A stretch of DNA of 64,000 nucleotides, taken from assembly GCF_027484505.1 (NCBI RefSeq), contig NZ_JAIXSV010000118.1:1-64000 (forward strand). Reading direction: 5' to 3'. The position numbers and the translations under genes were made by a program. The stretch is from Asticcacaulis sp. (GTDB lineage: Bacteria; Pseudomonadota; Alphaproteobacteria; Caulobacterales; Caulobacteraceae). The notes under the pieces were generated by a model that ran no database searches, had not been told where the DNA came from, and was given only the letters and a program-made list of their open reading frames with translations. How positions within the stretch are numbered: the stretch's first letter is position 1; each line of letters starts with the position of its first letter. Shown here one piece after another: positions 1-64,000 of this stretch.

Positions 1-71
1 AAGTGGCCAAGGCCAATCTGTGCAGAGGCTTCGGTACGCACCCACAGATGCATGTGCGCCCCCTCCCCCGA

Positions 72-836
72 TCAGGCCGTGAAGCCACCATCGACACACA
101 ACACGGTGCCGGTGATCCAGCGCGAGGTGTCGGCCAGCAGGAAGGCGATAGACGCCGCCACGTCCTCAGGCCGCCCCAGACCCAGAGGCTGCATGTCGAT
201 AATCTTCTGGAACTTCTCTTCGGAGACCTTGTTCTTGAAATTCTCCGACATCGGTGTTTCAACCATGGCCGGTGCAATGGCGTTGACGCGGATACCGTCC
301 CGGACCAGTTCGACCCCAAGCCCCTTGACGGCCGAGATCAGCCCACCTTTCGACGCCGCATAGACCACATTGCCCGGCGCGGTTTTCAGCGCCGCCGAGG
401 ACGAGACAAACACCAGCGAAGCCTGCGGCGTGTGGCAGACCTTGAGGCGGAACCCCTGCGCCAGCATCAGCGAGGCCGCCAGATTCTGCATCAGCACATC
501 GTGGGCAAAGGTGGGCGTCACCGCCTGTATGGGCAGGGTGCCCTGTATCCCGGCGCAATGGGCGATACCGTTCAGCGGCCCAACCTCGGCGCACAAGGCC
601 TTCAGCCAGGGCACGATACCGGCGGTGTCGGCCAGATCGAACAGCTTGCCCACATGGCCTTCGCCCTCCAGCAGGGAAAGCGTTTCCTCAAGCCGTTCAG
701 CGTTGCGGCCACTTGCCACCACGCGCGCCCCCAGCCGCGACAGATAGACCGCCGCCGCCTGTCCTATGCCGCTGGTCGCCCCGGTGACCAGAACGGTCCG
801 TCCCGTCATATCCATCGGATGAAATGAAGTCGTCAC
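72..836 (-). CDS. SDR-family 3-oxoacyl-ACP reductase-like oxidoreductase
   Basis: A classical short-chain dehydrogenase of 254 residues, the usual length for FabG-like enzymes. The N-terminal NAD(P)-binding motif TGATSGIG lies at residues 18-25. The catalytic tetrad is visible as the SSS stretch near 143 and the YAASK motif near 157-161, and the C-terminus ends in the common VDGGF signature. It is the last gene of a tightly overlapping minus-strand operon (KAS III, Rieske oxygenase, this gene), sharing an ATGA-type 4-bp overlap with the Rieske gene. Beside a ketoacyl synthase and an acyl carrier protein, a beta-ketoacyl-thioester reductase role is likely by inference. A sugar or alcohol dehydrogenase role cannot be excluded. 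Confidence 0.88.
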
Positions 837-1996
837 GGCATATCTCTTTCAGCAGGAGGGGGAGGCGTCATCAGGTGCATATAGGTGCGCTGAAACTCAG
901 CGATACGGTCTTCCATGGCCCCCAGAAGCGGCGGCCGCTCCGGCGGCGCATCGCGCATCCCGGCCTGGGTCACCTGACAGATGTCGCGGTCTTCGTCACG
1001 GACCTGTTTCGTAAAGCCGCGCAGGCTATCGGCCACCATGTCGCGCGCGGCGCGGCCATTGTTTTTACCGAGCCAGCCCGTTGTCGTCAGACGCAGACTG
1101 TCCGTGCCGGTCGGCTCAAACGTCTGAAACGTCAGAAACGCCCCGTAGGAGAAGGTCACGATGATGTTGGGGAAGATCAGAAAGCTGGTATATTCCGGGT
1201 AAAGATCACCGCGCTCAAGCTCTATGGCGCGCGCCACATTGTCCCACCATTTGCGTGAGCGGTCGCGCAGCTTACCGGTATAGCGGCTATGGCCCGCATC
1301 GGTGCTCAGCGTCAGATCGGTAGACAGGATAAGGCTGAAACTGCCCGAATGGACCATGGGCAGATGATAGCCTTCGGCGGCATTGTCCATGCCCAGCTTC
1401 CAGTTGACCGACCAGTCGAGCACTTCGTGCTCAAAACGGTCCGGACAGGCCTCGGAAACGTGGGCGAGGTCATCATAAAAGCTGCCCAGAAAGGTTTTCA
1501 GGTCAGGCCCCTCGGCATTCATCCGTACAAAGACGAAATGCCCGACGGTTTCCAGCGCATAGGCTTTCAGCGCCAGCGCGTCCTTATCGGCGTCGTTAAA
1601 CTCAAAATTCTGCCGGTTCAGCGGGATGCCCGCCGGGCGGCCCGCCGCATCGTAGGTCCAGCCATGATAGGGACAGGTCAGGGGCCGGTTGCCCGACCGC
1701 GTACACTGGATTCGGGCAAAGCGGTGCGAGCAGACATTGCGAAAGGCACGCAAAACGCCCTCACAGTTTTGCACGACGATGCTGTGGGGGCCAACCTGAA
1801 AGGTAAGGAAATCATTGGGCTGCGCCAGATCCCGCACAAAGCCGACGCACAGCCAGCTACGCGCAAAGACGCGCTCAATCTCAGCCGAGAGGATGTCCTC
1901 GCGATAGTAATGATCCGCCGGGATCAGACCCAGCCTTTGCCTCCAGGTTTCATGCGTCGGGGGCATGTCCTGAGGCGCTGCGTCAGTCATACTCAT
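833..1996 (-). CDS. Rieske [2Fe-2S] ring-hydroxylating oxygenase, alpha-subunit type
   Basis: An oxygenase component of about 387 residues. The Rieske cluster ligands appear as a C-x-H pair in NVCSHRF and a C-x2-H pair in [10 protein letters not shown], in the N-terminal third. The C-terminal half, with [13 protein letters not shown], carries the likely mononuclear iron ligands of the catalytic domain. Enzymes of this family hydroxylate, demethylate or desaturate small molecules using electrons from a partner reductase; none is encoded nearby. Three in-frame ATGs occur at the 5' end. The second (MSMTD) overlaps the KAS III stop and is chosen here, but the start is uncertain. The substrate is unknown; the context suggests an acyl or sugar intermediate bound for glycan decoration. 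Confidence 0.88.
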
Positions 1997-3050
1997 CGAC
2001 CACACAGTGTGGCATCGGGCCCAGATGCAGCTTCAGAGCTGCCCACGACCAGCCGATACCAAAACCGACCAGCAGGACCGGTGTGGGGGTGGCGAAGGTA
2101 TCGGACAGACGGTCGGCAATGGTCAGGGGGATCGAGGCCGAAGAGGTGTTGCCATAGGTTTCCATGGCGATCGGCACCTTCTCCGCCGGCAGGCCCGCCT
2201 TCTTGCGCAGATGTTCGAGCATGAAGACATTGGCCTGATGGAAGACGACATGGTCTATGTCCTCAACCGTGCTGCCGGAGGCGGCGAGGATCTGATTGAC
2301 CAGAGACGGGACGTTTTTGAGCGTGAAGGTGAAGACTTCGGGGCCATTGAGATAGAGGCGCGAGGCGCGGTAAAGCCGGGCCTGCGTCTCTTCGTCCTGC
2401 GGCCCCTCCTGCGGCAGAAGCGGCAGCTTGATGCCCCCGGCCTCGACCATGATGTGCGGGGCGCCGGCCCCATCGGTGCCGAACACACCCGTCATTTCCG
2501 GGGCAGACGCATCCACCTCCAGCGCCGTGGCGGTCCCTGCATCCCCAAACAGCGGCACGGTGGCGCGATCATCCTTCAAAAGGCGCGAGGTCGAGACATC
2601 CCCGGCCAGCAGCAGGCCGCGTGCCGGACGCCCGCCAATGCTCAGCGTCTTCAGAAGCGAAGCCACCATCCACAGGCCGTAGGTATAGCCCGAACAGCCC
2701 AGATTGACGTCAAAGGCCAGACACGACCCCAGACCCAGCCGGTGTTGCAGCGCGCAGGCGGTGGCCGGGGCCACATAGTCGGCGCTTTGGGTGACAAAGA
2801 TCAGCACATCAATGCTGTCGCGCGCCCAGCCCAGCTGATCCAACATACCTTCGGCGGCACGCTGACACAGGTCGGAGGTCATCACCCCTTCCGGGGCGAT
2901 GCGTCGTGAGCGCACGCCGATGGATTTGATCAGGCGTTCGCGCTCGGCCTCATCGGGGATCAGCCCCTCCTCGGCCAGCGTCCGTCCGGTCTTGGGAACA
3001 CAGGCCCGGATGCCACGCACCGCCACGCCCTGCAATCTGCCTTCGGTCAT
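1983..3050 (-). CDS. beta-ketoacyl-ACP synthase III (FabH-like)
   Basis: A 355-residue thiolase-fold condensing enzyme. The catalytic triad of KAS III is complete: Cys119 in NLGCSGYTYG, His in VVFHQAN near 270 and Asn in ETYGNTSSAS near 305. FabH enzymes condense an acyl-CoA starter with a malonyl-ACP, or transfer acyl groups. The gene opens a minus-strand operon and faces an acyl carrier protein gene across a 191-bp divergent intergenic region with two CtrA-type boxes. Because its companions are a Rieske oxygenase, an SDR, a PhyH oxygenase and a pseudaminate cytidylyltransferase, it probably makes a dedicated short acyl chain rather than membrane fatty acids. fabH/acp paralogues also occur in flagellar glycosylation loci such as that of Campylobacter jejuni. 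Confidence 0.9.
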   Translation of the reverse strand: MTEGRLQGVAVRGIRACVPKTGRTLAEEGLIPDEAERERLIKSIGVRSRRIAPEGVMTSDLCQRAAEGMLDQLGWARDSIDVLIFVTQSADYVAPATACALQHRLGLGSCLAFDVNLGCSGYTYGLWMVASLLKTLSIGGRPARGLLLAGDVSTSRLLKDDRATVPLFGDAGTATALEVDASAPEMTGVFGTDGAGAPHIMVEAGGIKLPLLPQEGPQDEETQARLYRASRLYLNGPEVFTFTLKNVPSLVNQILAASGSTVEDIDHVVFHQANVFMLEHLRKKAGLPAEKVPIAMETYGNTSSASIPLTIADRLSDTFATPTPVLLVGFGIGWSWAALKLHLGPMPHCVVDEYD

Positions 3051-3104
3051 GAAACGCTCCCGAATCCCTTGTTATGGCCTGTGCCTCTCATCCGCTGCTT
3101 TGCG

Positions 3105-3119
3105 TTAAGATCGCGTTAA
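3105..3119. promoter_or_regulatory. CtrA-type box upstream of the KAS III operon
   Basis: The sequence TTAAGATCGCGTTAA is a perfect TTAA-N7-TTAA match to the binding site of CtrA, the cell-cycle response regulator of Caulobacterales. It lies about 55-69 bp upstream of the KAS III ATG. That CtrA acts here is inferred from the motif and position. Confidence 0.6.
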
Positions 3120-3166
3120 GGGACGGGTCCCGGCGCCTGCGCGCCATGCCCGGACGGACCCTGGGT

Positions 3167-3181
3167 TTAAGGGAATATTAA
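3167..3181. promoter_or_regulatory. CtrA-type box upstream of the ACP operon
   Basis: The sequence TTAAGGGAATATTAA is a second perfect TTAA-N7-TTAA site, 61-75 bp upstream of the ACP start codon. The two boxes sit symmetrically, each about 60 bp from the gene it faces, as expected if both divergent operons are controlled together. Confidence 0.6.
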
Positions 3182-3241
3182 GCGGATCACCCAAGGATCC
3201 AACCGCACAATTTCAATACTTACGGCGCGGGAAAAAACCTT

Positions 3242-3463
3242 ATGACCGACCAGACCTTCATCGCCTCTGTGGCGGAAATTCTCGAAATCGACCCGGCGGG
3301 TCTGACGGGTGCGGAAACCCTGACAGAGCTTGGCAACTGGGACAGCCTCGCCGTCATCACCTTTGTGGCCATGGCCGACGCTAACTACAATACGGTGGTC
3401 AGCGGCGATCAGCTGCGCGCCGCGCAAACCATCAACGATCTGGCCGCTCTGGTCGGGCTCTGA
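3242..3463 (+). CDS. Acyl carrier protein
   Basis: A 73-residue four-helix acyl carrier protein. The phosphopantetheine attachment serine is Ser35 in GNWDSLA, a variant of the usual DSL motif. The tryptophan before the DSL is typical of specialised ACPs rather than the fatty-acid AcpP. It carries acyl thioesters for the neighbouring KAS III and SDR and is followed after 14 bp by a PhyH-type oxygenase, which may act on the ACP-bound chain; that coupling is inference. It is the first gene of the plus-strand operon that ends with pseF. Confidence 0.9.
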   Translation: MTDQTFIASVAEILEIDPAGLTGAETLTELGNWDSLAVITFVAMADANYNTVVSGDQLRAAQTINDLAALVGL

Positions 3464-3477
3464 GACCGGCGCACGCC

Positions 3478-4407
3478 GTGGCCCAGACGCCGGGATTGCG
3501 AGAACGCCTGAAAACGCGGGTTCCCTCCTGGCGGCATTTTGCCGCGCGCGCCCGCGCTGACCGGCGCAATATCGCCTATGACCTGTTGCCGCTGCTCGAT
3601 TATCGCGGCCGGCAACGGGTGGGCCGCCTGATCCGTCAGTTCAAGCCGCGCACACCCGACCTTGCGCCCTCACCTCTGGCCCAGTCCCTGTGTGCCGGGC
3701 TACGCGAAGACGGCTTTACCGCTATTCAGCCGTCCATTGACGCGCAGGTGTTGAGCGACCTCACGGCCTATTTCCGCGACCTGCCCTGCCACGACCCCTA
3801 TCGCCCGCATCTGGGGCGGTTTCGCTGGGATGAGGTGCCGTCCGACGACATCAATATCGGCTATTTCACGCCCGAAGAGGTGATCCGCGCGCCCCATGCG
3901 CTGGCACTGGCCAACCATCCGGACGTTCTGGCGGCTGCCGAGCTGTATCTGGGGGCGCGGCCCATTCTCGACAATATCGGGGCCGTGTGGTCCTTCCCCG
4001 GCCGCGCCACGGCCAAGGGCGTGCAGCGGTTTCATCGCGATTACGACTGCGTGGGCAATGTCAAACTCTTCTACTACCTGACCGACATCGACGCCCAATC
4101 CGGCCCGCATGTGTTCGTGCGCGGCTCACACCGCTCCCCCATTCTCGAAACGGGCAAGGCCCAGACAGATGCCGACATCGAAGCGGCCTTCGGGGCCGAC
4201 AAGGTGGTGACGTTGACCGCCCCCGCCGGCTCGTGGTTTCTCGAAGACGTCTATGGCTTCCATAAGGGGCTTTTGCCCGTGTCGCGCCCGCGTCTGCTGC
4301 TGGCGTTTCAGTATAATCTCTACGTCACCCCGCATTCGCCCAAGGCCCCGGTGATGGACAATCCCGGCGGATTTGACCCCTATATCAATCAGGTCTTTCT
4401 GCGATGA
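3478..4407 (+). CDS. Phytanoyl-CoA dioxygenase (PhyH) family Fe(II)/2-oxoglutarate oxygenase
   Basis: A 309-residue cupin-fold oxygenase starting at GTG. The iron-binding HxD is His186/Asp188 in RFHRDYD and the distal His is in VYGFHKG near 262. An Arg in SRPRLLL just after it is a plausible 2-oxoglutarate ligand. PhyH enzymes hydroxylate acyl-CoAs, acyl- or aminoacyl-carrier proteins and small metabolites. It sits 14 bp after the ACP gene and its stop overlaps the pseF start by ATGA, so translational coupling is likely. The first 70 residues are extra and of unknown function. The substrate is unknown; an ACP-bound acyl group or a sugar precursor fits the context. Confidence 0.85.
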   Translation: MAQTPGLRERLKTRVPSWRHFAARARADRRNIAYDLLPLLDYRGRQRVGRLIRQFKPRTPDLAPSPLAQSLCAGLREDGFTAIQPSIDAQVLSDLTAYFRDLPCHDPYRPHLGRFRWDEVPSDDINIGYFTPEEVIRAPHALALANHPDVLAAAELYLGARPILDNIGAVWSFPGRATAKGVQRFHRDYDCVGNVKLFYYLTDIDAQSGPHVFVRGSHRSPILETGKAQTDADIEAAFGADKVVTLTAPAGSWFLEDVYGFHKGLLPVSRPRLLLAFQYNLYVTPHSPKAPVMDNPGGFDPYINQVFLR

Positions 4408-5096
4408 GACGGGTCTGTATCATTCCGGCGCGCGGCGGGTCGAAGCGCATCCCGCGCAAGAATATCAAGCCCTTCTTTGGGCAGCCCATGATCGGCTATT
4501 CGATCCGGGCCGCCCTTGAGTCCGGCCTGTTTGCGCGTATCATCGTCTCCACCGATGACGCCGAAATCGCTGAGGTGGCGCGCGCCTGCGGGGCACAGAC
4601 GCCGTTTGTGCGCCCGCCGGAGCTGTCCAACGACCATGCCGGGACCGGCGCGGTCATGGCCCACGCGCTCGACTGGCTGATCACTCAGGGCGAACGGCCC
4701 GACGCCCTGTGCTGCCTCTATGCCACCGCTCCGTTTCTGACGGCGAAACGCCTGATCGAGGGCTGGGAAGCGCTTCAGGGCAAGCGCCACGCCTTTTCGG
4801 TGACCAGCTACGCCTTCCCTATCCAGCGCGCGCTTTACGTCACGCGTGAGGGCGGCGTGGCCATGTTCCAGCCCGAACATCGCATGACGCGCTCTCAGGA
4901 CCTGACACCCGCCTATCATGATGCCGCGCAGTTCTACTGGAGCTGGACAGAGGCGGCGCTGAATGGCGAAGACGTCTTTTCGATCCATTCCGCCCCGGTC
5001 ATCCTGCCGCGCACTGAGGTCGTCGATATCGACACGCCCGAAGACTGGGAGGTCGCCGAACAGATGTTCGCGGCACTCAGGGCCGGTGAGAAATAG
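4404..5096 (+). CDS. pseF: Pseudaminic acid cytidylyltransferase (PseF-type)
   Basis: Transfers CMP from CTP to a nonulosonic acid. The N-terminal nucleotide-binding motif IIPARGGSKRIPRKNI is that of CMP-nonulosonate synthetases. Internal signatures such as SVTSYAFPIQRAL, EHRMTRSQD and AYHDAAQFYW match the PseF branch rather than NeuA. Length (230 residues) is normal. Activated pseudaminate is used for flagellin glycosylation in Caulobacter and Campylobacter. The other pse genes (pseB, C, H, G, I) are not in this window, so the pathway must be completed elsewhere. Its operon with ACP and PhyH genes is unusual and suggests a modified nonulosonate. Confidence 0.88.
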   Translation: MRRVCIIPARGGSKRIPRKNIKPFFGQPMIGYSIRAALESGLFARIIVSTDDAEIAEVARACGAQTPFVRPPELSNDHAGTGAVMAHALDWLITQGERPDALCCLYATAPFLTAKRLIEGWEALQGKRHAFSVTSYAFPIQRALYVTREGGVAMFQPEHRMTRSQDLTPAYHDAAQFYWSWTEAALNGEDVFSIHSAPVILPRTEVVDIDTPEDWEVAEQMFAALRAGEK

Positions 5097-5167
5097 TAAT
5101 CATCGAAACGAATGGCGCGATTTCAGAGACTTGGCAGCGCAATTACCGCTTAAGTGCGGGAATTTTA

Positions 5168-5194
5168 TTGACGCCCCCAAAGTCAGGCTATAGC
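5168..5194 (+). promoter_or_regulatory. Candidate promoter of cimA giving a nearly leaderless mRNA
   Basis: A TTGACG -35-like and a TATAGC -10-like hexamer are separated by 15 bp, slightly short. Only six bases separate the -10 from the cimA ATG, so the transcript would begin at or next to the start codon. Confidence 0.4.
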
Positions 5195-5200
5195 TGAGCC

Positions 5201-6793
5201 ATGGCCGAGCGTATCTATCTTTATGACTCCACCCTGCGCGACGGATCGCAGGCGCAGGGAATTGACTTCACCGTTGCCGACAAGCTGGCGATTGCTGAGG
5301 CGCTTGACGCCTTTGGCATCGACTATATCGAAGGCGGCTGGCCGGGGGCCAACCCCACGGATGACGCCTTTTTTGCCCGCGTGCCGAAGACGCGCTTTGC
5401 GAAAGTGTCGGCCTTTGGCATGACACGTCGCGCCGGGCGTTCGGCCTCAAACGATCCGGGCCTTCAGGATATTCTCAATGCCAATACCCCGGCCGTCTGT
5501 CTGGTCGGCAAGAGCTGGGACTGGCAGGTCGAGACGGCGCTGAAGGTGTCAACGAGCGAAAACCTGAAGATGATCGGTGACTCGCTTACCCACATGATCG
5601 CGCAGGGCCGCGAGGCGCATTTCGACGCCGAACACTTCTTCGATGGCTATAAGGCCAATCCCGCCTATGCGCTGGAAGCCCTCAGCGCGGCCTATGAAGC
5701 CGGGGCGGAGTGGATCATCCTGTGCGACACCAATGGCGGATCGATGCCGTCCGAGGTGTACCGCATCGTCTCCGACGTCAAGGCGAAGTTGCCAGAGGCG
5801 AAACTGGGCATCCACTGCCATAATGATACCGAACAGGCGGTAGCCAATTCGCTGGCCGCAGTGGAAGCGGGCGTGCGTCAGATTCAGGGCACGATCAACG
5901 GCATTGGTGAGCGCTGCGGCAATGCCAATCTGATTGCCCTGATCCCAACCCTGATGCTCAAGATGGGCTACGAGACAGGCGTGTCGATGGAACAACTCAA
6001 AGAGATCGGGTCGCTGTCGCGTCTGATCGACGACCGTCTGAACCGCGTGCCCAACCGCCACGCCGCCTATGTCGGCAAGAGCGCCTTTGCGCACAAGGGT
6101 GGCCTGCACGTGTCAGCCATGGCGCGCGACAGCCGCTCCTATGAACATATCGACCCGGCTCTGGTCGGCAATACGCGGCTGATCCTCGTCTCGGACAAGG
6201 CCGGACGCGCCAATGTGCTGAACCGTTTGGAGCAGATGGGCATTGAGGTCGCCGCTGATGATGAGCGCGTCAATGAGCTGGTCCGGATCGTCAAGGACCG
6301 CGAGGCGATGGGCTACGCCTATGAAGACGCCAGCGCCTCGTTCGAGCTTCTGGCCCGCGGGCTTCTGGGGCAGTTGCCGCGCTATTATGAACTCCTCAGC
6401 TATCGCGCGCTGAACGAATGCCGCGTTGAAGCCTCCGGGGCGCAGGACACGATGGCCGAGGCGACCGTCAAGCTGTCGGTCGCCGGCGAAACCGTGATGA
6501 CGGTGGCCGAAGGCAATGGCCCGGTCAACGCGCTGGATGAGGCGCTGCGTAAGGCCCTGATGCCGCACTATCCGGAACTGAAGGCCATGCACCTTTCGGA
6601 CTATAAGGTGCGCATCCTGACGCCGTCGGACGCCACGGCGGCCCTGACGCGAGTGGTGATCGAAAGCCGCGATACGGACGGCCACGCCTGGCATACGCTG
6701 GGGGTCAGCCCGAACGTGATTGATGCGTCAAACGACGCCCTGTTTGACGCGGTGACGTGGTTCCTGCTCAAGCAGAAGGTCGCTGTTCGCTAA
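5201..6793 (+). CDS. cimA: (R)-citramalate synthase
   Basis: Condenses pyruvate and acetyl-CoA to citramalate, feeding isoleucine synthesis from pyruvate. The N-terminal HMGL-like TIM barrel has the DSTLRDGSQ metal/catalytic motif at residues 9-17 and HCHNDTEQAVANSLAAVEAG further on, with GTINGIGERCGNANL typical of the LeuA/CimA family. A C-terminal LeuA-type dimerisation/regulatory domain spans about 390-530. The 530-residue length and the GGWPGANP segment fit the long CimA type rather than homocitrate synthase. It is monocistronic, with a predicted leaderless promoter and a strong intrinsic terminator downstream. Confidence 0.93.
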   Translation: MAERIYLYDSTLRDGSQAQGIDFTVADKLAIAEALDAFGIDYIEGGWPGANPTDDAFFARVPKTRFAKVSAFGMTRRAGRSASNDPGLQDILNANTPAVCLVGKSWDWQVETALKVSTSENLKMIGDSLTHMIAQGREAHFDAEHFFDGYKANPAYALEALSAAYEAGAEWIILCDTNGGSMPSEVYRIVSDVKAKLPEAKLGIHCHNDTEQAVANSLAAVEAGVRQIQGTINGIGERCGNANLIALIPTLMLKMGYETGVSMEQLKEIGSLSRLIDDRLNRVPNRHAAYVGKSAFAHKGGLHVSAMARDSRSYEHIDPALVGNTRLILVSDKAGRANVLNRLEQMGIEVAADDERVNELVRIVKDREAMGYAYEDASASFELLARGLLGQLPRYYELLSYRALNECRVEASGAQDTMAEATVKLSVAGETVMTVAEGNGPVNALDEALRKALMPHYPELKAMHLSDYKVRILTPSDATAALTRVVIESRDTDGHAWHTLGVSPNVIDASNDALFDAVTWFLLKQKVAVR

Positions 6794-6803
6794 AACCGGG
6801 CTT

Positions 6804-6836
6804 GAGCGGAATGATCCAATAAAGATCATTCCGCTC
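6804..6836. repeat. Dispersed palindrome, GAGCGGAATGATC family
   Basis: A perfect 13-bp inverted repeat (gagcggaatgatc / gatcattccgctc) with a 7-base loop, just downstream of cimA. Related palindromes bounded by gagcg...cgctc occur at 23647, 24313 and 57983, so this is a dispersed element rather than a gene-specific site. It has no T-run. Confidence 0.75.
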
Positions 6837-6858
6837 TGAATATCGTGACTGAAAGGAA

Positions 6859-6896
6859 GAACCCCGCTTCGATGAAGCGGGGTTCTGCGTTTTTTG
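6859..6896 (+). terminator. Intrinsic terminator between cimA and the transporter gene
   Basis: A perfect 12-bp GC-rich stem (gaaccccgcttc / gaagcggggttc) with a three-base loop is followed by tgcgtttttt. It terminates cimA. The genes converge here and the stem may also stop minus-strand transcription, though that side has a poorer T-run. Confidence 0.85.
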
Positions 6897-6898
6897 GC

Positions 6899-8512
6899 TT
6901 ATCGCTTATAGCGGCCCCACAGGTGCTCGAACTTAAAGCCGGTCAGGTTTTCGACCACACGACGGCTCTCTTCCGACTCCGGCTCGGTTTCGCCCGCACG
7001 CAGACGCTCGACTTCGTGGACAAGAATGCCGTGGGATTTGACATTGAGGCCGAAGCTCCACGAAATGATCATACCCAGCACCATGACGACGATCGGACCC
7101 GCGATCAGGACCAGCACAATCGTGTGGATGGCTTCCGGCGTCTGCTGGATGACCACGGTCGAGTCCTTCGGGGCCGCCAGATAGCCGCCCTGATTGATGA
7201 TCCAGCCGGTCGCAACGATAGCCGCCGATTGCGCCATCTTGCGCACCAGGGTCATAACCCCGGCGAAGATACCTTCACGACGCTGACCGGTCACCGCTTC
7301 ATCAATATCCGGCAGGTAGTTATAGACCGACCACGGTACGAAGTTCAGCGTGCCACGCCCCAGACCTGCCAGAATGATCGGCACGATCAGCCAGAAGGCA
7401 ACGCCGAAATTGGAGTGGTTAAAGGCGGCAAACAGGTTGCCGTTGAGGCCTTCAAGGCCGGCCGCAATGCCTTCGGGCTGCGTGAAGTAGAAGGCGAGGA
7501 ACAGCAGAAGCGCCGCGCCCACAAAGCTGATGGCGATGCGGTAGGCCAGGGTCGGGCCGGTCTTGATCACCACCTGAATGGCGATCATCACCGAAACGAG
7601 CTGCGCGATGTACATCAGCGTCATCATGCCCGAAATCAGCGTCGTGGTTTCGCCCTTGCTCAGCGTTGCCCCAGCCGCCAGAACAGTCGCCACAAACAGC
7701 GGGAAGGCGGTGTTGAAGATATCCTGCGACAGGTAGCCGCCCAGATAGATCGACAGGTGCTGACGAAAGGCGCGCAGTTTCAGCGTCGAGAACAGGTCGC
7801 GGAACATGTTGACCGGGATCATCAGCGCGGCGGCGGCATTGAAGGGCTGCGGCTGAATACGCTTTTCATCTTCCGTGTACGGACGCTCCCACGAGAAGAT
7901 GACCACCAGAATGACCACCAGCGAGAACAGCAAACCAAAAATGGTCGCCATGATCAGGAAGGTGTCCGGCGAATCCTTGCCGCCGAAATTGTCGATAATG
8001 AAGGTCGGCAGGTAGGAGGCGAGGATGGCAGAGGACTGCGCAATGATCATGCGTGCCCCGGCGAACTTGGCTTTTTCCTTGTAATCCTTGGTCATTTCCG
8101 CGGCGAGGGTTTCCCACGGAATGAGGAACATGGTGTAGAGCAGTTCGAAGAAGATAAAGACGAAGAGATAGTACCAGAAGGTCTGACCCGTCACGAACAA
8201 CAACGCGAAGGACGGCAGAAGCGGTATGGTGATCAGCAGGAAAATCTTGCGCCGGCCAATCTTTCGCCCCACCCAGGTATGGCGCAGATTGTCGGATATA
8301 TAGCCGATCAGTGGGCAGGTGATGGCTTCCAGCAGGCGCGGCAGACCGAGGATAAACCCGGCATCAATGGCGCTCAGACCGCAGAAGTTGGTGAAGAAAT
8401 AGAACAGCCAGCCGGTGATGACGGCCTGAGCCCCGGCACCGAGCATGTCGCCCGATCCCCAGCCCCAGTAGTTCATCCAACCCGGTTTACGTACGCTTGC
8501 CGCTTCGGCCAT
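6899..8512 (-). CDS. GPH-family (MelB-like) sugar:cation symporter
   Basis: A 537-residue major-facilitator-type protein with about twelve hydrophobic segments. The N-terminus WGWGSGDMLGAGAQAV and the loop DNLRHTWVGRKIGRRK follow the glycoside-pentoside-hexuronide symporter pattern (DxxG...GRRK). An extended loop near 190-220 and a charged tail are present. It is the last gene of the minus-strand unit containing the GH43-GH35 and GH105 genes, so it most likely imports unsaturated rhamnogalacturonan or galactoside oligosaccharides across the inner membrane. Substrate assignment is from context only. Confidence 0.85.
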   Translation of the reverse strand: MAEAASVRKPGWMNYWGWGSGDMLGAGAQAVITGWLFYFFTNFCGLSAIDAGFILGLPRLLEAITCPLIGYISDNLRHTWVGRKIGRRKIFLLITIPLLPSFALLFVTGQTFWYYLFVFIFFELLYTMFLIPWETLAAEMTKDYKEKAKFAGARMIIAQSSAILASYLPTFIIDNFGGKDSPDTFLIMATIFGLLFSLVVILVVIFSWERPYTEDEKRIQPQPFNAAAALMIPVNMFRDLFSTLKLRAFRQHLSIYLGGYLSQDIFNTAFPLFVATVLAAGATLSKGETTTLISGMMTLMYIAQLVSVMIAIQVVIKTGPTLAYRIAISFVGAALLLFLAFYFTQPEGIAAGLEGLNGNLFAAFNHSNFGVAFWLIVPIILAGLGRGTLNFVPWSVYNYLPDIDEAVTGQRREGIFAGVMTLVRKMAQSAAIVATGWIINQGGYLAAPKDSTVVIQQTPEAIHTIVLVLIAGPIVVMVLGMIISWSFGLNVKSHGILVHEVERLRAGETEPESEESRRVVENLTGFKFEHLWGRYKR

Positions 8513-8534
8513 ATCGTTTCACTCCCAAAATCCG

Positions 8535-8578
8535 CCTCCCCTGCATAGCGGGGGAGGTGTCGCCGTTTTGACGGCGAC
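8535..8578. repeat. REP-like double palindrome
   Basis: Two adjacent palindromes between the GH105 and transporter genes: a cctcccc...ggggagg hairpin followed by a perfect 8-bp stem gtcgccgt/acggcgac. The combination resembles the GC-rich REP-type intergenic repeats frequent in Caulobacterales; that comparison is from memory. Confidence 0.55.
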
Positions 8579-8630
8579 GCAGCGGGCTGATCATGCCGAC
8601 CTAAACCCCACCGTCTTTTTTTGGCTCACA

Positions 8631-8664
8631 CCAAAAAATCCACCTCCCCTGAACCGGGGAGGTG
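8631..8664 (-). terminator. Intrinsic terminator of the GH105 gene
   Basis: On the minus strand the 9-bp stem cacctcccc/ggggaggtg is followed by gattttttgg. It lies five bases after the GH105 stop and could reduce read-through into the transporter gene. Confidence 0.7.
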
Positions 8665-8668
8665 CGTG

Positions 8669-9865
8669 TTAAATAAACCGGTACAGGAACTCGCCCATGG
8701 TCAGCAGCGCCATGGCCTGACCAAACGGCATCGAGGTCAGCGGAATGTCCTTATATTCCTGAATGGAGTTGAACACCGGGGTGCCGAACGACACCTGAGT
8801 GAGCTCACCCGAACTGTTGATATGGGCGCGCACGGCCTTGGCGGCCTTGATGCCCATGGCTTCATACTCACGCGAGATATAGCCCTTACGCACGGCCTTC
8901 AGGATACCATAGGCAAAGCCCGCCGAGGCCGCAGCTTCTTCGTAAGACGTCTCATCATCAAGGATGGTGCGCCACAGGCCCGACGGGGCCTGAACCTTTG
9001 CAAGGGCTTTGACCTGCGCTTCCAGCGTCTCGATCAGAAACAGGCGGAAGGCGTCGTCCTTCGCCAGGTTGAGAAGCTCGATAAATTCCGGGATCACGAT
9101 GGTGACCCACGAATTGCCACGGCCCCACAGGGCGTTGGCGAAGTTGTGACGGCCGTCAAAGGTCCAGCCGTGGAACCACAGGCCCGTCTTGCGGTCGGTC
9201 AGGTACTTAATATGGATCAGGAACTGACGCTTGGCCTCTTCGACATAGTGCGGGCGGTTAAGCAGCAGGCCGATCTTGGCCAGTGGCACGACCGACATCA
9301 TCAGCGTGTCGTCCCACAGTTGCTGGTTATTGACGCTGTTATAGACGATGTGCTGGAAGCCACCTTCTTCCGTACGCGGAAGATCATTGTAGACCCACTC
9401 CGCCCACACATCGAGATAGGGCAGATAGCGGCGGTCGCCGGTGCGCTCAAACAGGTAGGCCAGCGTCAGGAAGGGGGCGACCGTATTGATATTGCGCGAC
9501 GGCGAGCCTTCCTTGAACCGGTCCTCGAACCAGTTGATCATGATGTCCCAGGCTTTTTTATCGCTGGTCATCTCCCAGACCTTGTACATGCCGTAAAGGC
9601 CGATGCCCTGCGTCCACTCAAAGCCATGCCAGGCCTTAGTGTCGATCACGCGGCCATCGGTCAGACGCAGCAGGAACTCACCCGACGTGTCCTCGATGTG
9701 GATCAGATTGTCGATCAACAGGTCGATGGCCCGACGATAATCGTCACGATCGGCATCCAGCGCCGCCGACTGATGTTGCAGCAGCGGATGGATGTTGAAC
9801 GGATCGGTCGGGGTAAGGACCTGATTGTTCGTATTGACGGGCTTTTTGAGGATCTGAGCGGTCAT
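8669..9865 (-). CDS. GH105 unsaturated rhamnogalacturonyl hydrolase (YteR-like)
   Basis: Hydrolyses the delta-4,5-unsaturated galacturonyl-rhamnose disaccharide left by rhamnogalacturonan lyases, releasing L-rhamnose. The 398-residue protein is an (alpha/alpha)6-barrel type. The segments WHGFEWTQGIGLYGMYKVWE and QLWDDTLMMSV are characteristic of the GH88/GH105 clan, with the Asp of the latter being the likely acid/base. RGNSWV and SAGFAYGILKAVRKG are further family landmarks. No signal peptide is seen, so it acts in the cytoplasm after uptake. It lies 32 bp downstream of the GH43-GH35 gene and upstream of the transporter. Discrimination from GH88 is by similarity recalled, not computed. Confidence 0.87.
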   Translation of the reverse strand: MTAQILKKPVNTNNQVLTPTDPFNIHPLLQHQSAALDADRDDYRRAIDLLIDNLIHIEDTSGEFLLRLTDGRVIDTKAWHGFEWTQGIGLYGMYKVWEMTSDKKAWDIMINWFEDRFKEGSPSRNINTVAPFLTLAYLFERTGDRRYLPYLDVWAEWVYNDLPRTEEGGFQHIVYNSVNNQQLWDDTLMMSVVPLAKIGLLLNRPHYVEEAKRQFLIHIKYLTDRKTGLWFHGWTFDGRHNFANALWGRGNSWVTIVIPEFIELLNLAKDDAFRLFLIETLEAQVKALAKVQAPSGLWRTILDDETSYEEAAASAGFAYGILKAVRKGYISREYEAMGIKAAKAVRAHINSSGELTQVSFGTPVFNSIQEYKDIPLTSMPFGQAMALLTMGEFLYRFI

Positions 9866-9897
9866 GAGAGGGAACTCTTTGGGGAGAGAAGGTACTG

Positions 9898-12800
9898 TTA
9901 GCGTTGCAGTTTATTGGGTGCGGGCATGATGTCGAGGGGGACGCTCGTGCGCGCGGTACGCAGATTAACCAGTTGAACGGGCTCCAGTGCGTTTTCCGGC
10001 TTGCCATCGGTGGTGACGGCCAGAGCGATGGTGTTGTCACCATTGGGGTTTAAGATACCCGGCGGGATGACAAAGGTGCGCTGCGGGCCGATATGGGCGA
10101 TAAACTGCCCCATATTCCAGCCATTGACGAAGATCAGTACACGGTTTTCCCGGTCTGAGCGCGGCTGTGTCGTGTCACCGAAGCTGAGCCCCAGTTGCAC
10201 ATCGTGCCCCTTAGGGAGGTCGAGTTTGAACTGGGTCCGCAGCCAGTAGGTGCCCGCCGCCGGCGGGGCCGCGGTCTGGCTGGTGGCCTCCCAGCCGTCC
10301 TGTTTGCCGGGCAGATACCAGCCTTCGCGCTCGCCGTAGAGGCCACCATTGTTCAGAGGACCGCGGACGAGGTCGGCGATCTGTTCGCCGCCCTTATTGC
10401 CCTGAATGCGCCACTCAATCGGGACGGCGAAACGGCGACCGGCGCGGGTGGTCAGAGACGCGGCGATCAGGCCGCGCGCTTCGCGGTGGGCGTCGTCGGC
10501 CATCAGGTCCCAGTTGTGCGAATTGTTGCGCACCATGACCGAAATCACGTGCTCACCGGGCGTCAGCTTGTCGAGCTTGAACTTCACGCTGTCGGTGGTT
10601 TCGGGGAACTGACGGCCCGTATCGTGTTCGTGCTGGCCGATATATTTGCCATCGACCCACACCTGAATCATACCGGCCCCGCCCGCGCCGTAGAACAGCT
10701 CAAGCTGATCCGCCGTCTGATCGGTGATCCTGACGCGCCCGCGATACCAGACGTCGCCGTGGTGGAAGCCGTAATCGCTCATGCTGAGCGTCGGCTGACC
10801 GCGTTCGGTGGTCGTCCAGGTTTGAGCCGCTGTCGGGCGGTTGTCGGCCTTCACCCACTGGCTGTCGTCAAAGCCGGGCTGCGCTTCGGGGCTGTCCATG
10901 CGGCGCGTCCACGCCACCTGCGCGAGGTCCGGCAGGGTGACCTTTTCCGGGCGCGGCAGGGGCTGGGTGCTGAACAGGCTGCCGTCGTTTTGCGCCGTAA
11001 CGGCGACCGGTTCCCCGTTGAAGGTGACGCTCGCCACCGACTTCGGGCCCCAGATCGTCAGGGCCGATTCCGTCATGGTGTCGCCCAGAAGATCGAGCTT
11101 GCCGCCCGACAGTCTGGCTTCGCGCACCAGTGCCGCCGTCATTTGCAGCACCGGGCCTTCCGCCGTCTCCTGACGCCAGAAAGTGTAGCTGGTCGGCTCA
11201 TCGGCGATCAGCAGAAGCAGCGGCGCACGGCCACCATCGGTGATGCGCAGACGGATCAGACCGTTATGCGTATAGCTGATTTTCAGGTCGCCGGTTTTGG
11301 CATCGTACTTCCACTTGGCTTGACCGGATAGAAGCTCGACCTTCGGCGCTTGCGAGAAGCGCAGCACGGTCTCTCCCGCCTCCCCGACACGGCCATGCAG
11401 CAGCGCGATGTCCTGTTCACCCTTCTGGAAATGCGTCTGGATTTCCGAGTTGGAATAGACAAGGTGCTGACGCTCCATCGCGTATGAGGCCAGCAACATC
11501 TTGGCGTCCTGACCATTGACGCGCACCGGGATGGTGTAGGTGCCGTCCTTGGTCGCCAACTCAAAGGTCGCGCTGTCGTCGGTCAGGGCATCGGACGGAT
11601 TGTGAACCGCAAACAGGACGTGGGTCTTCAGCGTCGGATTGATGTTGTGATAGACCTTGATCCTGTCGTTCGAGGGCTTGAGCACCGGCCCCTTGTCCAT
11701 CTCGGCCAGGACCTGTTCGGCTGCCTGAACAAACATGCCCTGCTGCTTCAGCGCATAGGCCTTTTCGCGCAGGCCCCGATCTTCGGAAATGGCCGCGCCA
11801 TAGTCATAAGAGGTATAAACGACCGGCCCGGCCAGCCACCCCCACGAGGTGCCCCCGAACGTCATATAGACGTTGTGGATGGTGATACGGTTGATCAGGT
11901 TGGTGCCGTAAAAGACGCGCTGATAGCCCTTGCCCTGACGCTTGGCCGTGCATTCATAGGTGCCGTTGGAGCCCCAGTAGTCGAACCAGCCGCCCCCCAG
12001 CTCAGCCGCAAAACCGGGCGTTTTGGGCGAGGACAGCGAACCGATGCGCGGTGGCGTCGTGCCATAGATGCCCCAGTCGGGGGCCTTGTTGGGGCCGGAC
12101 GGATCGGCATGAACGTTACAGGTGCCGCCCGGATAGCCATCAAAGGCATAGATGTCCGTCGGCCCCGGATTGGCCCACGGCGCGGTCGAGTCCTTCGGCG
12201 TCCAGTCGGGCAGACGCCCGGCCGCGTTATGGAAGAAGGGCACGCTGATACCATCGGCGCGGGCTTTTTTGGCCAGATGCTCCATCTGACGCACGTGCTT
12301 GGGCTCGACCTTGCCCAGCTCGTTTTCGAGCTGATAGGCGATGACGTTGCCCGTGCCGTTGGTGATCTGATGCCGCGCGATGATGGCGTTGATCTGCGTC
12401 ATCCACTCATCGGTGGCGGCCAGAAACAGCGGGTCATCTGTGCGGGCTTCGGCGCGCTGACGCAACAGCCAGCCGGGGAAGCCGCCGCCGGTCAGTTCGG
12501 CATTCACATAGGGGCCGGTGCGGGCAATGACGTACATGCCCTCTTCTTCGGCGATTTCGATGGCACGTTCGACATTGCGGATGCCGCTAAAATCATAAAC
12601 GCCCGGTGCCGGCGAGTGGTAGCCCCAGTTGAAGTAGAAGGCGACGCCGTTGAAGCCCGACGCCTTCATCTTTTGCAGCACATCACGCCACAGGGACGGA
12701 TTGGGCAGGCGGAAGGGATGCACTTCGCCCGACCACACCATGATGCGCTTGCCGTCCACCATCAGGGAGTGTTCGTCCCAGGTGACTTTTTTGGGCGGAT

Positions 12801-13803
12801 TTTTGGGCTTGGTGGCTTCGGCCAGAGCCTTCGGGTCTTCGGACAGGACGGTGAAGTGACGCACCACACCCGATACGCCGCCGATTTCTTTTTTCGGCGT
12901 CCAGGTTTTGAAGTTATCGTGGCTGTCGGAATACCAGTAGCGCTTGGTGATATAGTCGTCGAAATAGATGCGCCAGCCGCCATTAGGTAGCTTCACCAGC
13001 GCCTGACCTTCGCGCCAGTCGCCCCAGCCGGCCCAGTCACCCTTTTTCTCGATGGTCCACGGACCGTACAGCGATTTGGCCGTGGCCAGTTCGATAAATT
13101 TGGTCGTCTCGTTCTTGACGAAGGCGGTGTAGCCCTTGTCAGTCGCCACCACGAAGGTGTCGATATAGTTGCCTTGCAGGCCCTGCATGGGCTTGGGCGC
13201 CGACCATTGCGAGAAGTCAGCGTTGGGCTCGATCACATAGGCGCCGAACGGCCCCTTGGTGCCGCCCTTAGACAGGGACACCACGACCTTAAGGGAGCCA
13301 TCTTTGTCGCGGAACCATTCGGGCGCCCAGGTGTTCGTCAGGCCCGGCAGGTCGATCTTGACCTCACGCACCAGTTCCCAGCTTTTCAGGTCTTTCGAGC
13401 GGGTGATGCCGAAATCCGAGCCGTCCCAGTTGGTGGTATAGACGACGTAATAGTAGCCGTCCGAATGGCGGATGATCGACGGGTCGCGCAGCAAACCCTT
13501 CTGCGGCGTATAAACCTCAGAGCCCAGCGTCTTAAACGTCACGCCGTCGGCGGAGGTAAACAGGCTGAGCGTGTTTTGCGAGGTGGCCATGAAGGCCGAC
13601 ATCAGGAAGACGTTTTGCGCTTTGGCGGCGTCACTGATTTGCGCCTGTTTTTGCGCATCGGAGCCCTGCGGAATCCCCAGTTCCTGTGCCGTCGCGCCAA
13701 AGGCCAGCAGGGCACCGGCGGCGGCGATCAGACCGATTTGCGAAACACGCGAAAGAGCTGCCATGCGGAAAAGCTTCCGGCGCAGCGGTTTCTGGTTGGG
13801 CAT
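9898..13803 (-). CDS. GH43-like/GH35 fusion beta-galactosidase, secreted
   Basis: A 1301-residue exported enzyme. Residues 1-40 form a signal peptide (basic start, hydrophobic LIAAAGALLAFG, cut near ATAQ-EL). Residues 60-330 look like a five-bladed beta-propeller of the GH43 type (RDPSIIRHSDGYYYVVYT). A TKPKNPPKK linker leads into a GH35 barrel from about 345: GPYVNAELTGGGFPGW, the acid/base Glu in QLENELG near 494 and the nucleophile Glu in FAAELGGGW near 600. The rest comprises beta-sandwich galactose-binding domains, including a jelly roll near 1060-1110. It likely strips beta-galactose (and perhaps arabinose) side chains from rhamnogalacturonan in the periplasm or outside. Typical GH35 enzymes lack the N-terminal propeller. 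Confidence 0.88.
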   Translation of the reverse strand: MPNQKPLRRKLFRMAALSRVSQIGLIAAAGALLAFGATAQELGIPQGSDAQKQAQISDAAKAQNVFLMSAFMATSQNTLSLFTSADGVTFKTLGSEVYTPQKGLLRDPSIIRHSDGYYYVVYTTNWDGSDFGITRSKDLKSWELVREVKIDLPGLTNTWAPEWFRDKDGSLKVVVSLSKGGTKGPFGAYVIEPNADFSQWSAPKPMQGLQGNYIDTFVVATDKGYTAFVKNETTKFIELATAKSLYGPWTIEKKGDWAGWGDWREGQALVKLPNGGWRIYFDDYITKRYWYSDSHDNFKTWTPKKEIGGVSGVVRHFTVLSEDPKALAEATKPKNPPKKVTWDEHSLMVDGKRIMVWSGEVHPFRLPNPSLWRDVLQKMKASGFNGVAFYFNWGYHSPAPGVYDFSGIRNVERAIEIAEEEGMYVIARTGPYVNAELTGGGFPGWLLRQRAEARTDDPLFLAATDEWMTQINAIIARHQITNGTGNVIAYQLENELGKVEPKHVRQMEHLAKKARADGISVPFFHNAAGRLPDWTPKDSTAPWANPGPTDIYAFDGYPGGTCNVHADPSGPNKAPDWGIYGTTPPRIGSLSSPKTPGFAAELGGGWFDYWGSNGTYECTAKRQGKGYQRVFYGTNLINRITIHNVYMTFGGTSWGWLAGPVVYTSYDYGAAISEDRGLREKAYALKQQGMFVQAAEQVLAEMDKGPVLKPSNDRIKVYHNINPTLKTHVLFAVHNPSDALTDDSATFELATKDGTYTIPVRVNGQDAKMLLASYAMERQHLVYSNSEIQTHFQKGEQDIALLHGRVGEAGETVLRFSQAPKVELLSGQAKWKYDAKTGDLKISYTHNGLIRLRITDGGRAPLLLLIADEPTSYTFWRQETAEGPVLQMTAALVREARLSGGKLDLLGDTMTESALTIWGPKSVASVTFNGEPVAVTAQNDGSLFSTQPLPRPEKVTLPDLAQVAWTRRMDSPEAQPGFDDSQWVKADNRPTAAQTWTTTERGQPTLSMSDYGFHHGDVWYRGRVRITDQTADQLELFYGAGGAGMIQVWVDGKYIGQHEHDTGRQFPETTDSVKFKLDKLTPGEHVISVMVRNNSHNWDLMADDAHREARGLIAASLTTRAGRRFAVPIEWRIQGNKGGEQIADLVRGPLNNGGLYGEREGWYLPGKQDGWEATSQTAAPPAAGTYWLRTQFKLDLPKGHDVQLGLSFGDTTQPRSDRENRVLIFVNGWNMGQFIAHIGPQRTFVIPPGILNPNGDNTIALAVTTDGKPENALEPVQLVNLRTARTSVPLDIMPAPNKLQR

Positions 13804-13976
13804 CGGGGGTCCTCTTTTGGGGTTCCTCTGAGACAGCGCCGTGGCCGGGATCTTCAGATCGGCGGGTCTTGGACGCCCGCGCAGCGACGGCCAGCGGCGG
13901 CTGGTGCGTTAAGATGACATTGACGACGGGCCATATCAATGAAAAAATATCACAAACGAGCACATAAAGGCCAATT

Positions 13977-15344
13977 ATGATCAGAAAAAACGCCATTATG
14001 ATCAAAACCAATCAGGGAAATGAGACTCGCTTGCGGACGGGCGGGCTTGTTTTGACGCTTGCCCTGACACTTGCCCTAACGTGGGGCGGAACCTCCGTCA
14101 TGGCCCAAACCGCAGCTTCGGAAGCCTCCGTGACGACCCTGCCTCAGCGTTTCCTGTTCGATCCCGCCCTGAAAGCCGATGCGACGGCCGTGCGGGTAAC
14201 CCCCGACATGACCTATGACGCAACCCGCGGCTATGGCTTTACCAATACACGCGATGGAAACGAGGTCGCGCTGGCCGTGAAGGCGGCTCCGGGTGATTAC
14301 CGCGTGCGCGTGACGCTGGGGGCGAAAAAGGCAGAAAGCCGCACCTCGATCTGGGCCGAAGACCGTCGCCTGATGCTGGCCCCGGTAGCGCTGAAAAAGG
14401 GTGAGACGAAGACGGTTGAGTTTATTGTCAATGTGCGCGACGCCTCAGTCGTCACCTCTGAGCAGGACGCCAAGGGCAAGGCCCCGCGCGTCGGTCTGCG
14501 CGGCGACGAAGACATCAGCCGCACCTGGGATGACAGGTTGACGATTGCGTTTTCAGGCCCCTCACCCGCCGTGCAAAGCGTAGAGATCGCGCCCATCAAG
14601 GCCCGCCGCATCCTGATTGCCGGAGACTCCACCGTCACCGATCAGGCCGGCACGGACTACGCCTCGTGGGGGCAGATGCTGCCGCGCTTTTTAGCCAACG
14701 ACGTCTCCGTGGCCAATCACGCGCGTTCCGGCGAGACGATGAAGTCGTTTGTCACCTCCCTGCGCTGGGACAAGCTCTTGAGCGATCTGCGCGCGGGCGA
14801 TGTGGTGCTGATGCAGTTTGGCCATAATGATCAGAAGAAGCAGTGGCCGCGCACCTATGTCGATGCCGAGCGCTCATACCCGGCGTGGCTGAAGGCCTTT
14901 GCGACGGATGCGCAGACGCGCGGGGCGAAGGTGGTGCTGATTTCACCCGTGTCGCGCCGCTCGTTTGAAAACGGTAAGATCACCAACACGCTGGCGGGGT
15001 ATGACGACGCCGTGCGGAAAGTCGCCGCAGAGCTGAACGTGCCGTTTATCGACCTGACGGCGAAGACGAAGATGCTGTATGAGGCGCTGGGGCCGCAGGT
15101 CAGCCCGCTGGCCTTTGGCAATAACGGGCAGGACAAGACCCACCACAATGCCTATGGCGCCTATCAGATCGCCAACTACGTGGCGCAGGTGATCACCGAT
15201 CCGCAAAGCGGGCTGGACCTCAAGGCCGCGCCCGATTTCACCGCCTTCGATCCGGCCCATCCGGCCGATCCGAAACACTATGACCTCACCCCCGCCGACT
15301 GGCCCGTCATGCGCGAGGCCCCGGCAAAGATTTCAGGGAACTAA
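13977..15344 (+). CDS. Rhamnogalacturonan acetylesterase (CE12, SGNH hydrolase), secreted
   Basis: Removes acetyl groups from galacturonate residues of rhamnogalacturonan. A signal peptide with a tandem LALTLALT core ends at VMAQ. Residues about 50-205 form an accessory beta-sandwich, probably galactose-binding-like. The SGNH domain follows: block [13 protein letters not shown] (catalytic Ser), Gly block near SGETMKSF, block III FGHNDQ, and block [11 protein letters not shown] with the catalytic Asp/His. The 455-residue length reflects the extra domain. It is transcribed divergently from the GH43-GH35 gene and is followed after 5 bp by rhaM. The ATG at 13977, preceded by AAAGG, is preferred over an in-frame ATG at 13998. 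Confidence 0.88.
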
Positions 15345-15349
15345 ACCTT

Positions 15350-15667
15350 ATGACCCAGATTCACGCCTTCAAAATGCAGCTCAAGCCGGGCTTTGAGGCC
15401 GAATACCAGAAGCGCCACGATGAGATCTGGCCCGAACTGTCGGACCTTTTGCACGAAGCCGGAGTGTCGGACTATTCGATCTTCCTTGATCCGGAAACCC
15501 TGACCCTGTTTGGCGTCCTGCGCCGCACGGACAACCACACCATGGCCGACCTGCCCGCTCATCCGGTGATGAAAAAATGGTGGGCCTATATGGCCGACAT
15601 CATGGATTCAAACCCCGACAATTCGCCGGTGGCGAAGGATTTGAAGCCGGTCTTCTATATGGCCTGA
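15350..15667 (+). CDS. rhaM: L-rhamnose mutarotase
   Basis: Interconverts alpha- and beta-L-rhamnopyranose so that the isomerase receives its preferred anomer. The 105-residue length and the ferredoxin-like alpha/beta fold are those of RhaM. Characteristic stretches are [22 protein letters not shown], with the catalytic His, and [14 protein letters not shown]. It starts 5 bp after the acetylesterase stop, so the two are cotranscribed, linking polymer deacetylation with rhamnose use. Confidence 0.93.
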
Positions 15668-15695
15668 GGTAAGGCCTTTCCCCGAACCGACACCC

Positions 15696-15736
15696 ATCCT
15701 TGTAAATCTACCGACGGCTGGTAGATTTACAAGGAT
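15696..15736. repeat. Perfect 17-bp inverted repeat between rhaM and the AbiE pair
   Basis: The arms atccttgtaaatctacc and its exact reverse complement are separated by seven bases. The stem is AT-rich and no T-run follows, so it is not a typical intrinsic terminator. It lies at the edge of the AbiE-like pair and may be an end, target or operator of that module. Confidence 0.8.
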
Positions 15737-15840
15737 AACAGGTCTGCGATGATTGGGAAATTGCGCGTCGCTTGTCGTCTATCCGCACCTAGGCCACTTG
15801 CAGGCTGAACGCGGATGACCCGCCTTGGGCGTGGGCGAAT

Positions 15841-16701
15841 TCAGGATAGATGGAAATTTTGATGTAGTTTTTGAGCGCGCACGTGAAAGAACCTCGCGCT
15901 CCACAGATCAAGGCTTTTGGCTTCGGAGGGGCGCAAAAAGCGCCTGACATCGTCTACGGCATCAGACCAGTCAATCGCATCGATCCTGTTCGTCAGCGCG
16001 CCATGCACCCAGTCCCTATCGGCCTCAAGGTCCGTCTGGCCCGCCCACGGGCCTTTTTGCCGCAGCGCCGCTGACAGAAGCTTCAGGTTCGGCCCAACAC
16101 CTCTGGCTACGTACCAGGAGAAGTCAAACCAGTCGCGGCCTTTCACATAGGGCCGGCAAAGAAGCGCATGGATTTTCAGAGCAAAGTTCGACGAAAGGTC
16201 CTGGTGGCGGACTTCATAATCGGTTGGAAAATCGAGATAGGTTGTGTCCTCACCCGAACCCTCAGGCGGGTTTGTGTCAATTTCCAGTTTGATCTTAATG
16301 GTCTTTTGCCGCCCATCGGCAAAGCGCAGGTCAAGCTGTCGGGCGATTGCGCTATCTTTCAGGACGGCCTCACGAATGACACTGTCCATGCGTTCTTTTG
16401 ATACCACCTCAAGCTGGAGACCAAACTGATCGAAGACCTCTAACAGAGTTTTCAAATAGGGTTGGAGGTCAAAGTCCGGGTCGGGCGTGCGCAGGATAAA
16501 ATCAAGATCTTCAGAGAAGCGGGGTAGACCGTGGAGAATGCGCAGGCACGTTCCGCCTTGAAACAAGGACGCCTCAAAAAAGTCCGCGCGCCAGAGCGCA
16601 TGTAAGGCGATCTCCTGAAGGATTTCCTTGAGGGCGTTTTCTGTCTCAAGGGTATTGCCCGCGTTGTATTGGTTCAGTTTTTGTCGAATAATGTCGATCA
16701 T
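15841..16701 (-). CDS. AbiEii/AbiGii-family nucleotidyltransferase toxin
   Basis: A 286-residue DUF1814-type nucleotidyltransferase. The polymerase-beta-like motif is complete: GG at 49-50, then SEDLD with Ser63, Asp65 and Asp67. The third acidic motif KIKLEID and the conserved LKIHALLCRPYVKGRDWFDFSWY also match the family. AbiEii toxins are the effector half of type IV abortive-infection/toxin-antitoxin systems, and relatives add nucleotides to tRNA acceptor ends. The gene overlaps the upstream AbiEi-like gene by 4 bp (ATGA coupling). It sits inside a sugar-catabolic locus and was probably acquired by transfer. Confidence 0.88.
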   Translation of the reverse strand: MIDIIRQKLNQYNAGNTLETENALKEILQEIALHALWRADFFEASLFQGGTCLRILHGLPRFSEDLDFILRTPDPDFDLQPYLKTLLEVFDQFGLQLEVVSKERMDSVIREAVLKDSAIARQLDLRFADGRQKTIKIKLEIDTNPPEGSGEDTTYLDFPTDYEVRHQDLSSNFALKIHALLCRPYVKGRDWFDFSWYVARGVGPNLKLLSAALRQKGPWAGQTDLEADRDWVHGALTNRIDAIDWSDAVDDVRRFLRPSEAKSLDLWSARFFHVRAQKLHQNFHLS

Positions 16702-17402
16702 CGCGCCAGCTCCCTATGTTGGGCAAGGGCGTCATAGAGCCTGTTTGCGAATGCCCTGGCGGCTGTGTGCTTATAAACGTCGCACAACCGTTGGAATGTT
16801 TGAGGATCGAGCCCGGACATCTGTTCGATATCCACCCTCAGACCCTCGGTGATCCACGACACCCCCTGCCACCTGATTTTGCGGTAGGCCACGATATCCA
16901 TCAGGGCGCGCAGAGGGGACGCAATCAGAGCCGTCGCGTCATTAAGACGATGGCGTTCTACACCAACCAGAAATTGGTAGGGTTGCAGGGCCAACGGTAA
17001 AAAGGTGAAGGCTCCGAAGGTCTCTGTCTCATAGTCGATGGACTTGCGTCCGGGGGTCACTGAGGCGGTTTGACGCACGGCCTCTGGAATCCAGCCGTGA
17101 AAGGACAGAGCGCTTTCGAAGGAAACGTAACTGCCCGGATGAAGCGCCTGCGCCACGACGTAAGGGTGTAGTGGTGTTGATCGGAGATGAGCTGGCAGAG
17201 CATAGAGCCCGCGCTTGATACGCAAAAGATTTCGGCTTTTAAGCGCTCGGTTCACTATGCCGTAGCGCCGTGCCGCGCTACCGCCGATCGCATCCGCAAG
17301 CTGGCGCTCGGTTAAGACCCGATCCGTATATCCATGTAACCTGAGTGTATCCTGCAAGCCGACCATAAAATTCTCAATACTTCCAAAAAGTGAAAGTTTC
17401 AA
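16698..17402 (-). CDS. AbiEi-family antitoxin/transcriptional regulator
   Basis: A 234-residue AbiEi-type protein. Residues 20-85 resemble the N-terminal winged helix (LTERQLADAIGG...YGIVNRALKSRNLLRIKRGLYALP), and the C-terminal AbiEi domain includes PYVVAQALHPGSYVSFESALSFHGWIPE in shorter form. In characterised systems this protein binds operator repeats upstream of its own operon and counteracts the AbiEii toxin. It precedes and overlaps the toxin gene by 4 bp. The 5' end could also begin at an internal Met (MVGLQD), giving a protein 12 residues shorter. Confidence 0.83.
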   Translation of the reverse strand: MKLSLFGSIENFMVGLQDTLRLHGYTDRVLTERQLADAIGGSAARRYGIVNRALKSRNLLRIKRGLYALPAHLRSTPLHPYVVAQALHPGSYVSFESALSFHGWIPEAVRQTASVTPGRKSIDYETETFGAFTFLPLALQPYQFLVGVERHRLNDATALIASPLRALMDIVAYRKIRWQGVSWITEGLRVDIEQMSGLDPQTFQRLCDVYKHTAARAFANRLYDALAQHRELAR

Positions 17403-17454
17403 GAATTTTCACAGGCGCGCTATGCCCACCCCAATCTTGAGCGATTTGCCGACC

Positions 17455-18303
17455 TCAGACGACTTCCGAGGCCTTGCGGTCTTCGGCGGTGACCTGAGCG
17501 ATGCGCACCTCGATACCGGCGTGCTCCAGCCATTCGCGGGCGGCGTCGGTCAGGCCTTCGTCAGTGATCACCACGTCAATCGCCGTCAGGGGACAGACCG
17601 ACAGCGAGGCCGGGGCGTCGATCTTTGACGAGTCGGCCAGCACGATCACCTGATCGGCGCGCTCCATCAGACGGCGCTCGGACTGCACCAGCAGGGTGTC
17701 CGACTGCATCAGGCCGTTGCGCGTCAGGGCCTGACAGCCAATGAACATCTTGGCCGCCGAGAAATTCTGCAACATCCCGTCGTCATACGGGTTGAGGATG
17801 ATGCGCTGTTCACGGAACAATTCGCCGCCCGGCAGGGTGACCTTCACCTTCGAGCGATCGAGCAGGCATTGCAGGATGGGGATCGAGGTGGTGAGCACGT
17901 GATAGGGCTCATTGGCCATCATATTGGCCAGGGTGTAGGTGGTCGAACCGCCGTCGATAATCATCGAAATGCCGGGCTTCAGGAAGTCGAGCGCGGCGCG
18001 GGCAATGGCGCGTTTGACCGGCGCATTGACGATGGTCGAGGCCAGAAAGCTCGATTGCCCGATCAGGCTGTCGGTCTGAAACTCCGGCGTCTTGGGTTCG
18101 GCCTTGGCCGTGAAGTGCTTGCCTTCAATGCGCATGGCCCCGCCGCGCACGCGCAGCAGATGCCCCAGTTCGTGCAACTCATTGAGGTCGCGGCGAATGG
18201 TCGCCGGTGACACGCCCAGACGCGCCGTCAGCTCATCGACCGAGGTCACGCGGTCCGGATTGAGTTCGTCGATGATCAGCTTCCAGCGATCCTGAAGGTG
18301 CAT
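17455..18303 (-). CDS. DeoR-family transcriptional regulator (probable rhamnose regulator)
   Basis: A 282-residue DeoR-type repressor. The N-terminal helix-turn-helix (VTSVDELTARLGVSPATIRRDLNELHELGHLLRVRGGA) spans residues 19-57 and the C-terminal DeoR sensor domain contains IDGGSTTYTLANMM and ADSSKI. DeoR proteins sense phosphorylated sugars. It is encoded 137 bp downstream of the rhamnulokinase gene on the same strand and near rhaI, so control of rhamnose genes by rhamnulose-1-phosphate or similar is likely, as with RhaR of rhizobia. That assignment rests on context. Confidence 0.87.
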   Translation of the reverse strand: MHLQDRWKLIIDELNPDRVTSVDELTARLGVSPATIRRDLNELHELGHLLRVRGGAMRIEGKHFTAKAEPKTPEFQTDSLIGQSSFLASTIVNAPVKRAIARAALDFLKPGISMIIDGGSTTYTLANMMANEPYHVLTTSIPILQCLLDRSKVKVTLPGGELFREQRIILNPYDDGMLQNFSAAKMFIGCQALTRNGLMQSDTLLVQSERRLMERADQVIVLADSSKIDAPASLSVCPLTAIDVVITDEGLTDAAREWLEHAGIEVRIAQVTAEDRKASEVV

Positions 18304-18440
18304 ATGGCCCGCCCTGCGTTTCTGTTTCCCGACCTTATACGCGCGGCCGGCTCCGGTCCTACGCGATTGATGATCGAATGTGATTGATTCTTATAGGGCG
18401 CATTCCACATGGTGGGAAGCACCTTTTTTGGGTAGTCGCT

Positions 18441-19958
18441 TCAATCGTTTTCCATCGCCTTTAACCAGGCGGCGCGGTAGGCGCGTATGGCCTCAACGCC
18501 CTGCGGTTCGACCGGCTTATAGGCCGGCACCGGCGGCACATGATCACTGAAAAAGGCCATGGCCCCGGCACCGCGCGTCACCCCCGATGAGGTTTCGCAG
18601 ACCAGAACGGGCGCATCGCGCATGGCGGCCAGAAGGGTGCAGAAGGCGGCATTGTGCGCGGCCGGACCTTCGATCAGCAGGGGCCGATCCGCGGGCGCGA
18701 TCATATCGAGCGAGGTGACCGCGATCAGAGCCACGTAGATCAGACCCAGCGCGGCGCGCGTTTGCGGCGTGTCGGTTTCAAGCCCGACGATTTCGCCGCG
18801 CCGTCCGGGGAAGGGCCCGCCGGCATCAACGAAGCTGGGCAAGGCCATGGCCCCTGAGCCGATCACCTCAAGGACCGTATCGAGCGTCACCGGCACATCG
18901 ACATGACCATTGGTGATCAGCTCCAAAGCCCGCCCGCCCATAAACCGCGCGCACGGCACCGCACGGCCATAGACGTCGATATTGACGAGGCAGTCGCGAT
19001 CCGGGCGCAGGCTGTCCGACACGGCGGCCGGCGCAATACCGGGGGCCATGGCGACATACCAGGTGCCCGTCGTCAGTATGACCGGTAGTACCGCGGCCTC
19101 ATCGTGCTGATGCCGCGCAATAACCAGCGCCAGAGCGGCATTGGAATCGTGCAGGCCCACATGGACCTGACAGTCGGGGCTCAAGCCCACGGCCTCGGCG
19201 ATTTCGGGGCGCAGCGGCCCGGCCTTTTCCCACGCCGACCGTAGCGGCGCAAAGCGTTCCGCCCAGCCCTCAGAAACTGCCAGACTGGAGAAGGTGCCCT
19301 GGGTCGGGTTCCACAGATCCGTGTGACAGCCCAGCGATGTCACCTCCGAACACAGTACGCCCGACAGCCGCCACGTCCAGTATTGGGCATAGGAGAGGAT
19401 ATAGCGCACCCGCTCAAAGAATTTGGGGTCACGCCGCGCGTGCCAGAAGATTTGCGCCCCCAGATTCAGCCCGTTGGGCAGAAGCGGCGACAGGGTCTCC
19501 TCAAAGGCCGGACGCACGCGCTGATAAGCCCGTTCATAAGGCAGCGGGATCGAGGCTTCGTAGTCCTGAATGGGTTGCAGCAACTGCTCATCGGCGCTGA
19601 GGAAGGCGCAGCCCGCGCCATGCGCGACGGGGATAATGCGGTCGATGCGATAGCGCTGCGACAGGCGTTTCAGCTCGCTCAGGCACCACGTAAAGAGGGT
19701 ATCGACGTCAAAGGCCGCGTAGAGCCGCGTGTGCAGGTGCGGCGTCTTGAACGTCGTGCGGCTGAGGATCTGCCCTTCGGCGTCGATAACGCTGAGCTTG
19801 GCATTGGTCTTGCCGACATCAAAGACGACGCAGACGCCTTCACCCGTCACGGCGGCGCGCGTGTGGCTCCCGGAGACGCCCGTCATCGCGTAACCGTCCG
19901 CCGACGGAATATCCTCCGTCGCGGGGCTTACCGACACGTCTCTCAGGCTATTGCGCAC
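18441..19958 (-). CDS. rhaK: FGGY-family carbohydrate kinase, probable L-rhamnulokinase
   Basis: Phosphorylates L-rhamnulose using ATP. The 505-residue protein has the FGGY ATP-binding motif VVFDVGKTNAKLSVID, an HDSNAAL sugar-binding segment, TTGTWYVAMAPG and the C-terminal SSGVTRGAGAMAF. Length is normal. A GTG start is supported by a GGGAG ribosome-binding site six to eight bases upstream. It is divergent from rhaI across 298 bp and followed by the DeoR regulator gene. Related kinases act on L-fuculose; the neighbouring RhaI and RhaM favour rhamnulose. Symbol given on that basis. Confidence 0.85.
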   Translation of the reverse strand: MRNSLRDVSVSPATEDIPSADGYAMTGVSGSHTRAAVTGEGVCVVFDVGKTNAKLSVIDAEGQILSRTTFKTPHLHTRLYAAFDVDTLFTWCLSELKRLSQRYRIDRIIPVAHGAGCAFLSADEQLLQPIQDYEASIPLPYERAYQRVRPAFEETLSPLLPNGLNLGAQIFWHARRDPKFFERVRYILSYAQYWTWRLSGVLCSEVTSLGCHTDLWNPTQGTFSSLAVSEGWAERFAPLRSAWEKAGPLRPEIAEAVGLSPDCQVHVGLHDSNAALALVIARHQHDEAAVLPVILTTGTWYVAMAPGIAPAAVSDSLRPDRDCLVNIDVYGRAVPCARFMGGRALELITNGHVDVPVTLDTVLEVIGSGAMALPSFVDAGGPFPGRRGEIVGLETDTPQTRAALGLIYVALIAVTSLDMIAPADRPLLIEGPAAHNAAFCTLLAAMRDAPVLVCETSSGVTRGAGAMAFFSDHVPPVPAYKPVEPQGVEAIRAYRAAWLKAMEND

Positions 19959-20029
19959 CCTTCACTCCCGCCATCAGCCGCTCTTTCGTGAGCGAACGGG
20001 AGCCCAATACCGGCTTTCCCGTCCATTGC

Positions 20030-20045
20030 CGATCATTATTGATCG
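20030..20045. promoter_or_regulatory. Candidate operator in the rhaK-rhaI divergent region
   Basis: The palindrome CGATCATTATTGATCG has perfect six-base arms. The core TGATCGAA recurs near 18370 upstream of the DeoR gene, so it may be the regulator's site. The evidence is only the palindrome and its placement. Confidence 0.35.
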
Positions 20046-20256
20046 AAAATTAGCAACAGAGATTGTTTTTTGCCGCTATTTCCGTTAGGATCTAACCATA
20101 TAAGAAAAGCGCGTCTGCGCACACAAAAAACAGGTTGAGGGGCGGTTTCCCTGCGCTCTCATATACGGCGTGGCGTGTACGCCACATCCATTCCCTTCCC
20201 GTGAACGGTCTGTTGATTTGACTCCGTCCGTCTTTTAACCCTATCTGGAGGCCCAT

Positions 20257-21597
20257 GTGCTGAAGGAATGGACACCCCGAATGGGCTATGTCGCCGTCAA
20301 AAAGACCCGGTCGGCCCTGCCGCAGGACATTATTGATCGTGAAAATGCGCGGCTGATGGCGGCGCATATGGCCGATTATGAGGCTCTGGGCGTCAGACTG
20401 GCGCGCGTGGGTGTCGATATCGAGCACGTGGTCGATCGCCTGATGACGCTTGAGGTCGGTATCCCCAGCTGGGGCATGGTCTCCGGCGGTACGCGCTTTG
20501 CCCGCTTCCCCATGCCGGGTGAACCCACCCATATTCTGGAAAAGATCGAAGACTGCGCCGCCGTGCATCAGGTATCAGGCCTGACGCCGCGCATTTCGCT
20601 GCATTTTCCCTGGGACAAGGCCAACGACATCGATGAGGTGCGCGACTTCGCTCACGCCTACGGCATGGGCTTTGATGCGGTCAATTCCAACACTTTTCAG
20701 GATCAGCCGGGGCAGCGCCTGTCGTACAAGTATGGCTCACTGACCCACTCGGACCCCGCTACCCGCGCGCAGGCCATCGAGCACAATCTCGAATGTATCG
20801 AGATCGGTGATCGGCTGGGGGCCAAGGCCCTGACCGTATGGATCGGCGACGGCTCGAACTTTGCCGGTCAGAACGAGTTTGCCGACACGCTGGAGCGCTA
20901 TCTGGAGAGCATGAAGGCGATCTATGCCGCCCTGCCTCACGACTGGCGGCTGTTTATCGAGCATAAGCTCTATGAACCGGCCTTCTACGCCACGGTCATT
21001 CAGGACTGGGGCACCTCCATCCTCTGCGCGCAGACGCTGGGCCCCAAGGCGCAGTGTCTGGTCGATCTCGGCCACCACGCGCCGACGGTCAATATCGAAC
21101 TGATCGTGGCGCGGCTGGCGCAGTTCGGTAAGCTGGGCGGCTTCCATTTCAACGACTCCAAATACGGCGACGATGACCTCGATGCCGGGTCGCTCAACCC
21201 GTTCCAGCTCTTCCTGATTTTCAACGAACTGGTCTATGCCGAAACGCGCGCTAAGGGGCAGTTCAATCCGGCCTATATGATGGATCAGTCGCACAATGTG
21301 ACCGACCCTATTGAGAGCCTGCTCAATTCGGCGCGCGCCATTGCCGGAGCCTATGTCAAGGCGCTGATCGTCGATCGCAAGGCGCTGAAAGAGCATCAGG
21401 CCAATAATGACGTGATGATGGCCCACCATTGCCTGCGCATGGCCTATGAGACCGATGTGCGGCCGGCGCTGGCCATGGCACGACTGCGCAAGGGCGGAGC
21501 GATTGACCCCATGCTGGCCTTCCGCGCCACCGGCTACCGCGCCGAAAAAGCCAAGGTGCGCAAAACCCGCGCGGCGCACGGCGGCGGAATCGTCTGA
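20257..21597 (+). CDS. rhaI: L-rhamnose isomerase, RhaI type (xylose-isomerase-like TIM barrel)
   Basis: Converts L-rhamnose to L-rhamnulose. The 446-residue protein is of the alphaproteobacterial/Pseudomonas RhaI type. Metal and substrate residues lie in TPRISLHFPWDK, FIEHKLYEPAFYAT, LVDLGHHAPTVN and GGFHFNDSKYGDDDLDAG, all typical of this family. The GTG start at 20257 is preceded by TGGAGG at good spacing; an overlapping ATG is out of frame. It is divergent from rhaK and followed by a YesU-like gene. No rhamnulose-1-phosphate aldolase gene follows, so that step must be encoded elsewhere. Confidence 0.92.
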   Translation: MLKEWTPRMGYVAVKKTRSALPQDIIDRENARLMAAHMADYEALGVRLARVGVDIEHVVDRLMTLEVGIPSWGMVSGGTRFARFPMPGEPTHILEKIEDCAAVHQVSGLTPRISLHFPWDKANDIDEVRDFAHAYGMGFDAVNSNTFQDQPGQRLSYKYGSLTHSDPATRAQAIEHNLECIEIGDRLGAKALTVWIGDGSNFAGQNEFADTLERYLESMKAIYAALPHDWRLFIEHKLYEPAFYATVIQDWGTSILCAQTLGPKAQCLVDLGHHAPTVNIELIVARLAQFGKLGGFHFNDSKYGDDDLDAGSLNPFQLFLIFNELVYAETRAKGQFNPAYMMDQSHNVTDPIESLLNSARAIAGAYVKALIVDRKALKEHQANNDVMMAHHCLRMAYETDVRPALAMARLRKGGAIDPMLAFRATGYRAEKAKVRKTRAAHGGGIV

Positions 21598-21635
21598 TCC
21601 ACGCGTATAATCGGCAGCACAAACGGAAATTTCGC

Positions 21636-22385
21636 ATGAGCCTTACGCGTCGTCAGTGGCTGGCCTCCGGTCTGGCCGCCTCAGCCTCTTCCTCGCTTCT
21701 GGCCCCCTCGCTGTTCGCGGCCGAAGCGGGTGAACTGATCTATGCCAATCCGCTGAAAACCGCTGCCGATGTGGCGAAGTTCAGGATGGAGGGCGATGCG
21801 AAGGTCGATTTCCCCAATGGCCGCATGCAGTTGAGCGCACGGCGCGATGCCGCCGAAGGACAGGCCTCGAACTTCGTCTTTTGGTGCCCGGAGGTCTTCC
21901 CCGACCATGTCGAGATCAGCTGGAACTTCTGGCCGCTGAAAGAGCCGGGCCTGTGCATCCTGTTTTTTGCCGCGGGTGGGGTGAATGGCGAGCATATCCT
22001 GTCACCAAAGCTGAAAGCCCGCGCCGGGATCTACGACCAGTATACCAAAAGCGACGTCAAGGCCTTGCAGATCTCCTATTATCGCCGCCGCTGGGAGGAG
22101 GAACGCGCCTTCCATCTGGCCAATCTGCGCTATGCGCCGGGCTTTGAACTGCTGGCGCAAGGCGCCGACCCCCTGCCCGATGTCGAGGACGCCCGACCAC
22201 CTTACCGCCTTAAAATTCGCAAGTCGGGGGCGAACGTGGCCTTCACCATCAACGACCTGCCCGTCGTGAACTGGATCGGAGCCAACGACCGCCAATGGCC
22301 CACCAGCGGCAGTATCGGCTTTCGTCAGATGGCCCCGCTGATCGCCGAATATGCCGATCTCGAAGTGCGCCGGATCAGGGTGTAA
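21636..22385 (+). CDS. DUF1961 (YesU-like) protein, exported
   Basis: A 249-residue protein resembling YesU of the Bacillus subtilis rhamnogalacturonan cluster (DUF1961, concanavalin-like beta-sandwich). The N-terminus MSLTRRQWLASGLAASASSS looks like a twin-arginine (Tat) signal peptide. Inside, WCPEVFPDHVEISWNFWPL, KARAGIYDQYTKSDVKALQISYYRRRW and GSIGFRQMAPLIAEYADLEVRRI are family landmarks, rich in tryptophan and aromatics as in carbohydrate binders. The biochemical role of YesU is not established. It follows rhaI by 38 bp, which ties it to rhamnogalacturonan use, and its 3' end overlaps convergent cutA by 11 bp. Confidence 0.82.
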   Translation: MSLTRRQWLASGLAASASSSLLAPSLFAAEAGELIYANPLKTAADVAKFRMEGDAKVDFPNGRMQLSARRDAAEGQASNFVFWCPEVFPDHVEISWNFWPLKEPGLCILFFAAGGVNGEHILSPKLKARAGIYDQYTKSDVKALQISYYRRRWEEERAFHLANLRYAPGFELLAQGADPLPDVEDARPPYRLKIRKSGANVAFTINDLPVVNWIGANDRQWPTSGSIGFRQMAPLIAEYADLEVRRIRV

Positions 22386-22692
22386 GCGCGTCCCTCAGCC
22401 ACTGTTCGTAATCCGCGCTGGCCCATTGAATGCGCGTGGCGATCAGTTCCGGCACCTCATAGCTATGGGCGGCCCTTACCGCCGCCTCCAGCGCCGGGAG
22501 TTTGCCGCGCAGGGTCTTGGCCGTCAACCCGATCTCGTCGGCCGTCTCCACCTTTCCCTGCCACACATAGGTCGCACGCAGCGGCACACACTGCACACAG
22601 GCGGCCAGTTTCTGCGTTACCAGAAGCTCCGCGATACGTTCGGCCTCAGCCCTATCGGCACAGGTCAGGGAAACGGTCATAAGATCGGTCAT
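22375..22692 (-). CDS. cutA: CutA-family divalent-ion tolerance/signal protein
   Basis: A 105-residue trimeric PII-like protein. The conserved stretches LLVTQKLAACVQCVP, YVWQGKVE, KTLRGKLPALEAAVRAAHSYEVPELIA and YEQWLRDAL are nearly complete for CutA. The family was named for copper tolerance in E. coli, but its biochemical role is unsettled. The ATG has an AAGAGG ribosome-binding site eight bases upstream. It converges with and slightly overlaps the YesU-like gene. Confidence 0.93.
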   Translation of the reverse strand: MTDLMTVSLTCADRAEAERIAELLVTQKLAACVQCVPLRATYVWQGKVETADEIGLTAKTLRGKLPALEAAVRAAHSYEVPELIATRIQWASADYEQWLRDALTP

Positions 22693-22780
22693 GGCCTCTT
22701 ATAACCCCGACCACAAGACCGATCAAATATCGCCGTCAAAACCGGGATAGGCTAACCTCCGACGCAAACCGGAGCCCCTC

Positions 22781-23617
22781 GTGAGCCTGACCGCCAAACT
22801 CATCTGGTATATCGAACGCCGCCTGAACCAGCCGCTCAGCCTGTCACAGGTGGCGCGGGTGCACGGCGTCTCGGCCTGCCATGTGACGCGCCTGTTTGCC
22901 ATGAGCTGTGATCAGCCGCTGATGGCCTATGTGCGGGCCCGCCGGCTGAGCGAGGCGGCGAAGGCGATCCGGGCGGGCAGCGATCTGATCGATGCGGCCT
23001 TGAGTGCGGGCTATGGCTCGCACGAAGCCTTCACCCGCGCCTTTCGTCAGCAATTCGGCGTACCGCCGCGGGCCTTGCGTCATGAGCCTGCCCCTGACCT
23101 CAGACTGACGGAGCCTCTGTCCATGAACGATATCGACCGCAATCCCAAACCCGACCTGCCGCCTCAGACGCCGCGCCTTGAAAAGCTGGACCGCCTGACC
23201 CTCGCCGGGCTTTCGGGCCGGTTTGACTTTGCCAACCTGTCCGGCATTCCGGCCCTGTGGCAGGCCTTTTGTCCGTGGTTCGGCCATATCGAAGGTCAGA
23301 GAGGCGGCCTCAGTTACGGCGTTTCGTATAATTACCGCACAGACGGTATCGACTATCTGGCGGGGGTCGAGGTGACCGAAGGCAGTGACCTGCCGCCCGA
23401 CTTTACGCGGCTGATCCTGCCGGCAGGACGCTATGCGGTGTTTGAACACCACGGCCATGTGTCGGGCCTTTCGCACACCTGGCGCGCCCTTTATGATGAC
23501 TGGCTTCCCGCTTCGGGGCTGAAGGTGCGCTATGATCCCGGTTTTGAGCGCATGGATGCACGCTATAACGGGGCAACCGGTCAGGGCGTCATCGAAATCT
23601 GGATGCCGGTGGAATAG
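22781..23617 (+). CDS. AraC-family regulator with GyrI-like effector domain
   Basis: A 278-residue regulator. The AraC double helix-turn-helix fills residues 1-105 (LSLSQVARVHGVSACHVTRLFAMSCDQPLMAYVRARRLSEAA and IDAALSAGYGSHEAFTRAFRQQFGVPPRALR). Residues 130-278 form a GyrI/effector-binding (BacC/SOUL-like) domain, as in Rob and related small-molecule sensors. GTG start with GGAG eight bases upstream. It is separate from the pectin locus and its target is unknown; such proteins often respond to hydrophobic or cationic drugs. Confidence 0.88.
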   Translation: MSLTAKLIWYIERRLNQPLSLSQVARVHGVSACHVTRLFAMSCDQPLMAYVRARRLSEAAKAIRAGSDLIDAALSAGYGSHEAFTRAFRQQFGVPPRALRHEPAPDLRLTEPLSMNDIDRNPKPDLPPQTPRLEKLDRLTLAGLSGRFDFANLSGIPALWQAFCPWFGHIEGQRGGLSYGVSYNYRTDGIDYLAGVEVTEGSDLPPDFTRLILPAGRYAVFEHHGHVSGLSHTWRALYDDWLPASGLKVRYDPGFERMDARYNGATGQGVIEIWMPVE

Positions 23618-23632
23618 GCCCGTTTCGTGAGG

Positions 23633-23720
23633 TGGCCGCCGCTTTAGAGCGGAGTGATTTCTACTGGAATCATTCCGCTCAAGCCGCCATTGAGGCGGCG
23701 GCCAAGGTGGCGAAGCCACC
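23633..23720. repeat. Nested palindromic repeat cluster downstream of the AraC gene
   Basis: An outer stem ggccgccgc (23634) pairs with gcggcggcc (23695). Inside it lies a second palindrome gagcggagtgatt/aatcattccgctc (23647-23680), a near copy of the element after cimA. A third stem, ggtggc-gaa-gccacc, follows at 23706-23720 with the GC-rich tail of a REP-like unit. One repeat appears inserted in another. Confidence 0.65.
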
Positions 23721-23785
23721 GCCCGGCGAGGGGCTAAACAAAAATCCAGATCATTATGTTTCTACCGGAAATCATAATGATATAG

Positions 23786-24226
23786 TCACCTCTCAACGCG
23801 ATCACGACGCGCCGTTTCTCCAGCACGGGCCATATCCTGTGGCCGGCGGCGTGGCGCGCGACCGCCCAGCCGCACATAATGGCGGAAGGTTTCGGCATAG
23901 GAGGGCAGTGTGGCGACGCTGACGCCGATCAGGTCGGCCAGCCAGTCGCCGACACTGGCGCTGCGTCCGGTAAACAGTTGCGCCACCTCGATCAGCGCCC
24001 CCAGCACAAGCACCCCCAGAGCCAGGTCTGTGCGCCGCACGCGCGGAAAGGCCAGTTGCAGCATCACGGTCAGGGTAAAAAAGGCGATGATGTGGGCTTC
24101 TTTGTCCGTCAGCCCAAACGCCTGTTCAGCACCCGAAAACGGCCCCAGCACCAGCACGGCGACGGTCAGGGTGAGCAGGGCGAGGCAGATACGGATGTAC
24201 AGCAGGGCTTTCTGTGCGCGGGACAT
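23786..24226 (-). CDS. VanZ-like small membrane protein
   Basis: A 146-residue protein with three to four hydrophobic segments (12-32, 45-62, 67-88, 95-112). DKEAHIIAFFTLTVMLQLAFP and GALIEVAQLFTGRSASVGDWLADLIG match the VanZ-like family, which contributes to teicoplanin resistance in enterococci but is mostly of unknown function elsewhere. The C-terminal 35 residues are very basic and cytoplasmic in prediction. A GAGAGGT ribosome-binding site precedes the ATG. It is flanked by dispersed repeats on both sides. Confidence 0.82.
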   Translation of the reverse strand: MSRAQKALLYIRICLALLTLTVAVLVLGPFSGAEQAFGLTDKEAHIIAFFTLTVMLQLAFPRVRRTDLALGVLVLGALIEVAQLFTGRSASVGDWLADLIGVSVATLPSYAETFRHYVRLGGRAPRRRPQDMARAGETARRDRVER

Positions 24227-24312
24227 GGCGACCTCTCATGTGTCCCCGCACCCTAAGCACGCAGGGTAAACAAAAGGATGGCAAGACGCGTTAATATCCA
24301 CTGATCGCGTTT

Positions 24313-24413
24313 AGGGCGGATTTCATTCAAATTGAATCGAAATCACGCTCTAAATTTTTGGTTTAACGCGCTTTTTTATCCGAAAGTGCGTCACACTTTT
24401 CGGAAAGCGCTTT
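24313..24413. repeat. Dispersed composite palindromic repeat, copy A
   Basis: An imperfect palindrome agggcggatttcattcaa...cgctct is followed by aaatttttggtttaacgcgc and a cgaaagtg...cacttttcgg hairpin ending in aagcgct. Copy B at 57983-58084 aligns along the second half with about ten differences and one indel in 70 bases. The composite layout and size suggest a REP/MITE-like element. Confidence 0.75.
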
Positions 24414-24487
24414 AATCGCGCACGTATCGACGCTTATTTAACCCTGCGCAGTTAGGGTGCGTGGAACCCCACACGCCGGAACCCTGT

Positions 24488-24682
24488 ATGCGCCCTGAGA
24501 CTGCGAAGCTGAACACCCCCTCAACAGCCTCCAAACACACAAACGACATCGGTCTTCTGAGCGCGCTGGACACCCACGCGGTCATCGAAGCGAAGATGCC
24601 ACTGAAATGGACGCTGATGGGCCTGTTTATAACCTGCGGGGGCTTCTGGGCGCTGGTGGCGGGTCTGGCGACCCGGCACTGA
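24488..24682 (+). CDS. Hypothetical small single-pass membrane protein
   Basis: A 64-residue reading frame with a polar, Thr/Ser-rich N-terminus and one hydrophobic helix (LKWTLMGLFITCGGFWALVAGLA) near the C-terminus. The ORF track starts nine codons earlier at GTG; neither start has a clear ribosome-binding site. It converges with manC, with 9 bp between the genes. No family is recognised. The strong hydrophobic helix followed by a short basic end favours a real gene, but it may be spurious. Confidence 0.5.
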   Translation: MRPETAKLNTPSTASKHTNDIGLLSALDTHAVIEAKMPLKWTLMGLFITCGGFWALVAGLATRH

Positions 24683-24691
24683 ACCTACGCC

Positions 24692-25756
24692 CTAACCGTC
24701 ACTGACTTCGCTCAGCCGCTTGGCCGCTTCTGCCGCCAACTTGACATCCTGTGCGCGCGAAATGGGCGCGACGACGATACCCGACGGCGTGGACACGACC
24801 ATAATGTCATCAAGACCAATAATGGCCACGGGCGGCCCTTCGGCGCGGATCAGGCAGTTGTGGGCGTCGATCAGGATAGTACGACCCTGCGCATGGTTGC
24901 CGACATCATCCTTGGCTCCCAGACGCCACAGTTCGCTGAACCCGCCGACATCGGCCCAGCCGATATCGCAAGGCGCTGTCGCGGCGCGTAAGGTGCGCTC
25001 CATCACCGCGTAGTCGATGGAGATAGAGGGACAGAGTTTGAAACTTTCCGGGTCAAGCGTGCGGGTCACGCCCTGCGTCGCGGCCTTATCAAAGGCCTGC
25101 TGCGTGGCATTGAGGACATCCGGCTCATAGCGGTTCAGCTCCTCCAGCATCACCTGCGGTGAGAAGAGGAAGATACCCGCATTCCAGTCATAGCCGCCAT
25201 CGGCGACATAGCTTTGGGCCGTTTCAAAGTTAGGCTTTTCGAGGAAGCGACGAATGCCATAGACGCCCTGAGCCAGCCTCTCGCCGCGCTGGATATAGCC
25301 AAATCCCGTTTCCGGAGCGGTGGGGGTAATGCCAAAGGTGACGATGCGGTCCGTGGCCGTCGCAGCGGCCCGGTCGAGGGCGCCGCGGAACACTTCCGGC
25401 TTTGAGATCATGTGATCGGCAGGCACCAGCAGCACCAGCGCCTCCGGGTCGATCTCCAGACCGATCAGGGCCGCCACCGCCGCCACCGCCGCCGTATTGC
25501 GCGCAAAGGGTTCGAGCACGACCGCCTGCGGCGTGAGGTCGATGGCCTCAAGCTGCGCCGTCGCCAGGGCTTCGTGGCTTTTGCCGCAGATGACCACAGG
25601 TTTCAGAAACCCTGCCCCCGACAGACGCAGGGCCGTTTCCTGAATCATGGTGTGCTGGGTGGCCAGCGCGTGAAACTGCTTGGGCTGTTCAGGTGTGGAC
25701 AGGGGCCACAGGCGCGTACCCGACCCGCCCGACATGATGACCGGTAAGATTTTCAT
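24692..25756 (-). CDS. manC: Mannose-1-phosphate guanylyltransferase (first copy)
   Basis: Makes GDP-mannose from mannose-1-phosphate and GTP. The N-terminus carries PVIMSGGSGTRLWPLSTPEQPKQF, the pyrophosphorylase signature. VLLVPADHMI, GFGYIQRG, RRFLEKPNFETA and the GWADVGGFSELW segment are all in place. At 354 residues it is the short form without a phosphomannose-isomerase domain. A near-identical paralogue lies at 43448-44548 beside gmd and fcl. This copy has the higher GC of the core genome and stands alone, so it probably serves general mannosylation or GDP-sugar supply. Confidence 0.92.
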   Translation of the reverse strand: MKILPVIMSGGSGTRLWPLSTPEQPKQFHALATQHTMIQETALRLSGAGFLKPVVICGKSHEALATAQLEAIDLTPQAVVLEPFARNTAAVAAVAALIGLEIDPEALVLLVPADHMISKPEVFRGALDRAAATATDRIVTFGITPTAPETGFGYIQRGERLAQGVYGIRRFLEKPNFETAQSYVADGGYDWNAGIFLFSPQVMLEELNRYEPDVLNATQQAFDKAATQGVTRTLDPESFKLCPSISIDYAVMERTLRAATAPCDIGWADVGGFSELWRLGAKDDVGNHAQGRTILIDAHNCLIRAEGPPVAIIGLDDIMVVSTPSGIVVAPISRAQDVKLAAEAAKRLSEVSDG

Positions 25757-25860
25757 AAATCATCCTTGGAATACAAACTGTTTCCGGACAGGTGAGCGAC
25801 TATGCGCCGACAAATACCGGTTAGGCAACTGGATGACGGACTTTACCGGGATAGGGCTAT

Positions 25861-25895
25861 AAAAAGTCAAGACCTCCGGTGGTACCGGAGGTCTT
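25861..25895 (-). terminator. Intrinsic terminator of ahcY
   Basis: A perfect 12-bp stem (aagacctccggt/accggaggtctt) with a three-base loop, followed on the minus strand by gacttttta. It lies about 28 bases past the ahcY stop. Confidence 0.85.
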
Positions 25896-25923
25896 GTCGC
25901 GCAAACACAGCGTGGAAAAGGTG

Positions 25924-27321
25924 TTAGTAGCGATAGTGCTCCGGCTTGAACGGGCCTTCAACCGGCACGCCGATATAGTCGGCCTGTTCCGCATTGAGCG
26001 TCGTCAGTTTGGCGCCCAGCTTTTCGAGGTGCAGCAGCGCGACCTTTTCGTCGAGCTTCTTCGGCAGGGTATAGACCTGCTTGTCATAGGCCTTGTTATT
26101 GGTCCACAGCTCGATCTGCGCCAGGGTCTGGTTGGTAAACGAGGCCGACATCACGAAGGACGGGTGGCCGGTGGCGTTGCCGAGGTTAACCAGACGCCCT
26201 TCGGACAGGACGATGATCTTCTTGCCATCCGGGAATTCGACGTGATGGACCTGCGGCTTGATCTCATCCCACTTATAGTTACGCAAGGACGCGACCTGAA
26301 TTTCCGAGTCGAAGTGACCGATGTTGCAGACGATGGCGTTGTGCTTCATCTCGCGCATGTGCTCAAGGCGCAGCACGTCCTTGTTGCCGGTGGCAGTGAC
26401 GAAGATGTCGCCGACCTTGGCCACCTCTTCGACGGTGCGGACTTCATAGCCTTCCATGGCGGCCTGAAGGGCGCAGATGGGGTCGATTTCGGTGACGATG
26501 ACGCGCGCGCCGCCATTGCGCAGCGACGCGGCCGAGCCCTTGCCCACGTCGCCATAGCCGAGGACGACCGCGACCTTACCGGCCAGCATGACGTCGGTGG
26601 CGCGGCGGATGGCATCGACCAGCGATTCACGGCAACCATAGAGGTTGTCGAACTTCGACTTGGTGACCGAGTCGTTGACATTGATCGCCGGGAACGGCAG
26701 CTCACCCTTTTGCGCCATGGCGTAGAGGCGGTGCACACCCGTGGTGGTTTCTTCGGAAACGCCGGTGATGGCGTCGCGGATCGCAGAATAGAAGCCCGGC
26801 TTTTCCTTCAGGTAACGCTTCATGACCTTATAGAGGGCTTCTTCTTCCTCATTGGTCGGGTTGTCGAGAATAGACGCGTCCTTTTCGGCCTTCGGCCCCA
26901 GCACGGTCAGCAGAGTCGCGTCGCCGCCGTCATCGAGGATCAGGTTCGGATAGCCGCCATCGTGCCATTCGAAAATCTTGTGCGCGTAGTCCCAGTATTC
27001 TTCGAGGGTTTCCCCCTTGATCGCAAAGACCGGCGTGCCCTTGGCAGCGATGGCCGCGGCGGCATGGTCCTGTGTCGAGAAGATGTTGCACGAGGCCCAG
27101 CGCACCTCAGCACCCAGCGCCTGAAGCGTCTCGATCAGCACGCCCGTCTGGATGGTCATGTGTAGCGAACCGGCGATACGCGCGCCTTTCAGCGGCTGCG
27201 ACGGACCATATTCTTCGCGCGTTGCCATCAGGCCCGGCATTTCGCCTTCGGCGATGTCGAGTTCCTTGCGGCCCCAGTCAGCGAGGGAGAGGTCTTTTAC
27301 GATATAATCTTGAGCGGCCAT
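25924..27321 (-). CDS. ahcY: Adenosylhomocysteinase
   Basis: Hydrolyses S-adenosylhomocysteine to adenosine and homocysteine, keeping methylation running. Landmarks: [32 protein letters not shown], the NAD-binding [21 protein letters not shown] and the C-terminal KPEHYRY. It has the bacterial insertion near residues 160-195. The ORF track begins at a TTG inside the promoter region; ATG codons at 27336 or 27321 are the realistic starts. The latter, giving 465 residues beginning [10 protein letters not shown], matches the family best. A predicted promoter and a palindromic operator lie just upstream, and a strong terminator follows. Confidence 0.94.
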
Positions 27322-27354
27322 GACAGGTGCATCCATAGTTTCAAATGTTGCCGT

Positions 27355-27383
27355 CTTATAGCGGGCCACAGCACCAGATGCAA
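27355..27383 (-). promoter_or_regulatory. Predicted ahcY promoter
   Basis: On the minus strand TTGCAT and TATAAG are separated by exactly 17 bp, and transcription would start about 10-25 bases before the candidate ATGs. It rules out the upstream TTG start in the ORF track. Confidence 0.55.
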
Positions 27384-27388
27384 TCAAG

Positions 27389-27408
27389 ATATAAAGATGT
27401 CTTTATAT
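27389..27408. promoter_or_regulatory. Palindromic operator upstream of ahcY
   Basis: ATATAAAGATGTCTTTATAT is a palindrome with perfect nine-base arms, five bases upstream of the predicted -35 box. It resembles the AT-rich operators of ArsR-type regulators that control S-adenosylmethionine recycling genes in Proteobacteria. The regulator itself is not encoded in the window. Confidence 0.6.
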
Positions 27409-27495
27409 GAGCGAGGGGCGCGCTCAAGAGGTCTTGACATATCAGGGAATGCAAAGGAATGTTGAACGACGTTCATTTTTTTGGAGCGAGAGGTG

Positions 27496-27726
27496 ATGAA
27501 AAAACGACTCCGACACGTTTGCTTTGCCCTGTCAGGTCTCGTCCTGACGGCAACGCCTCTTGTGCTGACAGATTACGCCTTCAAGCATTGGAGTGATAAT
27601 GGTGCCGCCCTTCTTTGGGTATATCCTCCGTATGCCTTTTTCATGCATGGAAGTTTTTGGGCAGGCCTTACATTGGTACTTCTGAGCCTATCAGGGATCA
27701 TGACGCGCTCGAAAAAACCAGATTAA
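27496..27726 (+). CDS. Hypothetical small membrane protein with two hydrophobic segments
   Basis: A 76-residue protein with hydrophobic helices at about 9-26 and 44-66, a basic N-terminus (MKKRLRH) and a basic C-terminal tail. The ATG at 27496 is preferred over the upstream TTG because GAGAGGTG precedes it. A TTGACA -35-like element and the small palindrome TGAACGACGTTCA lie just upstream, possibly an operator. No family is recognised. Its 3' end overlaps the extended ORF of the convergent exoD-like gene by a few codons. Confidence 0.6.
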   Translation: MKKRLRHVCFALSGLVLTATPLVLTDYAFKHWSDNGAALLWVYPPYAFFMHGSFWAGLTLVLLSLSGIMTRSKKPD

Positions 27727-28360
27727 TCATGTCTTGCCCCCACTCCCACACCCAAAGTGCGAAGTCGATCACATAGCGTGCGCCGAAATAGACCCAGGCC
27801 GTCGCCCCGACCGCCACGGGGACGGACAACAGCAGGCAGACGCCGTCCCGTTGCAACAGGCCCAGCCCCGTCAGCACCACGGCAATACCGGGTATGACAT
27901 TGGCCCCCGGCATGGGCAGCAGCAGGATCAGCGCCATCAGAAGCGTCTGCGCGCCGGCATAGAACAACCACACCCCGCGCGTCAGGAAGATCAGTCGCGG
28001 CCGGGTCAGAAACTCCACCTTACGCAGCACGACGCCGCAGGCGCGAAAGGCCCCGCGCAGCGTCTCACCCTTGAACGCCCAGTTCTTAATGAAGCCCGGC
28101 ATCCACAATGCCTTATGCCCCAGCAGCATCTGGATCGACGGCCCGATCAGCAGCAGGCCAAACAGGGTCGAAATGCCTGGAATATTGGGAATGCAGATCG
28201 GCAGGGCCAGAATGATCAGCAACAGCCCCAATCCGCGCCCTTCGAGGTTTTTGAGCAGGGTGCCGACCGTCACGGTGGGCGCATCGCCAAACGAGTCAGC
28301 CAGATCGTCAACCAGTTGCGAAGCCCTGATCCCATGTTGGGGGGCGGTAGCATCAGGCAT
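27698..28360 (-). CDS. ExoD-family membrane protein
   Basis: A 221-residue integral membrane protein of the ExoD family (exopolysaccharide synthesis, ExoD). The GLGLLLIILALPICIPNIPGISTLFGLLLIGPSIQMLLG core with its conserved prolines is diagnostic. About four further hydrophobic segments follow. The ORF track extends it to 344 residues, but the extension is basic and non-membrane. The ATG at 28360, preceded by GGAGA, is the likely start. In Sinorhizobium exoD affects exopolysaccharide and alkaline tolerance; the molecular role is unknown. Confidence 0.83.
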   Translation of the reverse strand: MPDATAPQHGIRASQLVDDLADSFGDAPTVTVGTLLKNLEGRGLGLLLIILALPICIPNIPGISTLFGLLLIGPSIQMLLGHKALWMPGFIKNWAFKGETLRGAFRACGVVLRKVEFLTRPRLIFLTRGVWLFYAGAQTLLMALILLLPMPGANVIPGIAVVLTGLGLLQRDGVCLLLSVPVAVGATAWVYFGARYVIDFALWVWEWGQDMINLVFSSAS

Positions 28361-28510
28361 GGCGAATCTCCACAAGCGCAACGACAACACCGTTACCATA
28401 ACGCGCCGTCTGTGGGCTGTCATGTGCCGGGTTTGACCGGTTTGTCCGTTCGCGCTAGACGAGACGCGCACCCATGCCTTAGGCACAGGGATTAAAGCCC
28501 GGAGTTTGTG

Positions 28511-29497
28511 ATGCCCGATACCGCCCCGACCTTCGCCACGCTGCGTCACGACTGGACGAAGACAGAGATCGCCGCCCTGTTCGACCTGCCGTTCATGGAG
28601 CTGGTTTATCGCGCGGCCACCGTGCATCGTCAGCACTTCGACCCGTCGGAAATCCAGTTGTCGCAGCTTCTGTCGATCAAGACCGGCGGCTGCGCCGAAA
28701 ACTGCGGCTACTGCTCGCAATCGGCGCACCATGATACGGGCCTGAAGGCCTCCAAGCTGATGCCGGTCGATGCGGTATTAAGCGCCGCCAAAGCTGCCCG
28801 TGACGGCGGAGCGCAGCGTTTCTGCATGGGGGCGGCGTGGCGCGATCTGAAAGACCGTGACGTGCCCGCCCTCGCTGAGATGATTGCCGAGGTGAAGGCG
28901 CTGGGGCTCGAAACCTGCGCGACGCTGGGCATGGTCACCCCGGATCAGGCCAGGGCCCTGAAAGAGGCCGGGCTCGACTATTACAACCACAACCTCGACA
29001 CCTCGCCGGAATATTACGAGAGCGTGGTCACCACCCGCACCTATCAGGCGCGCCTCGACACGCTGGAAGCCGTGCGCGAGGTCGGCATGAAGACCTGCTG
29101 CGGCGGCATTGTCGGCATGGGTGAAACGCGCGAAGACCGCGTCTCCTTCCTGCACCAGCTCGCCACCCTGCCCGCCCATCCGGACAGCCTGCCGATCAAC
29201 AATCTGGTGCCGGTATCGAACACGCCGCTGGGTGAACTCTCGAAAATAAAGGGCGGGGTCACGCCGGTCGAATTTGTGCGCACCGTCGCCGTCGCGCGCA
29301 TCCTCTGCCCCAAGTCGATGGTGCGTTTGTCGGCCGGTCGTAACGAGATGAGCGAGGAACTTCAGGCCCTGTGTTTTCTGGCCGGGGCCAATTCGATCTT
29401 TGTCGGCAATCAGCTTCTGACCACACCCAACCCGGAGCGCGGTTCAGACGCCTTCCTGCTGCAATCGCTGGGGCTGCGACCAATGGCCGCGTCATAA
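28511..29497 (+). CDS. bioB: Biotin synthase
   Basis: A radical-SAM enzyme that inserts sulfur into dethiobiotin. The [4Fe-4S]/SAM motif C-x3-C-x2-C is [10 protein letters not shown] (Cys62, 66, 69). [32 protein letters not shown] and the C-terminal [24 protein letters not shown] with NQLLTT are BioB signatures; the [2Fe-2S] ligands are within family positions. Full length (about 328 residues). ATG at 28511 or GTG at 28508 are both possible. No other bio gene adjoins it. Confidence 0.95.
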
Positions 29498-29656
29498 ATC
29501 CGCCGCGTCCAAAGGCGACAGATACCCAAAGGCTTCGCAATGGGATAAAGCGAAGCGGGGTTGGGTCGCCGCTTAACCCTCTTGCTGTCTGTCTAAAGGC
29601 CTTCTGAAAACAGGAAGGTCACGGCGACCGACCTGATCCGGATATATGAGGCGAAA

Positions 29657-30823
29657 ATGAAAATCGGTATTGCCGGCATGGGCTATGTGGGCCTGTCCAA
29701 CGCCATGTTGCTGGCCCGTCATAATGAAGTTGTGGCCTTTGATATTGTCCCGGATAAGGTCGCCCTGCTCAATGCGCGCAAATCGCCCATCGTCGATGCT
29801 GATATCGAACGCTATCTGAGCGGCGAGCCCATCAACTTCCGCGCTACGCTGGATGCACAAGACGCCTTCAGCGACGCCGAATTCGTCATCGTCGCGACCC
29901 CGACCAATTACGACGTGACGACCAACCGTTTCGATACGCGCTCCATCGAGGCCGCCACCGCCAGCATCCTGTCGGTCAATCCAAAAACCACCATCGTCAT
30001 CAAATCGACCATTCCGGTGGGCTATACGAACCGTCTGCGTGCGATGCACCCAGACGCCCACATCATTTTCTCGCCGGAGTTCCTGCGCGAAGGCCGGGCG
30101 CTTTACGACAACCTCTATCCATCGCGCATCATTGTGGGGGAACAGTCGGAAAAGGCGCACCTGTTTGCCGATCTGCTGAAAAACGGCGCGGAGAAAAAGG
30201 ACATCGAGGTCCTCTTTACCAACAGCGATGAGGCCGAGGCAATCAAGCTGTTTGCCAATACCTACCTCGCCATGCGCGTCGCCTATTTCAACGAACTCGA
30301 CTCCTATGCCGAAGCGCTGGGACTGGATACGCGCCAGATCATCGAAGGCGTTTCGCTCGATCCGCGCATCGGCAAGGGCTACAACAACCCGTCCTTTGGC
30401 TATGGCGGCTATTGTCTGCCCAAGGACACCAAGCAATTGCTGGCCAACTATTCCGAAGTGCCGCAAAGCCTGATCAAGGCGATCGTCGAAGCCAACACCA
30501 CACGCAAGGACTTCGTTGCCGATAGCATCCTGCGCAGAAAGCCTAAGGTCGTAGGCGTTTACCGCCTGACCATGAAGACCAATTCGGACAATTTCCGCGA
30601 CTCCTCGGTGCAGGGGATCATGAAGCGCATCAAGGCCAAGGGCGTCGAGGTGGTGATTTATGAACCTGCGCTTGAGGCCGAAGAATTCTTCAATTCAAAG
30701 GTCATCCGTGATCTGGAGACCTTCAAGTCCCTGTCGGATGTCATCATCGCCAACCGTCTGGCTGATGAACTGAAAGACGTTGCCGACAAGATCTACACGC
30801 GCGACCTGTTCGGCGCCGACTGA
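29657..30823 (+). CDS. ugd: UDP-glucose 6-dehydrogenase
   Basis: Oxidises UDP-glucose to UDP-glucuronate with two NAD+. The N-terminal Rossmann motif is [50 protein letters not shown] and the catalytic cysteine in [13 protein letters not shown] (about residue 252) are all present. At 388 residues it is the short E. coli Ugd type. It supplies a precursor for surface glycans and may serve the polysaccharide cluster 6 kb away. Its 3' end overlaps the convergent DUF4130 gene by 31 bp. Confidence 0.93.
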
Positions 30824-31665
30824 TCGGCCCGCTGTTGCAGTCGTTCGTGAAATTTCGGCGCGGTGTCAGACGCACCGCGCTCTTTCATTTCACGCACACG
30901 GTGCTCAGCGCTGCGGATCAGGTCAGGAATTAACTCGGCCTCCGGCAGGTTCTTCCAGTATTTCTTGGGCATTTCCGACTGCATGGCCTGCACCTTCAGC
31001 CGCGCCGGATTGAAGATGTTGGCGAAATAGGTGCGCCACAGGTCATCCGTCTCGTCGCGAATGTCGGGCTTTTCGGCGGCCTCATCACTGACCCTAAGTG
31101 TCTCACCATCCCAGGCGGCCGAGCCCTTGGGCGTAGCGATCAGCCAGTCCATGTCATTGAAGCGCCGCTGAAAAAAACCAGCCGTTCGCGCGACGATAAA
31201 ATGCTCCGGTTCAAACCACGCCACGAAGGCGCGGCGCGGTCCTTGCGTCGGGATTTCGCGGAAACGGACAAAGGCCTTCATCTTGTGCGTGTCACGCCCG
31301 ACGGATTTGGCAAAAGCATGGGCCAGCGCCACATCCGGATCGGTCACCACGCGCAGCAGAGGCTTATCCGTCTGAAGCCGCCACAGAAGGCGGTAACACA
31401 GGTCAAAACGCCGCGGATCGCTATGGCACAGCACGGCTTTTGATAATTCGACAAAGGCGGAAGGAACGGTGACGGCCCTTCTTCCGCCAATTTCGGCCGT
31501 CTCTCCCCTGAAATCAGGAGGAAGGCCGGTATCAAACAAACCCGCCTGCGTGCCGGTCGCGCCCCATTCCACCTCCCTCGGCGAAAGTCCCTGACATAAA
31601 GCTTCACGCGCCGCGTCGCGCCATTCGCCATAGTCGCCGCGTCCGCGAAGTTCAAACCGCTTCAT
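30793..31665 (-). CDS. DUF4130 (TIGR03915) putative DNA-metabolism protein
   Basis: A 290-residue protein of the DUF4130 family, which nearly always lies next to a TIGR03916-type radical-SAM protein, as here. Landmarks are [62 protein letters not shown] and [34 protein letters not shown]. In some bacteria the domain is fused to a UdgX uracil-DNA glycosylase; that part is missing here, so this is the stand-alone form. Function is unproven; a DNA repair or modification role is proposed. It overlaps the upstream radical-SAM gene by 4 bp and shares its SOS-box promoter. Confidence 0.82.
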
Positions 31666-32888
31666 AGCAGCACCAGTTGCTGCGGTTCCGGCGCGAACAG
31701 GGTGCGCAGATCGGCGCGATCGATCAGACGCACCGGCGTCCAGTCAGCGGTGACGACGAACGGCTTGATCTTGCGCAACGACACCTTGAGCCGCTGCAAA
31801 TCCTCCAGTTTGAGCCGCCGGAAGCGCCGCACGCTGAGGATGGACTGCACCGCCTTGACACCAAAGCCTGGCACGCGCAGCAGCATCTCCTTGTCCGCCC
31901 GGTTGACATCGACGGGGAAGCGCGCGCGGTTTTCCAGCGCCCAGGCGAGTTTGGGGTCAAGTTCCAGATCAAGCATCCCGTCGGGTCGGCCCGCCGTGAT
32001 CTCCCCGATGTCAAACCCGTAGAAGCGATAGAGCCAGTCGGCCTGATAGAGGCGATGTTCGCGCACCAGCGGCGGCTTGATCAGCGGCAAGACTTTTGAG
32101 GCGTCGGGTATCGGCGAAAACGCCGAATAGTAGACGCGCCGCAGTCGAAAGCGACTGTAGAGCCCGGCGCTGGAGCCCAGAATGGTGGCATCCGTCGTCT
32201 GATCGGCGCCAATGATCATCTGGGTCGATTGCCCGGCCGGCACGAAGCGCTTGCGCCGCTTCTTGTAGGTTGGCTCAGACGCGGCGTCGATCTTCTGTTT
32301 CAGTTCGCCCATCGACCGGCGGATATTGGCCGGGTGCTTTTGCGGGGCGAAGGCCTCCACCCCGGCATCGGTGGGCAATTCGATATTGATCGACAGCCGG
32401 TCGGCATAGAGCCCGGCTTCCTCGATCAGGGCGGCGGAGGCTTCGGGGATGGTTTTGAGGTGGATATAGCCGCGAAAATCGTGCTTCAGCCGCAGGTCGC
32501 GGGCGATGCGCACCATCTGCTCCATGGTATAGTCGGAATTGCGGATGATGCCTGAGGAGAGAAACAGGCCTTCGATATAGTTACGCCGGTAGAATTCGAG
32601 CGTCAGCCACACCACCTCGTCCGGCGTAAAACGCGCCCGCTCGACATTCGACGACGAGCGGTTGATGCAGTAGGCGCAATCGAAGATACAGAAGTTGGTC
32701 ATCAGTATCTTCAGCAGCGAAATGCAGCGCCCGTCCGGCGCATAGGCGTGACAGATACCCGACCCTTCGGTGGACCCCAGCCCGCCTGAGGATGAATCGC
32801 GCTTCGATGTCCCGGACGACGCGCAGGAGGCGTCGTACTTGGCGGCATCAGACAGGATGGCGAGGCGTTCCTTGAGCGTCTTCTTCAT
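31662..32888 (-). CDS. Putative DNA modification/repair radical-SAM protein (TIGR03916)
   Basis: A 408-residue radical-SAM enzyme. The iron-sulfur motif is NFCIFDCAYC (Cys67, 71, 74). Typical family segments follow: HLKTIPEAS, INIELPTDAGVEAFAPQKHP and FSPIPDASKVLP. The C-terminal region (about 325-365, FPVDVNRADKEMLLRVPGFGVKAVQSIL) is a helix-hairpin-helix that would bind DNA. It is translationally coupled to the DUF4130 gene by ATGA. A consensus promoter whose -10 is covered by a GTTC-N7-GTTC LexA box lies directly upstream, so the operon is very probably induced by DNA damage. The reaction and substrate of this family are unknown. Confidence 0.87.
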   Translation of the reverse strand: MKKTLKERLAILSDAAKYDASCASSGTSKRDSSSGGLGSTEGSGICHAYAPDGRCISLLKILMTNFCIFDCAYCINRSSSNVERARFTPDEVVWLTLEFYRRNYIEGLFLSSGIIRNSDYTMEQMVRIARDLRLKHDFRGYIHLKTIPEASAALIEEAGLYADRLSINIELPTDAGVEAFAPQKHPANIRRSMGELKQKIDAASEPTYKKRRKRFVPAGQSTQMIIGADQTTDATILGSSAGLYSRFRLRRVYYSAFSPIPDASKVLPLIKPPLVREHRLYQADWLYRFYGFDIGEITAGRPDGMLDLELDPKLAWALENRARFPVDVNRADKEMLLRVPGFGVKAVQSILSVRRFRRLKLEDLQRLKVSLRKIKPFVVTADWTPVRLIDRADLRTLFAPEPQQLVLL

Positions 32889-32892
32889 AATT

Positions 32893-32907
32893 GTTCATGA
32901 TATGTTC
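32893..32907. promoter_or_regulatory. LexA (SOS) box of the radical-SAM/DUF4130 operon
   Basis: GTTCATGATATGTTC is an exact GTTC-N7-GTTC direct repeat, the alphaproteobacterial LexA consensus. It covers the -10 hexamer of the promoter and lies 5-19 bases upstream of the ATG, an ideal repressor position. Confidence 0.8.
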
Positions 32908-32925
32908 CAAGGACCCTTTCGTCAA
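32897..32925 (-). promoter_or_regulatory. Sigma-70-type promoter of the radical-SAM operon, nearly leaderless
   Basis: On the minus strand TTGACG and TATCAT are separated by exactly 17 bp. The -10 ends eight bases before the ATG, so the mRNA would start at or next to the start codon. The -35 overlaps the stop codon of the upstream 31-residue ORF. Confidence 0.75.
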
Positions 32926-33017
32926 TACGGTAGCCCCACCGAAAGACCGGCCACCAGAGCGGCACAAAAACCAAAGGCCATAATCATAACCGTCGCCGTC
33001 GATTTCAGTTCGCGCAT
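32922..33017 (-). CDS. 31-residue hydrophobic micropeptide, candidate small membrane protein
   Basis: An ORF below the track's cut-off encoding a peptide that starts MRELKSTATVMIMAFGF and ends SVGLPY. It has a charged N-terminus and one transmembrane-length hydrophobic helix (VMIMAFGFCAALVAGLSVGL). A strong GGGAGG ribosome-binding site sits six bases before the ATG, better than most of its neighbours. Its stop codon touches the -35 of the SOS-controlled promoter, so read-through may link it to that operon. No family is recognised. Translation is inferred from the ribosome-binding site and hydropathy only. Confidence 0.5.
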   Translation of the reverse strand: MRELKSTATVMIMAFGFCAALVAGLSVGLPY

Positions 33018-33123
33018 CCTTGCCTCCCATGTGTGGAGACAGTGTTGCGCGTCACCCGACAGGCCGAAATACGGACCTCACCACCCGTTTATAATGGCCG
33101 CGCAAAGCGCGACATGCGCCTGA

Positions 33124-33160
33124 ACAAAAAGGCCGGAACCCGATCAGAGGTTCCGGCCTT
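33124..33160 (-). terminator. Intrinsic terminator of the M3 peptidase gene
   Basis: A perfect 12-bp stem aaggccggaacc/ggttccggcctt with an eight-base loop, followed on the minus strand by a five-T run. It lies 24 bases past the peptidase stop. Confidence 0.8.
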
Positions 33161-33183
33161 AGATCACGCATTTAGAGCGATAC

Positions 33184-35295
33184 TCAGGCGAAGCCGCGTG
33201 CCCGCATAAGAGCCTTCGGGACGGCATCGCGGCCACGGAACTGACGATAGGCATCCGCCGGGTCGATGGTGTTGCCGACACTGAGGATGTATTTGAGCAT
33301 CCGCCCGGCCACGGTCTGATCGTAGAAGCCCTTGGGTGCTTCGGCGAAGGCTTCGGAGCAGTCGGCCGCCACCACATCGGCCCACAGGTAGCTGTAATAA
33401 CCCGCCGAATAGCCGTCCGACGAGAAGACGTGCGAAAACTGCGGCGTGCGGTGGCGCATGACGATTTCCTTCGGCATGCCGAGCTTGCTCAGTTCCTCGC
33501 GCTCAAAGGCGTCTGGATCAATGTCTGCGTCACCGGCCAGGTGCAGCTTCATGTCGATCAGGGCCGACGAGAGATATTCGACCGTGCCAAAACCCTGATT
33601 GAAGGTATCGGCCTTTTTGATCTTCTCAAGAAGCGCCGCCGGCATGGGCTCACCGGTCTTGTAGTGCAGGGCAAAGCGCGACAGCACTTCGGGGGTGGAG
33701 AGCCAGCGTTCATTGACCTGCGACGGGAATTCCACATAGTCGCGCGCCACCGAGGTGCCCGACAGCGAGGCATAGGTGACGTTCGACGACAGGCCGTGGA
33801 TAGCATGGCCGAATTCGTGGAACAGGGTTGTGGCGTCATCCCAAGAGATCAGGATGGGTTCGCCCGGTGCCGCTTCGATAAAGTTGGAATTGTTCGACAC
33901 AATCGGAAGGATCGGCTTGCCGGCTTCTTTCGACTGGCTGCGATAGGCGTTCATCCACGCGCCCGACCGCTTGCCCTTGCGTGCGTAAGGATCGAAGTAG
34001 AACAGACCCGACACCTTGCCGTCGCGCAGCACTTCGTAGGTCGTCACATCCTCATGGAAGACGGGCAGACCGGTCACTTTTTTGAAGGTAAAACCGTAGG
34101 ACTGACTGGCAGCCCAGAACATACCTTCGACCAGTTTATCCAGTTGCAGGTAGGGCTTGATTTCGTTCTCATCGAGATCGTAGCGCGCCTTGCGCACCTT
34201 CTCTGCATAGAAGCGGTAGTCCCACGGCTCGATAGTAATACCGGCCTTTTCAGCGTCGGCGACCTTCTGCATATCGGCCACTTCTTCGTGCACGCGTTTG
34301 ACCGCCGCCGGCCATACCGACTCCATCAGTTGCATCGCGTTTTCCGGCGTCTTGGCCATGGCATTTTCGACGCGCCAGTGGGCGTGCGTCTTATAGCCCC
34401 GCAGTTTCGCGCGCTCGACGCGCAGCTTGAGGATCTTCTTGATCAGGGCGTTGTTGTCCCACTGATCGCCATTGTCGCCGCGATTGACGAACAGACGCCA
34501 CACCTTTTCGCGCGTCGCGCGGTTGGTGCAGAAGGTGGTGACCGGCTCCATGGCGGAACGGGTGTTGGGGATGGCATACAAACCGTCCTTACCCGCTGCC
34601 TTGGCCGACGCGGCCGCCGAGGCCATGAAGCCGTCCGGCACACCCGGCAGCTCAGCCTTGCTGAGGTAGAGCACCTGTTCTTCGTCGTGCAGCAGGTTGT
34701 CGGAGAACTGGTTGAACAGCACCGACAGTTCCTTGTTGATTTCGGCGACGCGCGTTTTGGCCTGCGGCGTCAGGGCGGCCCCCGACCGCACAAAGCCATT
34801 ATAGGTGACCCACAGAAGGCGGTCCTGCTCCGGCGTCAGCTTGAACGTGGCGCGGCGGTCATAGACGCTCTTGATCTTCTGAAACAGCGCTTCGTTCTGA
34901 TTGATCTCGTCGCCAAAGGCCGCCAGCTTGGGCGACAGGCGCTTGGCAATGGCCTGAAGCTCCGGCGTGGACAGCCCACCGCTCCACACGCCGTAGAGGG
35001 TGGAGACACGCTCCATCTCCTGCCCCGAACGCTCAAGCGCGACCACGGTATTTTCAAAGGTCGGCGCGGCTTTGTTTTGCGTGATCGCCGCGATTTCCTG
35101 ACGCTGAGCCGTCATGGCTGCGTCAAACGCCGCTTCGAAATCCGCGATCTTGACCTTATCAAAGGGAGGGATGCCGCCATAGGGGCCGGTCCATTCCGCC
35201 GTCAGCGCCGACGCGCCCGTAGCCGCCAGAGCGACGCCCGGCATCAACCCGGCCGAAGTCATTAACCCGATCACCATGCGACGATCCATTTCCAT
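33184..35295 (-). CDS. M3-family zinc peptidyl-dipeptidase (Dcp-like), exported
   Basis: A 703-residue thimet-oligopeptidase-type metallopeptidase. The zinc motif HEFGH lies near residue 490 in TTLFHEFGHAIHGLSSNVTY, followed by the third ligand Glu in DYVEFPSQVNERW. YFDPYARKGKRSGAW and HVFSSDGYSAGYYSYLWADVVAAD are Dcp/OpdA hallmarks. The N-terminus (DRRMVIGLMTSAGLMPGVALAATGAS) is a signal peptide, possibly Tat-like, so it would degrade peptides in the periplasm. GGAGCAGCAG precedes the ATG. It is monocistronic with its own terminator. Confidence 0.93.
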   Translation of the reverse strand: MEMDRRMVIGLMTSAGLMPGVALAATGASALTAEWTGPYGGIPPFDKVKIADFEAAFDAAMTAQRQEIAAITQNKAAPTFENTVVALERSGQEMERVSTLYGVWSGGLSTPELQAIAKRLSPKLAAFGDEINQNEALFQKIKSVYDRRATFKLTPEQDRLLWVTYNGFVRSGAALTPQAKTRVAEINKELSVLFNQFSDNLLHDEEQVLYLSKAELPGVPDGFMASAAASAKAAGKDGLYAIPNTRSAMEPVTTFCTNRATREKVWRLFVNRGDNGDQWDNNALIKKILKLRVERAKLRGYKTHAHWRVENAMAKTPENAMQLMESVWPAAVKRVHEEVADMQKVADAEKAGITIEPWDYRFYAEKVRKARYDLDENEIKPYLQLDKLVEGMFWAASQSYGFTFKKVTGLPVFHEDVTTYEVLRDGKVSGLFYFDPYARKGKRSGAWMNAYRSQSKEAGKPILPIVSNNSNFIEAAPGEPILISWDDATTLFHEFGHAIHGLSSNVTYASLSGTSVARDYVEFPSQVNERWLSTPEVLSRFALHYKTGEPMPAALLEKIKKADTFNQGFGTVEYLSSALIDMKLHLAGDADIDPDAFEREELSKLGMPKEIVMRHRTPQFSHVFSSDGYSAGYYSYLWADVVAADCSEAFAEAPKGFYDQTVAGRMLKYILSVGNTIDPADAYRQFRGRDAVPKALMRARGFA

Positions 35296-35468
35296 CTGCT
35301 GCTCCTGAATACGATTATGGACTCAAGCCTTAACGCCCAGCGCCGCCAAATCCGTTCCATTCGCAATCATCTAAGCATGTACCCTTGCTGGCGACAAGGG
35401 CGCGGGTCTATAGACGAGAGGACACTCATTATCGGCATTGCCGAGTGGTTGCGTAAGGGAAAATAAAC

Positions 35469-36320
35469 ATGGCTATCGGGGTATTCGATTCAGGCGTCGG
35501 CGGGTTGAGCATTCACCGGGCGTTAGTGGACCGGATGCCGCAGGCCGACTTCATCTACCTCGGCGACCAGAAACACGCCCCCTATGGCGAACGCTCCGGC
35601 GAAGAGATCGTCGAATTGACGCGTCAGGGCTGCGAAACCCTGTTTGAGGCCGGTGCCTCTCTGGTCGTTCTGGCCTGTAATACGGCGTCGGCCGTGGCGC
35701 TGCGCCGCCTGCAATCGAGCTGGCTAGCCGGTTATCGCCAGACCGCGGGCAGAGCCGTCAATGTGCTGGGGATCATCGTGCCGACCATCGAAGCGGCGAC
35801 CGGTCTGCCGTGGGAGCACGAGGCCGAACGCCGCGGCCCCAAGGTCGAGAATGTCGATGTGCTGGGTATCTTCTGCACCACGGCGACGGCGCGTTCGCGG
35901 GTCTATGAAATCGAGATCGACAAACGCCGTCAGGACCTCGCGGTGTTCAGCGAGCCCTGCATCGGGCTGGCCGGCATGATCGAGGCCGGTGAAAGCGAAG
36001 ACAAGCTGAAGGCGGTCGTCGAAAGCCGCGTGCAGGCGCTCAAAACCCGCATCGGCCGCTATCCCGACCGCGCCATACTGGGCTGCACGCATTATGAGAT
36101 CATTGGTGACCTGTTCAAGGCCGCCCTGCCCGAAGGCACGCCGCTGATCCATCAGCCGTCCTCAGTGGCCGACGCGCTGGAACGCTACGTGGCCCGCCAC
36201 CCGGACTATCAGATTGGCACGTCCGGCCTCCGCCGCTTTTTGACGACGGGAGAGCCCGGTCCACAATCGCGCATCGTCGAAGCCTTCTGGGGCGCGCCGG
36301 TAACGTTTGAAGCGGTCTAG
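35469..36320 (+). CDS. murI: Glutamate racemase
   Basis: Makes D-glutamate for peptidoglycan. The N-terminal IGVFDSGVGGLS, first catalytic cysteine in LACNTASAVALR (about residue 74) and second in LGCTHYEII (about 201) are all present. The length of 283 residues is slightly above average because of an insertion near 85-115. AAGGGA lies upstream of the ATG. The next gene, a glycosyltransferase, begins 3 bp after the stop, so the polysaccharide cluster starts in an operon with murI. Confidence 0.94.
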   Translation: MAIGVFDSGVGGLSIHRALVDRMPQADFIYLGDQKHAPYGERSGEEIVELTRQGCETLFEAGASLVVLACNTASAVALRRLQSSWLAGYRQTAGRAVNVLGIIVPTIEAATGLPWEHEAERRGPKVENVDVLGIFCTTATARSRVYEIEIDKRRQDLAVFSEPCIGLAGMIEAGESEDKLKAVVESRVQALKTRIGRYPDRAILGCTHYEIIGDLFKAALPEGTPLIHQPSSVADALERYVARHPDYQIGTSGLRRFLTTGEPGPQSRIVEAFWGAPVTFEAV

Positions 36321-36323
36321 AAC

Positions 36324-37655
36324 ATGTCCAGCGCCTTTACAGCGGATTTCGCTCCCGACCTGTCCAGTGATCTTGGCGGCATCACGGATGATCTGCGTGT
36401 TCCTCAGCCCGGCAGCGCCCGGTTTGCGTTGGAAGGCCTTTATCGCTTTCAGGCGAATACGGGTCTGGAAATCGAACTCACCGAAACCGAAACACTACGG
36501 CGCACAATCCTGTACCTGAACCCGGCTAGCGAAACCTTCTTGTTCCTGCCGCAGGGGCAGTACGGGCTCCACTACCGCTACACTGGGAGCGCACCGGACA
36601 AGGCCGTAGTGCTGAGTGCCCGGCGTCTGGGCGCTGCTGAGAAACTCGGCCTCTATGCCGCTAAGGCGTCCCGGCTCCTGCTCACACCCGATCGGTGGGC
36701 CTCAGCCCTCAAAAGCCTGCTGAAACGCCGATCTGGCACAGCGGTCGGCATGAGTCTGACCGCCCCCAGCCAAAGCGCGGCCGCCTCAGACTACCCCATG
36801 CGTCCGCTCGAACATCCGGCCGAGGTAACCACCACACCGGCGGTCTCCATCATTATCCCGACAAAGGTCCGCTACGATCTTCTGAATGCCTGTCTGGAGT
36901 CGCTGAGCCTTGTCGAGGGCGTCCACTATGAAGTCATCATCGTGGACAATGGCGCAACCAGCCCGGCGATGCTCGACCTGCTGCAACAGGCCGCTGCCCG
37001 TCCTGATATGCGCGTTGTCCGACACGACATACCCTTCAACTTCTCGCGTCTGTGCAATCTGGGGGCGGCCGAAGCCCGGCACCCGCTATTGCTGTTTCTC
37101 AATGACGATATCGAAGCCCGAGATGGCACGTGGCTGAAGGCCATGGCCGCCTATGCCTTACGCAAAGACGTTGGCGTGGTGGGCGCAAGGCTCCTCTACG
37201 CCTCTGGTGACCTGCAACACGCGGGCGTAGCAACCAATCTTGTGCCAGGCCCCGGCCATCCGTGGCGGGGCGCCCCCGAAAGCGTCTGGCAAAACCATCC
37301 TTTGCTGGCCACAGCCGGTGAAGTCGATGCGGTCACCGGTGCCTGCCTGCTGATCCGGTCTGACCTGTTCCGGTTTTTAGGGGGCTTCGACGAAGCACGA
37401 TTCCCGATCACGCTGAACGATGTCGATCTGTGCCTGAAGGCCCGTCAAGCCGGCTTGAAGGTCATCTATGCCCCGGAAGCCACCTTGCTGCACAAGGAAG
37501 GGCAGTCACGGAGCGAAGATGACCAGCCGGAACAACAGACCCGCCGTAACGCCGAACTGAGGGCCTTTGTCGAAACCTGGCCCACAGCCGCGCGACAGTC
37601 GGTCTTTTACCGTTGGGATTTGCGTCGAGACACCGATACAGGTAAGGCCGTTTGA
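36324..37655 (+). CDS. GT2-family glycosyltransferase
   Basis: A 443-residue glycosyltransferase. The first 170 residues are a separate N-terminal domain (beta-rich, unknown) of the type found in rhamnosyltransferase-like proteins. The GT-A catalytic domain starts near 172 (VSIIIPTKVRYDLLNACLESL). It contains EVIIVDNGAT, LLLFLNDDIEARDGTWL (the DxD-like motif as NDD) and GAVTGACLLIRSDLFRFLGGFDEARFPITLNDVDLCLKAR-type acceptor residues. It is three bases from murI and convergent with the FAD enzyme gene. Donor and acceptor are unknown. Confidence 0.88.
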   Translation: MSSAFTADFAPDLSSDLGGITDDLRVPQPGSARFALEGLYRFQANTGLEIELTETETLRRTILYLNPASETFLFLPQGQYGLHYRYTGSAPDKAVVLSARRLGAAEKLGLYAAKASRLLLTPDRWASALKSLLKRRSGTAVGMSLTAPSQSAAASDYPMRPLEHPAEVTTTPAVSIIIPTKVRYDLLNACLESLSLVEGVHYEVIIVDNGATSPAMLDLLQQAAARPDMRVVRHDIPFNFSRLCNLGAAEARHPLLLFLNDDIEARDGTWLKAMAAYALRKDVGVVGARLLYASGDLQHAGVATNLVPGPGHPWRGAPESVWQNHPLLATAGEVDAVTGACLLIRSDLFRFLGGFDEARFPITLNDVDLCLKARQAGLKVIYAPEATLLHKEGQSRSEDDQPEQQTRRNAELRAFVETWPTAARQSVFYRWDLRRDTDTGKAV

Positions 37656-37669
37656 AGATCTGGGCACCC

Positions 37670-38932
37670 TTATTTTGTTATCCGAGCGTCAACTTCACCG
37701 ACAATATTCATCGCCGACAGTATGGCTGCGTCCATATTATAGTACTCCCACTCCGCAAAACGCCCGCAAAGCCATATATTCGACGTCTTCAAGGAGCCTC
37801 TTACCAGGTCGACTGCCTCGCGTGCACCCTTGTTTTGGATCACATAAGAATTCGGCTCAAAATTGGTAGAAATCGGGCTTAGATTAAAGGGAAGCTGGCT
37901 TATCGAGGCATCGACGACCTCTTTGGAAACCTCCCCAACGAATTCGACTGTGCAAGTCACGCGGTTAGGCGGCAAGTCAGCCGAATTGTTGTTAGGGGAG
38001 AAATTGCCAGTCATAATAATACGATGACATTTCAGGTCTTTGTGGGGGATATAGACCCATGAATAAGGGTTTGCGTCACATGAGCACAGAACGGTCGTAG
38101 TCCCATTTGACGGCAAATTTTCCACCTGAGCGAACAAGTCACCACCGGAGGTGACGATTTGAGAAATTTTGCGGATATCACCGGTGTAAATGGCTGCGTC
38201 GTATGCCTGACCGTTTATGACGACCCTTTCGGACGTTTCGATCTTATCTATCTGTTCGCTGGTATGTACGGCAATACCGTGAAGCAACCGATCGATAATG
38301 AATTGCGATCCGCCCTTCTTGGGATAGTAGAACTTCGAATGTACCATACCAGATTCCTTATCGCGCAAAATATTTGCTGCGATAATTTCCTTGACGCTGG
38401 GCATAGGGAGCTTGCCGTCCAGCCAGGACAGAGGCATCTCGCGTAGGTCCATTTTCCAGATCTTGGTGTTGTAAGGAATGAAATATTCCGTACACAAAGT
38501 TTCGCCAAACCGCTGCACCAAGAAATCGTAGAAGCTAGTATAGTCAGTCAAACGATTGGACGAATTCGTCGCCTTAAGGAGGTCCTCAATAACCTTAGAC
38601 GCAACGGTTTTATCAAGTTCATACAGATACTGCTCAATTGGATATCCGACGAAACGGTCGCCGAAAAATATCGACGCATTACGTTCGGCGAACAGGAACT
38701 CTGTTTCTTTGTCGAAGTTAGACCAGAACCAGTCGGAAACCGCTGCATCCTTGGAATTAAATACATGGCCGCCCACACGGTGAAACAAATTTCCAGCTTC
38801 TTCCGTGCATTTTATCAGCCCTCCCGGAACCTTTGCCTTCTCGTAGACCACCACCTCATGACCGCGTTGCTGCAAGAGTTTGGCACAGGAGGCGCCCGAT
38901 ACGCCGCCACCGATGATCGCAACTTTTCCCAC
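37670..38932 (-). CDS. FAD-dependent UDP-galactopyranose-mutase-like/amine oxidoreductase
   Basis: A 420-residue flavoprotein. The N-terminal VAIIGGGVSGASCAKLLQQRGHEVVVYEK is an FAD-binding GxGxxG fold, followed by GGLIK and HRVGGHVFNSKD. FIPYNTKIWKMDLREMPLSWLDGKLPMPS is the landmark of the UDP-galactopyranose mutase-like branch, and CGRFAEWEYYNMDAAILSAMN closes the FAD site. Members contract UDP-galactopyranose to the furanose or catalyse related redox-neutral sugar changes, but this is a divergent relative and the substrate is open. GTG start with AAGGGA upstream. It is the last gene of a minus-strand run after the 686-residue protein gene. Confidence 0.8.
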   Translation of the reverse strand: MGKVAIIGGGVSGASCAKLLQQRGHEVVVYEKAKVPGGLIKCTEEAGNLFHRVGGHVFNSKDAAVSDWFWSNFDKETEFLFAERNASIFFGDRFVGYPIEQYLYELDKTVASKVIEDLLKATNSSNRLTDYTSFYDFLVQRFGETLCTEYFIPYNTKIWKMDLREMPLSWLDGKLPMPSVKEIIAANILRDKESGMVHSKFYYPKKGGSQFIIDRLLHGIAVHTSEQIDKIETSERVVINGQAYDAAIYTGDIRKISQIVTSGGDLFAQVENLPSNGTTTVLCSCDANPYSWVYIPHKDLKCHRIIMTGNFSPNNNSADLPPNRVTCTVEFVGEVSKEVVDASISQLPFNLSPISTNFEPNSYVIQNKGAREAVDLVRGSLKTSNIWLCGRFAEWEYYNMDAAILSAMNIVGEVDARITK

Positions 38933-38955
38933 AATAATTCCCTTTTAAAAGCGGC

Positions 38956-41016
38956 TTAAATGGCTGTTTTGGCGTCTAGAGTTCTGAACAGGCGCTGAAT
39001 GACCTCGGGCGCGATTTCATAATCGCAGTACCCCGCCGTACCCAAGTCCTTGATCTCCGAAAATTCGGGTGTAATTGGCTTTGGCGCGTTTTCACGAATG
39101 TGGCCCCAAAACGACATCTGATGGAGATGATGGGTTTCCGAATGTGCCACACCGGGCTTGCCCGCCAGCCACGTAACGAACACCAGACCTGAGCCGATGG
39201 TCGCAATATAGGAGTCAATTTCAAACGCCCACATCAAAGTGTCGTACATTGATACTTTGGTACCATCGAACAACTGTACGCTCGCCGGCAGCCTCTCTTT
39301 TATAGCGTTGGCCGCATCGGCACAGTCGGGTGTACCATCAAGATAAAGCGCAACCCTACCATGAGCTTTAGCCAAATCTTCCGCCACGGCCACGATACCA
39401 TCGATTTGGTTGACCCAGACTTTGTTGTGCGCTCTCAACGCCGCCCAGATGAGATAATCTGCTTTCCGGGCCTGCTTCAAAGCGACTTTCTGCTCAGAGG
39501 ATGCTTTCTTGTTGGCTAGGACCTTTATTTCATTTGCCATTTCATCGGAGATCGACGCACCGATAGGGCGTATGCAGAAAAGATGCTGATCCAGAACTGC
39601 TTCACATAAGTCGACTTCGGTTTTTAGGCTCTGACGATCCGGCAAAAGCGTGTCGGGTAGTATGGTGTAGGGGTCGATGTAATCGGCATTATATGTCAAG
39701 CCGACCGTAATACCGTCCAAATATCCCTTGCTGGCATAATCGTGCAATCCAGAAATTTCATTCCAAAAGAAATGTCCTACATTTTGCATAGTTCCACTAA
39801 CTATCGCCCGGTGCGTCGGTGCCTTCAGATATTCCATAACTTTGACAAGTCTGGGCATCATCAGACGGTGGAATTGATCAACGATGGTTTGCATGTCACC
39901 CCACTCGAACAGGTGAGAGTGCAACCGCAAGACTATGTTGCCCTTGGGATAATAAAGGAAATTCTTGCTGCCGGAAAAGCCCGATATGATCAGATAGAAT
40001 GTCTCCACGCTTTCGAAGCGGTAAAACAGCAGTACCTGTTTGACAGCGTCCGTCGGTGAAACCAAGCAGTGGCTAGAGGTTAGTATGGCACCGGTAAACG
40101 GGCAGATAGTTTGCGCGCTCCCGGTCAGGGCCGCCAGCTTGCTGAACCCGCCCTGAACTTTTTTGAGCTCCGGGAACCATTCCATTCCATGAGTCATGTC
40201 ATACTCATTATGGGGTAGGTCTTTGAGCTGCAGCGCTACATCTTTAAACCCCGCGCTCTCGGCATAGAGCGCCGATAGCGCCGGCCGATCAGTGCTCAAA
40301 ATTCTAACCGCTTCAATGTCGAATCCCGCATCTGAAAGGGCGATTGAATTTGGTACAAAGAACTCACCCCAAGCGTCCAACACCGTCACACGCGGCTGCG
40401 CAGCCAGCCACGGATCTAGAGCACTTTGAAAATCCAAGCCAGTCGTCAAGGCGCGCGCTACGCGAGCATCGACGCCGTCATGCAGGGCCTTAGCCACGAC
40501 ATCCAACCGGCGGTAGTCTTCGCCTAAGGAGCCGAAAACTGCTTCAGCCTCCTCAAGGCTCACAGAAGCGCTCCGGTCGAGAAAGGCATCCACCTTCTCG
40601 ATCTCTTTTCGAATCAGCGCTTTACGCTCCGCCCTCTTTGCCGCGCTTATGTCGGGCGAATAAACCATAATCACATTCAAAAGGTCGAATGCGGCGCCGG
40701 CGGACTTGATGCGAATCTCAAGCCCTTCAAGGTCCGGCAACTTCGTCGAGAGACTACAACCCGGCTTCAAATCCGCACTGGCTAGGACCGCTCCGCGCTC
40801 GCACAGTTCTAGGACGCCATACGTCTCGGCTTCACGATGAGGGACAATTTGAGGGCTCACTACATACAGCCCCTCCTGCATTACCCAGTAAGGCCCATAG
40901 ATTACGAAATCCGTGTACCCTTCAGCAACATGAAGAACGCCATCATCCGACAACGAACCTCGCAATTCATCAGGTATGCGGAAGTCACCAACAGGTATTA
41001 TCTTATCCAAGGCCAT
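38956..41016 (-). CDS. Unrecognised 686-residue protein, glycosyltransferase-like C-terminal half (paralogue of 58118-59965)
   Basis: No family is recognised with confidence. The N-terminal 200 residues are acidic and alpha/beta. The C-terminal half contains VGHFFWNEISGL near 415, WAALRAHNKVWVNQIDGIV near 540 and DSYIATIGSGLVFVTWLAGKPGV near 625. The same three landmarks occur in order in the protein of 58118-59965 (IGHYIWNELSTL, LRLENRMWPEQFNGY, DYFITHWGAGLAKYKWLANG). The last resembles the donor-binding loop of GT-B enzymes. No signal peptide or membrane helix is seen, so it would act in the cytoplasm. It is likely a glycosyltransferase of an undescribed or remote family; this is inference. 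Confidence 0.75.
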   Translation of the reverse strand: MALDKIIPVGDFRIPDELRGSLSDDGVLHVAEGYTDFVIYGPYWVMQEGLYVVSPQIVPHREAETYGVLELCERGAVLASADLKPGCSLSTKLPDLEGLEIRIKSAGAAFDLLNVIMVYSPDISAAKRAERKALIRKEIEKVDAFLDRSASVSLEEAEAVFGSLGEDYRRLDVVAKALHDGVDARVARALTTGLDFQSALDPWLAAQPRVTVLDAWGEFFVPNSIALSDAGFDIEAVRILSTDRPALSALYAESAGFKDVALQLKDLPHNEYDMTHGMEWFPELKKVQGGFSKLAALTGSAQTICPFTGAILTSSHCLVSPTDAVKQVLLFYRFESVETFYLIISGFSGSKNFLYYPKGNIVLRLHSHLFEWGDMQTIVDQFHRLMMPRLVKVMEYLKAPTHRAIVSGTMQNVGHFFWNEISGLHDYASKGYLDGITVGLTYNADYIDPYTILPDTLLPDRQSLKTEVDLCEAVLDQHLFCIRPIGASISDEMANEIKVLANKKASSEQKVALKQARKADYLIWAALRAHNKVWVNQIDGIVAVAEDLAKAHGRVALYLDGTPDCADAANAIKERLPASVQLFDGTKVSMYDTLMWAFEIDSYIATIGSGLVFVTWLAGKPGVAHSETHHLHQMSFWGHIRENAPKPITPEFSEIKDLGTAGYCDYEIAPEVIQRLFRTLDAKTAI

Positions 41017-41228
41017 TTCATCTCTAAAACTAACTCATGTTTGGAGGCAGAATTACGCCGGCTCATGAGTTGCGATACCTCTATTTACAAACACTCGATT
41101 AACTTAGTTACGTGATCGGTGGATTGGGTTGGCGTTTGAATTGGTTCAAACCATACACCTGAGACTATACCAAGGTACGTCGCTTCATTGGCTGCAAATC
41201 AGATCAGAGGGGCAGTTTATCTACCAGA

Positions 41229-42161
41229 TCAGTGATTTTCGAGATACCACGAATAGGCATTTAGAATACCCTCTTTGAGACCTATTTTTGGCTGCCATCC
41301 CAATCCTCGCAATACGTCCGCACTCATTAATTTGCGTGGAGTTCCATCCGGTTTGGATAGATCATTAACGACTTGACCTTCGTAACCCACGACCTCGCAA
41401 ACGATTTGCGTGAGTTCAAGAATGCTTACGTCTTCGCCTGAACCAACATTCACATGCTCGGGGGCGCTATAATTTTTAAATAGGAACACCAAGGCGTCGG
41501 CGCAGTCGTCACTGTGAAGGAACTCCCGACGAGGCGTCCCGGTCCCCCATACGACTACTTCTTTGTCACCATTCATCTTGGCCTCGTGAACCTTGCGAAT
41601 AATCGCCGGCATCACGTGACTGGTTTTCAAATCGAAATTGTCACCAGGGCCATACAAATTGGTCGGCATCGCCGAAATATAGTCATGGCCGTATTGCTTG
41701 CGATAAGACTGAGCAAGCTTGATCCCTGCTATCTTCGCAATCGCATACCATTCATTCGTCGGCTCCAGCGCGCCGGTGAGAAGCGAGTCCTCACGAATAG
41801 GCTGCTCCGCGTATTTCGGATAGATGCAAGAAGAACCCAGAAAAAGAAATTTCTCGACATCAGCCTCATGCGCGGCATGAACAATATTCGACTCTATCAT
41901 CAGGTTGTCGTAGAGGAATTCCGCTGGATAGAGATCGTTTGCCAAGATACCACCGACCTTAGCGGCGGCCATGATGACCCCGTCTGGGCGCTCGGACTTA
42001 AAAAAAGCCTCCACCTCGGACTGTCGCTTCAAATCGGCTCGCGCACGATCGGCGGTTATTACCTCGCACCCCTCTGAAGCAAGTCGACGGACAACAGCCG
42101 ACCCTACCATGCCCCGGTGTCCAGCAACATAGATACGCTTGCCTTGCAAATTGTAAGTCAT
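41229..42161 (-). CDS. fcl: GDP-L-fucose synthase
   Basis: Epimerises and reduces GDP-4-keto-6-deoxymannose to GDP-L-fucose. The N-terminal motif is VAGHRGMVGSAVVRRL. LGSSCIYPKYAEQPI, the catalytic Tyr/Lys in WYAIAKIAGIKLAQSY, and PTNLYGPGDNFD are typical for Fcl. Length (310 residues) is standard. It follows gmd by 2 bp in the manC-gmd-fcl order, so the cluster can make GDP-fucose from mannose-1-phosphate. Confidence 0.94.
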   Translation of the reverse strand: MTYNLQGKRIYVAGHRGMVGSAVVRRLASEGCEVITADRARADLKRQSEVEAFFKSERPDGVIMAAAKVGGILANDLYPAEFLYDNLMIESNIVHAAHEADVEKFLFLGSSCIYPKYAEQPIREDSLLTGALEPTNEWYAIAKIAGIKLAQSYRKQYGHDYISAMPTNLYGPGDNFDLKTSHVMPAIIRKVHEAKMNGDKEVVVWGTGTPRREFLHSDDCADALVFLFKNYSAPEHVNVGSGEDVSILELTQIVCEVVGYEGQVVNDLSKPDGTPRKLMSADVLRGLGWQPKIGLKEGILNAYSWYLENH

Positions 42162-42163
42162 AT

Positions 42164-43294
42164 TTAGCCTTCCAAACTGACCGGCAATTCCAAGCCGTGA
42201 GCTTTAAGGATGGCAAAACGACGGGCAGCCTTATAGTCCTCGGCAACCATCTCAGCGCACATTTCCTGCACGGTGATCTCCGGTGTCCAGCCCAGACGTT
42301 CCTTTGCCTTGGTGGGGTCACCTAGAAGGGTCTCCACTTCGGCGGGACGGAAATAGCGCGGGTCGATCCTCACGATAACATCGCCGACTTTCAGGGCCGG
42401 GGCAAGTTCGCCCTCGATCGCCGCCACTGTAGCAACCTCATCGATGCCCTCGCCAGAGAATTCAAGCGTAATCCCCAACTCCTTCGCTGACCAACTGATG
42501 AATTCACGGACTGAATATTGCACACCGGTAGCGATAACGAAATCTTCCGGCGCTTCCTGCTGCAACATCATCCACTGCATGCGAACGTAATCCTTGGCAT
42601 GCCCCCAGTCTCGCAAGGAATCGATATTGCCCATGTAGAGGCACTTTTCGAGGCCGAGAGAAATATTGGCTAGACCACGCGTGACCTTGCGCGTAACGAA
42701 GGTTTCCCCGCGGCGTGGTGACTCGTGATTGAAGAGGATGCCGTTGCAAGCGTAAATCCCATAAGCCTCCCGGTAATTCACTGCAATCCAGTAAGCATAT
42801 AGCTTGGCGACCGCGTACGGCGAACGGGGATAAAACGGAGTCGTTTCACGTTGCGGAATCTCTTGAACCAGACCGTAAAGCTCAGACGTCGAGGCCTGAT
42901 AGAAACGGGTTTTCTTTTCTAGGCCGAGGAAGCGGATGGCCTCGAGCAGACGCAGAGCCCCCATAGCATCAACATCGGCGGTGTATTCCGGAGCCTCAAA
43001 GCTCACGGCCACATGGGATTGGGCGCCGAGGTTGTAGATTTCATCCGGCTCAATGTCGCGAATGAGACGAGTTAGGTTTGATGTATCCGTCAGGTCACCG
43101 TAGTGAAGTTTGAAATTCGAGTTGGAAATGTGCTGATCTTCATAAATATGGTCTACACGCGCCGTATTGAACAACGATGCGCGACGTTTAATTCCATGAA
43201 CCACATATCCTTTTTCAATAAGGAACTCTGCCAGATACGAACCATCTTGGCCAGTCACGCCCGTTATGAGGGCCGTTTTTTGCTTTTGTGTCAT
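42164..43294 (-). CDS. gmd: GDP-mannose 4,6-dehydratase
   Basis: Converts GDP-mannose to GDP-4-keto-6-deoxymannose. Signatures are [60 protein letters not shown] and [13 protein letters not shown] with the catalytic Tyr/Lys. At 376 residues it is full length. It lies between the second manC and fcl on the minus strand; the 153-bp gap before it may hold a promoter. Confidence 0.95.
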
Positions 43295-43447
43295 CTCTAA
43301 AATCTCGAAAAGTTATAATTCTGGAACCTACGCCTACGGCGCGACACCATGATGGTTGATTTCATACGACCAAATCGCGGCATTTGCCAACGCTTGTTAA
43401 AATAATTTTGCCGCACCGCACATCAGGAACCGTTTTTTAATTAACAG

Positions 43448-44548
43448 CTAATTCATTTCGACCAAACCAGCAAGCTCAGCTGGAAGGGCGCGCTGTTCAA
43501 TTTGCAGCTTTTTGGCGGCTTCTGCCGCTAGCTTGACGTCTTGGGCACGGGCAATGGGCGCCACGACAATTCCCGAAGGGGTCGAAACCACCATGATGTC
43601 GTCTAGCCCGATGACCGCCACAGGCGGGCCGTCGGCCCGTACTAGGCAGTTGCGGGCGTCGATCAGGATGGCACTGCCCTGTGCGTGGTTGCCACTACCG
43701 TCCTTGGCCCCCAAGCGCCAAAGCTCGCTGAATCCCCCTACATCGGCCCAGCCGATGTCGCATGGTACCGTTGCGGCTCTTTTCGTGCGCTCCATGACCG
43801 CGTAATCGATCGAAATCGACGGGCATAGCATAAAGCTTTCAGGATCAAGCAGGCGGGTCTTGCCATTATTTACCCCACGTTCGAGCGCGTCACGCGACGC
43901 TTTCAGCACCGCGGGCTCATAGGCCGCAATTTCCTCAAGCATGATTTTTGGCGAAAAAAGAAATATGCCAGCATTCCAAGCATACCCGCCGTCGTTGACA
44001 TATGCCTGTGCGGTCTCGAAATTCGGCTTTTCAAGAAAGCGGCGAATACCATACACACCGTCCGTCAGCTGCTCGTCGCGCTCTATGTAGCCAAAGCCCG
44101 TTTCCGGAGCGGTGGGCTGAATACCGAACGTAATAATCCTGTCGTCGGCGACTAAGCTGGCGCGCCGCATTGCAGCGCGAAAGGATTCGGGCTTTGAAAT
44201 GACATGGTCAGCGGGCACCAAAAGAACTAAAGCCTCAGGATCTACCTCCATACCTATCAAGGCCGCCACCGCCGCTACCGCCGCCGTATTTCGCGCAAAC
44301 GGCTCAAGCACGACCGCTTGGGGCGACAGATTGATGGCCTCAAGCTGAACGGTCGCCAGCGCGTGATGGCTTTCACCGCAGATAATCACCGGGCTTAGAA
44401 ATTCCGGCCCCGAAAGACGCAGAGCTGTCTCCTGAATCATCGTATTATGCGTCGCCAGCGCGTGAAACTGCTTGGGCCGCTCCGGCGTAGACAAAGGCCA
44501 AAGTCTAGTACCTGATCCGCCCGACATGATGACCGGCAATATTTTCAT
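43448..44548 (-). CDS. manC: Mannose-1-phosphate guanylyltransferase (second copy)
   Basis: Closely similar over its whole length to the ManC at 24692-25756, with the same PVIMSGGSGTRLWPLSTPE start, GFGYIERD, FLEKPNFETA and GWADVGGFSELWRLGAKD segments, and a 12-residue longer C-terminus. It is the short form without isomerase domain. Placed directly before gmd and fcl, it supplies GDP-mannose for GDP-fucose in this cluster. The DNA is visibly less GC-rich at synonymous positions than the first copy, suggesting an older duplication or separate acquisition. Confidence 0.93.
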   Translation of the reverse strand: MKILPVIMSGGSGTRLWPLSTPERPKQFHALATHNTMIQETALRLSGPEFLSPVIICGESHHALATVQLEAINLSPQAVVLEPFARNTAAVAAVAALIGMEVDPEALVLLVPADHVISKPESFRAAMRRASLVADDRIITFGIQPTAPETGFGYIERDEQLTDGVYGIRRFLEKPNFETAQAYVNDGGYAWNAGIFLFSPKIMLEEIAAYEPAVLKASRDALERGVNNGKTRLLDPESFMLCPSISIDYAVMERTKRAATVPCDIGWADVGGFSELWRLGAKDGSGNHAQGSAILIDARNCLVRADGPPVAVIGLDDIMVVSTPSGIVVAPIARAQDVKLAAEAAKKLQIEQRALPAELAGLVEMN

Positions 44549-44688
44549 AACTGGGTATCCCCAAAATATTCAAACGCCATTATAAGCCCCTCTCCCCCAC
44601 ATAACAAGGCGCTTATACTTCCCCATAAGCACGAGAAATACACCGCGACACCGTTCGTAGATGTCCATAGGCCGCCACTAAATACAAG

Positions 44689-45624
44689 TCATGACGCCGA
44701 TATCGAACCGCCACTCACCAGCAAGGGTTCGATTTTCGCCACCGTTTCTAAAAAGGGCGAAACAAGCAAGCGCTCACGTGGGACGTTATCATAAAAATTA
44801 AATAGATCAATGAGATATTGCTTCATGGTGAGCGAGCGGCTCTCACCAGCTGGGGTAAGCCAAGCTGGGCGCTTAAAATCGAATGATCCGCGCGCGCCGA
44901 TCCGCGCGGCTAGGGCCGGATAGACTGGCCAAGTAAAGCTTTCCCCGAGATGGTCCTTCTCGATTTCGGGCAGGGGGGCGCTCCTGGGAATAAGGCCGAG
45001 CCGACTGTAGAGCTGAGCAGCTAGGGCAGCGAGTACGCGAACGGCAGGATGATTGGTCATATACATGAAGGGCTCCCCCTGGCCGAGCCAACCATCAATC
45101 ATTCCGTCGATTTCGAACCCCATCTCTCGCAACTGCGATTCAACAGCGTTTCTTGCCGCTGGGAAGACGTCGAAATACCCTAACTCGGTAAAAATCAGAC
45201 CGTTGTAGAGGCTCAAGGTGCGCTGAGGCGACAACCCCAAAAGAAAGCCAGCGACTGCAATCTTCGAGTGAAAATCGGAATGGACAGCGTTGATAAGTCC
45301 CGTACTGTCGAAAGCGTAGCTGAGATCGGGGTGGAATCCCGAGAATACGAAGGTGGGCATGAAATGGGCGTTGGGATGCCATCCCGTTAAACGATCGATC
45401 TCCAATTCGGGCATGCCATGGCCTGAACCGATTTGTGTGAGGACAAGATCGAAATCCTTAATTTTTGCGACAATTGCCTCAGGTGAGTCCGGGGGATTGA
45501 CGCCGGCGTGCCACGCCGAAACGACGGCGTGTGGAATTAGGTGACGCGTTGCCTCCGCCAGTCCTTCCGCCTGACACCCTCCGACAATCGCCACTTTCAG
45601 CTTTTTCTTGAACAGCTTGAACAT
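44689..45624 (-). CDS. WcbI-like polysaccharide biosynthesis putative acyltransferase
   Basis: A 311-residue protein resembling the WcbI family, whose founder binds coenzyme A and is needed for Burkholderia capsule. Landmarks are VAIVGGCQAEGLAEATRHLIP at the N-terminus, TQIGSGHG, and FMYMTNHPAVRVLAALAAQL. The C-terminal third is all-alpha. It starts in a TAATG overlap with the GSCFA gene, so the two are coupled. An acetyl or acyl transfer to the polymer is the likely role; direct activity of the family is poorly defined. Confidence 0.75.
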   Translation of the reverse strand: MFKLFKKKLKVAIVGGCQAEGLAEATRHLIPHAVVSAWHAGVNPPDSPEAIVAKIKDFDLVLTQIGSGHGMPELEIDRLTGWHPNAHFMPTFVFSGFHPDLSYAFDSTGLINAVHSDFHSKIAVAGFLLGLSPQRTLSLYNGLIFTELGYFDVFPAARNAVESQLREMGFEIDGMIDGWLGQGEPFMYMTNHPAVRVLAALAAQLYSRLGLIPRSAPLPEIEKDHLGESFTWPVYPALAARIGARGSFDFKRPAWLTPAGESRSLTMKQYLIDLFNFYDNVPRERLLVSPFLETVAKIEPLLVSGGSISAS

Positions 45625-46700
45625 TAGGCCCTCCGGTCAATGTGTTCTTCGTCGCAGATGACCTGACTCACGCTTTCGATGAGTGCTCTCTGGTAACGAA
45701 TATCTTCTTCCCGGATCACATAGCTTCCCGCTGCGACGTGCGATTTGACGAGTGTCTCGTCGAGATAGTGGCGGGCGAAGTTGCGCATGACATGATCGAC
45801 CCCTTCGGCGGTAACCTCACGCAAGTCTTCCATGAAAAATCTACCTCGCGCATGCGGCCCGGTGATCATCTCGTAGGACGGGAAATAATCGACAAAATCG
45901 AAAGCATGCTGCGCCATGTCAGCCACGACCCGTAAGGCAGCCTTGGAATAGGCGTTTGCTACCAGGACATGCTGGCGTGCATACGTGGCGATCAGCGCGA
46001 CCGGCGACACTGTCAAAACGACTCGCACAGTTGGGTTCACCTTGCGCAGCAATGTCAAAAACAGGGACAGGTCGGCAGACATCTCCGGAACAGAAAAATT
46101 ATGAAATACAAAACTCTCACCGGCCGGGGCTTCGGCCACAACACCGGGCGCGAGAGGTACGACCGCCTCATCCGACTGACTCCTCCACCCTTCCGTCAAG
46201 CCAAGCGTAAAGATGAAAACGTTGCAGGTTTCAAAAATAGTCTGTACCGCTGCCAGATGCGCCTCCCTGTCTGCCAGCACATCCTCCTCGTTCGCAAAAC
46301 CTTCGGACTGGATCACTGGGCGAAACGGATCCACAAAGCGTCCGTCGTCCCTGCGCCAGGCGCGTCCGGCGGGATCGAAAAGTCCGAACGCCCTCTGAAA
46401 CAGTTGCAGAAGCTGACGCACGGTATATATGTTGCCATAGCGCGCCGAGAAAGTGCTGTAATTTTCGTCAGTTGCGCCGACAGAGCTGGGGCCGGTTTCC
46501 GCGCGCAAGTAGGTGAACCCTGTGGATTGCAGGGTCCGGGCGATATGCTGGGCGAAGCAGCTTCCCGCAGTAGCTATGCGATCTTCGCGGCCAAACCGAA
46601 ATCGTGAAGGGATAATCGGATCTAAGGTCTCCGGGGTTCGCCCGGACACGGATCGACGCCAGAAGTGATGATCGGGAAGGTCTCGGTAAGGACTGATCAT
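45624..46700 (-). CDS. GSCFA-domain protein
   Basis: A 358-residue protein of the GSCFA family, named for the motif seen here in IATAGSCFAQHIARTL (about residues 42-57). Related SGNH-like features follow: FIFTLGLTEGW, VRVVLTVSPVALIAT and an Asp/His-rich C-terminal stretch (FDYFPSYEMITGPHARGRFF, in slightly different wording). The family lies in polysaccharide clusters and is thought to include acylesterases or acyltransferases, but is not well characterised. GGAG lies nine bases before the ATG. It is coupled to the WcbI-like gene by a one-base TAATG overlap. Confidence 0.85.
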   Translation of the reverse strand: MISPYRDLPDHHFWRRSVSGRTPETLDPIIPSRFRFGREDRIATAGSCFAQHIARTLQSTGFTYLRAETGPSSVGATDENYSTFSARYGNIYTVRQLLQLFQRAFGLFDPAGRAWRRDDGRFVDPFRPVIQSEGFANEEDVLADREAHLAAVQTIFETCNVFIFTLGLTEGWRSQSDEAVVPLAPGVVAEAPAGESFVFHNFSVPEMSADLSLFLTLLRKVNPTVRVVLTVSPVALIATYARQHVLVANAYSKAALRVVADMAQHAFDFVDYFPSYEMITGPHARGRFFMEDLREVTAEGVDHVMRNFARHYLDETLVKSHVAAGSYVIREEDIRYQRALIESVSQVICDEEHIDRRA

Positions 46701-46853
46701 AACGGCTCCGGTTTAAACACGGCTTCAGACAACATTCGGAAAATATGCCCGGTGGTCCGCAGAAACGACCGAGACAAAGTAGTCCTTCGGTTTGCCGAAA
46801 ACAACGGCCGACCCGCAGAGGCATGTCCGCCGACAAACCGACAGTATGGCGAA

Positions 46854-48029
46854 CTAAGCTTCAAGCGCATCCACAAACTCATGGAAGGTACTGACTTCAA
46901 TATGTTTGGGCGTATGGTTTTCGGGGAATATGTAAGCCACATGCCCCTGCTTGATGTGGGCTATCCCATAGTGCCAAAGGTTGTTGCGATGGCGGAGTGA
47001 CAATACGCCCAGCCGAATACCCGGTTGAGCGAATACTATATTATGCAACGCACTCCCGTCTTCACCTATGACGATTCGTGCCTCCCTCATCATCAACAAC
47101 TGCTGTTCGACCGTGTAATCTTGTGGGGAAACGATCCGATATCCGCGGCTTTGCGCGGCGCGCTCCAGAGCATCGATATTATCGAAGCTCTCCCGATTTC
47201 CCTTTGACCAGCCCCGACGACTGAAGAAAATTTTCTCCGCCATCGCGCTGATCGGCATACTGTACACCGCCGGAGGGCGCACCTGGGCCCATGCGTCTTC
47301 AAGCGCCCGCCCACCCAGACGGAATCCAGATTTGGAACTAGTGGGCACCTTGGCGTGTTCGACTCTGAAAAAGCGTGAAGGATGTGGCCTTATGGCATCT
47401 ATGTCTAAACCAAAAGACTTTAGGAAATAGGCGGCCCAACGCGGGACGCTGTCGCAATACACTGGCAATGAATCGAGCCCGGCCTCACGCAGGACATTGA
47501 GCCTCGGCAACATGTCAAGCAACCAATGCCCATAAATATCTTGACCCGGCGCAGAAAGGACCACCGCCTCACCTCTTATAGTATTCCGGTCAAGAGTTTC
47601 GTCCAGTTGGCGACGAAAGCATGGGTCGGCGAACCTTCGGACCATTTTAGGCAATTTATGGCGTTCGGCGTACCAAAGGGCGAAATCACATCCCCAGCAC
47701 AAAGGCTCGCCAATAACGGCCTCGTTCGTGTCGAAATCGATAGGAAGTGCGCAGTTTTCAACGAAGGCATACTGATTGAAATCAATTATGCCAGATGCAA
47801 TGAAGCCAGGCGTTGCTAACGCATCCTTGTATTCCTGATGAATATGATCGTCCGGACCGAAGCGTATGAGGGTCTTTTCGTCGAACTCCAGAAATGGGCT
47901 GTCAATTACGCGATCGAAAGCGATCTTGCCGTCCTGCGTTACAAAGCCGGCAAATGCGTCTTGTCCGTCCGTCGGAATGCTACGAATGGCGATATGTTCA
48001 AGATACTCGTATTTTATTTCGGCAGTCAT
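46854..48029 (-). CDS. GT61-family (DUF563) glycosyltransferase
   Basis: A 391-residue GT61-type glycosyltransferase. Landmarks are IYGHWLLDMLPRLNVLREAG, KIFFSRRGWSKGNRESF, and ARIVIGEDGSALHNIVFAQPG, which are the standard DUF563 blocks. The first 120 residues contain an ICGxxLxxG-like receptor part (VIGEPLCWGCDFALWYAE). No membrane segment. It lies between the GSCFA gene and the epimerase gene and presumably adds one sugar of the repeat unit. Donor unknown. Confidence 0.87.
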   Translation of the reverse strand: MTAEIKYEYLEHIAIRSIPTDGQDAFAGFVTQDGKIAFDRVIDSPFLEFDEKTLIRFGPDDHIHQEYKDALATPGFIASGIIDFNQYAFVENCALPIDFDTNEAVIGEPLCWGCDFALWYAERHKLPKMVRRFADPCFRRQLDETLDRNTIRGEAVVLSAPGQDIYGHWLLDMLPRLNVLREAGLDSLPVYCDSVPRWAAYFLKSFGLDIDAIRPHPSRFFRVEHAKVPTSSKSGFRLGGRALEDAWAQVRPPAVYSMPISAMAEKIFFSRRGWSKGNRESFDNIDALERAAQSRGYRIVSPQDYTVEQQLLMMREARIVIGEDGSALHNIVFAQPGIRLGVLSLRHRNNLWHYGIAHIKQGHVAYIFPENHTPKHIEVSTFHEFVDALEA

Positions 48030-48063
48030 GCAAGACCGTAGCTCGCGGTTGGGCGCAAAAGAG

Positions 48064-48999
48064 TTATTTGGAAATGGTGGCTATCAGATTTCGGATACCA
48101 TCCGCCAGTTCCACGGTCGCCTGCCAACCCAGAATTGACCGCGCCTTATCGACATTCAGTACATTCGAGCGGACGTCGATGCGGCGCCCGGGCATACGAG
48201 TCACGGACAGTTTACGCCCGAGCTCGCCTTCGATTTTAGTGAGGAGACGATTGAGACTGGTACCCCGACCGCTGCCTATATTGAAAACCGCCGGCGCGCC
48301 CTCGGTAAGAGTATTGCATTGCGCCAAAGCTATCATCCCCCTTGCCGCGTCATCGATATCGATATAATCGCGAACGACTTCTCCATCGCCCCATATCTCG
48401 ATCTGCTCGCCGCTCACAGCAAGACGTACGAAACGTGACAAAGCTCCCTGCATTCGGCCCTTGTCTTGACCGGCACCATAAGGGTTCGACAGGCGCGCTA
48501 CGCGGGCATCAACTCTACCGGTAAAGCGATAGAGATTACAGTAGGTTTCCGCGCAAACCTTGCCAGCGCCGTATGCATTTATAGGCTGAAGCGGATGCGT
48601 CTCGTCTATTAGGTCCATGGCTGCATGCCCGTAAACCGTTCCGCCCGAAGAACAAAAGACAAGACGGCCGCCCGTCTTTTCCATCAGATTGAGTAGACGA
48701 AGCGTGAATATCACATTGGTTTCCATGTCAGCAAGTACATCGGCTTCAGCCGACGAGGGCAGACTGGACCATGCCAGATGGTAAACCACGTCGCATCCGT
48801 CAATGACACGGCGCAGGTCATCATCCGAACTGTTGAACAGGTCGAGCCCCACCCCCTCGAAAGGAGGCGATTTGGCTTCGGCCATCCTAGGAAACGACCT
48901 GCCGACAACCCGGACGTGCCCGCCCTGTTCGCCCAAAGCGCGCACCAAACCATTGCCGACAAATCCTGTCCCGCCAAGGACTACGCTGCGCAAAGTCAT
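48064..48999 (-). CDS. NAD-dependent sugar epimerase/dehydratase (extended SDR)
   Basis: A 311-residue extended SDR. The cofactor motif is VLGGTGFVGNGLVRAL; the catalytic triad is in FCSSGGTVYG and AYGAGKVCAE, the latter with G in the usual S position between Tyr and Lys. RLSNPYGAGQ, DYIDIDDAARGM and FNIGSGRGTSLN are shared with UDP-glucose 4-epimerases. It overlaps the end of the large glycosyltransferase gene by one base (TAATG). It most likely interconverts a nucleotide sugar used by the neighbouring transferases; the exact sugar is unknown. Confidence 0.85.
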   Translation of the reverse strand: MTLRSVVLGGTGFVGNGLVRALGEQGGHVRVVGRSFPRMAEAKSPPFEGVGLDLFNSSDDDLRRVIDGCDVVYHLAWSSLPSSAEADVLADMETNVIFTLRLLNLMEKTGGRLVFCSSGGTVYGHAAMDLIDETHPLQPINAYGAGKVCAETYCNLYRFTGRVDARVARLSNPYGAGQDKGRMQGALSRFVRLAVSGEQIEIWGDGEVVRDYIDIDDAARGMIALAQCNTLTEGAPAVFNIGSGRGTSLNRLLTKIEGELGRKLSVTRMPGRRIDVRSNVLNVDKARSILGWQATVELADGIRNLIATISK

Positions 49000-51584
49000 T
49001 ACCGCGTGTACTTAGGGAAGTAGGTGGAGGCGAGCTTGTAGCCAGACTCTTCGACGATGACAGGCAGAAGGCGTTCTAACGCGTGTAACATAGTGCCATC
49101 GATCGGCAGTGGCTCCTGCGGATAATCTTCCTCTGTGAATTGGGCTTCGACCAGTTTCTGAAGCGCATCTCGACGGGCCCAGAACATGGTCCCGACCGGG
49201 AATTCCAAGTGCTCAGGAATCTGCTTAATGCCCAGTCTTGGTGCCATGTCAGCCGCAATTTCCTTATTGAGCTCCCAGCCGACCAGAAAATCGTTTTGCG
49301 GAAACACCATGCCGATCGACGGATCTTTTTCCATCTCTTCAATGATGATGTCGGCGGCCGGAGCGTCTGGCCCCATGAGATGCTGCCACAGGAACACACG
49401 CCATCGGTTACCCAGATCGGAGTCGTAATCCATCGTATGGACGCTGCGCTTGCCGTGTACGTGACCAATGATATCGTACCCGTCCAGAGCGCCTTCAAGT
49501 AACTTCACGAATGGACGCACATCACGTCCGAGGTTGTTGAGAACGCTGATCTGTACGCGTCCCTTAGTATAGGCCTCGGTCATTTTTTCCAGACGGTGCG
49601 CTGCTTCGGAAGCGGTGGTGGTTAGGAAAAGGTCGACCGGCTGTTTGTTAGCGTCCATCGCCTCAAGAAATTCGGGGAAGTTGTCGAGGTAATGGAAGTG
49701 ACCATGCATTGCGACCGGTTTGCGGGTAACAACGAGCTCACGTTCGCTACGGTCACCAGGCAGATGAATGACTTTATGTATCCAAGGCCCAATCGGGCGA
49801 CCGGAGCGGGCGAAGTGGACCAAGGGATCGACCGTCCCGTCACGCGGGAAATCCGGAGCAAGCTCCCCGTAGCGCAAAGCGTGAAAGCCCTCCAGTGCCC
49901 GCCGCGGGTGATCGCCCCACACGGCCGGGCCACAAAAGTTGACGTTGCTAGTGTCGAGCAGGTAACGACGCGCCGCTTGGGCGAGAGTCAGCGAGGCAGT
50001 CGCCTTAGCCCCAAGATAAAGTTCAGCGTTGAACGATTTTTCAGTCACCAGCGTTTCGACCTGATCGTCAATGCCCTTCAGACGTGCCGCCGCATGACGG
50101 CCGAACGTGTCGAGCTTCTTAACGTAGGTCATCATGTTAAAATTCGCGCGAGCGATGCGCGATACAGTGCGGGAAATCTTTTGCTTTCGTGAAGCATCTT
50201 GCGCTAGAGACGCCAACTCTTCAGCGATGGCGCCCGTATCCATATAAGCGGCCACAAGTCCGCGGGTGTCTTCATGAGCGGACAGAATTTCTGCAAATCC
50301 CGTCGCTTCCTCGAAACACAGAACTGGCACGCCGCGCAACATGGCGTCAATGCCAACATTGGGAAGCGGATCAAGCCGTGAGCTTACAAAAAGCGCGTCC
50401 GCAGCCGCGTAGACTGGCTCAAGATCATCGACGGGTGAATACATATGTATCCGGTCTTTTATTCCGCAACGTTCGATCTGTTCGTCTAGGAAGGTATAAT
50501 ACTGATTTGGTTTGGGAAGAACCCGCTCGCCGATCCAGATAAAACGGAAATCGATATCCGGGTAGCGAGCATTCAGTGCGGTCGCCGTGGCGATGAACAG
50601 ATCAACGCCCTTGCGCAAATCGACCGCACCGAGACCGACCACCGTAAAAGGAGCATCCTTGGCCGCCAGCAGTTTTTCCAAGGCCTTGTCTGAAGCACCC
50701 GACATGGAGTTGCCGGCTTCAATCACTTCGCCGTCCAGAAGCCGCGGAACCTCGGAGGGGCCTTGTGGTTGCAGTATGTAGTGACGCTGTTCAATTATGC
50801 CGTAGGCATCTGAATTCGACCTGTGAACCAGCTTCGACGGAAAAACGATCAGGTCGCTGCTCTTGAAAAACGCTGTCAAAGCGTAAGGCGCGCTATGGCT
50901 CGCAAATTCATGGACCAACGAAATAAGTGGTATCTCAGTCTGGCGCAGCGCCACCCCGAACATTCGCGTTTCGACACTGTTGGCAATGACATAAATCGGA
51001 TCATAGGCGGCCTTGATTCGCTCGGCCAGACGCTTACATTCGTGCGGATTGTCCGTCACCTCCGGGCCTGGACACTCGATCACAGCGGAGGCGAACGTGT
51101 CTAAACTCTTTGTTAAAGGCCCCCCTTTACGCAGGAGAACCACGACGTTACGCGTTAGTTTCAACTCGCGCATGATATTCCAACCAAGGATCGGCGCGCC
51201 GGAATAGGTAGCTTCATGCAGGATCAGCACGACCGTCGGTTTGCCGGGGTCTATCTTCGAAAGGTTCAACCTTATGCGATCACAGGCGAACGTGATCGCC
51301 CGTCCCTCATGCCGCCCGAACAACTCGTAATGAACCAGCGCACTCATGCCCGACGCACGCACGTCGGGGTTTAGACTATGATAGACTGAAGGATCGAACA
51401 CCGCCGACGCCGGTATACCCAGCCTCTCACCGACTGTCAGATAATGCAGAGCTGGGTTTTCGGCCGCCTTGGGATCGGCGGCCTGCTTGAGGTAAAAATC
51501 TTTATCGAAGTAAACACTGTCAGTGATCAAGTGGACCGTGGACGTGTCTATGGCAGCATCATTTTTTTGAGCCGAATTACTCAT
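48999..51584 (-). CDS. Multidomain glycosyltransferase: FDxxFYL repeats, GT4, RgpF-like domain
   Basis: An 861-residue protein with three parts. Residues 20-95 hold two copies of a short module (FDKDFYLKQAADPKAAENP and FDPSVYHSLNPDV...HYELFGRHEGR). Residues 110-500 form a GT4-type GT-B fold: VVLILHEATYSGAP, GLGAVDLRKGVDLFI and SSRLDPLPNVGIDAMLRGVPVLCFE with the donor-site acidic residue. Residues 590-861 match rhamnan synthesis protein F (RgpF): HGHFHYLDNFPEF, NNLGRDVRPFVKLL and GHVHGKRSVHTMDYDSDLGNRWR, in shorter form. It probably catalyses two steps of chain assembly. Flanking genes overlap it by a single base on both sides. Confidence 0.86.
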   Translation of the reverse strand: MSNSAQKNDAAIDTSTVHLITDSVYFDKDFYLKQAADPKAAENPALHYLTVGERLGIPASAVFDPSVYHSLNPDVRASGMSALVHYELFGRHEGRAITFACDRIRLNLSKIDPGKPTVVLILHEATYSGAPILGWNIMRELKLTRNVVVLLRKGGPLTKSLDTFASAVIECPGPEVTDNPHECKRLAERIKAAYDPIYVIANSVETRMFGVALRQTEIPLISLVHEFASHSAPYALTAFFKSSDLIVFPSKLVHRSNSDAYGIIEQRHYILQPQGPSEVPRLLDGEVIEAGNSMSGASDKALEKLLAAKDAPFTVVGLGAVDLRKGVDLFIATATALNARYPDIDFRFIWIGERVLPKPNQYYTFLDEQIERCGIKDRIHMYSPVDDLEPVYAAADALFVSSRLDPLPNVGIDAMLRGVPVLCFEEATGFAEILSAHEDTRGLVAAYMDTGAIAEELASLAQDASRKQKISRTVSRIARANFNMMTYVKKLDTFGRHAAARLKGIDDQVETLVTEKSFNAELYLGAKATASLTLAQAARRYLLDTSNVNFCGPAVWGDHPRRALEGFHALRYGELAPDFPRDGTVDPLVHFARSGRPIGPWIHKVIHLPGDRSERELVVTRKPVAMHGHFHYLDNFPEFLEAMDANKQPVDLFLTTTASEAAHRLEKMTEAYTKGRVQISVLNNLGRDVRPFVKLLEGALDGYDIIGHVHGKRSVHTMDYDSDLGNRWRVFLWQHLMGPDAPAADIIIEEMEKDPSIGMVFPQNDFLVGWELNKEIAADMAPRLGIKQIPEHLEFPVGTMFWARRDALQKLVEAQFTEEDYPQEPLPIDGTMLHALERLLPVIVEESGYKLASTYFPKYTR

Positions 51585-53476
51585 TATTTCCTAGTCCTGA
51601 ATACGGTCAAAATAGCTCTAGGCAGAGCTGTCAGTTTCCAGCTGTTCGACGCCAAGATAGCTTCGCGTTCCCGAAGTAGCGGTGCGGCGTCTAATTTTTC
51701 CTGGCGAAGAGTCAATACTTCCTGCTCAAGCAAATTCAGTTTTTCCGTTGCATCAACATAGACATCACGGGACACCATATTCTGCTCATTGAACGATTGA
51801 ATGCGCATTATCTCCAAACTCAATTCCGCTACCCGCGCCGCCATAATCCCGCGCTCATGGTCAATCGAACTTGCGCGAGCCACTTCATGTTCCAGTGCCT
51901 CGCGTAGAGACGCAACAGTCTTTTCCCGGTCAGCCTCGACGTTTCGCACGTGCTGCTCGACCTCTCTGAGCCGCTGGACCGTGCCATTGTATGCTTCCTC
52001 TGCTCTTATTGCCCGCGCCTCGACGGCTTCAGTGGAGTGCGACAAGCCGGCCTGCAGACTATCGGCATATTGTTGAAGGCGGATGACTTCGGAAGAAAGT
52101 TCATCGATGCGCTCCTGAGCGGCATCACGCTCGCGCTCGGCAATCGCCATACGTTCTTCGATTTCCCTCGCTTCGGGCGGGGCATCGGATCCGCCCATCT
52201 GGGGCACGGGTTGTGAAACAACAATTTTATTGTTGGCGAGAACACTCTCGAGAAGCGTGCGGTTTTCCTCCTGCAGCTTTAGATTCACTTCCTGCAGCCG
52301 ATAAAGCTCCCGTTCAAGCTCAATTTTACGCTCCGAGTAAAAACTAAGCTCTCGGGAAAGGTCCCGAATCTCTTCTAATAACTCCGAGGCCTTACCATCA
52401 CTATCCTGCGATACAATGAGATCGGTCTTGAGGACAGAGACCGTAGGCTTTTTGAGGAATTCTGCGCCTACCACGAGCTTATCGTCCGGTAAAAGGGCCC
52501 CACGAGTACGGTCGGCGCCGGAAATCTCGCTAATTGGATCCGATTTCGCTTGTTCGTCTTCGCCGAGGGCTTCCGGTATTGACCTTTCTTCGACAAACTC
52601 TGCTGAGACAGCAGCCTCCCTGACATCGGTAGGCTTGATCGGTTCCACGAAGTCCACGGACTCGACGAGATCGAGTTGCGGAGGTGACACGTAGTCGCGG
52701 CTATCGTTTAAGTAGCGCTCAATAGCTTTTATAACGTCTGCGTCAACCTTCTGGTTGTTTTTTGTCGCCCGTAGTAACGCTTGGTGCACCATATCAGCGA
52801 AAGGGTGAAATGGAGCGGTCAGAGTGTCACAAGGTTTTGATATAGCAAATTCTATCCGGCGCCGTAAGATCAATGACTCCACTTGCTGGTAGGACTCTTC
52901 GGATAAATCTGGCAGACGGGTCTTGGTTATCCGCTCTACGTCGTCAAGACGCTCAATCCAAGATTCCAGCAACGTTGCATAGTCAAGGAAAATGCCGCCT
53001 CCCTTTTCGGCAAGCGTATTCGCAATGACGATAGCTTTAAGCCAAGTCCTGAATTTCTCCCCAGCATCACCGAAACTGTTCGTGGTAAGGTTCTCTGGGG
53101 CAGACACCTCAAAAATGGATACCACTTGCCCGCCCGATGCTTGAAAGGCCCTGAGCCAGAAACCCGAAAGGGCACCAATGTCGGATAGATTTACGGCGAT
53201 TTTCTCGCAGTCCGTGAACGCCGCGTCCAACGCCTCTACGGCGCGCTGCGTGAAAACTGTGTCGAAGTTAGAAAGATCCGCCGTTTCAGGACTGATATCA
53301 TCCAGTTCCCCAACCGAAGGAACAATGTCTGAGACATCCTTCGACAACGCCGCAATCTCTTTATGATTCCAGTAATCCGCGGAGTTCGTTATACCAAGGG
53401 CACAAAACAACCTATGGAGCGTGGAAACGTAACGTGGCTCGCCCCCTGCGATAACATAAAAAATTTTGAATGACAT
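51584..53476 (-). CDS. Large coiled-coil protein of the polysaccharide cluster
   Basis: A protein of about 630 residues, not assigned to a family. The first 230 residues are globular (FKIFYVIAGGEPRYVSTLHRLFCALG; FWLRAFQASGGQVVSIFEVSAPE), somewhat like a sulfotransferase- or glycan-related domain with a WL-x-AI-x-AN segment. An acidic linker follows, then a long coiled coil (about 365-600) rich in Glu/Arg heptads. It ends with REAILASNSWKLTALPRAIL, a tail often seen after coiled coils in glycosyltransferase-cluster proteins. ATG at 53476 with GGTGGGA upstream is preferred over the track's TTG. It may act as a length-controlling or scaffolding factor; inference only. Confidence 0.7.
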   Translation of the reverse strand: MSFKIFYVIAGGEPRYVSTLHRLFCALGITNSADYWNHKEIAALSKDVSDIVPSVGELDDISPETADLSNFDTVFTQRAVEALDAAFTDCEKIAVNLSDIGALSGFWLRAFQASGGQVVSIFEVSAPENLTTNSFGDAGEKFRTWLKAIVIANTLAEKGGGIFLDYATLLESWIERLDDVERITKTRLPDLSEESYQQVESLILRRRIEFAISKPCDTLTAPFHPFADMVHQALLRATKNNQKVDADVIKAIERYLNDSRDYVSPPQLDLVESVDFVEPIKPTDVREAAVSAEFVEERSIPEALGEDEQAKSDPISEISGADRTRGALLPDDKLVVGAEFLKKPTVSVLKTDLIVSQDSDGKASELLEEIRDLSRELSFYSERKIELERELYRLQEVNLKLQEENRTLLESVLANNKIVVSQPVPQMGGSDAPPEAREIEERMAIAERERDAAQERIDELSSEVIRLQQYADSLQAGLSHSTEAVEARAIRAEEAYNGTVQRLREVEQHVRNVEADREKTVASLREALEHEVARASSIDHERGIMAARVAELSLEIMRIQSFNEQNMVSRDVYVDATEKLNLLEQEVLTLRQEKLDAAPLLREREAILASNSWKLTALPRAILTVFRTRK

Positions 53477-53580
53477 TACAATCCCACCATCATGCGGCAA
53501 TGCCGAAATAGAAAGTGCAAAATAAAATTATTGAAGTCGTTAAAAAGATGCACAATTAGTGAAGGGTAAAAAGCCCGTTG

Positions 53581-54342
53581 TCACTCCTGTTTTTTCGTTT
53601 TCGGCGTCATTGTGGAGAAGTCCCAACCGTCGACCGGTCCAAAATAGGATTGGCTTCCGCTGTCAAGGATCAGCAGCTTGTTACAAACGTTTTGCACCAA
53701 ATCAGCATTATGGGTCCCTACCACCATAACACGCGACTTCTCCAGTATCTGATTCATACGTTGGATTGCGCGATCCTGGAAGGACGCATCGCCAGCACCG
53801 ATCCATTCGTCCAGCAAAAGCACATCGGGTTCTAATGATGTTGCCACGGCAAATACAAGCCTTGCCTGCATGCCAGCGCTATATGCCTTTACTGGCAAGT
53901 CCACATAACTACCCAGTTCGGAAAATTCGACCATTTCTGGCATTCTCGAAAGTATTTCCTTCGTGCTGTGTCCTCGCATACGACCCATGTTCATAATGTT
54001 GTCGCGCCCGGTCAGCGAACTGTCCAGCCCAAGCCCAATATCGATCATTGACGAAATCCGCCCCTTGACATCTACAAGGCCTCGATCAGGTTCGTAAACG
54101 CCAGCTAGAACCTTCAAGAGAGTCGTCTTACCGGCACCATTGTGTCCCATGACACCCAATCGATCACCTTCCTCCAAGGAGAACGTGATCGAATCAAGTG
54201 CTTTTACGTGGATCACATCTTGACCGTCACGCAGCAGCTTCCCTCCTATAGCCATATTGGCAAGCGTGTTTCGCAACGAAGCGGCACGGATCGAGTATAT
54301 CGGGTAAGCAAGCGAAACGGAATTCAGAGAAACAATAGACAT
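53581..54342 (-). CDS. Polysaccharide ABC exporter, ATP-binding subunit (Wzt/KpsT-like)
   Basis: A 253-residue ATPase. Walker A is GHNGAGKTTLL near residue 66, the signature is YSAGMQARL near 155 and Walker B is VLLLDEWIGAGD near 172, followed by the switch GTHN. It belongs to the ABC-2 polysaccharide/teichoic exporter group. It lacks the C-terminal carbohydrate-binding domain of longer Wzt proteins, so a terminal-cap recognition step is not expected. Seven bases separate it from the upstream permease gene; the two form the exporter for the assembled chain. Confidence 0.92.
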   Translation of the reverse strand: MSIVSLNSVSLAYPIYSIRAASLRNTLANMAIGGKLLRDGQDVIHVKALDSITFSLEEGDRLGVMGHNGAGKTTLLKVLAGVYEPDRGLVDVKGRISSMIDIGLGLDSSLTGRDNIMNMGRMRGHSTKEILSRMPEMVEFSELGSYVDLPVKAYSAGMQARLVFAVATSLEPDVLLLDEWIGAGDASFQDRAIQRMNQILEKSRVMVVGTHNADLVQNVCNKLLILDSGSQSYFGPVDGWDFSTMTPKTKKQE

Positions 54343-54349
54343 TATTCAC

Positions 54350-55144
54350 CTATACCCAGAAAGGAATACGGCGTCTCAGCGGGGGAAACACGAGAGCGCT
54401 GACGAGGAGACCCGAAATCATCGTTACAAGGGCCAGAACCCAGAGATGCATGGGGGGCGCATTCCCAAGCAAGGGGTCTCGTATAACCTCAACGAGACCA
54501 AAAAATGGATTGTAATCAATTATTACCTTCCGCCATCCTTCCACTTTTCCCGCAGGATACCAGAAAATGGGCGTGACGAAAAAAACGAGCTGCGAAATGT
54601 AAGGCATCAGGAAGCGCAGATCGCGAAACCGCGCTGCAAGCATACCCATGACGCATCCCCAAGATAGAATGGTGACGATAACGATTGGCAGCCCCAGCAA
54701 AACCGACCAATGCGGAACCTTAAAGTTCTGGACACACACGAGGGCAAAGAAAAACACAATCAAGTTGTGGAGGAAGATAAGCACTGAACGGGTGACGTTT
54801 TCGAATACGTAAAAAGTGAATGGATAGGCGTGATTTTTGATTGTGCCCGCCGCGCCGAGGAATATTTCGACTGCTTCGCCCAGCACATACCCCACGAGTC
54901 CGTAGACCAAGATCCCGGCCATGATTCGCGGCAGAACCTCATGCAGATTCTGACCCATGATGAGTCCAAAGACTAGGGACAGCGAAAGAGAGGTCGCCAC
55001 CATGCTACCCGCAATCCACAACGATCCGAGAGCGGTGTTTTTATACTTTGAGGAGATGCCGTGGTAGGCTTGGTGAAACCATACCTTGTAAAGCTTGAGA
55101 CCGTTTCTCAAGTCCTTCCCGGCCTTGTTAAAATCTGAACTCAT
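54350..55144 (-). CDS. Polysaccharide ABC exporter, permease subunit (Wzm/KpsM-like)
   Basis: A 264-residue ABC-2 type permease with six hydrophobic segments. The start VWFHQAYHGISSKYKNTALGSLWIAGSM is the amphipathic interface helix and coupling region of this family. FMPYISQLVFFVTPIFWYPAGKVEGWRKVIIDYNPF is its usual C-terminal signature, here in slightly different wording at the ends. It is cotranscribed with the ATPase gene. It moves the polymer or lipid-linked chain across the inner membrane, so assembly takes place in the cytoplasm rather than by a Wzy route. Confidence 0.92.
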   Translation of the reverse strand: MSSDFNKAGKDLRNGLKLYKVWFHQAYHGISSKYKNTALGSLWIAGSMVATSLSLSLVFGLIMGQNLHEVLPRIMAGILVYGLVGYVLGEAVEIFLGAAGTIKNHAYPFTFYVFENVTRSVLIFLHNLIVFFFALVCVQNFKVPHWSVLLGLPIVIVTILSWGCVMGMLAARFRDLRFLMPYISQLVFFVTPIFWYPAGKVEGWRKVIIDYNPFFGLVEVIRDPLLGNAPPMHLWVLALVTMISGLLVSALVFPPLRRRIPFWV

Positions 55145-55261
55145 TTATTGGACCTTATCTTGCTGCACCGCAAAAAAATCGCGATACTATGTAACTTACT
55201 TTGTGTCGGCATGCAATCTCCTGTCGCACGACGAACTTAAAAATCAAAAAAAACCAGTCAC

Positions 55262-56083
55262 TTAATTAGGCAACTCGTTAGGCGCAAATCCGTATGTTTT
55301 CGAAACGTATTTCAGGGCTTCTTCAAGGGCTTTCAGATCATCGCCGACCTGTCGCATTTCGATTACCACCCAGCCATCATATCCAGATTGCCGTAACCTC
55401 CGGGCTACCGCAGGATGATCACATATCGGCGCTTCAAAGCTGCCGAGGTTCGGCTCGGAAGCATGAAAATGGACGAAAGGCGCTTCATTCAGTTTTTCCA
55501 CCGGGTTGTCTCCGCCGAGAGTTATGCAGGCGATATCGAAGTGCGTGGCGATAAATGGATGATTACATTCTGCAACGAAGTTCGAAAGCTCGTCTATCCG
55601 GTCTAGGAAATCACAGTTATAATACGTTGGCACCGGCTCGATCCCGATAATGTATCCGTGAGACTCAGCGATATCACCCAGCAGACGCATACGCGATAGA
55701 CCTAAGGCGGTCGCCGCTTCAAGGCTTAAATCACCGCGCTTGCGATTGCCAGGCGCGCCAAAAACTGCGATTTTGGCACCTAGGGCCTGAGCCACGCTAC
55801 CGATACGCTCCATCTGTTGACATAGGGCCTGAAACCCATGGTCACCTGCAAGCAACTGAGCCTGCGGCTGATTGAAGAGAATGGCCTGTAGGGAGCATAT
55901 TTCCAAACCGCTTGAATTGCACTTAAACCTGTACTCGTCCAGTCTTTCCGCAGTAAGGCAATCCCACGCGGCCAGACGCGAAGGCGCGACCTCCACACCC
56001 GCCACGTTATAGTCCGCCAACAAGTCAAACGCTTCAAATTCCAGCGCGGGGCCCCAAGCAAGATTGCTGACTCCAAGCCTCAC
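55262..56083 (-). CDS. Sugar phosphate isomerase/epimerase-like TIM barrel
   Basis: A 273-residue xylose-isomerase-like/AP-endonuclease-2-type TIM barrel. Metal-site segments can be seen: GIEPVPTYYNCDFLDRI, THFDIACITLG, FVHFHASEPNLG and GYDGWVVIEMRQ, giving the expected Glu/Asp/His/Glu set. These enzymes isomerise, epimerise or dehydrate small sugars. A GTG start overlaps the stop of the preceding SDR gene (GTGA). It is the last of three overlapping genes (FAD oxidoreductase, SDR, this one) that look like a unit for one unusual sugar. Confidence 0.83.
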   Translation of the reverse strand: MRLGVSNLAWGPALEFEAFDLLADYNVAGVEVAPSRLAAWDCLTAERLDEYRFKCNSSGLEICSLQAILFNQPQAQLLAGDHGFQALCQQMERIGSVAQALGAKIAVFGAPGNRKRGDLSLEAATALGLSRMRLLGDIAESHGYIIGIEPVPTYYNCDFLDRIDELSNFVAECNHPFIATHFDIACITLGGDNPVEKLNEAPFVHFHASEPNLGSFEAPICDHPAVARRLRQSGYDGWVVIEMRQVGDDLKALEEALKYVSKTYGFAPNELPN

Positions 56084-56853
56084 AATGCACCCGCCGACAC
56101 CTTGGCAATCATGCGTGCCATAGCAGCAAATATCTCCTCCTGCCTAAGGATGTATGGCACCTCCGCCCCAAAGACGCCGGCATACTTCGTACGAAAGTCG
56201 TAAACAGGCGCTCCTGCGGTCTCTGGCGCCACCTCGGCATCGGGAAAAAAACGCTCGATAAGGGCCTTCATCGTCACCGGTTCGGTCGCGAAATGCACCA
56301 ACTGCAAGTTCTGCTTTTCCACTATATCGAGGTCGCGCGCTAGGCGCTCAAGCGGGTACCATTGAAATGCACTTCTCGGGTTTATATTGATCGTCCGATG
56401 CCTGTTGATGAGATCGTATAATGCGTTCTTCCGTAGATTGTCACCGAACAAAGCCGGCAGACGCACAATACTCGCGTGGGGAAAGCGAGTACGGACGAAA
56501 CTTTCAAAATAAAGACGGTTAGTGCCGTACGCATTCAAACCAGCCTTGTCTGGAACGCGATCTTCAGTAGCCCCGCAGGGATTCTTAAATACATCGATCG
56601 TCGAAATCAACGTAAACGCGTCAGATTCGACATACGACAAATGTGAGATCAGGTCGTCGATCTTCGCCAAATCCTCTGCCGGATTTTCGTTTGCCCACCA
56701 CTTAACGGCCGAAACGCCAGCGCAGACAAGACGATCGAACTTTTGCCCGCGGATATTCGCGATATTCGCGGAGGCATAAAGGTCGCTGAACGGCTTTTGC
56801 ATCAGCAAGTTTCCTCCGACGAAGCCTGTATAGCCTATCAGAGCCTCACGCAT
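56080..56853 (-). CDS. NAD(P)-dependent sugar epimerase/dehydratase-like protein
   Basis: A 257-residue atypical extended SDR. The cofactor loop is LIGYTGFVGGNLL, a variant of the usual GxxGxxG. The likely active-site residues are in TLISTIDVFKNP and YGTNRLYFESFVR, where the family Lys after Tyr is replaced by Asn-Arg, so activity may be altered. RLPALFGDNLRKNALYDLI resembles the substrate region of sugar epimerases. It overlaps the downstream TIM-barrel gene by 4 bp and is 2 bp from the upstream FAD gene. Confidence 0.78.
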   Translation of the reverse strand: MREALIGYTGFVGGNLLMQKPFSDLYASANIANIRGQKFDRLVCAGVSAVKWWANENPAEDLAKIDDLISHLSYVESDAFTLISTIDVFKNPCGATEDRVPDKAGLNAYGTNRLYFESFVRTRFPHASIVRLPALFGDNLRKNALYDLINRHRTININPRSAFQWYPLERLARDLDIVEKQNLQLVHFATEPVTMKALIERFFPDAEVAPETAGAPVYDFRTKYAGVFGAEVPYILRQEEIFAAMARMIAKVSAGAL

Positions 56854-56855
56854 TT

Positions 56856-57944
56856 TTAGACCTTGAGATTGAGCGTTTTCTGTTTCAGTGAAGAAAAATC
56901 GTCTTCGACCTGATTGTTGGAGAAAGACTGGATAAAATTGAGAATGCGGTCGGAGGCAACGAAAATGGTGTCGATCTTACCCGACATAACCTTGAAGATC
57001 CGATTTTCACGATATACACCGCAGCTGCGGTCGTCAAACTTTCCTACAGGCTTCGTTTTGATCGACAATTGCGGACCTATGAAACGGTATGTATCCCTAA
57101 ATTCTGGGAGGTATCTAGTGATCTGCATCTCCATAGAATCAACCTTGCCTCTCACCACATCAACATTCACTGCATCCCTTAAGCTACGAGCTTCCTGCGG
57201 AGTCTGGCAAGTCCCTAGCGGCGTGTGAGGGACGCTGGACAGAGTATAGATATTAGGGTCTTCGGTCGGATAGATCGAGCAAAGAGGCCCATCGACTAAC
57301 GTAATTGCTGGCAGATTCACTCCGGCTTCGTAATACAGTAATATGGTTGGTTCGTAGAACAAGTTAATAGGCAACCTTTTATGGTGCCCCCATGTAGCCT
57401 CCACCAAAAAATCGAAAATCTCGCCATCCACCTCGACGTGCTTACCGTGATCGACAATCTTCTGGACACGCGTCTTCAGGTGGAGGCTGTCGCCGAGGAG
57501 AGTTTTGAAGTAATTGCGAGCACGTTCCACGAGAAGGACGCGTTCGTCCACCATCATTACTCCATCCATATTTTTGAGGCCGCCCGCCGTCGCGCTTACC
57601 TCTCGATAGTTAAGGCCCGTTGACGTCATGATCAGCTTGTAAGTCTGCCAATCGATCAGGCTGTCTTCGCGCGGGACCGCGTAGATGTTTTCCTCGACTT
57701 CACGACTAAGGCCGGAATAACGTTCCATGAAGCGGCTGAAACCGTCACGCGACTGGATGCGCGTGCCGTGGTGACGGGCGTAGTGAAAGCCAAGATGGAG
57801 TCGGAACTGGTTGTTACCGGATGCTTCATGAAGCAGACGACCGTGCTGCTCGAAAAGCTTCACCTCGAAGCCGAGCGCCATAAGACTGGTGGCCACGTGA
57901 CAGCCGTACCAACCACCCCCGATGACCGCAATACGCGCCGCCAT
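56856..57944 (-). CDS. FAD-dependent oxidoreductase (DAO-like)
   Basis: A 362-residue flavoprotein. The FAD-binding motif is IAVIGGGWYGCHVATSLMALGFEVKLFEQ at the N-terminus. NNQFRLHLGFHYARHHGTRIQSR and the C-terminal DRSCGVYRENRIFKVMSGKIDTIFVASDRI fit the D-amino-acid-oxidase/glycerol-dehydrogenase-like group, though divergent. It begins the three-gene overlapping set with the SDR and the TIM barrel. It may oxidise a hydroxyl or amine of a sugar. Its substrate cannot be read from sequence. Confidence 0.8.
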   Translation of the reverse strand: MAARIAVIGGGWYGCHVATSLMALGFEVKLFEQHGRLLHEASGNNQFRLHLGFHYARHHGTRIQSRDGFSRFMERYSGLSREVEENIYAVPREDSLIDWQTYKLIMTSTGLNYREVSATAGGLKNMDGVMMVDERVLLVERARNYFKTLLGDSLHLKTRVQKIVDHGKHVEVDGEIFDFLVEATWGHHKRLPINLFYEPTILLYYEAGVNLPAITLVDGPLCSIYPTEDPNIYTLSSVPHTPLGTCQTPQEARSLRDAVNVDVVRGKVDSMEMQITRYLPEFRDTYRFIGPQLSIKTKPVGKFDDRSCGVYRENRIFKVMSGKIDTIFVASDRILNFIQSFSNNQVEDDFSSLKQKTLNLKV

Positions 57945-57982
57945 ATGCGCACCCCTGTTCTCAAATTTACACGACAGAAACT

Positions 57983-58084
57983 AGAGCGTATGTCGTTTAT
58001 TTTTATTGGAATTAGCGCTCTGAATTTTTCGTTTAACGCGCCCTTTCATGCGAAAAGTGGGGCACACTTTTCGGAAAGCGCTCT
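57983..58084. repeat. Dispersed composite palindromic repeat, copy B
   Basis: Bounded by agagcg and cgctct, it ends in a gaatttttcgtttaacgcgcc stretch and a perfect nine-base hairpin cgaaaagtg/cacttttcg. It is the counterpart of the element at 24313-24413, 33 kb away, and occupies most of the 173-bp gap between two minus-strand genes. It may act as an attenuator within the gene cluster. Confidence 0.75.
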
Positions 58085-58117
58085 AGAGTCTGCACGTCGA
58101 ATAATTCACGGTTCGAT

Positions 58118-59965
58118 TTATGCAATACTTTTTATTCTCTCGACTGCCCAGTCGGCAAAATCTTTCGGTTTAATTGTAAAATTTTCACGGTCTGCACCCT
58201 CAAATCTCAGCAAAGAAGCGTCATTCGACGGCAAAATTTGAGCCTTTTCAGATGGCATAAAATCTAGGGCTAATGCATCTTCCAAATATAGTTCAGTGTC
58301 ATAAATCCGGACATCGTATTTGTAATTAATAACACTGCGACTAGAGAATACACCTCCCCTTCCATTAGCTAACCATTTATATTTGGCCAGTCCCGCGCCC
58401 CAATGAGTGATAAAATAGTCGCAACGCAAAGCAGCAATGATACTGTCGCTAACAGGGCAAGGCACGATAGATTCAATCGTTACAGGGGGTGAATCCGCAA
58501 CACTAAGCACGCCTCTTCTTTTTAGAGAACTCAGTTCAGACCTATACCATGCAAGAAATTTTTCCACTTTCTCTTTCTCGATTTCGGCAATAGACTTCTC
58601 TCCTTTTATAACAGTTTCCATATGACTGTTCATCAAAGCGGTGCTGTCGTTGCCAATGTAATTATGTCCATCAAAAATGATGTGGTAGCTACCTCCATCG
58701 GCAATCAACGCTCGTATCAGCGCCTTGTAGCCGTTAAACTGTTCAGGCCACATGCGGTTTTCGAGGCGGAGACCGATAAGGACGACCTTGCGCCCCTCAT
58801 CCTTTCGTGCAGCAATTTCGGCATCCAGAGCCGCACTTTTCCTTTCGGCGATTTTCAGAACCCGTTCTCGAAATGCGGTCGTTATCTTGAAAGTGCTGTA
58901 AGGGAAAAAATTGTGCTTTTCGATAAACGCGGCTCGGACCAGTTCGAAATCGGTGACGTTACGAAAGACTTGGCTCGCCAATTCGGGGAACACTTCATCG
59001 ACCGGGTACAAGGGCTCGTCACAGAGGTAATGTACGAAGACCGACAGCCTGCGCCCAGGCTTCAAGCATATACCGAGTGTCGATAATTCATTCCAAATAT
59101 AATGCCCAATATGGTATTCGCGGAAGCAATGCGCCCTATCGCTTGTTGGACCATCATTTAGTCTTTTCGATATCGCGCTTTTCAAAAAGCAGGTTAGTGT
59201 TAAAGCCCGAGGGAATATATCTCGACTGCGCGGCTCAAATTCGTAAGTAACACCTTCAACTGTGTCTAGAACTCCAACAATGTGTTTCTCATGGCTAGAA
59301 ACTAAAAGTACCAGGCTCGACCACTCGGGATGATCATTGTAACCTAAGAAGTCGAAATTATTGACCATAAAGAAGAAGCGCCAAGAAATAGTGTCTCCCT
59401 CATCGTTGTCAGCCTCTATGGAACCTTTTTCGTACTGCTCATAGGTAATGAACTGTGGGAAACAATATCCCTCTCCCACCGCGTACGCATCCGCCTTGAG
59501 GCGCCGAATGAACGACATAATGCGCGCCTGTCGCTCGGTCTGCGGCGCGTCGAAAGTTTGAAAGGACAGGTGCGGATAGCCCGGTTGGAAACATGGACTG
59601 TGGCGACCAAGCAAGTCGCCCAAATCAACCAGGTCTTTCAGAGCCTGCTCGTCAACCTCGGCCGCCTCGGCGTCACTTAATGACGGACCTTCGCCAAGAT
59701 AAAGGTTTCTTATGACGTCTGGATCAGCCGGGTCGAGGTGCGGGACCACCACATTAAGTTCATGATCGAGAATCCACAGCGCCCTCAGATCTCCGCTCAC
59801 CAGCCGCATGAAAATACACTTTTGAGTGTAGACGGCATACTCCGGCCCCCAGTCCCCTGTAAACCGCGGCAAGGTTGGCCCAAAGGACTGAGACACGACC
59901 AATCCCGGGAAAATGCAGGTCATCTCCGTGTCACTGATCGTGATATTTCTTGTGTGAAGAACCAT
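58118..59965 (-). CDS. Unrecognised 615-residue protein, glycosyltransferase-like (paralogue of 38956-41016)
   Basis: No family is assigned with confidence. It shares with the 686-residue protein the motif IGHYIWNELSTL (about 290), the LRLENRMWPEQFNGYKALI stretch (about 405) and the DYFITHWGAGLAKYKWLANG loop (about 545). The last is like the glycine-rich donor loop of GT-B enzymes. The N-terminal 280 residues are different from the paralogue in detail but similar in length and acidity. The ATG at 59965 is preferred over the track's TTG. No signal or membrane helix is seen. Both genes lie in this polysaccharide cluster, so a cytoplasmic transferase role is inferred. Confidence 0.72.
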   Translation of the reverse strand: MVLHTRNITISDTEMTCIFPGLVVSQSFGPTLPRFTGDWGPEYAVYTQKCIFMRLVSGDLRALWILDHELNVVVPHLDPADPDVIRNLYLGEGPSLSDAEAAEVDEQALKDLVDLGDLLGRHSPCFQPGYPHLSFQTFDAPQTERQARIMSFIRRLKADAYAVGEGYCFPQFITYEQYEKGSIEADNDEGDTISWRFFFMVNNFDFLGYNDHPEWSSLVLLVSSHEKHIVGVLDTVEGVTYEFEPRSRDIFPRALTLTCFLKSAISKRLNDGPTSDRAHCFREYHIGHYIWNELSTLGICLKPGRRLSVFVHYLCDEPLYPVDEVFPELASQVFRNVTDFELVRAAFIEKHNFFPYSTFKITTAFRERVLKIAERKSAALDAEIAARKDEGRKVVLIGLRLENRMWPEQFNGYKALIRALIADGGSYHIIFDGHNYIGNDSTALMNSHMETVIKGEKSIAEIEKEKVEKFLAWYRSELSSLKRRGVLSVADSPPVTIESIVPCPVSDSIIAALRCDYFITHWGAGLAKYKWLANGRGGVFSSRSVINYKYDVRIYDTELYLEDALALDFMPSEKAQILPSNDASLLRFEGADRENFTIKPKDFADWAVERIKSIA

Positions 59966-60141
59966 AAAACCTACCAACTAAATCTGAAGACCCGCCCCTG
60001 TGGCGAGTTCACCACCCCGTACTAAACAGCAGCGCTGCTCGTGAAATTAATTAAAAAAATCAACAAATAAAAAAATGACAACCATCCATCAAGGCCAATC
60101 CGACGGGTTGAACGCCGAACTTAAGCGACAGGACAATATCT

Positions 60142-62826
60142 TCAGCCACTTGGCAACAGCGTATTTGGTGCGTTTTCCAGAGATGCATCGGCAAAGTCTT
60201 GGCTTTCGGCGGCCTCCGTACAGATTTGCTCAAGCATATTGGAAAGCACTCGGGCCATGGCCTCGGCACTGTGATACTCTCCGACGAGACGGATGGCAGC
60301 ATCCGAAAGTTCACGCCATGCCATATCGTCAAGGCCATACAGTTCAATAACGGCTTTCGCAATAGTCGCAGCTGAATCCGCTTCCCGGCCAAATGCCTTG
60401 ATATCGGACGGCATCCCTTCAATGGCAACAGGCGTCCCTACCACCGGCAGCCCATGCGCCATGGCGGTGACAATCTTGCCTTTCGCCCCAGCACCGTAGC
60501 GAAGCGGTGCCACGAAAACGCGCGCTTGCTCAAGCCTTGCCGTAAGATCTTTAACGTAACCAGCGATGACTACGCGCTCTGACTGCAAGGCTTTAAGCTC
60601 CTCTGGTGGGTTGTTCCCGATGATAACCAGCCTGGCCCCTGGACAGGCTGCGGCAATGCCCGGCCAGATGTGCCGGATCATCCACAAGGCCGCATCTAGG
60701 TTAGGCGGGTGGCCGAAACTACCGATAAAAACGATATCAGAGCGCGCATAGGCAGGCGCCGATGCCCCGGCTATGGCAGACACAAGAGGCAGCACCGACA
60801 CACGAACCGAGGGGTCGTAGTCGATTAGGAGGTCTTTTTCGACGCTGGAATGGACGAACGTGCCGTCGACGCCCTGAACGATATCCATCTCCAGTCGCTT
60901 CATATACACGGCATCGGCCAGAAGCTCCGGATTGTTTTCCACGATGGACTGACGTTCGAGGCGCAGATAGTGCAAATCCGCGTTTAGATAAAGAACCCGT
61001 GCGTCGATATTTTGTGTTTGCAGTATAGACAAGGCCCGTCCCGCCGGTGCCGGGCGAATGAGTTGCAACACGGAGATATATGGGGCAAAGCGGCCCAGAA
61101 TTTCCCCCATAGACGATTCGTAAGGGGCATATAAGCACTCGACACCCATGGCTTGAAGCGCCGCGGTCCGGTCGCCGTCGTACAGGAAGTTGTCCTCTGG
61201 TAAAAAGATGACGTGGTAACCAAGGCTGAGATACGCTTTCATAAGCGCGACTGTCGCTGCCGATCCTGCATCTTGGTCCGGGGTAGGCGTAACGGAGTCG
61301 AGCATTAGGACCACTTTTTTAAGAGGCCGGTTGCGCTCTAGCCACGGCTCAACACCGTTTTCCCTGTGGCCGGCGAGAACCGGCGCCCATCGTTCAAGGA
61401 ATTTTTTCTGGTTCTCGACTTGGTAGGCCTTAACACCCACTCCTGTGTCCGTTCCCGACGTGACCCCCTCATAGTGTATAACCCTGGACAGGGGCGTCAT
61501 CCACACCTGTTGTCCACGTTCCCTAATACGGAACGCCATATCCGTGTCTTCGTAATAGGCCGGCGCGAACAACGGATCAAAGCCGCCAAGCGACTCCCAA
61601 ATATCTCGGCGCAAAGCAATCGAACACCCCGACACATAGTCCACACGACGGGCATGACTGTACCGGGGCCGATTGGGGTCATCATTGCGTCCGTAATTCC
61701 AAGCCGACCCGTCTTTCCAGACGATACCCCCGGCCTCCTGAAGGCTGGCATCTGGAAAATAAATCTTGGAACCGACCAGTCCGGCGTTCGGTAAGGTTTC
61801 AAGCCCCTCGATCAACGCATCAAGCCACCCGCTGACAACCCGTGTGTCGTTGTTGAGGAGAACTACATAGTCCCCGCGTGCTTCGCCGACCGTTATGTTA
61901 CAGTTGTGCAGAAAACCGACATTCACCCGATGCCGCACGTAGCGGATACCTTTTATGCTGCAGAGTATGGCCTCGGTACTGTCAGGCGACGCGTCATCGC
62001 CAACGATTATCTCGAAAGCATAGCGAGACCGATGCGACAGCAGCGCGTGAAGGCAGTTAAGAGTATAGGCGACCTGACCATAGACCGGGATAACTATGCT
62101 GACGACCGGCGCGGACAAGTCCCGATCCATTTGATTGAGAATGCGAACGGCGGCGTCCATATCTGGCTGGCTTTCAAATATTCGCGTCGCTGCCGCAAAC
62201 TCCTTCGCAGCCCGTATCTCGTCTATCACCGCATCATCGGGTCGCTGATCGTAAGCAAGATGCCCGCCCTCCCGAGTAGCGCCGTCGCGGCGGGGCCAAT
62301 TGACCGTTCGCCAGTCATCTACTCGCAGAAAACCTTCTGGCCTTCCACTACCGAAATTGGACGGCTCGAAACGTCGGCCCTCGATGTAGCCATGGGAAAG
62401 AAAGTGGACATATGGGTTGATCCCAGCCTGCGCCACATCTGCATGCGCAGCGAGATAGAAAGCAGTATCGAAAAAAGGTTCTGGGTCCAGTTGGTTTTTC
62501 ACGCCGTGCATTGCAAAATGTCGGATCGGATCTTCCGGTTCACTGCTGTCGAAAGGATTCTGGCGGAGATAGAAGTCACTATCAAAATTAGAGTGCCGCA
62601 GGGCGCGCAGATCGAAAAGAAGCTTGAGGCCTTCGCGCGCACCCATTTTTTGGGCCCATTTCAGCGTCGTCACTAAATCTCCGGCCAGCGCGGTGGCATT
62701 GCCTGCGCGCAGCCATTGCGCTCTCTTTTCGGTTTCAGCGTTACCCATTGACCATGGCAAGGGTTGTCTGGACGATTTTCTGAGAAAGATCTTCTGGTCC
62801 AGCCACTGGATAAATTGCCCGAGCAA
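60142..62826 (-). CDS. Bifunctional GT2-GT4 glycosyltransferase with FDxxFYL repeats
   Basis: An 894-residue protein. Residues 80-155 contain two FDxxFYL modules (FDSDFYLRQNP; FDTAFYLAAHADV...FLSHGYIEGRRFEP). A GT2 domain spans about 240-500: VSIVIPVYGQVAYTLNCLHALL, GDDASPDST, VVLLNNDTRV and YYEDTDMAFRIRERG. A GT4 domain follows (about 510-860): VLMLDSVTPTPDQDAGSAAT, IVFIGSFGHPPNLDAALWM and APLRYGAGAKGKIVTAMAHGLPVVGTP. The TTG start has GGGAG upstream; Met27 (MGNAETEK) is an alternative. Two linked catalytic units suggest it adds two consecutive sugars. Confidence 0.88.
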   Translation of the reverse strand: MLGQFIQWLDQKIFLRKSSRQPLPWSMGNAETEKRAQWLRAGNATALAGDLVTTLKWAQKMGAREGLKLLFDLRALRHSNFDSDFYLRQNPFDSSEPEDPIRHFAMHGVKNQLDPEPFFDTAFYLAAHADVAQAGINPYVHFLSHGYIEGRRFEPSNFGSGRPEGFLRVDDWRTVNWPRRDGATREGGHLAYDQRPDDAVIDEIRAAKEFAAATRIFESQPDMDAAVRILNQMDRDLSAPVVSIVIPVYGQVAYTLNCLHALLSHRSRYAFEIIVGDDASPDSTEAILCSIKGIRYVRHRVNVGFLHNCNITVGEARGDYVVLLNNDTRVVSGWLDALIEGLETLPNAGLVGSKIYFPDASLQEAGGIVWKDGSAWNYGRNDDPNRPRYSHARRVDYVSGCSIALRRDIWESLGGFDPLFAPAYYEDTDMAFRIRERGQQVWMTPLSRVIHYEGVTSGTDTGVGVKAYQVENQKKFLERWAPVLAGHRENGVEPWLERNRPLKKVVLMLDSVTPTPDQDAGSAATVALMKAYLSLGYHVIFLPEDNFLYDGDRTAALQAMGVECLYAPYESSMGEILGRFAPYISVLQLIRPAPAGRALSILQTQNIDARVLYLNADLHYLRLERQSIVENNPELLADAVYMKRLEMDIVQGVDGTFVHSSVEKDLLIDYDPSVRVSVLPLVSAIAGASAPAYARSDIVFIGSFGHPPNLDAALWMIRHIWPGIAAACPGARLVIIGNNPPEELKALQSERVVIAGYVKDLTARLEQARVFVAPLRYGAGAKGKIVTAMAHGLPVVGTPVAIEGMPSDIKAFGREADSAATIAKAVIELYGLDDMAWRELSDAAIRLVGEYHSAEAMARVLSNMLEQICTEAAESQDFADASLENAPNTLLPSG

Positions 62827-63020
62827 AGGATACGGCTCCCGGATTCATTGAAAAAAAATCGATAGGAGCACTACACCAACACGACAATCAAAGGAAGCCT
62901 CTTGATCTCTGATCGCTGTCAAGGCATGAAGTCGAATTTATAAACGAAGCCTGCCGGTGCCAGTTGCCTCCTGTGGTCGCAGCCCCCGTCATGAGTTGAA
63001 CATTTTGCGGGTATATTTTT

Positions 63021-63563
63021 ATGAAGTTTGCGACTTTCGATGTAGCTGGTCCAGCTATAATCACGCCGACAAAGATTGGCGATGCGCGCGGCTATTTTAT
63101 GGAGACATATAAGGACGCTTGGTTTCGCGAGCACATCGCGGATGTCACATTCGTCCAAGATAACCAATCGATGTCAGCACAGGTAGGTACTATACGCGGC
63201 CTTCATTATCAAAAGACTCCGTTCGGTCAGGGCAAACTCGTGCGCTGCCTAAAAGGTGCAATTTTCGACGTCGCGGTTGATATAAGGCACGACTCGCACA
63301 CATTCGGTCAATGGGTTGGGGTTACCCTTTCGGCGGCTGGGGCGGAGCAGTTGTGGGTTCCCGAAGGGTTCGCGCATGGGTTTTGCACGCTTGAGCCCGA
63401 TACCGAGGTTTTCTATAAAGTGACCAATACGTATTCGCGTGAGCATGACGCGGGACTGGCCTTTGACGACCCCGAAATTGGAATCAACTGGCCGATTGAT
63501 TTGGCAACTGCGATATTGTCCGATAAAGACAAATTGCAACCTCAGCTTCACGACCTACGATAA
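63021..63563 (+). CDS. rfbC: dTDP-4-dehydrorhamnose 3,5-epimerase
   Basis: A 180-residue cupin of the RmlC type, acting third in dTDP-L-rhamnose synthesis. DARGYFMETY, QDNQSMSAQVGTIRGLHYQ with the catalytic His, GAIFDVAVDIR and PEGFAHGFCTL with the catalytic-site residues are intact. It opens a plus-strand operon with rfbB, divergent from the large transferase gene, and rhamnose made here would suit the RgpF-like transferase. Confidence 0.94.
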   Translation: MKFATFDVAGPAIITPTKIGDARGYFMETYKDAWFREHIADVTFVQDNQSMSAQVGTIRGLHYQKTPFGQGKLVRCLKGAIFDVAVDIRHDSHTFGQWVGVTLSAAGAEQLWVPEGFAHGFCTLEPDTEVFYKVTNTYSREHDAGLAFDDPEIGINWPIDLATAILSDKDKLQPQLHDLR

Positions 63564-63606
63564 ATATTTTTCTCTTTCACAACGCGATTCATTTCAAGGA
63601 TTATAG

Positions 63607-64000
63607 ATGCGCATTCTTGTCACAGGCGGAGCTGGTTTCATTGGTTCAGCACTGGTTCGTTACCTGGTTTCTGAGGTAGGAGCGACCGTTCTTAATCTCG
63701 ATAAGCTGACCTATGCCGGCAATCTGGCCTCGCTGGCGCCGATCGAAGGTGCCAATAATTACAGCTTCGTTCAGGCGGACATCTGCGATTATGCCAAGGT
63801 TGCGCAGACGATTGCTGACTTCAAGCCTGACCACATCATGCATCTGGCCGCCGAAAGCCACGTGGATCGCTCGATCACCGGAGCGAAGGATTTCGTTGAA
63901 ACCAATGTGATGGGCACCTTCTCAATGCTGGAAGGCGCGCGTCATTACTGGAATTCTCTGACGGGTGACGCAAAGGCGGCTTTCCGCTTCCTGCACGTCT
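63607..64000 (+). CDS. rfbB: dTDP-glucose 4,6-dehydratase, cut off by the window end
   Basis: The first 131 residues of an RmlB-type enzyme: MRILVTGGAGFIGSALVRYL (cofactor motif), LDKLTYAGNLASL and HLAAESHVDRSI are diagnostic. It converts dTDP-glucose to dTDP-4-keto-6-deoxyglucose. It follows rfbC by 43 bp. The rest, and probably rfbD and rfbA, lie beyond the window. Confidence 0.94.
   Translation, partial: MRILVTGGAGFIGSALVRYLVSEVGATVLNLDKLTYAGNLASLAPIEGANNYSFVQADICDYAKVAQTIADFKPDHIMHLAAESHVDRSITGAKDFVETNVMGTFSMLEGARHYWNSLTGDAKAAFRFLHV

What the first reader, a model, noticed from the sequence alone, without database searches (positions are those of the whole stretch)
32889..32930. SOS-type control of an uncharacterised radical-SAM/DUF4130 operon
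The minus-strand promoter TTGACG-17-TATCAT has its -10 covered by GTTCATGATATGTTC, an exact GTTC-N7-GTTC LexA box, 5-19 bases from the ATG. The operon encodes a radical-SAM enzyme with a helix-hairpin-helix and a DUF4130 protein, a conserved pair of unknown reaction. Direct LexA control would place the pair in the DNA-damage response and suggests that its substrate is damaged or modified DNA. The mRNA would be leaderless.
Basis: partly seen in the sequence, partly recalled or inferred. Interest (0 to 1): 0.75.

Follow-up and report, generated by a model that had tools for sequence, protein, structure and literature searches.

The report
DNA-damage-controlled radical-SAM/DUF4130 repair operon
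A two-gene operon of unknown chemistry, almost certainly switched on by DNA damage through the repressor LexA: the LexA site is kept in about 97% of related alphaproteobacterial operons and is replaced by the other LexA site type in most relatives outside that class, so the pair is very probably a DNA-repair module, although SOS control of this gene family had already been reported.

Summary
On the minus strand TTGACG-17-TATCAT has its -10 inside GTTCATGATATGTTC (32893-32907), 4 bases from the ATG of a TIGR03916 radical-SAM gene that overlaps a TIGR03915/DUF4130 gene. One box proves little (5 in the window, 2 expected), but the comparative test is decisive. An exact box lies upstream of the orthologue in 80 of 80 nearest relatives, 28 of the 30 best Caulobacterales matches (window included) and 37 of 40 further alphaproteobacterial loci; the reversed pattern finds 1 of 80 and 0 of 40. 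In 29 loci outside the class the alphaproteobacterial box is absent, but 24 carry the E. coli-type box CTG-N10-CAG. The operator follows LexA's motif, so LexA control is strongly supported. The pair is obligate (43 of 43 genomes in the order; 20 of 20 outside the class). A UdgX domain is often fused to DUF4130 but is absent here and in at least three separate lineages. Six cysteines are invariant, three more than the radical-SAM cluster needs. SOS control of this family is already in print (Bacteroidetes, Verrucomicrobia, Caulobacter), so this is a well-supported member of a known kind whose reaction remains open.

The parts
32893..32907 (-). LexA operator (SOS box), GAACATATCATGAAC in the direction of the gene
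   Evidence: exact motif; kept in 80/80, 28/30 and 37/40 orthologous promoters; 2 bits at all eight GAAC positions in 64 non-redundant promoters (these were chosen for having the box, so the informative contrast is with the flanks and the spacer)
32897..32925 (-). sigma-70-type promoter TTGACG-17-TATCAT; the -10 lies inside the LexA operator
   Evidence: of 64 non-redundant orthologous promoters 25 have a -35 with 5 or 6 of 6 matches to TTGACA, 0.9 expected in shuffles; TTGAC seen upstream of the box in Asticcacaulis relatives whose upstream sequence differs
31662..32888 (-). radical-SAM gene, TIGR03916 (rSAM_link_UDG), 408 aa
   Evidence: 570 bits, cut-off 343.5; Pfam Radical_SAM
32667..32690 (-). 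radical-SAM cluster motif C67-x3-C71-x2-C74
   Evidence: invariant in 30 of 30 aligned orthologues down to 48% identity
32724..32825 (-). C22, C46 and C55: three further invariant cysteines (YDAxCxSSG...GICHxxxxDGRC), candidate second metal site
   Evidence: invariant in 30 of 30; metal binding is inferred
31779..31925 (-). C-terminal helix-hairpin-helix-like region, residues 322-370
   Evidence: weak profile hits to ComEA and RuvA HhH; Pfam HHH_3 at 19.4 bits, below cut-off
30793..31665 (-). DUF4130 gene, TIGR03915 family, 290 aa, overlaps the radical-SAM gene by 4 nt; no UdgX domain
   Evidence: compare the 57 fused proteins of about 470-525 aa in relatives

Best explanation
This is a LexA-repressed, damage-inducible two-gene DNA-repair operon. 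LexA bound at 32893-32907 covers the -10 and blocks the promoter; RecA-stimulated LexA cleavage frees it, and a leaderless or nearly leaderless mRNA gives the radical-SAM enzyme and DUF4130 together. The most likely function is that the radical-SAM protein, held on DNA by its HhH-like region, makes a 5'-deoxyadenosyl radical that reverses or trims a lesion in DNA, with DUF4130 as its obligate partner for lesion or substrate handling; a UdgX domain, which binds uracil/abasic sites in DNA, is an optional add-on that this lineage lacks. Shown here by comparison: gene families, pairing, operator and promoter conservation, motif swap with LexA type. Inferred: derepression by damage in this organism, leaderless start, DNA as substrate, the reaction.
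For: Box in 80/80 nearest orthologues, other spacer lengths 0-10 of 80, reversed pattern 1 of 80; 28/30 Caulobacterales, with box orientation flipping between lineages; 37/40 of a wider sample, two of the three misses by one base, control 0/40. Motif swap: 0 of 29 alphaproteobacterial boxes and 24 of 29 CTG-N10-CAG boxes outside the class, control 2 of 29. Flanks unconserved, -10 inside the box, -35 kept. The same genome has such boxes near genes whose translations read as lexA, recA, dinB, imuA (two), radA, rarA and comM/chlI. Pair obligate: 43 of 43 radical-SAM genomes of the order have DUF4130, one DUF4130 without the other; 20 of 20 outside the class. UdgX fusion in relatives. Literature: PMC8565304, PMC3765255.
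Against: No expression, footprinting or start-site data for this organism. I found no biochemical activity for TIGR03916 or TIGR03915, no solved structure matches either by sequence, and the DUF4130 model has no significant fold match. The HhH is below Pfam's cut-off. Five of 29 loci outside the class lack a recognised box.
Confidence: 0.75

Rival explanations
1. Under LexA control, but a mutagenesis or base-modification factor rather than a repair enzyme: the radical-SAM protein alters bases (for example thymine) and DUF4130/UdgX handle the product, tuning SOS mutagenesis.
For: [quoted passage not shown]
Against: UdgX is dispensable (absent in Asticcacaulis, the Yoonia group, Acetobacter and 12 of 20 loci outside the class), so uracil handling is not the core; no genetic data for mutagenesis were found.
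Confidence: 0.15
2. Under LexA control, but the substrate is a protein, RNA or nucleotide-pool molecule handled during the SOS response rather than DNA itself.
For: Radical-SAM enzymes act on many substrate classes (general knowledge); the HhH evidence is weak.
Against: Recurrent fusion of the partner to a DNA-binding UdgX domain and the HhH-like region.
Confidence: 0.09
3. The box is a chance match and the operon is not under LexA control.
For: A single box is near chance in this window: 5 found, 2.2 expected.
Against: Conservation in 80/80, 28/30 and 37/40 orthologues with controls near zero, and replacement by the other LexA motif outside the class.
Confidence: 0.01

Closest known systems
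COG1573-COG4277 SOS operon (Bacteroidetes, Verrucomicrobia, Alphaproteobacteria)
   Same: SOS-regulated two-gene operon of the same make; I take COG4277 to be the TIGR03916 radical-SAM/HhH protein and COG1573 the uracil-DNA glycosylase partner (from memory; PMC8565304 text)
   Different: here the second gene is DUF4130 alone, without the glycosylase domain, so the published reading as a uracil-DNA-glycosylase base-excision system does not cover this member
UdgX (Mycobacterium smegmatis type; PDB 6ail and others)
   Same: the domain fused to DUF4130 in relatives is TIGR03914/UdgX, matches 6ail at E 5.7e-65 and mostly keeps the (K/R)RRIH loop
   Different: absent from the window's operon; no full TIGR03914 match elsewhere in the genome
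Spore photoproduct lyase (SplB)
   Same: radical-SAM enzyme, CX3CX2C motif, SOS context; PMC3765255 calls the DUF4130-linked proteins SplB-like
   Different: no SplB structure was found by phmmer or profile search; HhH-like C-terminus, three extra invariant cysteines and an obligate DUF4130 partner

Membership tests
LexA (SOS) regulon, alphaproteobacterial type | GTTC-N7-GTTC operator overlapping the promoter | tested here: met
   other boxes in this genome lie near genes reading as lexA, recA, dinB, imuA
LexA (SOS) regulon, alphaproteobacterial type | operator conserved upstream of orthologues | tested here: met
   motif swap
LexA (SOS) regulon, alphaproteobacterial type | induction by DNA damage that depends on RecA and LexA | not testable with these tools
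   needs RNA-seq or reporter assays
TIGR03916 rSAM_link_UDG | score over the curated cut-off, full length | tested here: met
   569.6 bits, cut-off 343.5, profile 1-395 of 415
TIGR03915 / DUF4130 | score over the curated cut-off, full length | tested here: met
   220.7 bits, cut-off 112.25, profile 4-243 of 243
uracil-DNA-glycosylase-linked SOS repair operon (COG1573-COG4277) | a glycosylase (UdgX) domain in the operon | tested here: not met
   290-aa protein with DUF4130 only; no TIGR03914 match over cut-off in the genome
Spore photoproduct lyase | sequence or fold match to SplB | tested here: inconclusive
   no SplB hit in PDB sequence searches; radical-SAM model too poor for a fold search (pLDDT 63.6)
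Spore photoproduct lyase | lyase activity on thymine photoproducts | not testable with these tools
   biochemistry needed

The most novel reading that the evidence does not exclude
The radical-SAM protein with its six invariant cysteines, plus DUF4130, is a distinct class of SOS-induced DNA-lesion enzyme whose core does not need UdgX: a radical-based repair chemistry different from SplB, using a second metal site.
Probability: 0.3. Interest if true: 0.8.

Novelty: new member of a known kind. Interest (0 to 1): 0.45.

Why it matters
The comparative data put an enzyme family of unknown reaction firmly into the DNA-damage response of Pseudomonadota, under two unrelated LexA motifs. They also show that the core is radical SAM plus DUF4130, with the better-known UdgX domain as an accessory. 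That directs biochemists to test the minimal Asticcacaulis pair on damaged DNA, without UdgX in the way.

Tried and rejected
Chance motif: rejected by orthologue tests. Known structure of either protein by sequence: none. Fold of DUF4130 (model pLDDT 84.5): the best PDB matches are DHH-type phosphatases, but with TM-scores of at most 0.27 among the top matches and E of at least 0.045, so no fold is claimed. Radical-SAM model too poor; fold search not run. A UdgX gene elsewhere in the genome: only partial, sub-threshold matches in a family-4-like glycosylase. Paper searches for TIGR03916 and for mutant-fitness data found nothing. A first count of the downstream gene outside the class by longest frame was unreliable and was replaced by a profile search.

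Full report
What is there. On the minus strand, 4 bases separate GAACATATCATGAAC (32907-32893) from the ATG at 32888 of a 408-aa radical-SAM protein (TIGR03916, 570 bits), whose end overlaps by 4 nt the start of a 290-aa DUF4130 protein (TIGR03915, 221 bits). TTGACG-17-TATCAT is the only promoter-like site found in 32700-33100. The nearest relative is an Asticcacaulis MAG (99% identity, L061), so the window is from Asticcacaulis.

Is the box more than chance? Alone, hardly: five boxes in the window against 2.2 expected, and 103 in the genome against 69 for the reversed pattern. The orthologue test is the real one. Of the 80 nearest orthologues (Asticcacaulis, Rhizobiaceae, Rhodobacteraceae and allies, Acetobacteraceae) all 80 have an exact box within 300 bp; with spacers other than 7 the count is 0-10 and the reversed pattern gives 1. 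Of the 30 best Caulobacterales matches, one of which is the window, 28 have it and one more misses by a base; here the box is GTTC-type in some families and GAAC-type in others, yet stays near the start codon. In a wider sample drawn from the class and the order 37 of 40 have it, two of the misses by one base, control 0. A few loci occur in more than one sample, so the sets are not fully independent.

Motif swap. Outside the class, 29 orthologous promoters have no alphaproteobacterial box, but 24 have CTG-N10-CAG, the LexA site of E. coli type (control pattern 2 of 29). A site that changes with the regulator's own motif is hard to explain except by LexA control.

Promoter anatomy. In 64 non-redundant promoters aligned on the box, the flanks carry almost no information while the spacer does: TATAGT, TAACAT, TATCAT and TTTAGT are the usual -10 hexamers inside the box, and 25 of 64 have a -35 with 5 or 6 of 6 matches (0.9 expected in shuffles). 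The start codon lies 0-7 nt after the box in 72 of 74, which fits a leaderless mRNA in these lineages. Other lineages, such as Asaia, have the box further out. The same genome has boxes near genes whose translations I read as lexA, recA, dinB, imuA (two), radA, rarA and comM/chlI (assigned by eye, not by a family scan).

The pair. In 150 genomes of the order, 44 have TIGR03915; by comparison, 43 of these have TIGR03916 and none of the TIGR03916 genomes in that set lacks DUF4130 (counted by hand). Outside the class DUF4130 lies next to the radical-SAM gene in 20 of 20 loci. In 57 of the 80 nearest loci DUF4130 is fused to a UDG domain, which is UdgX by TIGR03914 in the two fusions scanned, by PDB 6ail and by its (K/R)RRIH-type loop. 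Twenty-two complete proteins lack it: Asticcacaulis, the Yoonia group and Acetobacter, whose sisters have the fusion in the tree, so loss (or gain) happened at least three times; 8 of 20 loci outside the class have it. The core is therefore radical SAM plus DUF4130.

The enzyme. Six cysteines are invariant in 30 orthologues down to 48% identity: C67/C71/C74 (radical-SAM cluster) and C22/C46/C55, which suggests a second metal site. The HhH region is supported weakly. No solved relative exists by sequence and DUF4130 shows no significant fold match.

What is known. PMC3765255 (2013) already ties DUF4130 to SplB-like radical-SAM proteins and uracil-DNA glycosylases in an SOS context. PMC8565304 (2021) reports a COG1573-COG4277 operon in SOS networks of Bacteroidetes and cites Verrucomicrobia (Erill 2016) and Caulobacter (da Rocha 2008) for the same; I could not read those two. 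So LexA control of the family is known; what this work adds is the breadth of operator conservation, the motif swap, the dispensability of UdgX and the six cysteines.

History. The Asticcacaulis radical-SAM protein groups with Rhizobiaceae (SH-aLRT 99), apart from the other Caulobacteraceae, which points to transfer of the operon with its operator. The tree was a quick one.

Noticed in passing
32922-33017 (-): 31-aa small ORF MRELKSTATVMIMAFGFCAALVAGLSVGLPY with a Shine-Dalgarno-like GGGAGG upstream and a hydrophobic stretch; its stop codon overlaps the -35 of the LexA-controlled promoter. Similar ORFs in L061 and L064, not seen in the other Asticcacaulis loci.
   Followed up: partly
31662-32888: The radical-SAM gene groups with Rhizobiaceae and not with other Caulobacteraceae, with the LexA operator kept: probable horizontal transfer of the operon.
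   Followed up: partly
L002:1501 and L028:1501: Two imuA-like genes in the same genome, each with its own LexA box.
   Followed up: no
L194:1997-2037: Two LexA boxes in opposite orientation 11 bp apart upstream of a lexA-like gene; the same pair is on contig C152, so the contigs probably overlap.
   Followed up: no
L123, L130, L132, L134, L136, L140 (Asaia): In Asaia the box has moved to -39 and flipped to GTTC-N7-GTTC: operator turnover with regulation kept.
   Followed up: no
L240-L242: Three loci of one family outside the class have neither LexA box but share a TCTCATCCAATGAGA-like inverted repeat upstream of the gene; possibly another regulator's site or a diverged LexA site.
   Followed up: no
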